From Acidobacteriota bacterium (lineage in GTDB: Bacteria; Acidobacteriota; Terriglobia; Bryobacterales; Bryobacteraceae), in contig VFZU01000050.1 in the NCBI GenBank assembly GCA_016870995.1, positions 1 to 38,862 on the forward strand: a stretch of DNA of 38,862 bases. Reading direction: 5' to 3'. Each line of letters opens with the position of its first letter. The first letter of the stretch is position 1. Below are positions 1-38,862 of the stretch, piece by piece. The notes below the pieces were generated by a model. That model was not told where the DNA came from. It saw only the letters and a program-made list of their open reading frames with translations, and made no database searches. Both the position numbers and the translations under genes were made by a program.

Positions 1-31
1 CCCGCGTGAACTTCCTTCGCGTTTCAGACAT
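1..31 (-). CDS. N-terminus of a probable transposase OrfA (partial, runs off the window)
   Basis: Only ten codons are visible: Met-Ser-Glu-Thr-Arg-Arg-Lys-Phe-Thr-Arg, with the next codon beginning with G. This resembles the usual opening of IS3-family OrfA helix-turn-helix proteins (MS-x-x-RRKFTRE-F), and the G fits the expected Glu. The Shine-Dalgarno GAGGAG at 47-42 is ten bases upstream. Ten residues cannot settle the family; another DNA-binding protein is possible. Confidence 0.4.
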   Translation of the reverse strand, partial: MSETRRKFTR

Positions 32-92
32 GACTCAAATTCTCCTCGTTGGAATTTTCTGAGTCTAGTCTCGTGTCTCACTTTTGGGGACA
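1..92 (-). mobile_element. Left end of an IS3-like insertion element (partial)
   Basis: Read on the minus strand, position 92 begins TGTCCCCAAAAGTGAGACAC, which starts with TG and looks like the terminal inverted repeat of an IS3-family element. About 60 bases further on, a good Shine-Dalgarno (GAGGAG, 47-42) precedes an ATG at 31-29 that opens an OrfA-like frame and leaves the window at position 1. The spacing from repeat to orfA is usual for IS3 elements. The other end and any target duplication lie outside the window, so the boundary at 92 is an inference from the repeat-like sequence and from the way the neighbouring gene loses its expected end here. Confidence 0.5.
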
Positions 93-645
93 ACTCCAGG
101 GACTGTTCACTTCGATTTTTGCTTCCATCCGATGAGTGCCTCCACCCTCGGTGGTGATCATTCTGCGCTCCACCATAACGTTCTCAGGAATTCCTTGTTT
201 GCCGCCCTCTTTGGGTACCCAACGGAACTCAGGGCCGGCCTCCGTCTTCGATTTCATCGCCACCTTGCGCTTGGAATCGAGCGTGAAATGAAGATTGGCC
301 ACGGGATCCTCGATGAAGATACTCACGACAGGTTCTTCCATCTTGCCGAGGAGCCCAAGCCCCTGAATGGTGGATTCGATCCTCGTGCGTCCATCCGCAT
401 CCCGCGCAAAAGAGCTCTTGTTTGTATGTTTGATTCGATTTCCGTCAGCAAGAATCTGTGTATGCTCATTCACCGATTCAGCGCTGCAGGGTGCCCCCCT
501 TCACAACGCCAACGCTGGAGCGCAAAAATGTGCGAGTCATCGGCAGTGCGCCCGTTGAAGGCACCACGGCCCGATCAAAAATCATCACATCTCGTTGTGC
601 CATTGCCAAGCCGGCAAGGATTGACATCTCGAAAACAATCTTCAT
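78..645 (-). pseudogene. Secreted 'LADGNRI' family protein, frameshifted and 3'-truncated
   Basis: An ATG at 645 with a GGGAG Shine-Dalgarno opens a short signal-like N-terminus (MKIVFEMSILAGLAMAQ) but the frame stops at 478-480 after 55 codons. The continuation, with the ADGNRI and DADGRTR motifs seen in small secreted proteins next to ECF sigma genes in Acidobacteriota, lies in another frame and runs to the stop at 78. Removing one base from the six-C run at 494-499 (GGGGGG on the coding strand) joins the two into about 188 codons, reading VVKGAPCSAESVNEHTQILADGNRI across the join. The last residues (CPQK) come from the apparent IS3-like end at 92, so the native C-terminus seems lost. The gene starts 9 bases after the membrane-anchored partner of the sigma factor and belongs to that operon. 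Function unknown. A sequencing error in the homopolymer could explain the frameshift but not the truncation. Confidence 0.65.
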
Positions 646-654
646 TTCGACTCC

Positions 655-1167
655 CTATTCTTGTTCATTCGCGACCACACGAACAGCCCTCGTTATCCCG
701 TCGTCGCCCAAAAGTACATCCGCCATCATGTTTGGCCGCATCATTTGATCCGGCCGCAAAACTCCCAACGCAGCCAACCGATTTCCGCTGACATTCACAC
801 GCAAGACCTGCAGCATCCGAGGCTCCGGCAGCATGTTTGTCTCGGCAATCGCGACAAATCCCGTCACATCATTGCGTACGACACGGCGAGGGGCCAATGC
901 TCTTCGCACGACTGGCCGAGGTACTTCCACTTCAGCTTTGATGGTTGCAACTGCTTCAACCGCTGGCGTCATTGGCGGAACTACCGCAACGACTTTCGGG
1001 CTCGGTCGCAGCAGAACAACCGCAATCGCAGCTGCAGCAGCAACGGCCAATCCAAGCCAGGCTCGATTCCATTTGTGGCGACGCTGTGCCAGCAGGGAAT
1101 CAAAATCAGGAACAATCGGGGCGGCTAGGCTTTCGCGGTACTCGCTCATCAATTCGTTCAGCTTCAT
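655..1167 (-). CDS. Single-pass membrane protein of an ECF sigma operon (possible anti-sigma partner)
   Basis: A 170-residue protein with a polar N-terminal segment (1-33), one hydrophobic segment at about 36-53 (WLGLAVAAAAAIAVVLL), a Pro/Val-rich stretch, and a C-terminal part of about 80 residues ending in VLLGDDGITRAVRVVAN. It starts 22 bases after the ECF sigma factor and ends 9 bases before the broken secreted protein. Position in the operon and the N-in single-pass layout suggest an anti-sigma or sensor role at the membrane, but I see no ZAS (HxxxCxxC) motif, so the assignment rests on context only. No named domain recognised. Confidence 0.6.
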   Translation of the reverse strand: MKLNELMSEYRESLAAPIVPDFDSLLAQRRHKWNRAWLGLAVAAAAAIAVVLLRPSPKVVAVVPPMTPAVEAVATIKAEVEVPRPVVRRALAPRRVVRNDVTGFVAIAETNMLPEPRMLQVLRVNVSGNRLAALGVLRPDQMMRPNMMADVLLGDDGITRAVRVVANEQE

Positions 1168-1189
1168 GACGCACTCCCTTCAAAAGCTT

Positions 1190-1729
1190 TCAATCGCAGC
1201 CGGAGAGCCGCCCGCGTGCTCGACTCAGTCGCGACCGCACTGTGCCGATCGGCAAACCAAGCGCATCGGCGCAATCCTCGTAGCTGCACTCTTCGATTTC
1301 GCAGAGCAGCACCACTTCCCGGTAATGCTCCGGCAGACCCAGAATGGCATCCCGAACCGCAGACACTCGCTCAGCTTGCTCCAGATTCAACAGCAGATCC
1401 TCGTCTGTGGTTTCATCCTCGATCAGAGCTTCTTCCCGCTCCATTCTGCGAGCGCGACGCAATCGATTCCGCACCATCCCGAATAAGAAAGACAATGGTT
1501 TTCCACGCCTTGGGTCATACTGTTGCGGGTTACGAATCAAATCGAGGAATGCTTCCTGCACAGCTTCAGCCGCGCGAGATTCTGACCCTGAAAAGGCAAG
1601 ACCAAACCGGTAAAGACGCGGGTAGTGGCTTGCATACAGCGCACGGGCGTCGAGTATTTCCTCAACTGCTATGAATAAAACGGCAACCACTGCCTGTAAT
1701 GGACGTGGCACTTTGAAATAGTTCCCCAA
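1190..1729 (-). CDS. ECF-type sigma-70 family RNA polymerase sigma factor
   Basis: Two sigma regions are clear. Region 2 runs from YPRLYRFGLAFSGSESRAAEAVQEAF to MVRNRLRRARRM (about residues 35-98). Region 4 runs from LPEHYREVVLLCEIEECSYEDCADALGL to GTVRSRLSRARGRL (about 130-175), a helix-turn-helix that would contact the -35 element. The length of about 160-180 residues is normal for an ECF factor without extra domains. The start is uncertain: the longest frame opens with TTG at 1729, ten bases after the preceding stop, and no clear Shine-Dalgarno supports it; a GTG at 1711 or 1690 would remove residues that do not look like sigma sequence. It is followed by a membrane-anchored protein and a secreted protein, a common ECF operon plan. 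Confidence 0.9.
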   Translation of the reverse strand: MGNYFKVPRPLQAVVAVLFIAVEEILDARALYASHYPRLYRFGLAFSGSESRAAEAVQEAFLDLIRNPQQYDPRRGKPLSFLFGMVRNRLRRARRMEREEALIEDETTDEDLLLNLEQAERVSAVRDAILGLPEHYREVVLLCEIEECSYEDCADALGLPIGTVRSRLSRARGRLSGCD

Positions 1730-1738
1730 AAAAACAGG

Positions 1739-3094
1739 TTAGCCACGCAACAGGGTCATCGCGTCAGAGAAGAGTTGGTCGGCGCGAGATTCAACCCTAC
1801 TTTCGACGGCAACCCGCAGAATTGGCTCTGTGTTGGAGGCACGCAAGTGAACCCAGCCGTCCTCAAGCAACAACTTCAACCCATCCGTACGCTCAAGTTG
1901 AGCTTCCGGATAGAGCTTTTCCATCCCAAGCATCAGTCCCCCCAGCTTGCCATGGGCAAACTGCACCTTGCCGCTGCGACGGAAGAATCGCGGCAGCGCC
2001 CGGTCCAAATCGCTCAACTTGATCTTTTCGCTGGCCATGCGGTCAAGCAACAGCGCCATTGCCGTGTAGCTATCCCGGCAAAGATGCGTCCCGGAGAAGA
2101 TCACTCCGCCGCTCGAGCCTTCCCCCCCGATCAATGCCTTCACGGCTCGCATGCGATCCACTACGTTTGCTTCGCCCACAGCCGTCCGGTACACGCGGCG
2201 GCCATGCTTTGCTGCAACTTCTTCCACGACATTCGATGTCGTCAGATTCACTGCGACGTCACCAGGAGCCTTAATCAAAGCTGATTCGATCGCGATCGCC
2301 AACATGTCATTGTTATCGAGCATCACGCCCAATTCGTCGCAAACGGCCAACCGGTCACCATCGGGATCCTGTCCAAATCCAATGTCACACTCGTGCGCTC
2401 GCACCAGCACCATCAGATCTCCCAGAGATTCCGGCTTAGGTTCTGCCTCCCTTGGGAACGACTTTGATGGGTCCACGTGAATCGCATGCAGATCGCAGCC
2501 CAGCACTTCTTCGAGAAACCAGACGCTCAGCTCAGACCCTGCGCCGTTCACGCCGTCAAGTGCCACGCGAAAGCGCCGCTGCCGAATTCGCTCAACATCC
2601 ACATGCTTGAGAACACGATTGATATGGCGCTTCCAGGGTGTTGTTTCGTCAACGGTCACCCCCAGCATCTCTTCATTCGTGGCGGCATTGAAGTCGCTTT
2701 GGTGAAACAGGTCAAGCAGCTCTGTACGCTCGTAGTGGTTAAAGAAAAGGCCCTCGCCATTAAACAATTTCAGAGCATTGTATTCGGCCGGATTGTGCGA
2801 AGCGGTGATTCCGATTCCACCAACTGCTCCCGTCTCGGCGATATAGATCTGCATTGTTGGCGTAGTCTGTACGCCCACCCTGACCACCTCACACCCGGCG
2901 GCGAGCAACCCACAGGCCACCGCATGTTCAATCATCGGCCCAGTAAAGCGGGTGTCGCGGCCCAATACGACGCGCCCCCGGCCCACATAGGCACCAAAAG
3001 CCTGGGCAAAATCTGCGGCGAGCAGTGGCGTAAGATACTCGCCCACCACGCCACGAACTCCAGAGACACCAACTTTCAGCTTGTGCTCACGCAT
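1739..3094 (-). CDS. Phosphohexomutase (phosphoglucosamine/phosphomannomutase family), canonical copy
   Basis: A 451-residue alpha-D-phosphohexomutase that moves phosphate between C6 and C1 of a hexose phosphate in the cytoplasm, supplying precursors for cell wall or surface glycans. All four signature sites are present: the phosphoserine loop TASHNP (Ser99), the metal-binding DPDGDR (243-248), the sugar-binding GEGSSGG (324-330) and the C-terminal phosphate loop RASNTEP (418-424). Length and motifs fit the archaeal-type GlmM/ManB branch better than classical bacterial GlmM, so the sugar (glucosamine, mannose or glucose) cannot be fixed from sequence. It overlaps the upstream paralogue by 8 bases, so the two are probably translationally coupled. 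The ECF sigma gene follows closely. Confidence 0.92.
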   Translation of the reverse strand: MREHKLKVGVSGVRGVVGEYLTPLLAADFAQAFGAYVGRGRVVLGRDTRFTGPMIEHAVACGLLAAGCEVVRVGVQTTPTMQIYIAETGAVGGIGITASHNPAEYNALKLFNGEGLFFNHYERTELLDLFHQSDFNAATNEEMLGVTVDETTPWKRHINRVLKHVDVERIRQRRFRVALDGVNGAGSELSVWFLEEVLGCDLHAIHVDPSKSFPREAEPKPESLGDLMVLVRAHECDIGFGQDPDGDRLAVCDELGVMLDNNDMLAIAIESALIKAPGDVAVNLTTSNVVEEVAAKHGRRVYRTAVGEANVVDRMRAVKALIGGEGSSGGVIFSGTHLCRDSYTAMALLLDRMASEKIKLSDLDRALPRFFRRSGKVQFAHGKLGGLMLGMEKLYPEAQLERTDGLKLLLEDGWVHLRASNTEPILRVAVESRVESRADQLFSDAMTLLRG

Positions 3095-4448
3095 AGCTTC
3101 TCACCATATCGAGCAGCTTCGACATCAAGCCTTCGGCGCTCCCTTCCCGCATCTCAGCAATCACGCGAACCACGGGCTCCGTATTTGAAACCCGAACGTG
3201 AAACCAGCCATTGTCGATGTCAACGCGCAAGCCATCCTGGGTGTCCATCTTCGCCCCGGCCCACTGGTCTTCGAGCTCAGTCATCAGCTCGGGGATTCTC
3301 TTGGCATCGAGGGAAACTTCGGCCTTGCGCATGTCGTAGCTGGGCATCCCTGCCAACAGTTTCTTCAAACTCGTGCCGCGCTGCCTGAGATGACTCGCCA
3401 GAGCAAGCAGACTCGCAATGCCGTCGTAAACGAACCGGAACTCCGGCAGCATCACCGCGCCCGTTCCTTCTCCCGCTACTGCGATCCTCTCGGCTGGGTA
3501 CATCGCCAACGCGTCCATTGCATGCTGGCGGCCAACCGGAACTCGCAACACTGTGCCACCATACCGTGACGCAACATCTTCAACCATCGAGGTTGTCGAG
3601 AGGTTTGTAATGATCATCCGGCCAGGCTGCCGCATGAGTTGATACTCGGCCAAAAGTGGCAGGATCATCTCTTCACTCACGACCTCACCGTCACCGCAGC
3701 AGACAGCAATCCGGTCGCTGTCCATGTCGAACAGAACCCCCATATCGCCTCCAATGGCCTGCACCACGGGGGCCAGTTGCAGCCCAACCGTCCGGGCATT
3801 GGTATTCGGAGTATGCGCGAAGGCCTTCGGCTCAAGCGTGGCATTGATCATCGTGATGTCGATCGGATGCCTTTCCTTCAGACGCTTGAGAATCAGGCTC
3901 GACAACCCCGAAGAACAATCGGCGACCAGCTTGAGCCCCCTCAACATTTCGAAGTCGAATACGTTTTCGAGATCGTTGATGTAACGCTCGATAGCTTCAT
4001 CGTCGAAGTGAAGCCGACCCACCTGAGTCCAGTCTCGAAAATCGAATTTTCTGAGGTGATAGATGTCAAGTAGCTCCGAGGCTTCGCCGCTTGAAAGGTA
4101 GGTCCCGTTCGAGCCCAAAAACTTCAACGCGTTCCATTCCGCATTGTTGTGAGAGGCCCCGATTGAGATTCCGCCCGCAGCATTCGTGCTCTGAATCGCA
4201 TGTTGCAGCACGGGCGTTGACGCTAGACCCAAATCAACTACATCCCGGCCGCTGGCCAGCAACGAAGCGACAATACCCTCTCTCAACATCACCGACGATG
4301 CCCTGGGGTCTCGCGCGATCATAATCGGTTCGCGACGATTCAAGAGCACACTGAAGGCGGCGGCGAACTCAAGCGCATGATGCGCCTTGAGACCAGGCCC
4401 AACAATGCCTCGCACACCGACGGTGCTGATGCGTAGTGAACTTGGCAT
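3087..4448 (-). CDS. Phosphohexomutase paralogue with altered active-site motifs
   Basis: A 453-residue member of the same family as its downstream neighbour, with the same four-domain order. The sites differ: the serine loop reads GASHNN (Ser99 kept, the usual Pro replaced by Asn), the metal loop reads DMDSDR (241-246; three Asp kept, Pro and Gly replaced), followed by GEGTGAVM and RVSNTEP. Catalytic Ser, metal ligands and phosphate loop are present, so it is probably active but perhaps on a different sugar or with another tuning. Start ATG at 4448 lies 6 bases after the CBM9-like gene; its end overlaps the second mutase by 8 bases. Annotation pipelines would probably call it phosphoglucosamine mutase or phosphomannomutase. 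Confidence 0.88.
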   Translation of the reverse strand: MPSSLRISTVGVRGIVGPGLKAHHALEFAAAFSVLLNRREPIMIARDPRASSVMLREGIVASLLASGRDVVDLGLASTPVLQHAIQSTNAAGGISIGASHNNAEWNALKFLGSNGTYLSSGEASELLDIYHLRKFDFRDWTQVGRLHFDDEAIERYINDLENVFDFEMLRGLKLVADCSSGLSSLILKRLKERHPIDITMINATLEPKAFAHTPNTNARTVGLQLAPVVQAIGGDMGVLFDMDSDRIAVCCGDGEVVSEEMILPLLAEYQLMRQPGRMIITNLSTTSMVEDVASRYGGTVLRVPVGRQHAMDALAMYPAERIAVAGEGTGAVMLPEFRFVYDGIASLLALASHLRQRGTSLKKLLAGMPSYDMRKAEVSLDAKRIPELMTELEDQWAGAKMDTQDGLRVDIDNGWFHVRVSNTEPVVRVIAEMREGSAEGLMSKLLDMVRSYA

Positions 4449-4454
4449 CGATGG

Positions 4455-5138
4455 TTATTTCACCAAATGCAAGGAGCCAAACTTCTCGGGCGTGTGGTTA
4501 TTGATGCGGCCGGTCGGCATCCATGCCACCATCTTTCGCTCTGGCGGGCCACCCTGAAAACGATAGAAGTTTCCACGCAACATCAGACCTGACTCGATCT
4601 TCTTCGCGGTGATGCTCTTCATGGGAATTTGAAACTCGCCGTACCAGATCTTCGCTTTCGTATCGATACGGGCCTTGGTGACCATGCCGCTATTCCATTT
4701 CCACCCTCCCTCGGGCAGCGGGTTCTTGGTGTCGATGTCCAGGTCTACCCATTCGCCTTGGGGGCTCACTTGATATTCGCGGTACTGGTGGATGTTTTCG
4801 AAATCGGCGCCAACAAAGATCTCGGCCACATCGTGCTCCCAAAGCTTATTGGTTTCCGTCTTCACGCTGGGGTTAGACAAAACGAAAAGCTCTTCAAAAG
4901 GGCAACTCATCAGCACATACAGGTTCTTCTCAGTCCAACGCAGTCGAATCTCGGTGCGATTGGTGGGCAGGTCCTTGCCGAGGTTATTCTTGGTGGCCAG
5001 CACTGGCGCAATTCCCTTCCAGAATGGCGAACCAGGGTCGGCCGCGGGAGTCACATCCTTCGCGGCAAACTTCACATCAAGCGGCTCGGCGGCAAGGGCG
5101 AGGCCGGTGGTCATAGCGATCAGCGCCAGAATTCTCAT
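4455..5138 (-). CDS. Secreted carbohydrate-binding (CBM9-like) protein
   Basis: A 227-residue protein beginning with a signal peptide (MRILALIAMTTGLALAAEP, cleavage likely after ALA at 17). The body resembles family 9 carbohydrate-binding-like beta-sandwich domains: FWKGIAPVLATKNNLG near the start, an RLRWTEKNLYVLMSCPFEE strand pair, WEHDVAEIFVGAD, the YREYQVSPQGEWVDLDID segment and a closing WYGEFQIPMKSI. Such domains occur in secreted proteins that bind sugars or in sugar-processing enzymes; here the domain stands alone. A GAGAG stretch six bases before the ATG could act as Shine-Dalgarno, but a -10-like TATATT ends 8 bases from the ATG, so the message may be nearly leaderless. It heads the minus-strand chain that includes the two phosphohexomutases. 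Confidence 0.75.
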   Translation of the reverse strand: MRILALIAMTTGLALAAEPLDVKFAAKDVTPAADPGSPFWKGIAPVLATKNNLGKDLPTNRTEIRLRWTEKNLYVLMSCPFEELFVLSNPSVKTETNKLWEHDVAEIFVGADFENIHQYREYQVSPQGEWVDLDIDTKNPLPEGGWKWNSGMVTKARIDTKAKIWYGEFQIPMKSITAKKIESGLMLRGNFYRFQGGPPERKMVAWMPTGRINNHTPEKFGSLHLVK

Positions 5139-5146
5139 GTTCTCTC

Positions 5147-5154
5147 AATATAAT
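5147..5154. promoter_or_regulatory. Overlapping mirror-image -10 elements of a divergent promoter
   Basis: The gap between the divergent starts at 5138 (minus) and 5163 (plus) is only 24 bases. It holds TATAAT on the plus strand (5149-5154, 8 bases before ATG 5163) and TATATT on the minus strand (5152-5147, 8 bases before ATG 5138). The two hexamers overlap and are nearly symmetric. Transcription starting about 7 bases past each -10 would begin at or next to the start codon. No convincing -35 hexamer is visible on either side. Confidence 0.5.
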
Positions 5155-5162
5155 TGAAGACT

Positions 5163-6005
5163 ATGGTCCATCGTCTTTCTCTGGTCCTCTTCCCCGCATT
5201 GCTTTTCGCGCAGACGAAGGTTCCAGATTGGGTCAGCGTTGAATCGAATATCCCTTACGGCACCCATAAAGAGACGGTGCTGGACGTCTACCAGCCCACT
5301 CGTGGACCGCAAACGCAGAAGCGACCAGCCGTTCTCGTCATCCATGGCGGAGGTTGGGTCGGCGGCAAGAAAGAAAACGTTTTTGAGGCACTCTGCAAGC
5401 CGTATCTTGAAAAGGGATTTGTAGTTGCCAATATCGAATACAGGCTAGCTTCAGCGGCACTTGCCCCTGCAGCGGTCGAAGATGTTCTCGTAGCAGCAAA
5501 CTGGCTGCGCAAAAATGCCGACAAGTACCGGATCGACCGCAAGAAAATTGTCGTCACTGGGGACTCTGCTGGCGGCCACCTGGCACTCATGGTCGGCCTG
5601 ACCCCGAAAAAAGCCAAGTTCGGGCCTCCGGCAAAAGTCGCTGCAGTCATCAACTTCTACGGCATCACCGACGTGCAGGATCAGCTCGAAGGCGAGAACA
5701 TGCGAGATTACGCTGTACGGTGGGTGCCAGTATCCGTTCCAGACCGCCAGGAGCTTTCTCGCAAAGTGTCCCCTATCGCCTGGGTCCGTAAATCGGCTCC
5801 CCCGGTTCTCACCATCCACGGCGACGCTGACCCTGTAGTTCCCTACGAGCACGGTGTCGACATCACCAAGGAACTGCGCAACGCTGGAAGCGACGCCGAA
5901 CTGCTCCCAATCCACCAGGGTGGTCACGGAAATTTCGCCGCCGAACAATTCACCTCAATCTACGCTCAGATCTTCAGTTTTTTGGAAAGACGAAAGATAC
6001 TCTAA
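5163..6005 (+). CDS. Secreted alpha/beta hydrolase (esterase/lipase-like, BD-FAE type)
   Basis: A 280-residue protein with an N-terminal signal peptide (MVHRLSLVLFPALLFAQ). It carries the full machinery of an HSL/BD-FAE type serine esterase: oxyanion-hole HGGGW (61-65), nucleophile elbow GDSAGGH (Ser135), catalytic Asp in HGDADPVVP (Asp223) and catalytic His in GGHGNF (His255). It likely hydrolyses an ester, for example on a plant polysaccharide or small xenobiotic, in the periplasm. I chose ATG 5163 rather than the in-frame TTG at 5154 because it gives a normal signal peptide and the TTG overlaps the TATAAT. There is no Shine-Dalgarno. The next gene begins on the base after its stop, so they are cotranscribed. 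Confidence 0.9.
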   Translation: MVHRLSLVLFPALLFAQTKVPDWVSVESNIPYGTHKETVLDVYQPTRGPQTQKRPAVLVIHGGGWVGGKKENVFEALCKPYLEKGFVVANIEYRLASAALAPAAVEDVLVAANWLRKNADKYRIDRKKIVVTGDSAGGHLALMVGLTPKKAKFGPPAKVAAVINFYGITDVQDQLEGENMRDYAVRWVPVSVPDRQELSRKVSPIAWVRKSAPPVLTIHGDADPVVPYEHGVDITKELRNAGSDAELLPIHQGGHGNFAAEQFTSIYAQIFSFLERRKIL

Positions 6006-7025
6006 ATGACGCGCCGTCAATTCACCGCCATGCCCTTGATAGCCCCATCCCTCGCCGCCGCCAATGATGTCCAACTTGGCATCGATTTGTTCAGTGTGCG
6101 CAGCCAGGGATGGACCGCCTTCGAACATCTGGACTATGCAGCCAAGTTCGGCGCAAAGGTCGTTCATTTCTCTGAGATTCGATTTCTCGGTTCGCTCGAA
6201 GACGAACACGTTAAGAAGGTGGCCGCTCATGCCAAGCGGCTTGGCATTACCCTCGAGATCGGCATGCGTTCCGTGTGTCCAACCTCGGCGCTGTTCGATC
6301 CCAAGCAAGGCACAGCGGAAGAGCAATTGAAGCGCGTCATCCATGCAGCGCACTTGGCGGATTCACGCCTCGTGAGGTGCTTTCTGGGTTCGATGGCCGA
6401 CCGCGTGGGCAGCATTCCACTCGAAGGTCACATCGAGAACACGGCCCAAACCCTGCGCGCCTGCCGCACCTTCGCGCAAGATCACAATATCCGGATCGCC
6501 GTCGAAAATCACGCTGGCGACATGCAGGCACGAGAACTGAAGTCCCTGATCGAACTGGCTGGCAAAGACTTCACTGGCGCCGTGATCGATAGTGGCAATC
6601 CAGTCTGGGCGCTGGAGGATCCACACCTGACGCTCGAGACGCTGGCACCGTACATCCTTACCAGCCACGTGCGAGATTCGTACCTCTGGAAGACTCCAGA
6701 AGGCATCGCCGTTCAATGGACCCGGATGGGTGAGGGAAACGTCGATATCGCGCAATGGGTGCGGCGGTACCGGGAACTTTGCCCCGGCAAGGCATTGTCG
6801 ATGGAAATCATCGTCACCGGTGCACGCAAATTCGAGGTGTTCCAACGCAAATTCTGGGACGCCTATCGAAATACTCCCGCCTGGGAGTTTTCACGATTTC
6901 TCGCGATTGCCGAAAAAGGCACGCCTCAGCAAGACCCGCCCAAGCTGGAAAAAGACGCTTCCGTCACAAAAGAGCGACGAGATCTTGAGTTGAGCATCGA
7001 ATATACCCAGAAGCTACTTTCATGA
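6006..7025 (+). CDS. Sugar phosphate isomerase/epimerase-like TIM-barrel protein, exported
   Basis: A 339-residue xylose-isomerase-like (AP-endonuclease 2 fold) barrel. Candidate metal ligands occur in the expected order: Glu in AVENHAGD (E167), Asp in VIDSGNP (D195), His in TSHVRDS (H221) and Glu in SMEIIV (E267), with MGEGNVD before the last strand. The N-terminus MTRRQFTAMPLIAPSLAAA has a twin-arginine start and a short hydrophobic stretch, so Tat export is likely, as in many related proteins of Acidobacteriota and Planctomycetota. The substrate is unknown; a sugar or sugar-derived ketone is likely. It lies between a secreted esterase and a thioredoxin-like protein and overlaps the latter by ATGA, giving a three-gene export-oriented operon. 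Confidence 0.85.
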   Translation: MTRRQFTAMPLIAPSLAAANDVQLGIDLFSVRSQGWTAFEHLDYAAKFGAKVVHFSEIRFLGSLEDEHVKKVAAHAKRLGITLEIGMRSVCPTSALFDPKQGTAEEQLKRVIHAAHLADSRLVRCFLGSMADRVGSIPLEGHIENTAQTLRACRTFAQDHNIRIAVENHAGDMQARELKSLIELAGKDFTGAVIDSGNPVWALEDPHLTLETLAPYILTSHVRDSYLWKTPEGIAVQWTRMGEGNVDIAQWVRRYRELCPGKALSMEIIVTGARKFEVFQRKFWDAYRNTPAWEFSRFLAIAEKGTPQQDPPKLEKDASVTKERRDLELSIEYTQKLLS

Positions 7026-7930
7026 AAACCATCAATCTTCTCTTAATTGCCGCCCTCACCCTGCCGGCGGCGATCATTCCTGAAGTCAGAGGATTGCTCG
7101 CAAAACAGGATTTCGCCGGGGCGGGAAAACTGATCGAAGCCCAGCGAGCTGGCGGAGCTTGGACACCAGAATTGATGGAGGCCCACTCCTGGCTCGGCCG
7201 CGGCTACCTTGCCGCCAAGCAATACGACAAAGCTCTTGCTTATTCGGCTACGACGCGCAAGCTTGCTCTTGATGCCTTGAAGTCGCGCAAGCTCGACGAC
7301 GAGAAGCGGCTCCCGATTGCTTTCGGCGCCTCGATCGAAGTCGAAGGCCAATCCCTTGCCGGCAAAGGCCAACTGAGCGAAGCGATCACCTTCCTGAATC
7401 AGGAACTGAAGACCTACTACACGACCTCGATTCGCACGCGAATTCAAAAGAACATCAATCTTCTTTCCCTGGTGGGCAAGCGAGCCCCGGCCCTTGAGAT
7501 CAAGGATTCTGTCGGCACCCTGCCCGTCAAGTCTCTCGCGTCGTTGAAGGGCAAAACAGTTCTACTGTTCTTCTGGGCTCATTGGTGCGGCGATTGCAAA
7601 GCGCAAGCCCCGATCCTTGCCGATCTTGCCGCCAAATACGGCGCTAAGGGCTTCACTGTCGTCGGCCCAACCCAACGCTATGGCTACGTCGGCGGTGGCG
7701 ACGACGCGACACCCGCAGTCGAAAAAACGTATATCGCGAAGGTGTTTTCGGAATACTACGACAAGATCCCCAACATGGCCGCCCCACTCAGCGAAGAGAA
7801 CTTTCGTGTGTACGGATCCTCGACCACGCCAACGCTAGTCTTGATCGACAAGACAGGAATCGTGCGCCTTTACAACCCAGGCAAGCTGACTGCCGCCGAA
7901 CTCGAAGCCAAGATCCTGCCTTTCCTCTAG
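7022..7930 (+). CDS. TlpA/ResA-like thioredoxin protein with N-terminal helical repeat region
   Basis: A 302-residue protein with a signal peptide (MKTINLLLIAALTLPAAI). Residues 20-145 are helical and TPR-like (SWLGRGYLAAKQYDKALAYS; GQLSEAITFLNQELK). Residues 150-302 form a redoxin domain with the active site WCGDC (188-192) in FFWAHWCGDCKAQAP, and the cis-Pro loop SSTTPTLVLIDKTG. The Asp between the cysteines is unusual compared with CPHC/CEPC in TlpA/ResA. It would act as a periplasmic thiol-disulfide reductant. Translation is coupled to the isomerase-like gene (ATGA overlap). It ends 12 bases from the convergent dnaB gene, with no terminator hairpin between. Confidence 0.87.
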   Translation: MKTINLLLIAALTLPAAIIPEVRGLLAKQDFAGAGKLIEAQRAGGAWTPELMEAHSWLGRGYLAAKQYDKALAYSATTRKLALDALKSRKLDDEKRLPIAFGASIEVEGQSLAGKGQLSEAITFLNQELKTYYTTSIRTRIQKNINLLSLVGKRAPALEIKDSVGTLPVKSLASLKGKTVLLFFWAHWCGDCKAQAPILADLAAKYGAKGFTVVGPTQRYGYVGGGDDATPAVEKTYIAKVFSEYYDKIPNMAAPLSEENFRVYGSSTTPTLVLIDKTGIVRLYNPGKLTAAELEAKILPFL

Positions 7931-7942
7931 AGGGCAATCTCG

Positions 7943-9316
7943 CTAGACGTAGTCGTCTGCCGGCGGGGCTTCACCGAAGTCTTCCGCTAGGCTGCCGAAC
8001 TTGGTGAACTTGTGCAGGAACGCGAGGTCCACCTTGCCAATTGGACCGTTACGTTGCTTGGAGATAATCAGTTCCGCGCGGCCCTTCAGATCCTCGCGAT
8101 CCGGCTTGTACACCTCTTCGCGAAACAAGAAGCAAACCATGTCGGCGTCCTGCTCGATCGATCCCGATTCGCGCAAGTCGCTCAACTGGGGCCGGTGGTC
8201 CCCTGGCCGCGTTTCCGGCGCACGGCTCAACTGACTGAGCGCTACGATCGGCACCCGCAGCTCCTTGCTCAAAAGCTTCATGCCTCGAGAAATCGAGCTG
8301 ACTTCCTGCGTGCGGCTATCATGCGACCCGCGAGCTTGCATTAGCTGCAGGTAGTCGATAATCACCATTCCCAGGCCCTGCTCGGATTGCACTCTTCGCA
8401 GCTTGGCGTGGATGTCCATCATGTTCACGCCAGGGGAATCATCGAGATATAAGGGCGAATCGGCGAGGTCATTTGCGGCCATTGCCAATTGCCGCCGCTC
8501 GTCTTCATTCAAAAAGCCAGTCCGAAACCGATGTTGGTCCACGCGTGCCGCCGCGCAGATCATACGGGTGAGCAAGCTTTCCTTTGACATTTCGAGCGAA
8601 AACACGGCCACCGGCTTTCTCACTCTGGGTCCACAAACATGCGATGCGATGTTCAATGCGAATGCAGTCTTGCCCATAGCGGGACGAGCGGCGATGATAA
8701 TCAATTCACCTTCGCGAAAACCACCGGTCATTTCGTCGAACTTCGTAAAGCCGGTCGAAACACCTTTGATGCGGCTTGAAGGGTCGAGGAAGTTATCGAG
8801 GCCAATCTCGTTAATGATGTCCTGCGGAGTGGACAAAGTATTCTTGGCCTTCGCAGCACCAATATTGAGAAACGACTCTTCGGCCTCGGCGAGAATGTGA
8901 TCGGCCTGATCGACACCCAGAAAAGCCTTGTCCATCACGCTTTGCGCTGTGAAGATCACCTTGCGCAGCGTCGCCTTTTCTTTGACGATGCTCACGTAGC
9001 CGAAGACATTGAGCGACCTCGGGATGCCTTCATCCAGGCTCATCAGGTAGCTCAGCCCACCTGCGCTCTCGAGCTCAGAGTGGCGCATCAGCTCATTGGC
9101 CAGAGCTACACGGTCGATCCGCTCACCTCGTTCAGCCAGTGCGTTCATACGCTGGAAAATGCGCCGGTGCGATTCCAGACTGAAATCCTCCGGGGTCAGT
9201 TCTCCACCAACCATCGGGAAGCAATCCGGATCCACCAACACCGCTCCCAACGTCAATCTCTCGGCTTCAAGGTTCGCCGGCAGACCTTTTTGAAACGCTA
9301 TGTCCTGAACGTTCAT
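7943..9316 (-). CDS. dnaB: Replicative DNA helicase DnaB
   Basis: A 457-residue hexameric helicase that unwinds DNA at the replication fork. The N-terminal DnaB domain begins at LPANLEAERLTLGAVLVDPDCF (12-33). The RecA-like C-terminal domain has Walker A ARPAMGKTAFALN (GKT 215-217), FSLEMSKESLLTRM, Walker B VIIDYLQLM (Asp321) and the DLRESGSIEQDADMVCFL motif. No intein is present and the length is normal. The start ATG 9316 gives the expected N-terminus; there is no Shine-Dalgarno (GCTGTAGCC precedes it), and a -10-like TACTAT lies 11 bases upstream. Two inverted DnaA-box matches lie further upstream, which would fit regulation by DnaA. Confidence 0.97.
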   Translation of the reverse strand: MNVQDIAFQKGLPANLEAERLTLGAVLVDPDCFPMVGGELTPEDFSLESHRRIFQRMNALAERGERIDRVALANELMRHSELESAGGLSYLMSLDEGIPRSLNVFGYVSIVKEKATLRKVIFTAQSVMDKAFLGVDQADHILAEAEESFLNIGAAKAKNTLSTPQDIINEIGLDNFLDPSSRIKGVSTGFTKFDEMTGGFREGELIIIAARPAMGKTAFALNIASHVCGPRVRKPVAVFSLEMSKESLLTRMICAAARVDQHRFRTGFLNEDERRQLAMAANDLADSPLYLDDSPGVNMMDIHAKLRRVQSEQGLGMVIIDYLQLMQARGSHDSRTQEVSSISRGMKLLSKELRVPIVALSQLSRAPETRPGDHRPQLSDLRESGSIEQDADMVCFLFREEVYKPDREDLKGRAELIISKQRNGPIGKVDLAFLHKFTKFGSLAEDFGEAPPADDYV

Positions 9317-9327
9317 GGGCTACAGCA

Positions 9328-9356
9328 ATAGTATGGCGCTTCTAAACGTGAATGAA
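9328..9356 (-). promoter_or_regulatory. Possible dnaB promoter
   Basis: On the minus strand TTCATT (9356-9351) and TACTAT (9333-9328) are separated by 17 bases and point at dnaB. Transcription would begin near 9321, leaving a leader of about five bases and no room for a Shine-Dalgarno. Both hexamers are moderate matches only. Confidence 0.35.
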
Positions 9357-9357
9357 A

Positions 9358-9395
9358 TGTGGAAAACCCTGTGATTATCTTGTGGTTTTTCCACA
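9358..9395. promoter_or_regulatory. Inverted pair of DnaA-box sequences upstream of dnaB
   Basis: TGTGGAAAA (9358-9366) and TTTTCCACA (9387-9395) are exact inverted copies, each matching the DnaA-box pattern TTWTNCACA in opposite orientation. They extend to an 11-of-12 inverted repeat with a 14-base centre. The first box adjoins the possible dnaB -35 hexamer. The same hairpin lies 6 bases after the stop of the RND gene and is followed on the minus strand by TTT, so a weak terminator for that operon is an alternative reading; the stem is AT-rich, which makes that less likely. Confidence 0.5.
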
Positions 9396-9400
9396 ATCTT

Positions 9401-12400
9401 CTATCGAAGACTGATGTTGTGAGTGTCTAATGTCACTCCAAGAGCTTGTTCCAGCCGCGCGATCGCTTTATTGAAGTCGAGTCTCGCCACCAGGCTACGC
9501 CGTTGCGAATCCGCGTACTCGTTCTGGCGGGTAAGCACAAGGAAGTTGGTGCTCTCGCCTGTTTCGAACAAGCGCTGTTCGCTATCCAGTTTTTCTTTGG
9601 CTGCCTTCGTGCTTGCCTCTGCGGCCACGATTCGTTGCTCAGCCGTCCGGAGCGCCTGCATTGCGTTGCGAACTTCCGCACCGATTGCTTGCTCGGTCCG
9701 CGCTCGCTGCAACTCCAGGGTGCGCTCTGTCAGCTTCACCTGGGCAACCGTTTCTCTGGCTGCCCGGTTTCTCGCTGTCCAGTCGATCTGCAATCCAGCC
9801 TGCCAACTGGTGTAATTTTGTCCGAACAGGCTGCTCAGCGTTGTGCCGTAGCCCCCCACAAAAGCAGGTGGCACCAGTTGGCCACTACTACCGGGAAAGA
9901 ACGGATTCGGGGCCGGATTTCTTGCGCCGGCCAGGCCAGCCATCGTGTACCCGGCAGTGAGATTGGCACCAGGCAAAAGCTGATTGCGCGCAAGATCACT
10001 CTGAAACTCATTAGTTTCAAGACGCAACTTGAGATTCTTGAGCTCGGGCCGTTTAGAAATGGCACCTTGAATCGTCGCGGCGAGGTCCTCGGTTTGAGGT
10101 GGTGCGGAACTGCGCGTCTCCACCGGGATCACTTCATCGTTCCAGATCGATTGATCGCGCCCACCGGCGAGCATCCCTTTCAGATTGTTCTCGACTTCAG
10201 TTAACAACCCAATGCTCGAGTAGTAGGTATCCTGGCGACGTTCCAGTTCTGCCATTGCCGCGGAGAGTTCCACCGGCGCCAGCGTGCCTGCTTCAATCTG
10301 ACGCTTCGACCGTTCGTATTGATCGCGGGCCAGATCCACACTCAACTTCTTCACTTCGATGTCCTGCCGTGCGGCAACCAGATCCCAATAAGCCTGCGTC
10401 GCAAGTGTCACTACGGCAACCACCCGCAATTCGTAATCGGCCTCACTGACATCGATCTGCTTGCGCCGCAATCGAATCTGATTGCGGTCGTTATCGATCT
10501 TTCGGCCTCGCAGCAAGGGCTGCGTCAAGTTAATGCCCAGCGTAGATTGAGTAAAAGGATTCAAGCCACTGAACGGATTGCTCGTGCTGATCCGCGAGTT
10601 ATTGAAGGCGACGTCGACGCGCGCTCCGTTCCAAGGCGTGCGCTGGGAATACGTAAAATTGTTCGCGAAGTTACGATCCACCAAGCGCCCATCGGCAGCC
10701 TGCAGCGGGCTTGAGGTGGGCGTCACGTTGTAGCTCATGTTCGGCCGATACCCAAGCAGCGGATCCCAAACGCCAAACGTTTGCTTGTACTGGCTCCGCG
10801 AAAGAACGGTATTCGTCTTTTCTATCTGGAGATCCAGATTGTTGGCAAGCGCCATTTCAATCGCGTCCTTCAGCATCAACCGTTTCTGCTCTCCCGCCAC
10901 ACCAACACGGGCCGGATCAGCCGCCTGCGATACAACGACAAAAAGCATCATGCCAAGCAAGCCGGCGAATGCTTCTTTAATCGACCGGCGCTTGAACAAC
11001 CCGCCAATCCTCGAAAACAGCTTCCAGTTCGTCATGTCGTCAAACAGTGAATAAACGACTGGTGTAACCAGCAAGCTCAAGAGCAAGCACATCGTTTGGC
11101 CACCGATCACGACAATCGCTACGGTGCGCCGCGAACCCGCGCCTGCACCTCCACCGAGCGCGAGCGGGATCATACCCGCGACCAGCGCAGCCGTGGTCAT
11201 CAGAATCGGCCTGAGCCGATCTTCGCAACCCTTCAGAACTGCTGGCAGGCGCTCCAATCCTTCCGTGCGCAGCCGTTTGATGTGGTCCACCTGCAGAATC
11301 GAATTCTTCTTCACGATGCCAAAAAGCACCAGGATGCCGACCGACGTATAGATGATGTTGTAGTTTTCACCCGCGATCTTCAGGCTCAACAGTGCAAACG
11401 GCACACTGAGCGGCAAGCTCAACAGAATCGTGATCGGATCGAGGAAGCTCTCGAATTGCGCTGCAAGAATCATGTACATGAACACGAAGCAGAGCACGAA
11501 GGCAGCTACAAAGTTCACCGCTGCTTTGCCGAACTCTTTCGAGCGGCCCACCGTACCAGTCGCATACTGCGGAGGCAGATTCAGTTCGGCAACAATCTTC
11601 TGCGTGGCGTCGATAGCCTCAGACAGCGAACCGCCTTTGGCAATATTGGCCTGAATCAAAATCTGGCGCTGCCGGTTATAGCGGTCAATCGCCGAAGGCC
11701 CAGTGGCGTCCCTCAGGCTCGCCACATTGGATACTGGCACATTGCCAAGCGTAGTCGAGGGCACGAACAACCGGTTCAGTGCCTGCGGCGAAGTGCGGAA
11801 CTGCTTGTCTACGCGCAACTGCACGTCATAGCGGTCGTCTCCTTCGCGATACGTCGTTGCCTGATCGTCACCAGCCACAAGCGTCCTCAACGCCGATGCG
11901 ATACTGCTGACACTCACATTCAAATCAGCCGCTTTGTCGCGGTTGATGTCCACGCGCAACTCAGGCTTGCCAGGCTCGTAGGACGAATCGATATCGGCCA
12001 CACCAGGCACTTCATCGAGACGCTTCATGATCGCTCGTGAATAGCGCTCCAGCTGCGCAAGGTCTGGCCCCTGAATATAGAACTGATAGTCTCGATCGCT
12101 CGCACCACCAGAAATCAGCGCGGGCAACTGCACGCCGACAATCAAATCCTTGGGAAGCTTAGCCACGAGTTCGCGTGTCTTTTCCATCAACTGCTGTTGG
12201 GAATCCTTGCGTTCTGTCGGCTGTACCAACTGAACGATCACACTGCCACGATCGACGCGCTTTTGGAAATCGGCGCCAATCGTGGTCAGCAGATACTTCA
12301 ACCCAGGTAACTTCTTCAGTTCAGCCTCAAGCTGATCCATCGCCTTGGTGGTGCCTTCCAGCGAAGAGCCTGGCGGAGTGCGCAGCGTCACCTCGAAGTA

Positions 12401-14077
12401 GCTCTGGTCGTCGACGGGGAGAAAATCTTTGCCCATGCTGTTGAACAATGGCCCCGTCGTGTACATCACCACCAGCGAGACAACGACGATCACCCAACGA
12501 TGTTTCATGCTCCACTCAAGCAACCACATGTAGGGACGCGCGATGACTTTAAACAACAGCCCGTCTTTGGTGCTTGCGTCATGAGCCTTCGGCGCCAGCT
12601 TCAAATAGCGTGCCGACAGAGCAGGGGTGAGCGTGAAGCTGACGAGCAAGCTCACCATGATGGCGAACGCCGCCGTGAAGCCGAAGCTCGACATGAACCT
12701 TCCCACAATGCCGCTCATCAAGGCCACCGGCATAAACACCACCGCGAGACTTAGGGTAGTGGCCAACACGGCGAGCCCAATTTCTCGGGTTCCTTCGATG
12801 GCCGCCTCGATCGGCCCCATGCCTTTCTCTTCTTGAAAGCGGAAGATGTTTTCGAGCACAACGATCGCGTCGTCAATCACGATGCCCACCATCAACACCA
12901 GCGCCAGCATCGAGATCTGGTTCAAGGTGAAACCCATCAGGTTCATTAGCGTGTAGGTGGAAATGATTGAGGTCGGGATGGCGACGGCTGCGATCAGCGT
13001 AGCTCGCCAACTCCGGATGAACAGCAGCACGATAATCGCGGCGAATATCCCGCCCTCGATCAAGTGGGCCTGCACGGCTTCAAAGGCGCCTTGAATAAAG
13101 AAGCTCTGATCTCGTGAATAGTCCACCTGCAGGTCGCGCGGAATCAATCCCTCACGCTGCAAGGTGCCAATACGGTCCTTGAGGACAGCAATGACGTCTA
13201 GAGTGTTCGTACCGGCCTGCTTGCGGACTTCAAGCACCACCGCCGGCACGCCGTTGATCCTCGCCAAGGATCGCGGCTCTTGCACTCCGTCCACGACATG
13301 CCCAACATCACGCACCTTGATCGCCACGCCATTCGTGGTGCCGATCGTGATGTCAGCAAAGTCAGCTGGCTTCATCAGGCGTCCCAGCGTACGAAGACTG
13401 ACTTCGCGCGCGCCCTGATCCAGCCGTCCTCCGGGGATTTCAACATTCTGCGCCGCCAGCGCCAATCGGATCTGGTCCACGTTCAGGTTGTAGCTGTAGA
13501 GCTTTTCACCATCGAGAACCACTTGAATCTGCCGAGTCCGGTCGCCCACAAAGCGCACGTCGCCCACACCATTCAGGCTCTCGATGTTCTTCTTGATCAG
13601 GTCTTCAACCAGCTTGGTGGTCTCACGAATCTCGCGCGGTGATCTCACCACAATGCTGATGACGGGTGAGGCATCAGTTGCCACCTTCTGAATCACGGGC
13701 TGCTTGGCGTCCTTAGGCAACTGGTTCAGCACCTGGTTCACCTTGTCGCGCACTTCTTGGGCGGCCACGTCTCCATCCTTCTCCAGGGAGAACTGAATGG
13801 AAACTACCGAGTTTCCTTCACTCGAGCTCGAGCGAAGTTCGTCGATACCAGAGATCGTGTTTACCGCCTCTTCGATCCGCTTGCTGACCTGACTTTCTAC
13901 TTCCTCCGGCGCTGCTCCTGGCAATACGGTGGCAATCGTTACGAACGGGAACTCCACCTTCGGGAAGAAGTCCACGCCCAGCCGCCGGTAGGAATCAAGC
14001 CCCAATACCACCAGCGCCATAATCAGCATGGTGGCGAACACTGGCCGTTTGATACAAATTTCAGCGAGTTTCTGCAT
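9401..14077 (-). CDS. RND efflux pump fused to a TolC-like outer-membrane channel
   Basis: One open frame of 1558 codons. Residues 1-1015 are a complete HAE1/AcrB-type inner-membrane pump: N-terminal RPVFATMLIMALVVLG, TM4 proton-relay acids in GIVIDDAIVVLEN (Asp402, Asp403), the Lys of TM10 in FGIVKKNS (Lys923/924), and two large periplasmic loops. Residues 1066-1558 are a TolC/OMF domain: LMLKDAIEMALANNLDLQ, two coiled-coil stretches (VVTLATQAYWDLVAARQDIEV; AEQRIVAAEASTKAAKEKL) and the closing ARLEQALGV. Between them RRSIKEAFAGLLGMMLFVVVSQA-ADP (about 1030-1055) has the charge, hydrophobic core and A-x-A-like site of a signal peptide, so the chain could be cut there into two mature proteins. 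No stop, start-like Shine-Dalgarno or frame change is visible at the junction. The gene follows the adaptor lipoprotein by 9 bases in a tetR operon. Confidence 0.93.
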   Translation of the reverse strand: MQKLAEICIKRPVFATMLIMALVVLGLDSYRRLGVDFFPKVEFPFVTIATVLPGAAPEEVESQVSKRIEEAVNTISGIDELRSSSSEGNSVVSIQFSLEKDGDVAAQEVRDKVNQVLNQLPKDAKQPVIQKVATDASPVISIVVRSPREIRETTKLVEDLIKKNIESLNGVGDVRFVGDRTRQIQVVLDGEKLYSYNLNVDQIRLALAAQNVEIPGGRLDQGAREVSLRTLGRLMKPADFADITIGTTNGVAIKVRDVGHVVDGVQEPRSLARINGVPAVVLEVRKQAGTNTLDVIAVLKDRIGTLQREGLIPRDLQVDYSRDQSFFIQGAFEAVQAHLIEGGIFAAIIVLLFIRSWRATLIAAVAIPTSIISTYTLMNLMGFTLNQISMLALVLMVGIVIDDAIVVLENIFRFQEEKGMGPIEAAIEGTREIGLAVLATTLSLAVVFMPVALMSGIVGRFMSSFGFTAAFAIMVSLLVSFTLTPALSARYLKLAPKAHDASTKDGLLFKVIARPYMWLLEWSMKHRWVIVVVSLVVMYTTGPLFNSMGKDFLPVDDQSYFEVTLRTPPGSSLEGTTKAMDQLEAELKKLPGLKYLLTTIGADFQKRVDRGSVIVQLVQPTERKDSQQQLMEKTRELVAKLPKDLIVGVQLPALISGGASDRDYQFYIQGPDLAQLERYSRAIMKRLDEVPGVADIDSSYEPGKPELRVDINRDKAADLNVSVSSIASALRTLVAGDDQATTYREGDDRYDVQLRVDKQFRTSPQALNRLFVPSTTLGNVPVSNVASLRDATGPSAIDRYNRQRQILIQANIAKGGSLSEAIDATQKIVAELNLPPQYATGTVGRSKEFGKAAVNFVAAFVLCFVFMYMILAAQFESFLDPITILLSLPLSVPFALLSLKIAGENYNIIYTSVGILVLFGIVKKNSILQVDHIKRLRTEGLERLPAVLKGCEDRLRPILMTTAALVAGMIPLALGGGAGAGSRRTVAIVVIGGQTMCLLLSLLVTPVVYSLFDDMTNWKLFSRIGGLFKRRSIKEAFAGLLGMMLFVVVSQAADPARVGVAGEQKRLMLKDAIEMALANNLDLQIEKTNTVLSRSQYKQTFGVWDPLLGYRPNMSYNVTPTSSPLQAADGRLVDRNFANNFTYSQRTPWNGARVDVAFNNSRISTSNPFSGLNPFTQSTLGINLTQPLLRGRKIDNDRNQIRLRRKQIDVSEADYELRVVAVVTLATQAYWDLVAARQDIEVKKLSVDLARDQYERSKRQIEAGTLAPVELSAAMAELERRQDTYYSSIGLLTEVENNLKGMLAGGRDQSIWNDEVIPVETRSSAPPQTEDLAATIQGAISKRPELKNLKLRLETNEFQSDLARNQLLPGANLTAGYTMAGLAGARNPAPNPFFPGSSGQLVPPAFVGGYGTTLSSLFGQNYTSWQAGLQIDWTARNRAARETVAQVKLTERTLELQRARTEQAIGAEVRNAMQALRTAEQRIVAAEASTKAAKEKLDSEQRLFETGESTNFLVLTRQNEYADSQRRSLVARLDFNKAIARLEQALGVTLDTHNISLR

Positions 14078-14086
14078 GACGGGCTC

Positions 14087-15268
14087 CTAGAGCGTCTTCA
14101 CCGCGACACCATTGACAAGGCTCAGAAGATTACTGACTGCGATCGGCTCTCCGGCCTGGATCGCACCAGCCGGGGCCTCTGTCCAGCCCTCCACCTCGGC
14201 ACCAGGAGTGATGCGTACTTCGACAGCTTTACCGTTACGAATTACGAACACCTTGTTCAATCCCGCCACGGAATACACTGCATTGCGGGGCACCATGACG
14301 ATCGCGTCGCTCTTGCGCGTCACCAGCTTCACTTGCACGAAGCTGCCGGGACGCAACCGGCTGTCTGAAATCGCAATCTTCGATTCCGCGAGCAACGTAC
14401 GGTTTCTCGCATCGAAGGTAGGGTTCAACTTTTGAATCACAGCCTGGAATTCCTTGCCAGGCGCTGCATCGGTTGTAAAGCTCACAACACTTCCCTGACC
14501 GATCTGCGCCGAATAATTTTCGGGCACTTCCACGCGCAAACGAAGCGGGCTGGTCTTCACAAGAGTCGCTACGGGAGTGTTGTCTTTGATGTACTGCCCC
14601 GGGCTGATGAGCTTCGCGCTGATGCCGCCATCGAACGGAGCACGAATCACCGTATCGCCGAGTCGCTTGGTGGCAATCTCAAGATCCGCCTTCTGGGCTC
14701 GCAACTGAGCGATCAATCCGTTCATTTCATCGCGCGCAGCGTCGATGACAGCCTGACGCGCTTGCAGGGTCTTGCCTAGCTCTGTGGCTCTCTCCTTGGA
14801 GATGTCCCCACTCTGTACCAGCTTTGCCGCCGATTCGTACTTGGACTTCGCGTCATCGTAATTGGCTTGCGCCTGTCGCATCGCAGCGGTCGAAGTGGGA
14901 TAGGATTCCTCCGGGGTCTTCATACCCAGCCGCGCCGCAAGTTGGCCCACATTGGCCTTCGCGCGCTCCAGTTGCCATTCATACTCCCGCCGGTCCAGCT
15001 CAGCGATCACATCGCCCTTCTTAACCAGTTGGCCGAAATCCACCTTGAAACTCGAAATCCGCCCTTGGATCTCGAAACTCAGATTTACGGTTTCGTCGGC
15101 TTCGAGCGTGCCGGTCACACCAATCGACTTGTCGAGCGTCTTCGATACCGCCTGTTGCACCTTCACCTGAATTGCTTCAGGAGCTTTCGCCACAGGTGCC
15201 GCTTCTTGCTTTTTGAGGCATCCCGTCAACGCCAGAACGATTGCGAGGGTAATGATGATTGCTTGCAT
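14087..15268 (-). CDS. RND periplasmic adaptor (membrane fusion protein, HlyD family) lipoprotein
   Basis: A 393-residue adaptor linking inner-membrane pump and outer-membrane channel. The start at 15268 is chosen because it has a GGAAGG Shine-Dalgarno and gives a lipoprotein signal, MQAIIITLAIVLALTGC, with Cys17 as the lipidated residue; a 50-codon extension upstream lies within tetR in another frame. Then follow a lipoyl half (FEIQGRISSFKVDFGQLVKKGDVIAELD), a long coiled-coil hairpin (about 85-190, EYEWQLERAKANVGQL to AQLRAQKADLEIATKRL), the second lipoyl half (IRAPFDGGISAKLISPGQYI) and beta-barrel and membrane-proximal domains (LRPGSFVQVKLVTRK). It starts 2 bases after the tetR stop and ends 9 bases before the fused RND-TolC gene. 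Confidence 0.93.
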   Translation of the reverse strand: MQAIIITLAIVLALTGCLKKQEAAPVAKAPEAIQVKVQQAVSKTLDKSIGVTGTLEADETVNLSFEIQGRISSFKVDFGQLVKKGDVIAELDRREYEWQLERAKANVGQLAARLGMKTPEESYPTSTAAMRQAQANYDDAKSKYESAAKLVQSGDISKERATELGKTLQARQAVIDAARDEMNGLIAQLRAQKADLEIATKRLGDTVIRAPFDGGISAKLISPGQYIKDNTPVATLVKTSPLRLRVEVPENYSAQIGQGSVVSFTTDAAPGKEFQAVIQKLNPTFDARNRTLLAESKIAISDSRLRPGSFVQVKLVTRKSDAIVMVPRNAVYSVAGLNKVFVIRNGKAVEVRITPGAEVEGWTEAPAGAIQAGEPIAVSNLLSLVNGVAVKTL

Positions 15269-15270
15269 TT

Positions 15271-15888
15271 CTATACCTTCCGAATCCCGTTTAAAAATAA
15301 CTTCACCGATATACGCACCATCTCTTCGCGACACACGCTGTGGCAGATCGAAGAGCGAAATAAGATAGTCGACTGGCAATAATGTCCGATCGTTCCGCAG
15401 AAAGCTAACGCGGCACACAGCGGATTGACATCGAGAAACGCACCCTGTTCCATGCGCTTCTCGATATAACCAACAATCACTTCAATAAACGGCCGGGCCT
15501 GCTTGTCATGGAATTCCTCCATGAGTTCATGCCCTTCCAAATTGGAAAAGAATTTCAGCCGGATCAGCTCCGGCTTCAGTTCATGCCACTGGATCATGGC
15601 ATTCGCTAAATGAGTGAAGAATTGTTCATCGTCAGCAGATTCCGCCAGCCTCGACAATCCTTCAAGGGCATCGTGGTAATGCTGGTCTTTCGACTCCTCG
15701 ATAATTGCCGTATAGAGGTCTTTCTTGCTCGGAAAGTGTTGATATAAAACGGGTTCGCTAACGCCAATACTGGCTGCGAGTTCGCGCGTGGTGACCCCGC
15801 GAAAGCCTCGCTCCGAAAAAAGCCGGATTGCAGACGCGAGAATCGCCGACCGTCTGTCTTGACTGCTGAGTCTTGTGGATCCACCCAT
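15271..15888 (-). CDS. TetR-family transcriptional regulator
   Basis: A 205-residue one-component regulator. The N-terminal helix-turn-helix is typical: RRSAILASAIRLFSERGFRGVTTRELAASIGVSEPVLYQHFPSKKDLYTAI (about 12-62). The C-terminal ligand-binding part is helical and not assignable; it contains a Cys-rich stretch near the end (CGTIGHYCQSTILFRSSICHSVC), which is unusual and might matter for sensing. The gene heads the operon with the adaptor and RND-TolC fusion, so it most likely represses the efflux operon and itself, with the palindrome just upstream of its start as operator. Confidence 0.93.
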   Translation of the reverse strand: MGGSTRLSSQDRRSAILASAIRLFSERGFRGVTTRELAASIGVSEPVLYQHFPSKKDLYTAIIEESKDQHYHDALEGLSRLAESADDEQFFTHLANAMIQWHELKPELIRLKFFSNLEGHELMEEFHDKQARPFIEVIVGYIEKRMEQGAFLDVNPLCAALAFCGTIGHYCQSTILFRSSICHSVCREEMVRISVKLFLNGIRKV

Positions 15889-15898
15889 AAGCTAGTAC

Positions 15899-15920
15899 CT
15901 ACTAAGTTAGTAGACACTAA
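15899..15920. promoter_or_regulatory. Probable TetR operator palindrome
   Basis: CTACTAAGTTAGTAG (15899-15913) is a perfect 7-1-7 inverted repeat, 10 bases upstream of the tetR start codon. A second overlapping half-site pair, TTAGT-AGAC-ACTAA (15907-15920), gives a third ACTAA/TTAGT half-site. Such a site next to the start of an autoregulated tetR gene is the expected operator. Confidence 0.7.
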
Positions 15921-15936
15921 GAACGCGCGGAAAGAT

Positions 15937-16191
15937 TCAAAAAAGGCTCACCCTCCGCTCAAATTTGCATCCGCGAACCGGGCAGCGCAGCCAGTTCACG
16001 CCTCTCAGCTCTCGTTCCACCAGGTAAGGACTTGAACATTCCGGGCATCGCTCTGCAACCGGACGGTAGGTGGAACTAAACGTGCAAGATGGAAAATGTG
16101 TGCAGCCATAAAACGGCTTGCGCTCCCTGGAGTGTTTCAGAACGATTTTTCCGCCCGAACAGCGCGGACAGGCGATAGGGTCGGCGGACAT
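15937..16191 (-). CDS. Stand-alone topoisomerase-type double zinc-ribbon protein
   Basis: An 84-residue protein made almost entirely of two C4 zinc ribbons of the kind found at the C-terminus of bacterial topoisomerase I. Ribbon 1 uses C8, C11, C30 and C36 (CPRC, YGCTHFPSC); ribbon 2 uses C49, C52, C70 and C75 (CPEC, LRCPVRGC). The start ATG 16191 is chosen because the longer frame to 16305 adds sequence that overlaps topA and resembles nothing. It is divergent from topA, with 98 bases between the two starts, and the TopA here lacks such ribbons. The protein may bind single-stranded DNA and assist TopA in trans; this is inference. E. coli has a comparable free-standing zinc-finger protein (YrdD). 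Confidence 0.8.
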   Translation of the reverse strand: MSADPIACPRCSGGKIVLKHSRERKPFYGCTHFPSCTFSSTYRPVAERCPECSSPYLVERELRGVNWLRCPVRGCKFERRVSLF

Positions 16192-16289
16192 GCTTAAATT
16201 CCGTTGTACACTTTTCGATAGTCGGGTGGATGCGGAACTTTTAGTGGGAACCCGCCAGGCAGAATCCTTAGGAACGGTCTTAATAGCGA

Positions 16290-18971
<2,682 letters not shown>

Positions 18972-18976
18972 CAACT

Positions 18977-18997
18977 CCGGGGGCTAATGGTCCCCGG
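18977..18997 (+). terminator. Weak terminator-like hairpin after topA
   Basis: CCGGGG (18977-18982) and CCCCGG (18992-18997) can pair around a nine-base loop, five bases after the topA stop. No T-run follows, so it would be at best a Rho-assisted or pausing hairpin. Confidence 0.3.
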
Positions 18998-19019
18998 GAT
19001 TCCCAAATTGCTCTTGGCG

Positions 19020-19064
19020 AAAACGCCTACGAATCGACCCGCTCGGGCTCACCCTCGTAGGCGT
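19020..19064 (-). terminator. Intrinsic terminator overlapping the end of the 42-residue protein gene
   Basis: On the minus strand ACGCCTACGA (19064-19055) pairs with TCGTAGGCGT (19032-19023), a perfect ten-base stem, and the descending arm ends in TTTT (19023-19020). The 22-base loop can fold further (CCCG-AG-CGGG). The stop codon TAG of the small protein (19029-19027) is inside the descending arm, so the last dozen codons double as terminator. It would end the dprA-GNAT-small protein operon. Confidence 0.6.
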
Positions 19065-19155
19065 CATCGTAGTCAATTCGATTTTCGCGATTTTCTTTCT
19101 TTTCCTGCTCGCGCCGAATTCGGATTTCTTCGCGTTCTTCCATTCCGTCGCTCAT
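19027..19155 (-). CDS. 42-residue highly charged protein, coupled to the GNAT gene
   Basis: The start ATG at 19155 overlaps the GNAT stop as ATGA and is preceded by AAAGGGAAC, a plausible Shine-Dalgarno. The product MSDGMEEREEIRIRREQEK... ends in EGEPERVDS; about half of its residues are Glu, Arg, Lys or Asp, and the middle is likely helical. It has no Cys, no signal peptide and no known domain. The position at the end of the operon and the embedded terminator support a real gene. A longer frame up to 19260 exists but lies antisense-free inside the GNAT gene and adds nothing recognisable. Function unknown. Confidence 0.5.
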   Translation of the reverse strand: MSDGMEEREEIRIRREQEKKENRENRIDYDDAYEGEPERVDS

Positions 19156-19673
19156 ATGTTCCCTTTCGTCCCTCCACCCGCATCGGCGTAGGCAGCAAGA
19201 ATCCAGATATCTCTGAAGATTCCCCGCTGCATCACACCATTCACGTCGGTCCGCTCCCAAACAAACCCATTGTTCTCAAACGCCTTCCGGCTCGCCTGAT
19301 TGCCCTCGAAGATCTGCGCCTCGATTCGCTTCAAGCCAAGCTCCCCAAACCCCTTCTCCATCACGCGTCCAATCGCCTCGCTCCCAAACCCGCACCCATG
19401 AAATTCCTTCCCCAGCCAAACCCCCATCTCACCCAAGCCTCGCCCGCTGTCGTACTTCAAATGAATCGACCCCATCACTACGCCAGTCTCCGATCCAACA
19501 ATCGTAAAGGCCCTCACCACCCCGGCATCCACCAATTCCAGCCGGGTATCGAGCGCCAGTTCCAGTTCGCGTTCATCCTCAGGGCCATCCACTACAAGCG
19601 ATTCCGCCACGCCGGCCAGCAGTGGAAATAGCGCGGCCGCATCTCCGGCATCCAGCGGTCGCAACAAAATCAT
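19152..19673 (-). CDS. GNAT-family N-acetyltransferase (RimJ/RimL-like)
   Basis: A 173-residue acetyltransferase of the type that acetylates protein N-termini or small amines. It begins ILLRPLDAGDAAALFPLL, has the strand VMGSIHLKYDSGRGLGEMGVWLG, the acetyl-CoA loop HGCGFGSEAIGRVMEKGF (motif A, with the usual Arg/Gln-x-x-Gly-x-Gly replaced by His-Gly-Cys-Gly-Phe-Gly) and motif B EGNQASRKAFENNGF. It starts 9 bases after dprA and overlaps the charged small protein gene by ATGA. The substrate cannot be told from sequence. Confidence 0.88.
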   Translation of the reverse strand: MILLRPLDAGDAAALFPLLAGVAESLVVDGPEDERELELALDTRLELVDAGVVRAFTIVGSETGVVMGSIHLKYDSGRGLGEMGVWLGKEFHGCGFGSEAIGRVMEKGFGELGLKRIEAQIFEGNQASRKAFENNGFVWERTDVNGVMQRGIFRDIWILAAYADAGGGTKGNI

Positions 19674-19682
19674 TCCATTAGT

Positions 19683-20828
19683 TTAGTGCCACACCTTCAC
19701 ATACGCCTTGCCGGGTAGCTGCCGCACGATCCCCTCCAATTCCAATTCGAAGAGGATTGCGATCACCTCGGAAGTACTCGCTTGTCCCGCCTGATTGAGT
19801 TTCTCAAGCAGTTGATCGATCGTCAGCGGATCGTCGAAGTGGAGCGCGGCAACCACCTTCCCACGCAATGCCTGCATCGGATGCTCGAAACTCTCTTCCT
19901 CTCCGAGCAGCCGCTGCCGGCCGCTCGCCCTCAACCTCTGCCGCGCATGCAACGGCAGATCACTCAGCACATCACTCGGCTCCTGCACCAGCCTCGCCCC
20001 TTGCCGGATCAACAGGTTCGGCCCCCAACTCTGCTTCGAGGTAATGTTGCCAGGCACAGCAAAAACTTCTCTGCCGTGATCCAGAGCCAGCCGCGCGGTA
20101 ATCGCCGAGCCCGAATACTGCGCCCCTTCAACAATCAATACGCCATGACTCAACCCGCTTACAATCCGGTTCCGCACCGGGAAGTTCTGTGGATACCCAG
20201 GCGTCCGCATCGGATACTCGCTCAGAATCAACCCGTCACGCGCGATCTGCGCCGCCAACGACTTGTTCTCCGCCGGGTACACAATGTCCACTCCGCAGCC
20301 GAGCACGGCGATCGTCTTCCCCCCGACGGCCAGCGTTGCCTTGTGCGCAGTTGTATCGATCCCTCGCGCCATGCCGCTCACAATCGACAATCCTGCCTCG
20401 CTTAACTCCCGAGAGAACCGGTCTGCCACCGCTTGCCCGTATGGACTTGGCCGCCGCGTACCCACTACAGCCACACTCGGCTCATCCAGCAAATCCAGAT
20501 TGCCGCGCGCGAACAGCGCCATTGGCGGATCGTAGATCTGCTTCAGCATCGCCGGATAGCGGTCATCGAAATACGTCAGCAATTCCGTTCCGCTGGTCCG
20601 CATCAGCCGTTGCTGATTCAAAGCGTCCTCCATCGCCGATCCGGCCTCGATCGATCGCGCCACACTGGCCGAAAGCCCGGCCCCTTGCAACTCCAGCGAC
20701 TCCAGTTGGAAAATCGCTCCCGGTCCACCAAACTGCTCCAGCATGTCCACGGCCCGCCGCGCACCCAATTGCGGCGTCAACTTCAGCGCCAGCCATAACA
20801 ATTCTTCCTGTTCCGCAATCGCAGTCAT
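19683..20828 (-). CDS. dprA: DNA processing protein DprA
   Basis: A 381-residue protein that loads RecA on incoming single-stranded DNA during natural transformation. The Rossmann-like core is complete: VAVVGTRRPSPYGQ, IVSGMARGIDTTAH, IAVLGCGVDIVYP, NFPVRNRIVSGLS, YSGSAITARLALD and VFAVPGNI. An N-terminal helical part (EELLWLALKLTPQLGARRAVDML) and a C-terminal winged-helix domain (IDQLLEKLNQAGQASTSEVIAILFELELEGIVRQLPG) flank it. The frame extends to 21230 but the added sequence is antisense to the next gene and unlike DprA; ATG 20828 gives the usual N-terminus. It heads an operon with the GNAT and the charged small protein. Confidence 0.96.
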   Translation of the reverse strand: MTAIAEQEELLWLALKLTPQLGARRAVDMLEQFGGPGAIFQLESLELQGAGLSASVARSIEAGSAMEDALNQQRLMRTSGTELLTYFDDRYPAMLKQIYDPPMALFARGNLDLLDEPSVAVVGTRRPSPYGQAVADRFSRELSEAGLSIVSGMARGIDTTAHKATLAVGGKTIAVLGCGVDIVYPAENKSLAAQIARDGLILSEYPMRTPGYPQNFPVRNRIVSGLSHGVLIVEGAQYSGSAITARLALDHGREVFAVPGNITSKQSWGPNLLIRQGARLVQEPSDVLSDLPLHARQRLRASGRQRLLGEEESFEHPMQALRGKVVAALHFDDPLTIDQLLEKLNQAGQASTSEVIAILFELELEGIVRQLPGKAYVKVWH

Positions 20829-20897
20829 ACTCTGACCTAGTCGATTTTCCAGCCTATTTCTCTCTCTGGAATTCAACCCTTGTGCGATATTCGACTT

Positions 20898-21329
20898 ATG
20901 GCCATGCAAGCTACCTACGATGACGCCAATCTGATTCTGCGTCTTTACGAAATCCGCCGGGAGGACAAAATGCGCGCCGCGCGCTCCTGGTTCGCCGCCA
21001 ATTTCCGGCCCAAAACAATCGACGAGATGAATACCATCGCCGCCCCGGGGACGCCTGAAAACGCCAACATGCGCCAGGTCACCAGCTATTTCGAGATGGT
21101 CGCCAGCTTCATCACCTCCGGCGTTCTCAACAAAGACCTCTACTTCCAGTCCGGTGGCGAGCTGCTCCTCACCTACCTCCGCATCAAGGCCGTGCTGCCC
21201 GCCTTGCGCGAAGCGCGCAAGAACCCACAAGCCTTCAAGAATCTGGAAACAGTCGGAGAAGACTTTCTGGCCTGGTACGATTCCAAGGGCCCTGGCTCCA
21301 AAGATTCCATCGTCGCCATGCTTTCCTAA
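20898..21329 (+). CDS. Uncharacterised 143-residue protein
   Basis: Not recognised. The sequence begins MAMQATYDDANLILRLYEIRREDKMRAARSWFAANF and is mostly helical, with an FEMVASFITSGVLNKDLYF segment, a LLTYLRIKAVLPALREARKNP helix and a short tail. DUF4760-like proteins share this general look, but this is a weak impression. It has no signal peptide and is probably cytoplasmic. The start could be ATG 20898 or 20904; a -10-like GATATT ends six bases before 20898 and there is no Shine-Dalgarno, so the message may be leaderless. It is divergent from dprA and is followed after four bases by a second small gene. Confidence 0.75.
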   Translation: MAMQATYDDANLILRLYEIRREDKMRAARSWFAANFRPKTIDEMNTIAAPGTPENANMRQVTSYFEMVASFITSGVLNKDLYFQSGGELLLTYLRIKAVLPALREARKNPQAFKNLETVGEDFLAWYDSKGPGSKDSIVAMLS

Positions 21330-21333
21330 CCCC

Positions 21334-21591
21334 GTGCGACAGGAACCAGAGTATTTCGGCGAGGCCGAACTCGATCTCGTCTACATCGCAAAGAAACTGA
21401 AGGAATCGCTCCCCCTTGAGGAAGCCCTTACCCAGGCTGGAATCGACTACGCCATCGAGCTCGATACCTATTCCGGCGGCTTAATCTTTCGCTCTGAGCG
21501 CACCGGCGTTTTCTTTTACGTTCTCCCAGAAAAAGTTGAGGCCGCCAAAGCAGTGCTTCGCGGCCTCAACCTCAAACCTCACGAAATGTAA
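21334..21591 (+). CDS. Uncharacterised 85-residue protein (DUF2007-like)
   Basis: A GTG at 21334, four bases after the preceding stop, opens an 85-residue frame. The core, LEEALTQAGIDYAIELDTYSGGLIFRSERTGVFFYVLPEKVEAAKAVLRGL, resembles small alpha/beta domains of the DUF2007 type (short helix, 'AGI' turn, strands, closing helix), a tentative match. Its stop TAA abuts the stop of the convergent TIGR03437 gene with no base between (TAATTA). Codons for about VEAAKAVLRGLN also encode the terminator hairpin of that convergent gene. No Shine-Dalgarno is seen, so translation is probably coupled to the upstream gene. Confidence 0.65.
   Translation: MRQEPEYFGEAELDLVYIAKKLKESLPLEEALTQAGIDYAIELDTYSGGLIFRSERTGVFFYVLPEKVEAAKAVLRGLNLKPHEM
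21530..21570 (-). terminator. Intrinsic terminator of the TIGR03437 gene, inside the convergent coding region
   Basis: On the minus strand GTTGAGGCCGC (21570-21560) and GCGGCCTCAAC (21545-21535) form a perfect eleven-base GC-rich stem. The loop can fold further (AAGCA/TGCTT), and the stem is followed at once by TTTTT (21534-21530). It lies 21 bases after the stop codon of the minus-strand gene and wholly within the last third of the plus-strand 85-residue gene. Confidence 0.85.
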
Positions 21592-24387
21592 TTACTGAAT
21601 GCCAGCGTCTTTCTTGGCGTTCTTCAGAGCAAAGGTCACGATATTGCTGACCTGAAAACTCTGCGCGAGGGTCATCTGCGTTCGAGGATTCGTGTTTAAA
21701 TCCGAATTGAGTTCGAGGTGAACTTCGTACACACCGATCAATCCAACCCTCAATCCGGCAAACAAAACGTTCGCTGTCTTACCGCCAGCCAGGGAGGAAA
21801 CAAACTCTCTCGGCTCGTTAAACTCAGGTCCGTTATAGGCAATGCCAGTGAACACAGAATTGTTCGCTTCCTCAGGCAAGATATCTCCCAGGCCCGTGGC
21901 AAGAATCACAAGCGTCTCGCCGGGCACTGCGGGGTTATCGTCGGTAACCCTTGCGCCTGCCACATTCGCACAGCAGAGTTCGTTGTTGAAGGCCGTCAGA
22001 ATAATGCCCGAATCCGTGTTCGTCTTCACCGCAATCGGCGTCCCGTTCCCATCCGGGCCGAGTTTCTTCGAGCGCAACCGGATACGCGTGAAGAATCCGC
22101 TTCGAAACGCTTCAACTTCCGGATCGCCGCCATTGGCGTTGATCGCGTCGACAATCTTATCGCGCAACACGAAATTCGCTGCGGATGGATTATCGCTCTT
22201 GATTTCGCTTTCGAGCACTTTGGCCTCGTAGTTGCGGCCATTGATCGTAATGGTAGCCACGTCATCTTTTTTCGCCGTACCGTCCAGCGAGATGGTCGCA
22301 GTCGCCGAACTTGAATAGTGCGTGATGATGCCGGGCCGCGGGTCAGCGCCTTCTTCCGCAAAAATGCCTGGGTTCTGCAGAATCACTGGTACACCCACTG
22401 GCGCGCTATGCACCACAGTTCCGTCGCGTTTCACAGAGCGCACCCAGGCATTGGAACCAGTAGTGTCCCTCAACTCAATTGGAATCTGAGCAATGATTTG
22501 CGTCGGCGAAACCGATTGAATCGGAGAGCTGACCCCGTCGAAAAATACTTCTACTCCAGCAAGGCCGCGCGGCCAGGTTGGTGAATTCATCGGAATCGAT
22601 TCGGTTCGATCCGTAAATCCTTCTCCGAGGATGGTCACAATCGTTCCAGCTGCAATTTGGGCTGCATCCTGACCACCGGTCAAATTGGCGCCAGAAGAAG
22701 CTGCATTTACCTTGGGCGTTTCGCCTTCTTTGGCCGGAGCCACTTCGGCCGATACCGCCACTGCGTCACCAGCAGGCCCCGAGGTCCTTGCTGTCAACAG
22801 AATCACGAAGAAAGTGGCACGAATTACAGAGTTTGCAATCACGTCCTTGTTTCCGCCGTTCTTCGTATTGATATCGCTCACGAGAGAGTTGATGGCTGCG
22901 GTGAAGTTGCCATCCTTGGGGAATTTGTAGGTATAGCTTGTGTTGTCTTTGTTCTTGTCGTCGAAATTCACCTTAATCGTAATCACTTCGTTTTCTGTGG
23001 GAGTGCCACCCAAAGTGATCGACCCGACAGAGAAGATCTCGCGGCTTGCTGCATTCCGCACACCAGTGTCGGTAATCAGACGCGGCGCGGCCGTGTAAAC
23101 CAGAACTCTCCGGTTATAAGGATCGGCGATATATAGATTCGCTCCGTCCCAGGCCAGTGAGGTGGGCGTTCGAATCACGTCCGCCGCCGATACGAAGTTC
23201 GGGAAGGCGCCGTCGCTCGTCAGGTTCAAAGTCGCTGATCGTTGCCCAAGCACTGCGTCCGCTGGAGCACCGTTCGCTGTAGGCAGGTTGTTGTACACCA
23301 AAACGCGGTCATTTCCGCCGTCGGCAACAAACAAACGCTTCCCGTCGCTCAAAGCGAATCGGGGAAAGTTCATCGTTGAAGCGCATCGGCCCGGGAAGGT
23401 GTCTTTGCCCCCTGAGTCTTTGCCGCTCGCAGCGCAAAGCTTCGAGGTGTTGTTTGCGAAGAAGTTGGTGAAGTCTGGCTGGCCAAGCACGATGTCGGCA
23501 GCCGCACCGTTCGAGGTCGGAATCGTATTCCAGATCAGAACACGATTGTGACCGAGGTCAGAGACGAATAAACGCCGCCCGTCGCTGGTCACCGACACCG
23601 GATTCAACAGATTGTTATTCTTCGGCTCAACCACCGCGCGGGAAATATCCACCTGCGGGATTGTCGTAAAATTCGGCTGCCCCACCACCACATCAGCCGC
23701 CTGGTCGTTCGAGGTCGGAATCCGGTTCCAGATCAGGACCCGGTGGTTTTGCGTATCCGCAACAAACAGGCGCCCATCCTGAATCCATACGCCTTGAGGT
23801 CCACGCAACGACTTGTTGTCGGTCGCAATCGGGCGCAGCTTATCCAGGCTTTCCTGACCCAACACCACATCGGCCGGTTGCCCATTTGAGGTCGGCAGAT
23901 TCCGCCAAATCAGAATGCGATTGAAATCCGTATCGGCAACGGCGAGTACCCTGCCGTCTGAGGCCACCGCGGTTGCAAGGCGCATCGTGTTGGCCGCCAC
24001 CCGCGAAGGAAACATCTTATCTGCCGTCACTTGGAAGTTCGGCTGTCCCAGCACAACGCTCGCTTTTCCGACGCACGCCGGGCAACGCGGCCCCTGCGGT
24101 GGGGCTACGTCCGCTGCAGGTACCGTGCTGGAGAGATTTTCGAAGATCACGACCCGATGATTTGCCGGATCAGCGCCAATACGGCTCGAATCCGCGACAA
24201 ACAAACGGTTTCCGCCGATAGCGATACCCCCTGCCGCCCCAAGCTGCACATCGCTGTTGCCGGGAAACTGGTCGGTAAAACTTTTTTGCCCAATAATCAG
24301 GCGGGCTGCCTGGCCGGTGTAAAACTCTTGGGCTGTCGCCACACATGCAATTACACACAGGCTTGCTAGAAGCTGGTAACTCAACAT
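21592..24387 (-). CDS. Secreted six-bladed NHL-type propeller protein with TIGR03437 C-terminal domain
   Basis: A 931-residue exported protein (signal peptide 1-19, cut after ATA). Residues 25-435 hold six propeller blades, each with an RLFVADxxxxRVLIW core (at 61, 146, 206, 272, 351, 417) and most followed by ADVVLGQPNF. The rest is the TIGR03437 domain common in Solibacterales: NAAS (445-448), IAAGTIVTILGEGF (577-591), NPGIF (672-676) and NPAVPGETLVILATGLG (818-834). Two related inserts interrupt it, at about 450-550 (EVITIKVNF...TARTSGPAG) and 693-800 (DVATITINGRNY...RSKKLGPDGNG). It is probably a surface or periplasmic protein; ligand unknown. It has a TAGGA Shine-Dalgarno, a TATACT -10 and a strong intrinsic terminator. 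Confidence 0.9.
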   Translation of the reverse strand: MLSYQLLASLCVIACVATAQEFYTGQAARLIIGQKSFTDQFPGNSDVQLGAAGGIAIGGNRLFVADSSRIGADPANHRVVIFENLSSTVPAADVAPPQGPRCPACVGKASVVLGQPNFQVTADKMFPSRVAANTMRLATAVASDGRVLAVADTDFNRILIWRNLPTSNGQPADVVLGQESLDKLRPIATDNKSLRGPQGVWIQDGRLFVADTQNHRVLIWNRIPTSNDQAADVVVGQPNFTTIPQVDISRAVVEPKNNNLLNPVSVTSDGRRLFVSDLGHNRVLIWNTIPTSNGAAADIVLGQPDFTNFFANNTSKLCAASGKDSGGKDTFPGRCASTMNFPRFALSDGKRLFVADGGNDRVLVYNNLPTANGAPADAVLGQRSATLNLTSDGAFPNFVSAADVIRTPTSLAWDGANLYIADPYNRRVLVYTAAPRLITDTGVRNAASREIFSVGSITLGGTPTENEVITIKVNFDDKNKDNTSYTYKFPKDGNFTAAINSLVSDINTKNGGNKDVIANSVIRATFFVILLTARTSGPAGDAVAVSAEVAPAKEGETPKVNAASSGANLTGGQDAAQIAAGTIVTILGEGFTDRTESIPMNSPTWPRGLAGVEVFFDGVSSPIQSVSPTQIIAQIPIELRDTTGSNAWVRSVKRDGTVVHSAPVGVPVILQNPGIFAEEGADPRPGIITHYSSSATATISLDGTAKKDDVATITINGRNYEAKVLESEIKSDNPSAANFVLRDKIVDAINANGGDPEVEAFRSGFFTRIRLRSKKLGPDGNGTPIAVKTNTDSGIILTAFNNELCCANVAGARVTDDNPAVPGETLVILATGLGDILPEEANNSVFTGIAYNGPEFNEPREFVSSLAGGKTANVLFAGLRVGLIGVYEVHLELNSDLNTNPRTQMTLAQSFQVSNIVTFALKNAKKDAGIQ

Positions 24388-24423
24388 TTTTCCTACGGTT
24401 GGATCAGGTGAAACTAAACCTTA

Positions 24424-24429
24424 AGTATA
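24424..24429 (-). promoter_or_regulatory. -10 element of the TIGR03437 gene
   Basis: TATACT on the minus strand (24429-24424) would start transcription near 24417, giving a leader of about 30 bases with the Shine-Dalgarno TAGGA before ATG 24387. No clear -35 hexamer is seen. Unlike the divergent promoters here, this gene has a normal leader. Confidence 0.45.
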
Positions 24430-24439
24430 GCCCTTTGCC

Positions 24440-25087
24440 CTACGGACGTGGGAGCCGCTTTTCCGGTTGCACAATCGCCCCCCAGGCCACCTGATAAACC
24501 TCCAATTCTCCATTGAAATCATAGCCCGCCCGAACAAAAACAGGCTGCGTCCGGTCCACCTCGCCCGCCCCCACCTCCACTCCATCTCGAACGAAGCTGG
24601 TATCCGGCCGTACGTGGAACTTCATCGTCCCTTCCTGCTTCGTGCGAAGCTCCAGCATCTTTTCTTGCAAGTCCCGTACCATTCCCGTCACGGTCACGCT
24701 CCCACGGGGCGCAAAGCTCTCGGTCGAACGCCTCACTTGCCCTACCTTCCCCCTGCCGGCAAACCGCCGCTGCATCCCCACAACATGAATCATCCGCGCA
24801 AAGCAACTGCCCCCAATCCCCTGCCGTTCCGTCACTAATTCGAGATAATCCCCAGGTTTCAAATCCTTCGCCGTCAATCGCTCACGCTCGCGATCGATAT
24901 ACGTGCGCCCGTCGATCTGACAAATCATCTCACGCCCGCCTTCCAATACCAGCTCCAACTGCTGCCCCGCAACCGACACCAACCGCGCATCCAGAATCCC
25001 TGTCGGCACCCCAGGCCGCAGTTGCCCAACCAGCCCACCTGTGCCGAGCCACCACACCGCCGTTAGGGTCAAAAGCCGTTTCGCCAC
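24440..25087 (-). CDS. Secreted beta-rich protein (DUF5666-like)
   Basis: A 215-residue protein with a signal peptide (VAKRLLTLTAVWWLGTGGLVGQ; GTG start at 25087). Two similar beta-rich units follow: TGILDARLVSVAGQQLELVLEGGREMICQIDGRTYIDRE with a DLKPGDYLELVTE strand (about 29-88), and GSVTVTGMVRDLQEKMLELRTKQEGTMKFHVRPDTSFVRDG (about 129-170). The pattern of 'G-x-V...D...V...T-x-F...D' repeated over OB-like domains resembles DUF5666, a tentative link. It is probably periplasmic, of unknown function. The start is seven bases from a TATACT -10 with no Shine-Dalgarno, so the message may be leaderless. The TIGR03437 gene follows after 52 bases with its own -10. Confidence 0.65.
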   Translation of the reverse strand: MAKRLLTLTAVWWLGTGGLVGQLRPGVPTGILDARLVSVAGQQLELVLEGGREMICQIDGRTYIDRERERLTAKDLKPGDYLELVTERQGIGGSCFARMIHVVGMQRRFAGRGKVGQVRRSTESFAPRGSVTVTGMVRDLQEKMLELRTKQEGTMKFHVRPDTSFVRDGVEVGAGEVDRTQPVFVRAGYDFNGELEVYQVAWGAIVQPEKRLPRP

Positions 25088-25094
25088 TGCTCAA

Positions 25095-25102
25095 AGTATA
25101 AT
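25095..25102. promoter_or_regulatory. Overlapping mirror-image -10 elements of a second divergent promoter
   Basis: The gap between the GTG at 25087 (minus) and the TTG at 25109 (plus) is 21 bases. It holds TATAAT on the plus strand (25097-25102, six bases before TTG) and TATACT on the minus strand (25100-25095, seven bases before GTG). The arrangement repeats that at 5147-5154. No -35 hexamer is evident on either strand. Confidence 0.5.
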
Positions 25103-25108
25103 CATGGG

Positions 25109-26158
25109 TTGCTTTCTCAAGATCTGTCACCTGCTTCGCGGGCCGGCCACTGGCTCCTCCACTCCGGCATTCAATCCCCCGACGGCGGTGTTGCACGCTA
25201 CCGCTTGACTGACTCCCGCGAAAACCTGCCCTCATCCACTGAGATCACCGGCTACGCCGTTTCCGCTTTTTGCCACCTGTTTGAAAAGACCGGCGACGAA
25301 CAATTTCTCGCTGCCGCTCGCCTCTCCGGCGACTACCTCACCCACAAAGCCTGGGATGCCGAATCCCGCTCCATGCCCTTCGAGATCCACAAAGGCTCTC
25401 GCTATAGCTACTACTTCGACTGCGGCATCATCGCGCGGGGCCTACTCCGGCTCTATCGCATCACCAACCATTCTCCCTACCTCGATCGCGCACGCGACAT
25501 CGGCATGGCCATGGAGCGAGACTTCAAGGGGATTCGTGGCTTCCACCCCATCGTTCTCCTTCCTTGCAAGAGCCCTGAAGAATACTCAATCTGGTGGAGC
25601 CGCATGCCCGGCGCATTCCAACTCAAATCCGCCCTCGCCTGGCGCGATCTCGGCGAAGTCACCTCAGACCAACACTTCCTCGACCTCTACGAAGGCGTAC
25701 TGCAGTTCTCCCTGGAGCACTATGCAGAAACTCTCGACAACGAAACCGATGAACTGAAAAAGATGGATCGCCTCCATGCCTGGGCTTACTTTCTCGAAGG
25801 CCTTCAGCCCGTCAAGGACCGTGAACCCATCCAGTACCTGCTGCGCTCGGCCCTCGCCCACGGCGAAAAGCTCCGCGAACAACTCGCTCCGCGCTTCCTG
25901 CGCAGCGACGTTTGCGCTCAACTCCTCCGCATCAAGCTCCTCATGGGCGGCGCACCCAACGAAGGCGAACTCATTCGAATCGAAGCTTTTCAATACCGCT
26001 CCGAAGACCCCACCCTCGATGGCGGGTTCGGCTTCGGACGCCGCGACGGTGCTATGACCCCACACGTCAACCCCGTCTCCACCGCATTCTGCCTACAAGC
26101 CCTCGACTACGCATCACAGAACGGAATCTCCAGTGCCGACTGGCGCAAACTCATCTGA
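25109..26158 (+). CDS. Predicted alpha-helical toroid protein of a glycan pathway
   Basis: A 349-residue, mostly helical cytoplasmic protein (no signal peptide). Repeating helix pairs with aromatic and acidic residues between them (SSTEITGYAVSAFCHLFEKTGDEQFLAAARLSGDYL; YYFDCGIIARGLLRLYRITNHSPYLDRARDIGMAM; KKMDRLHAWAYFLEGL; VNPVSTAFCLQALDYA) fit an (alpha/alpha)-barrel as in six-hairpin glycosidases, sugar epimerases or glycan lyases. I cannot name the reaction. The frame starts with TTG 25109, the only start giving the conserved-looking N-terminus; an ATG at 25104 is in another frame. It overlaps the glycosyltransferase gene by 26 bases, so the two probably work on the same glycan. Confidence 0.7.
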   Translation: MLSQDLSPASRAGHWLLHSGIQSPDGGVARYRLTDSRENLPSSTEITGYAVSAFCHLFEKTGDEQFLAAARLSGDYLTHKAWDAESRSMPFEIHKGSRYSYYFDCGIIARGLLRLYRITNHSPYLDRARDIGMAMERDFKGIRGFHPIVLLPCKSPEEYSIWWSRMPGAFQLKSALAWRDLGEVTSDQHFLDLYEGVLQFSLEHYAETLDNETDELKKMDRLHAWAYFLEGLQPVKDREPIQYLLRSALAHGEKLREQLAPRFLRSDVCAQLLRIKLLMGGAPNEGELIRIEAFQYRSEDPTLDGGFGFGRRDGAMTPHVNPVSTAFCLQALDYASQNGISSADWRKLI

Positions 26159-28802
26159 CATCAAACTCGCCTTCGCCAGTTGCTCCCAAGACTTGATCGA
26201 TCAATTCGTGGAGGAGGTCAAGAAAGTCGGAGACACCAAACTTCCAGTTTTTCTTGTCTCCGAGTTTGCACCCCACGAACCCTGCCATTGGATCCCCTGG
26301 CACCCCTTCGAAGATCTTGAAACCAACCGCCAGCGCATCCTCTGGCACATCGGCTCCGAGCGCTGCATCCGTTTCAACATGATCCTTCTGCAGCCCAAAA
26401 TACCCTATTGGGCTATGCGTTTCCTCGGACTGCGAATCTGCCCTACCCGTACCTATCTTTTCAACGAAAACTATGGCCACTTCCCTCTGCATCCCCGAGG
26501 CATTGCGACCATTCTCCGCCATGCCACTTGGCGGCTCAAGAACCTCATCCGTTATCAAACAACTCCCGGCGGCAAGCTTTACACCATCCTTTGTCGCATG
26601 GCGCATCCTCTCGCCTGGGAGCGTCCCCTTCTCTATCGCCTCGCCCGCCGCCGCAAGCCGCTGGAAACCAGGCCGCTCCGATCCGAACCCACACCAGCAC
26701 TCCAGCCCGGCATCACCGTCGTGATTCCTTCCCGTCAGGGCTATGATCTCCTCAAAACCCTGCTCCCCCAAATCCAGCCCGGCATCGTCAGCAAGGTGAC
26801 GGTTGTCGACAACGGATCCGACGATGAAACCGCCTCCCTTGCCTCTGGCTTCGTTCAAGTCCTCACCTCCGACCACCCTCTCAGCTTCGCCGCCGCGGTA
26901 AACATGGGCATCCGCGCCTCCCGCACCACTCACACCTGCCTGCTCAATAACGACATGGTCCTCGAGCCCGGTTTCTTCGAAGAGCTCTACAAAGCCTTCG
27001 ACAGGACTCCAGACCTTTTCTGCGCCACAGCCCAGATCTTCATGCCTGAAGGCAAGCGGCGCGAAGAAACCGGCAAAGCAAACTACAAACCAACGGGTCT
27101 CCGCGATTTCCCTCTACGCTGCGACACGCCCATCGAAGGCGAAAACGATACCCCCGTCTTCTACGGCTCCGGCGGATGCTCGCTGTACGACACGGCGAAA
27201 CTCCTCGCCATCGGTTGCTTCAAAGAGGCCTTCCGCCCCGCATACGTCGAAGACCTCGACACTGGCTGGCGCGGCTGGCAACAAGGCTGGCCCACTGTCT
27301 TTGTCTCCGGCGCAAAGGTCATCCATCACCACCGTTCCACGACCGCCCGCTTCCTTGCCGCCTCCTCGATCGAACTCGCCATCGAGCAGAATCTGCTTCG
27401 CTGGATCCAGTCGAGCGTAGCCACTCCAGGCGTCTTTCAAGATCTTTGGCAGCGCGCGGTCAACCGCATCAACCTGCTGGCCGCTGTGCCAGAACCCGCC
27501 CCCATCGCGATGTACGCCCTGCGCTTCGCCGCCTTCGAAAAACCATACTTCAAGTGGGACCGCCCCGCGCAGCCCAAAATCAACGAGCACGAAATCCTCG
27601 CCCTCGGCTGCGGCGACCTCGCCTGCTTCCCTGGCAGCGCCTCGCCGGACAAACCTCGCCTCCTCATCGCCACCTGCTACATGCCCTTCCCGCTGTCTCA
27701 CGGCGGCGCGGTCCGCATGTTCAACCTGATGCGCGAAGCCGCCAAGGATTATTCTCTGGTCCTCCTCAGCTTTGTCGACGAATTCATAACACCCGCGCCC
27801 GAGCTCACCGCCCTTTGCGTCGAAATTCTGCAGGTCAAACGCGAGGGCTCCCACTACCGCCGTTCCACGCCCACACCCAAGGTGGTCGATGATTTCGCCA
27901 GCAACACTTTCGAGGCCGCCATCCGCTGGGTCCAGCGTAAATGGCACCCCGAAATCGCCCAGCTCGAATTCACCCAGATGGCTCAATACGCCAAAGCCTG
28001 CCACCCGGCAAAGACGATCCTGGTCGAACACGACATTACCCTCGACCTCTACTCGCAGCTCCTTCGCGACAAAGACGATTTCGATCTCCGCCTCGAACTC
28101 GAAAAGTGGAACAACTTCGAGCGCCAGGCCTGGCGTGACGTTGATTCCACCGTTGTCATGTCCGGCAAGGACAGCGCCACGGTCACAGGCGCCAAACGCG
28201 TTGCCGTACTCGAGAACGGCGTCGATCTCGACCGCTTCCAACCCAGTTCTACTCCGCCCGAGCCCCGCAGTCTTCTCTTCATCGGCAGCCTCGCGCACCT
28301 CCCCAACCTGATGGCCCTCGCCTGGTTCCTCAACGAAGTCTGGCCCCAACTCAAAGACACCGAACTCCACATCATCGCCGGGCGCAATCCGCAATACTAC
28401 GTCGACTTCTACAAAGACCGCGTCACGATCAACCTCAATCAACAGAACATCGAGCTCGAGGCCTTCGTCTCCGACGTGCGCCCTGCCTATGAAAAAGCCG
28501 AAGTCGTCATCGCGCCTCTGCTCGCGAGCGCCGGCACCAACATCAAGATCATGGAGGCCATGGCCTGCGGCAAAGCCATCGTCTCCACCCCCGGCGGCGT
28601 CAACGGCCTCGACCTCGAACCCGGCAAAGACTTTCTTCTAGCCCCAACCTCCGCCGAATTCGCCAAAGCCATCGAAGAGCTTCAATCGAACGCCCCACTC
28701 CGCAACCAGCTCGAACAGCAATCCCGCCGCACCGTCGAAGCCCAATACAGCTGGACCGCGATCGGCGAAAAACAACGCGCCCTCTACCGCTCGCTGGCTT
28801 GA
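26133..28802 (+). CDS. Fused GT2-GT4 glycosyltransferase
   Basis: An 889-residue protein with two transferase units. Residues 1-190 are an extra N-terminal region (NMILLQPKIPYWAMRFLGLRICPTR) of unknown role. Residues 193-430 are a GT-A family 2 unit: ITVVIPSRQGYDLL, VVDNGSDDET (226-230), LLNNDMV (Asp-containing 272-275) and the acceptor-side YVEDLDTGWRGWQQGW. Residues 540-889 are a GT-B family 4 unit: RLLIATCYMPFPLSHGGAVR, VLENGVDLDRF, LLFIGSLAHLPN, and the donor-site ASAGTNIKIMEAMACGKAIVSTPGGVNGL. It likely adds two sugars in sequence to an O-antigen or exopolysaccharide precursor. The start is GTG 26133, inside the end of the upstream gene; its end overlaps the convergent DUF2141 gene by 19 bases. 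Confidence 0.9.
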   Translation: MPTGANSSDIKLAFASCSQDLIDQFVEEVKKVGDTKLPVFLVSEFAPHEPCHWIPWHPFEDLETNRQRILWHIGSERCIRFNMILLQPKIPYWAMRFLGLRICPTRTYLFNENYGHFPLHPRGIATILRHATWRLKNLIRYQTTPGGKLYTILCRMAHPLAWERPLLYRLARRRKPLETRPLRSEPTPALQPGITVVIPSRQGYDLLKTLLPQIQPGIVSKVTVVDNGSDDETASLASGFVQVLTSDHPLSFAAAVNMGIRASRTTHTCLLNNDMVLEPGFFEELYKAFDRTPDLFCATAQIFMPEGKRREETGKANYKPTGLRDFPLRCDTPIEGENDTPVFYGSGGCSLYDTAKLLAIGCFKEAFRPAYVEDLDTGWRGWQQGWPTVFVSGAKVIHHHRSTTARFLAASSIELAIEQNLLRWIQSSVATPGVFQDLWQRAVNRINLLAAVPEPAPIAMYALRFAAFEKPYFKWDRPAQPKINEHEILALGCGDLACFPGSASPDKPRLLIATCYMPFPLSHGGAVRMFNLMREAAKDYSLVLLSFVDEFITPAPELTALCVEILQVKREGSHYRRSTPTPKVVDDFASNTFEAAIRWVQRKWHPEIAQLEFTQMAQYAKACHPAKTILVEHDITLDLYSQLLRDKDDFDLRLELEKWNNFERQAWRDVDSTVVMSGKDSATVTGAKRVAVLENGVDLDRFQPSSTPPEPRSLLFIGSLAHLPNLMALAWFLNEVWPQLKDTELHIIAGRNPQYYVDFYKDRVTINLNQQNIELEAFVSDVRPAYEKAEVVIAPLLASAGTNIKIMEAMACGKAIVSTPGGVNGLDLEPGKDFLLAPTSAEFAKAIEELQSNAPLRNQLEQQSRRTVEAQYSWTAIGEKQRALYRSLA

Positions 28803-29239
28803 TCCTTCGTCGGATAGCGCATCTGCACCACCAACCGCTGTCCGCACTTCAATTCCGTCACTGCGGACTCAAACTTCGGCACCTGCAATTTCGCCTTCGG
28901 GTTGTTCGACATCGCCCAGCCCTCGGTCGGCCTTCCGCTCGGCTTCTTATCGAGTTTCTTGTTGCGATTCTCGTCGTGCAGCACAACGACGCCATATCGC
29001 CCCGGCTTTATCTCATTTACAGCCAACACCACCGTGCCCTCTGCCGCCGCCTGCGAACCATCTTTGTAAGCTTTCGCAACCTGCTCCGGCCAACCCTCCT
29101 TCGAGGCGAACAGCGCATACCCCACCACACCTCGACTCCCCTTGACCCCTTGCGCCTCAATCGTCACCGAGCAAGCCGAAGCTTCCCCTGTCATCAAAAC
29201 CAACCCCACCACAGCGTCAACAAGAAATGGAAACATCAT
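28784..29239 (-). CDS. Secreted DUF2141 family protein
   Basis: A 151-residue protein with an N-terminal hydrophobic signal (MMFPFLVDAVVGLVLMTGEASA) and the DUF2141 pattern: GVVGYALFASKEGWPEQ, VNEIKPGRYGVVVLHDENRNKKLDKKPSGRPTEGWAMSNN and PKFESAVTEL. These are small exported beta-sandwich proteins of unknown function found in many Bacteroidota, Proteobacteria and Acidobacteriota. The HDENxNxKLD stretch looks like a metal-binding loop. Two Cys (in SACSV and LKCGQ) could form a disulfide. It overlaps the convergent glycosyltransferase gene by 19 bases. Confidence 0.85.
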   Translation of the reverse strand: MMFPFLVDAVVGLVLMTGEASACSVTIEAQGVKGSRGVVGYALFASKEGWPEQVAKAYKDGSQAAAEGTVVLAVNEIKPGRYGVVVLHDENRNKKLDKKPSGRPTEGWAMSNNPKAKLQVPKFESAVTELKCGQRLVVQMRYPTKDQASER

Positions 29240-29316
29240 CGAGACCAGATTAACGTCAACCAGGCCTCGCGCAGGATTCGTCCATCATTCGATACCCTCA
29301 ATTCAAGAGCCATCTA

Positions 29317-31476
29317 TTGATTCGCCCCACTCCAATCTTTCTCTGCGTTGGTTTGTTCACGCTCCTACTGCTGGTCCCGCTTCGCAATTCCCGCGTCGAC
29401 AACACAGCCGAAGCTTGGCTACCCACAAGCTCTCCGGCTCTCATATCACTCAAGGACTTCCAGGCGAAATTCGGCGATGGCTCGCTCTTGCTCGCGCGCG
29501 TTGAAGGCAGCGCACTCGCTCAACAGTTACCCGAGTGGCAACGCCTGACCTCGCGCCTCCGCGACCTTCCCGAAGTTGAGGCCGTCTACCCTCCTCGATT
29601 CGTCGAAGAATCCACCTCGGACCCAGGCCCCCCACCTCCCATCACCGCCTACCTCAGCAGTCCCGATCTCCGCCACGCCGCCATTCTGATTCTGCCGCGC
29701 ACGGCTCTCTCCGTGGAGCGGCAACGCTCCCTGCTCGATCAAGTCACCGCCATCCTCTCTGGCTCTCCCCTCGGAGCATTCGGGCTCGCCGGCACAATCG
29801 TCATCACAAACGACCTCGACATCGGCTCGCGTCAATCCCTTTCCACGATCGGCCCCATCGTCGCCCTCGCCATGTGCCTCGTCCTCTACTGGGCCACTCG
29901 TGAGTGGCGTGGCGTGCTGGCCGCCATTGCCGTGATTACTTGTTCTTCAGTTTGGGCCATGGGTCTGCTCGCCTGGTTCGATAGGCCTCTCAACCTCGTT
30001 GTCTCCACCATCCCCGCCATCCTCGCCGTCGTCACCGTCACGCAGGCCATGCACATCCTGGCCTTCTTCCACAGCTTCCCCGTGGAACTCGCACCCGCAG
30101 CCGCATGGCGGCAGGCTCTCCGCGGCATCCTGCGGCCTAGCGTCTTGTGCACCATCACGACATCCGCCGGTTTCGCCGCCCTCGCCACTTCGGAGATTCC
30201 TCCCGTACGCGACCTCGGCATCTTCACAGCCATCGGCGTTCTCTCCACATCAATCCTCTGCTTTACCCTGTTTCCTGCCCTACTCTCCTTGAGCAGTAAA
30301 GTCGCCCCACGCGGCCCGAGTGCGCAAAAGTTCTGGACCCTCGATCGCGCCTCCCGCTACACCGCCTGGCTCGGCAGGCATCGCACTGCCATCATCCTCA
30401 TCACTACGGTGGCCTCGATTGCCGCCCTCGTCGGCATGTCCAAAATCCGCATCGAATCCCACATCCTTGAGTTCTTCCCAGCCTCACACCGCGTCCCAGC
30501 CAACTATCACTCGATCGAGGACCGCCTCATGGGCATGACGCCCATCGACATCGTCTTCTCCGGCCCCCGCAAAATCCTGCTCTCGGACAAAGCCCTCAAC
30601 GAGTATCGCGACTTTTTCACCACGACTCTCAAAACCGAACCGCTGGCCCGCCAGGTCGTCTCGATCCTCCTCGAGCCCACCCGCGAGGCCACTCAGGAAT
30701 TCGTCCTCTCCCCAGCGGAACTCCGCGAGGCTTTCACGGAAGAAGAACTACCCGCCCTCGCCAAGCGCTTCCTGCTCGTCGAGGGAGACCGGATCACCTT
30801 ACGTACAACCATCCTCACGACCACCAGTTCTTCCAATGCCGTCTTCGAGTTGATCGAACGCCTTCAAAAACGCCTGGCAAACCACTCCCTCGGCAGCGCG
30901 GTTTCAGGCGAAGTCGCCGGCCCCATACCATTGTTCATTGAAGGTCAGGTCCTTCTCCTTCGCACGCAAATCGAATCCTTTGCCATCGCACTCACCATCA
31001 CCGCGTTGGTCGTACTTTTGGGCTTTCGATCCTGGTGGGTGGCGACCATCGCACTGGCCCCCAACGCAATTCCCATCTCAATGACACTCGGCTTCATGGG
31101 TTGGACAAACATCGCCTTGAACACAGCCACCGTCACGGTTGCGGGCATCGCCCTTGGGCTGATCATCGACGATACGATTCACTTCCTATACCGCTACCGG
31201 CTCGCCCGCGCTCAAATGGAAACACCCCAGGCCATCGCCTTCGCCCTCTTCACAATGGGGAAAGCAGCCGTGATCAGCAGCGGTGCGGTCACCGGCGGCT
31301 TCGCCCTGTTCGCGCTCTCTCCCTTCCGCCCCACGGCCTACTTCGGCCTCCTCATCGCCATCACAGCCGCAACGGCTCTGGCTTGCGACCTCCTGCTGCT
31401 ACCCGCCGTGCTGATGCGATCTAAAGCTTCCGTGCCACCGCCACATAATCCAGCCCCCCAAAGAAACCCTCTTTGA
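29317..31476 (+). CDS. RND-superfamily exporter of the MMPL type
   Basis: A 719-residue membrane protein with the duplicated MMPL/SSD layout: TM1 near the N-terminus (FLCVGLFTLLLLVPL), a first periplasmic loop (30-170), a TM2-6 bundle (GPIVALAMCLVLYW; STIPAILAVVTVTQAMHILAFFHSF), TM7 (TAIILITTVASIAALVGM), a second loop (about 380-550) and a final TM bundle with GIALGLIIDDTIHFLYRYRLA, whose Asp pair is the proton-relay position. Such proteins export lipids or hopanoids to the outer membrane. The first TM4 equivalent reads VTVTQAMHILAF and lacks the Asp. The start is TTG 29317. The 3' end overlaps the convergent methyltransferase gene by 56 bases. Confidence 0.88.
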   Translation: MIRPTPIFLCVGLFTLLLLVPLRNSRVDNTAEAWLPTSSPALISLKDFQAKFGDGSLLLARVEGSALAQQLPEWQRLTSRLRDLPEVEAVYPPRFVEESTSDPGPPPPITAYLSSPDLRHAAILILPRTALSVERQRSLLDQVTAILSGSPLGAFGLAGTIVITNDLDIGSRQSLSTIGPIVALAMCLVLYWATREWRGVLAAIAVITCSSVWAMGLLAWFDRPLNLVVSTIPAILAVVTVTQAMHILAFFHSFPVELAPAAAWRQALRGILRPSVLCTITTSAGFAALATSEIPPVRDLGIFTAIGVLSTSILCFTLFPALLSLSSKVAPRGPSAQKFWTLDRASRYTAWLGRHRTAIILITTVASIAALVGMSKIRIESHILEFFPASHRVPANYHSIEDRLMGMTPIDIVFSGPRKILLSDKALNEYRDFFTTTLKTEPLARQVVSILLEPTREATQEFVLSPAELREAFTEEELPALAKRFLLVEGDRITLRTTILTTTSSSNAVFELIERLQKRLANHSLGSAVSGEVAGPIPLFIEGQVLLLRTQIESFAIALTITALVVLLGFRSWWVATIALAPNAIPISMTLGFMGWTNIALNTATVTVAGIALGLIIDDTIHFLYRYRLARAQMETPQAIAFALFTMGKAAVISSGAVTGGFALFALSPFRPTAYFGLLIAITAATALACDLLLLPAVLMRSKASVPPPHNPAPQRNPL

Positions 31477-32830
31477 CGCTCGCTGGCAACGCATTCAATT
31501 CCGGCCGCTCCTCAAATGCAGGCGCAAACCTCTCCACCTCCAGGCGGCCAAAACCAGCCTCTTCGAGATAGAAGCACAACAGCGCCGGCGGCACCGGCCG
31601 CGTATGCGACGGATCCACATAAAAGTGCGTCGCAAAGATCGCCAGACACTCCGGATTCGGTGTCTCAAACACCACAACCCCGCCCGGCCGCAACGCGAGC
31701 GAGCAAGCCTGCACCAACTTCCAAACAGCCGCCGGAGCCAGATGCTCGATCACCTGCGCGCAGAAGATCCCGTCAAACGCCCCCGGCCCTTCCTGCGACA
31801 AAAACTCAAACACATCCGCCTTGCGCACATCGAGCCCCGCAGCATGCGCCACACTCACGTTTTCCTCGTGCAGGTCCACGCCAACGCCAGCAACACCCCG
31901 CGCCTTCAGCAAGCTCAAAAACTCTCCACGCCCACAACCAATATCAAGCACTCTCTCGCAGCCTTCAAACCGCCCGGCATACCCTTCAAAGTGCTTCTGA
32001 ATCTTGGCCGCATCGCCTCGAAACTTATTCGCGAAATGCACCCAGTCGATATCGATCGCCGCATCCGCCCCGCCGCCACCTGCCAAAGCAATACTCGCCG
32101 GCTGCTGCCTCACGCTGCGGATCTCGGCATAGATAATCCGCTCATACTCGACGCGCACCTTCTCCAGCTCTTTCCAGAACCTCTGCTGCATCGCGAAGTT
32201 CGCGCGCTCCAGTGCCCCTTCAAAATCCTGATGCTGCGCCGCAACGCGCTCTTCAAACCGCTGCTCCAGAATCGCCGTCCGCTGCGCATACGCCGACTGC
32301 AAATCCGCCACCGCCCGCAGAAACTGCACTTCATTCCGGCCCAGCTTCTCTTCCCACTCCCGCCGCCACACTAGCCAGTTCGACCGGATATCCTTCAACT
32401 CGGCGGCCTCCCGCCGAATCTCCTCCATCGGCGGCTCAAACCGGGGTGGAATCGTCTTCAGCGTCCGGTTGATCGCATTCAGTCCTTCCAGCACAGAGTC
32501 CAGCGATCGCACCATCGCATGATTAAACTCCACCTGATCCCGCACAAACCATCCCAGCCCGCGCGCGATCAAATTCTTCACACCCTGGATCGCCGAATTC
32601 AACACACCGCCAGGCCGCGGATTCACACGCCCAATCGCCGCCACCTTCGCACTGGCCTGATCCCGCGCCTCGAGCACGGGCGTAAAGTCCGGCAACTCCA
32701 GCCCATGCCAGATCCCACTCGGATACCGCGCCAACACGCGCTCGCGAATCTCGCGAATCGCCAGTTCCAGCTCTTCCTCGTGCGTCAATTGTGCCCGCCC
32801 GGTTATCTCACCGCTAGTCTTTTCGCTCAT
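31421..32830 (-). CDS. SAM-dependent methyltransferase with long N-terminal coiled coil
   Basis: A 469-residue protein. Residues 1-250 are a polar helical and coiled-coil region (about 120-245: MEEIRREAAELKDI, RFEERVAAQHQDFEGALERANF, RFWKELEKVRVEYERI). Residues 260-469 are a class I methyltransferase: motif I VLDIGCGRGEFL (295-305), GVGVDLHEENV, VFEFLSQ, FDGIFCAQVIEHL and VVVFETPNPEC. The layout recalls the O-antigen chain-terminating methyltransferases with attached coiled coils, so a surface-glycan role is possible. The start ATG 32830 is chosen over the GTG at 32860 because of the GGCGAG before it; it overlaps queF by 17 bases. The 3' end overlaps the convergent MMPL gene by 56 bases. Confidence 0.87.
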   Translation of the reverse strand: MSEKTSGEITGRAQLTHEEELELAIREIRERVLARYPSGIWHGLELPDFTPVLEARDQASAKVAAIGRVNPRPGGVLNSAIQGVKNLIARGLGWFVRDQVEFNHAMVRSLDSVLEGLNAINRTLKTIPPRFEPPMEEIRREAAELKDIRSNWLVWRREWEEKLGRNEVQFLRAVADLQSAYAQRTAILEQRFEERVAAQHQDFEGALERANFAMQQRFWKELEKVRVEYERIIYAEIRSVRQQPASIALAGGGGADAAIDIDWVHFANKFRGDAAKIQKHFEGYAGRFEGCERVLDIGCGRGEFLSLLKARGVAGVGVDLHEENVSVAHAAGLDVRKADVFEFLSQEGPGAFDGIFCAQVIEHLAPAAVWKLVQACSLALRPGGVVVFETPNPECLAIFATHFYVDPSHTRPVPPALLCFYLEEAGFGRLEVERFAPAFEERPELNALPASVKEGFFGGLDYVAVARKL

Positions 32831-33206
32831 AGCTCGCCGAGATCTTCGAATAGATTCCACCGCGCGGCGTAAAGTCGCCCAGCACCGTCAGCTTGCGCGG
32901 CTTCGTCGCCCGCACCACATCCTCAAGCACGCGGTTCACAATGTTCTCCTGAAAGATCCCCAGGTTCCGGTAAGCCAGCAGATACATCTTGTAGCTCTTC
33001 AGCTCCAGGCAATCCGCATCCGGCACATAGCGCACCATCAGCGTCCCATGATCCGGCAACCCGGTCTTCGGGCAAACGCTCGTAAACTCGGGGCTCGAGA
33101 TCTCAATCTCATAATCCCGGCCCGGGAACTGGTTCGGCCAGGTCTCAATCTCAGGCAGTTCTGCCGTGACGCCACTAGCGGCGTGATCATCCGTATATTG
33201 CTTCAT
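32814..33206 (-). CDS. queF: NADPH-dependent 7-cyano-7-deazaguanine reductase (preQ0 reductase) QueF
   Basis: A 130-residue type I QueF (T-fold) that reduces preQ0 to preQ1 in queuosine synthesis. The catalytic Cys is Cys45 in TSVCPKTGLPD with Asp52 beside it; LELKSYKMYLLAYRN is the NADPH-side motif; the substrate Glu is Glu87 in IFQENIVNRVLEDVV, where the usual His-Glu is Gln-Glu. It overlaps the ornithine cyclodeaminase-like gene by ATGA and the methyltransferase gene by 17 bases. No other queuosine gene lies nearby. Confidence 0.93.
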   Translation of the reverse strand: MKQYTDDHAASGVTAELPEIETWPNQFPGRDYEIEISSPEFTSVCPKTGLPDHGTLMVRYVPDADCLELKSYKMYLLAYRNLGIFQENIVNRVLEDVVRATKPRKLTVLGDFTPRGGIYSKISASYERKD

Positions 33207-34417
33207 TGTTCCTTGATCTTCCGGATCAGCAAATCCAAAAACAGTCCCACGTCCGTCACCACACCCACGGTCTGCGAACTCCCGCGATCGCTCACCTTCG
33301 TCGCCACCGCCGGATTAATGTCCACGCACACCATCTTCACCCAGCTCGGCAGCATGTTGCCAGTCGCAATCGAGTGCAGCATCGACGACAGGCACAACAC
33401 CACACCCGCATTCTCAATGTGCTTCGAATACAGGTTTTGCGCCTCGTTCATATCCGTCACCGTATCCGGCAACGGCCCGTCATCGCGCAAGCTCCCCGCC
33501 AGCACAAACGGCACCCCATGCTTCACACACTCATACATCACACCGGTCTTCAGCCTTCCCTGCTCCACCGCCCCGGCAATACTGCCGCAGTTGTAGATCG
33601 CATTGATCGCCCGCATGTGATTGCGATGCCCGTGCTCTTCCTGCCGGCCATCCCTCTGCCGGATCCCCAGGCTGGTCCCCAGCAACGCGGCTTCGATGTC
33701 ATGCACCGCCAGCGCATTGCCCGCCAGCAACGCATCCACCCATCCCAGGCGAATCAACTCCGACAACGGTCCAGATCCCCCCGTATGCACCACCACCGGG
33801 CCCGTCACGAAAACGATCTTCTTGCCCTGCTCCCGCACCGCCTTCATAATCGCCAGCGTCTGCGATACCGCCGTATCCACCTGCCGTTCGCTCGACACTT
33901 CGTTCGACATAAAGCTAAAGCTCAACCGGTCGCGATCCTTCGTATCCGGCACAACGCGGATCCCCCGCATCCCCACTACAACCTGGTCCCCGGCCTTCAG
34001 ATCCCGCAACTTCCGACACTCTGCATGCTTTCCATTCACGACCACCGTCGCGTCCATCCGCTGCTTGGCTACCTCGATCCACTCCCCAGCAATCCGCACC
34101 AGCGTCCGGTGATTCGTCGTCGAATAGAAATCCTCCGGCGCACACTTGTCCCGCGTGATGGTCTCGAGCACGGCATCCCCGGCATCCACCGGCACACAAC
34201 CCAGCCCCAACAACTGGCTCAACAGCTGGTCCATTTTCTCCCGCGTCGGCGTCTCCACCCGCATCCGCAACTGCGACGGGTCGCTATTCGTGCGACCAAT
34301 ATGGAACCGCTCCACCTCGAACTTCCCCGAGTATTCGACGACAGTGTCGAAGATCCGCTCCATGATGTGCGAATCGATCAGGTGCCCTTCGGCTTCGATA
34401 ATCTCGGTCAAGGCCAT
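33203..34417 (-). CDS. TIGR00300 / LOR-SDH family protein (archaeal-type ornithine cyclodeaminase-like)
   Basis: A 404-residue cytoplasmic protein of the LOR/SDH-domain family (TIGR00300). The N-terminal domain begins IIEAEGHLIDSHIMERIFDTVVEYSGKFEVERFHIGRTNSDPSQLRMRVE (about 6-55). The C-terminal domain has a dinucleotide-binding look: KIVFVTGPVVVHTGGSGPLSELIRLGWVDALLAGNALAVHDIEAAL, then HMRAINAIYNCGSI and MLHSIATGNMLPSWVKMVCVDINPAVATKVSDRGSSQTVGVVTDVG. Members in archaea convert ornithine to proline with NAD, and cyanobacterial homologues are fused to an arginine dihydrolase; a role in ornithine/arginine catabolism is likely. It heads an operon with queF and a methyltransferase. The ATG is six bases from a -10-like TATTCT; AAAGAG between could be either leader or Shine-Dalgarno. 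Confidence 0.82.
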   Translation of the reverse strand: MALTEIIEAEGHLIDSHIMERIFDTVVEYSGKFEVERFHIGRTNSDPSQLRMRVETPTREKMDQLLSQLLGLGCVPVDAGDAVLETITRDKCAPEDFYSTTNHRTLVRIAGEWIEVAKQRMDATVVVNGKHAECRKLRDLKAGDQVVVGMRGIRVVPDTKDRDRLSFSFMSNEVSSERQVDTAVSQTLAIMKAVREQGKKIVFVTGPVVVHTGGSGPLSELIRLGWVDALLAGNALAVHDIEAALLGTSLGIRQRDGRQEEHGHRNHMRAINAIYNCGSIAGAVEQGRLKTGVMYECVKHGVPFVLAGSLRDDGPLPDTVTDMNEAQNLYSKHIENAGVVLCLSSMLHSIATGNMLPSWVKMVCVDINPAVATKVSDRGSSQTVGVVTDVGLFLDLLIRKIKEQ

Positions 34418-34423
34418 CTCTTT

Positions 34424-34445
34424 AGAATAGCGATGAGGATAGAAT
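34424..34445. promoter_or_regulatory. Divergent -10-like elements between the cyclodeaminase-like and cytochrome-like genes
   Basis: The 41-base gap between ATG 34417 (minus) and ATG 34459 (plus) holds TATTCT on the minus strand (34429-34424, six bases before the ATG) and TAGAAT on the plus strand (34440-34445, thirteen bases before the ATG). A further TAGAAT at 34423-34428 overlaps the minus element. No -35 hexamer is clear. Confidence 0.35.
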
Positions 34446-34458
34446 CAAGTCAGAATTC

Positions 34459-37323
34459 ATGCGATTTCTGTTGTGCCTCCTTCCCGCCACGCTCTTCTCG
34501 GCTGACCTGTCCTTCAACAAGGACATTCGTCCGATCCTGAGCGAACAATGCTTCCATTGCCACGGGCCCGACAACAACAATCGCAAGGCCAATCTCCGCC
34601 TCGACATCGATAACCCCAGGGTGAAAACTGCCGACATCCTCGGCCGCGTCAATCACAAGAACAAGGCTCTGCGCATGCCTCCCGCCTACGCCGGGCGCGA
34701 TGCCCTCCCGCAACAGGACATCGACAAGCTGAAAAACTGGCTCGCCCAGGGCGCCCGCTACGAAAGCCACTGGGCCTTCATCCCGCCGGTTAAATCCCCC
34801 AAAGCCACCATCGATTCCCTTGTCGAATCCCGGCTGGCCCAGAACAATCTGCAGCTCTCGCCTGAGGCCGCCAAAACCACGCTCCTCCGCCGCCTCAGCT
34901 TCGATCTCACCGGCCTGCCGCCCACTCCTGCCGAGACCCAGGCCTTCCTCAACGACAACAAGCCCAACGCCTACGAAAAGCAGGTCGATCGCCTCCTCGC
35001 CTCACCCCGCTATGCCGAGCGCATGGCCTGGCGCTGGCTCGAGGCCGCTCGCTATTCCGACACCAACGGCTACCAGTCCGACGGCGTCCGCGACATGTAC
35101 CGCTGGCGCGACTGGGTGATCGAAGCCTTTCAGAACAACAAGCCCTTCAACCAATTCGTCGTCGAACAGCTCGCGGGCGACCTCATGCCCAACGCCACCC
35201 TCGATCAACACATGGCCACCGCCTTCCACCGCAATCACCGCACCAGTGCCGAAGGCGGCATTGTCCCCGAAGAGTTCCGCGTCGAGTACGTAGCCGACCG
35301 CGCCGAAACTACGTCCACCGTCTTCCTCGGCCTCACCATGGGCTGCGCCCGCTGCCACGATCACAAATACGACCCCATCACGCAAAAAGACTTCTATTCG
35401 ATGTTCGCCTTCTTCAACAACCTCGAAGAAAAAGGCCTCGTCTACAACTGGGGCAACGACGAACCCCTCATCAAAGCCCCCACCCGTGACCAGCAAGCCA
35501 CCCTCGCCCAGCTCGACGCCAAACTCGCCAAAGCCCGCGAGGCCGTCCAGAAAGCCGAATCCCGCTGGCAACGCGACATGACCAAATGGAAAGCCCCCGA
35601 CAACTGGCTTCCCCACCACGGCCTCGCCTACGAGAACGCGCTCGCGGATTCCAAATTCGACGGCACGCGCGTCGTCGAAACCAAACCCACCCCCGTCATC
35701 TACGACTACCTCTCCCCCTTCACCTTCTCGGCCTGGATCAAACCTGCTGAGCCCACCGGCGCCATCCTCTCCATCGCCGAAGACTACGCCGAAGGCTCCG
35801 GCCACGGCTTCTACCTCCGCGACGGTCACATCCGCCTCAACGTCGTCTTCCGCTGGACCGACATCGGCATGCGCCTCGAAACGAAATCCAAGATCAACTT
35901 GAACGAATGGCAACACGTCGTCGCCACCTATGACGGCAGCCGCTACGCCAAAGGCGTCCGCATCTACATCAACGGCCAACCGCAGGAAATCAACGTCCTG
36001 TTCGACGAACTCAACTGGCCGATGAAGTTCAAACACCCGCTCAAGATCGGTGCCGGCAACGGCATGAACTACAAAGGCGAAATCAAGCTCGTGCGCGTCT
36101 ACGACCGTGAGCTCTCCGCCGATGAAGTCACCGCTCTGGCCCCCACTCCGTCGCCAGCCAAGCTCCGCCTCGCCTACCTCGATGCAATCAAGCCCATTGA
36201 GATCGCAAACCTGCTTGAGGCCCAGCGCGAACGCGACGCCTTTCACAAAACAATCCCCACGCTGATGATCCTCCGCGAAGGTCCCAAGCGTCAGGCCTAC
36301 CTGCTCAAGCGCGGCGCCTACGACGCCCACGGCGAACCCGTCGAACCCGCCACGCCCTCAGCCCTCCCATCGATGCCCTCCAGCTATCCGCAGAACCGCC
36401 TCGGCCTCGCCCAGTGGCTCACCTCCAAAGAGAACCCGCTCCTCGCCCGCGTCACCGTCAATCGCTTCTGGCAGATGCTCTACGGCATCGGCATCGTCAA
36501 AACCGTCGAAGACTTCGGCAGCCAGGGCGAATGGCCCCTCCATCAGGATCTGCTCGATACCCTCGCCGTCGATTTCGTCGACAGCGGCTGGAACGTCAAA
36601 CAGCTTCTCAAGCAAATCGTCATGAGCCGCACCTACCGGCAAAGCTCCAGGGTCACCCCCGACCTCCTCGCCAAAGACCCCGAGAATCGTCTCTTCGCTC
36701 GTGCCCCACGCCTCCGCCTCTCACCCGAGATGATCCGCGACAACGCCCTCGCCCTCTCCGGCCTCCTGGTCGAAAAGCAAGGCGGCCCCAGCGTCAAGCC
36801 TTATCAGCCTACCGGCCTCTGGCAGGAACTCTCCGGTGGCGGTGGCTACCCGCAGGATCACGGCGACGCCCTCTACCGCCGCTCGCTCTACACATTCTGG
36901 AAGCGCACCATCGCGCCCCCATCCATGATGAACTTCGACTCGCCCAGCCGCGAAGCTTGCACCGTCCGCGAAACCCGCACCAACACGCCTCTCCAGGCCC
37001 TCAACCTGATGAACGACGTGACGTTCCTCGAGGCCAGTCGCAAGCTCGCCGAGCGCATCCTCAAAGAGAGCCCCAGCTCCGGCATCGACCGCGCCTACGA
37101 GATCGTCCTCAACCGCAAGCCCACAGCCAAAGAGCGCGAGTTGATCACGCAATCCCTCAACCGCTTCGAACAGCGCTACAAGGCAAACCCGAAAGAAGCC
37201 AACCAGCTCCTCGACCAGGGCGAGGCACCTCTACCTCGCAAGCTCAATCGCCCCACGCTCGCCGCCTGGACTCAGATCTCGAGCCTGCTCCTCAACCTCG
37301 ACGAAACCATCACAAGGCAATAA
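34459..37323 (+). CDS. Planctomycete-type cytochrome c / DUF1549-DUF1553 protein with inserted LamG domain
   Basis: A 954-residue exported protein (signal [15 protein letters not shown]). Order: PSCyt1 with a heme-binding CFHCH (Cys31, Cys34, His35) and the following MPP ligand segment; DUF1549 (about 112-320) with a second CxxCH, CARCH (296-300); a coiled linker (340-375); a LamG/concanavalin-like beta-sandwich (about 405-565, [42 protein letters not shown]); and DUF1553 (about 640-950, [54 protein letters not shown]). The family is common in Planctomycetota, Verrucomicrobiota and Solibacterales and is thought to act in periplasmic polysaccharide breakdown together with the DUF1501 partner encoded 2 bases downstream. 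Confidence 0.93.
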
Positions 37324-37325
37324 GC

Positions 37326-38702
37326 ATGCTGCGCCGCAAGTTCCTCACCCAATCCGCCCTCGGCCTCAACGCCCTCTCCCAACTCTTCGGCAAGGGCCTC
37401 CCCACGCACTTCCCGGCCAAAGCCAAACGCGTCATCTACCTCTTCCAATCGGGCGGCCCCTCCCAGCTCGAACTCTTCGATTACAAACCCCAGCTCGTCA
37501 AATACGCAAACCAGAACCTGCCCGAATCGATCCGCAAAGGCCAGCGCCTCACCGGCATGTCGGCCACGCAATCGAGCTTCCCCGTCATTCCCTCCCGCTT
37601 CGGCTTCAAGCAGCACGGCAAAAACGGCACCTGGGTCGGCGATCTCATTCCCCACACCGCCAGCATCGTCGACGACATCACCATCATCCGCAGCCTCCAC
37701 ACCGAGGCCATCAACCACGACCCCGCAGTCACCTTCCTCCTCACCGGTGCACAAATCGCCGGCCGCCCCTCCATGGGCTCCTGGCTCAGCTACGGCCTCG
37801 GCTCCGAGGCAGAAAACCTCCCCGCTTTTGTCGTCATGATCTCCCCCGGCCAGGGCGGCGGCGGCCAACCCTTATACGACCGCCTCTGGGGCTCCGGCTT
37901 CCTCCCCAGTAAATACCAAGGCGTCAAATTCCGCTCCGTCGGTGACCCGGTTCTTTATCTCTCCGATCCCGCCGGCATGACCCGCGACGACCGCCGCGCC
38001 TACCTCGACACGCTGAATCAACTGAACGAACAACAACTCACCGAATTCGGCGACCCAGAGATTTCGACCCGCATCAGCCAGTACGAAATGGCCTTCAAGA
38101 TGCAAGCCTCCGTCCCCGAATTAACGGACCTCAGCAAAGAACCCCAATCCACCTTCGACCTTTACGGCGAAGACGCAAGGAAGCCCGGCACCTTCGCCGC
38201 CAACGCCTTGCTCGCCCGCCGCCTCGCCGAGCGCGGAGTTCGCACGATCCAACTCTTCCACCGCGACTGGGACCACCACGGCGGCCTGCAAAAAGGCCTC
38301 CCCAAGCGCTGCCAGGAAGTAGACCAGGCATCTGCGGCACTAATCAAAGACCTCAAGCAACGCGGAATGTTAGACGACACCCTGGTAATCTGGGGCGGCG
38401 AATTCGGCCGCACAGTGTATTGCCAAGGCCGCCTCACAGCAGACGATTACGGAAGAGACCACCACCCAAGATGTTTCAGCATCTGGATGGCCGGCGGCGG
38501 CATCAAGCCCGGCCTGGTCTGGGGCGAAACCGACGACTACAGCTACAACATCGTCCAGGACCCACTAGATTGCCACGACCTCCAGGCCACAATCCTCCAC
38601 TGCCTAGGCCTCGACCACACAAAACTCACCTACAAATTCCAAGGCCGCAACTTCCGCCTCACCGACGTCCACGGCAAGGTACATAAATCACTGCTCACAT
38701 AA
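37326..38702 (+). CDS. DUF1501 family protein, Tat-exported
   Basis: A 458-residue protein beginning [20 protein letters not shown], a twin-arginine signal. The body fits the DUF1501 alkaline-phosphatase/sulfatase-like fold: [20 protein letters not shown] near the start, [31 protein letters not shown], a metal-site candidate [31 protein letters not shown] and [22 protein letters not shown], and the family ending [14 protein letters not shown]. The usual catalytic Ser/Thr/Cys of sulfatases is not obvious, so the activity is unknown. The frame is open upstream to 36414 but that part is in another frame of the DUF1553 gene; ATG 37326, 2 bases after the preceding stop, is the right start. A transposase remnant follows directly after its stop codon. 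Confidence 0.93.
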
Positions 38703-38703
38703 G

Positions 38704-38862
38704 CACCTTAAATCGACCAACATTCTGGAGTACGCGAACGAGGAGCTCAAAAGGCGCACGCTGGTGGTGCGCATTTTCCCGAATGTCGAAAGCTGTCTTA
38801 GGCTGGTCCGGGCATTGGCCATCGAGATCCATGAAGACTGGGTCGAGGCAATCCGGTATCTC
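38704..38862 (+). mobile_element. IS256-family (Mutator-type) transposase, 5'-truncated remnant, runs off the window
   Basis: Frame 38704-38862 is open and reads HLKSTNILEYANEELKRRT followed by LVVRIFPNVESCLRLVRA and EIHEDWVEAIRYL. This is the conserved C-terminal part of IS256-family transposases (STNxLExxNxELKRRTxVVRIFPN), including the Glu in NILE that is the last member of the DDE triad. The homology starts within two bases of the DUF1501 stop codon, without start codon, Shine-Dalgarno or the first roughly 300 residues. It is therefore a fragment joined to the gene end by deletion or partial insertion. Whether the C-terminus is intact cannot be seen. Confidence 0.85.

Follow-up and report, generated by a model that had tools for sequence, protein, structure and literature searches.

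A single, uninterrupted open frame of 1558 residues, from ATG to stop codon on the minus strand (14077..9401), encodes an RND-type pump and an outer-membrane factor (OMF) as one chain in a bacterium of the Bryobacteraceae (Acidobacteriota); the whole stretch of DNA analysed, 38,862 nucleotides in length, is referred to below as the window. An earlier note on this DNA, which gave no strand, had described an AcrB-type pump running without a stop into an OMF; this description is borne out by the 1558-residue frame with its ACR_tran match and two OEP stretches, and the minus-strand orientation is added here. The fusion is genuine and is neither a chance product nor an assembly slip. The sequence makes it highly probable that the fusion is a polyprotein in which an internal signal peptide allows signal peptidase I to cut after Ala1052, yielding an inner-membrane pump and an OMF.

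The RND part (residues 1–1015; 11033..14077, minus strand) is HAE-1/MdtB-like. The Pfam family ACR_tran matches residues 5–1012 with 909.5 bits over its full length (profile positions 2–1020 of 1021), and the nearest solved structure by sequence is that of MdtB of E. coli (PDB 9lyq; E = 1.5e-143). Asp402, Asp403, Lys923, Lys924, Arg954 and Thr961 are invariant in all 105 aligned RND parts (69 fused and 36 split); we take Asp402, Asp403, Lys923/Lys924, Arg954 and Thr961 to be the equivalents of the proton-relay residues of AcrB. The RND part scores below the cut-off of the NCBIfam multidrug subfamily (best model NF033617, 877.2 bits versus 1250) and below that of the CusA/CzcA heavy-metal model TIGR00914 (439.6 bits versus 701.45). 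Judged by its profile scores, it is a relative of the multidrug permease models that lies outside the NF033617 subfamily. The genome itself (5.72 Mb in 215 contigs) contains 13 ACR_tran matches, and only the fusion sits in a frame of more than 1400 residues. Three other matches (C143:6701-9694, C127:11538-12746 and C167:4836-6677) contain in-frame stops, and two of these are also partial; the genome thus seems to carry decaying or fragmented RND pumps alongside intact ones.

The predicted mature OMF comprises residues 1053–1558 (9404..10921, minus strand). It is recognized by two Pfam OEP stretches (130.5 bits, with the best at 1335–1547); by sequence, its one match in the PDB is CmeC, and this match is weak. 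A model of the OMF and the linker, built from seven sequences, served for secondary structure and fold class only. In this low-confidence model, the succession of strands and long helices is that expected of the OMF family. The top Foldseek matches of the weak OMF model (mean pLDDT 56.9, pTM 0.41) are channels of the TolC family, led by TolC itself (PDB 7ng8; E = 2.7e-14, TM-score 0.41 by query length). The OMF is proposed to be located as a trimer in the outer membrane. In the fused loci L129, L130, L135, L177 and L178, the predicted cleavage site is followed by ∼18–41 additional residues, frequently rich in Pro, Ala or Gln, ahead of the OMF homology.

Two genes lie directly upstream of the fusion on the same strand. 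A periplasmic adaptor (MFP; 14087..15268, minus strand) with a lipobox-like LTGC motif ends 9 nt ahead of the fusion ATG and scores 217.7 bits against TIGR01730 (cut-off 94.9) when the longer frame of 443 residues is used; the start at 15268 (MQAII), which gives 393 residues, was chosen by us as the likely one. A TetR-type regulator (15271..15888, minus strand; PF00440, 63.3 bits) has its stop 2 nt from the adaptor ATG. Since both genes lie upstream on the same strand, we presume an operon in the order regulator, adaptor, pump–channel fusion. Elsewhere in the window, tandem phosphoglucosamine/phosphomannomutase genes with a small overlap are found on the minus strand (1739–3094 and 3087–4448); TIGR03990 (archaeal-type GlmM) is the best model for both, with the first above and the second below its cut-off. 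An MMPL/sterol-sensing-type membrane protein is encoded on the plus strand at 29317–31476, near a gene (26133–28802) with glycosyltransferase domains of two kinds.

The family was searched with a 532-residue query that begins at residue 1027 of the fusion. Matches were obtained in 234 of 237 Bryobacteraceae genomes (E up to 1e-20), and at least 65 of the 237 contain matching open frames of 1500 residues or more, some of them on large contigs of up to 9.48 Mb. The earlier note had proposed a search in other Acidobacteriota as a means of excluding a lost stop codon, and the long frames in these genomes provide that exclusion. Within the genus, the whole fused frame is present in six of eight genomes. 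In a seventh (G052, locus L067), the pair is fused in a frame of 885 residues that leaves the contig end, and in the eighth (G051, locus L070) the frame is interrupted within the RND part, with RND homology ending near residue 958 of 1015 and the junction and OMF intact; this break, seen in a single MAG, reflects either a deletion or an error of assembly. Outside the Bryobacteraceae, fused frames occur in at least four genomes of family f29 and in one of family f22, and inspection of the loci (L174–L178) confirmed them as fused.

The same pair also occurs as two adjacent genes. We fetched 100 regions from the family, with preference for fused frames, and 20 from the wider phylum; the classified set also took in the window and five other loci. 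A total of 127 loci were examined and 126 have an OMF match (L173 lacks one): 74 are fused, 38 are split and 14, including L070, have no qualifying RND frame next to the OMF match. These numbers do not represent a frequency, because best-match loci were chosen with a preference for fused frames. They do show that relatives carry both forms, so the pair is not always encoded by two genes, which the earlier note had named as an outcome that would count against the fusion. Where the RND part is complete and over 1.3 kb of upstream sequence is available, the RND frame is preceded by an adaptor frame that ends no more than 300 nt away; this holds for all 64 fused and all 29 split loci of this kind.

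Trees of the RND and OMF parts were calculated for 105 loci (69 fused and 36 split), seven of the 112 having been dropped for want of a full RND part. These quick trees each require 16 changes between the fused and split states, counted in either direction, and at least 11 of the 16 are forced by starred branches; a single change of state is not supported. In the sister loci L083 (split) and L136 (fused), the RND parts are identical at 896 of 1013 positions, and in their alignment the stop and OMF start of the split form are gone from the fused one. Because the two forms swap, their function is most likely the same, and such frequent swapping in one operon context argues for the same end products, which would require cleavage of the fused chain.

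The segment at which this cleavage is predicted lies between the two parts of the chain (residues 1031–1052; 10922..10987, minus strand). The earlier note had placed a signal-peptide-like segment at about residues 1030–1055, and hydropathy and site pattern locate it there: it runs from Arg1031 to Ser1050-Gln1051-Ala1052, followed by the predicted cut and Ala1053-Asp1054-Pro1055. By simple patterns, an n-region, a hydrophobic core and a cleavage-like site are all present. In split loci the OMF gene begins after the RND stop with an ordinary signal peptide (e.g. MNKLGILAAVLCLPLAWAQ in L089), and a comparable hydrophobic signal is found mid-chain in fused loci (e.g. LAATSLLLLSIFSASAQ in L081). 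At the level of sequence, these comparisons establish the fused junction as equivalent to the N-terminal signal of the split orthologues. All 73 fused junctions in this comparison and 32 of 38 split ones carry a net positive charge ahead of the core. Of the eight residues that precede the uncharged run, a median of three are Lys or Arg in the fused form versus one in the split form; the pump's cytoplasmic tail seems to be the source of the positive charge of the fused n-region. The uncharged run spans 13–24 residues (median 18) in fused loci, compared with a median of 14 in split loci.

Cleavage-like sites were compared with those in 897 hydrophobic segments from RND parts, used as controls, and with shuffled tails as a second comparison. 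The first, narrow site pattern, which omitted Leu, Ile and Cys at −3, was dropped, since fused junctions resembled shuffled tails (34/73 fused, 22/38 split and 117/897 controls; shuffled-tail mean 32.2/73). A relaxed pattern, [AVSTGLIC]-x-[AGS]-[QAED] after the core, matches 72/74 fused loci, 38/38 split loci and 315/897 controls, but separates fused junctions poorly from shuffled tails (mean 46.7 of 74). The window site, SQA/A, satisfies this pattern but lacks Gln at +1; the two fused exceptions (L127 and L131) read VMQAQ, with Met at −3. A narrower pattern, [AVSTGLICM]-x-[AG]-Q after the core, separates well (60/74 fused, 32/38 split, 111/897 controls and 16.5/74 shuffled tails), with a Fisher p of ∼2e-36 for 60/74 versus 111/897; this value and the counts overstate the case, because the rows are related and not independent. 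Both the relaxed and the narrower patterns are post hoc, having been revised after the outcome of the first. The Bacteroidota fusions described below, which are independent of the setting of the patterns, have x-A-Q behind a hydrophobic stretch in all seven examined.

These features suggest how two proteins could arise from one chain. AcrB-type pumps have their C-terminus in the cytoplasm. The RND part would insert in this orientation, and its short positive tail would act as the n-region of the internal signal peptide (residues ∼1031–1052), the hydrophobic segment of which would reopen the translocon and restart export. The OMF part would enter the periplasm, and a cut by signal peptidase I after Ala1052 would leave the spent signal on the pump as a thirteenth helix and release a 506-residue OMF to the outer membrane. 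Pump and channel would be produced in a 1:1 ratio and, with the adaptor encoded upstream, would make up an ordinary tripartite efflux pump from two cistrons. We infer the cleavage, the localization, the stoichiometry and the substrate class. The genome contains four matches to the signal peptidase I family (Peptidase_S26, PF10502), one of them with an in-frame stop.

A separate OMF could also come from an internal ribosome start in the same frame, irrespective of the fate of the long chain, which we consider quite improbable. In the window, the candidate is an in-frame TTG at Leu1027 (10997..10999, minus strand) with AGGA 8 nt upstream, which would yield a signal peptide beginning M-FKRRSIKEAFAGLLGMMLFVVVSQA; this start is not generally conserved. 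From the end of the RND part to the core, 58 of 74 fused loci do have at least one in-frame NTG (ATG in 25), but an NTG with a Shine–Dalgarno-like match of 4 nt is present in only seven of the 74, the window among them. Internal initiation is therefore rejected as a general mechanism, and a recognizable OMF start is generally missing from the fused loci.

The earlier note had left two outcomes side by side: cleavage at the junction, for which its retention in many fused lineages gives good support, and a tether across the periplasm, against which linker length and OMF geometry speak. It is quite improbable that the long chain stays uncut even in part, in which case each pump protomer would be covalently bound to its own channel protomer and either the two membranes would be unusually close or the OMF would be an assembly intermediate awaiting a late cleavage. 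A wholly uncut chain that tethers pump and channel is, in our estimate, very improbable. A passage of PMC8277102 describes both pump and channel as trimers, which suits such a tether, and the fused hydrophobic segments, with their uncharged runs of 13–24 residues (median 18), are sufficient for a membrane anchor; their greater length than in the split form could favour an anchor that is not cut. The persistence of cleavage-like sites, however, would be needless in an uncut chain. In the model, 17 residues (1052–1068), reaching at most ∼60 Å, separate the hydrophobic helix (to residue 1051) from the first OMF helix (from residue 1069), an estimate that is a rough guide because the pLDDT is below 50 there. 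An RND pump has a periplasmic height of ∼70 Å of its own, and this comes on top of the distance set by an OprM-type channel. According to section 6.2 of PMC8277102, the periplasmic part of OprM is ∼100 Å long and helix H1 sits at its middle, within the equatorial domain, and a passage of PMC5404916 describes the contact between TolC and the adaptor as tip to tip. The short linker and the OMF geometry thus disfavour an uncut tether.

We give practically no credence to the view that the frame stems from an error of sequencing or assembly, or that the gene is decaying: the same-genus contig L070, broken inside its RND part, would fit such a view, but the long frame recurs in at least 65 of the 237 genomes of the family, some on megabase contigs, and the proton-relay equivalents are unchanged in 105 of 105 RND parts, so that a lost stop or an artefact is ruled out at the family level by family-wide presence.

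If the cleaved polyprotein is the correct reading, one chain can supply both a pump for the inner membrane and a channel for the outer membrane, each of which still reaches its destination, and the arrangement has appeared and vanished repeatedly within one family and is present in the Bacteroidota too. The fusion would then offer a natural test system for internal signal peptides that follow a polytopic protein and for the co-translational delivery of an outer-membrane protein, as well as a test of whether a fixed 1:1 ratio of pump to channel is favoured for a pump with a dedicated channel.

Among the closest known systems are the split tripartite pumps of the Bryobacteraceae, which have orthologous parts in the same gene order (adaptor, RND, OMF). 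Their OMF, unlike that of the fused form, has its own start and an N-terminal signal peptide, and the distance from the RND stop to the OMF homology is 42–141 nt in one set and up to 538 nt in others. MdtABC and AcrAB–TolC of E. coli are related through the RND part, nearest to MdtB in the PDB, and through the OMF model, which matches TolC; unlike the fusion, they have separate genes for pump and channel, and TolC is common to several pumps. A precedent for the processing is the cytochrome b/c1 precursor of Bradyrhizobium (fbcH), in which a polytopic and an exported protein are made as one precursor that is cut at an internal signal peptide; these proteins are unrelated to the pump–channel fusion, and both products remain in the inner membrane. 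In the open-access literature searched, we found no paper on internal signal peptides in polyproteins and none on the cytochrome b/c1 precursor, and recognized none describing a natural RND–OMF fusion in either Acidobacteriota or Bacteroidota.

The architecture has a counterpart in the annotated CusA/CzcA heavy-metal RND–OMF fusions of the Bacteroidota, which have the same domain order (e.g. WP_182411467.1 of Adhaeribacter radiodurans and ADB42723.1 of Spirosoma linguale). Our sample consists of plasmids only: in 52 records a single region matches 80% or more of the query, and seven of these were fetched. All seven are single frames (1446–1469 residues) with a hydrophobic junction segment ending in x-A-Q, of the same kind as in the window, and ACR_tran and two OEP stretches were found in the three that were scanned. 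These three belong to the heavy-metal class, with TIGR00914 scores of 1204.7–1207.8 bits (cut-off 701.45), whereas the window reaches 439.6. The adaptor gene lies downstream in six of the seven regions and is absent from the listing of L201, whereas in the window it lies upstream. The Bacteroidota counterpart is convergent. What we consider new here, on the evidence of sequence comparison, is an HAE-1-like RND–OMF polyprotein of the Acidobacteriota that has switched repeatedly between the fused and split states and has a conserved junction resembling an internal signal peptide.
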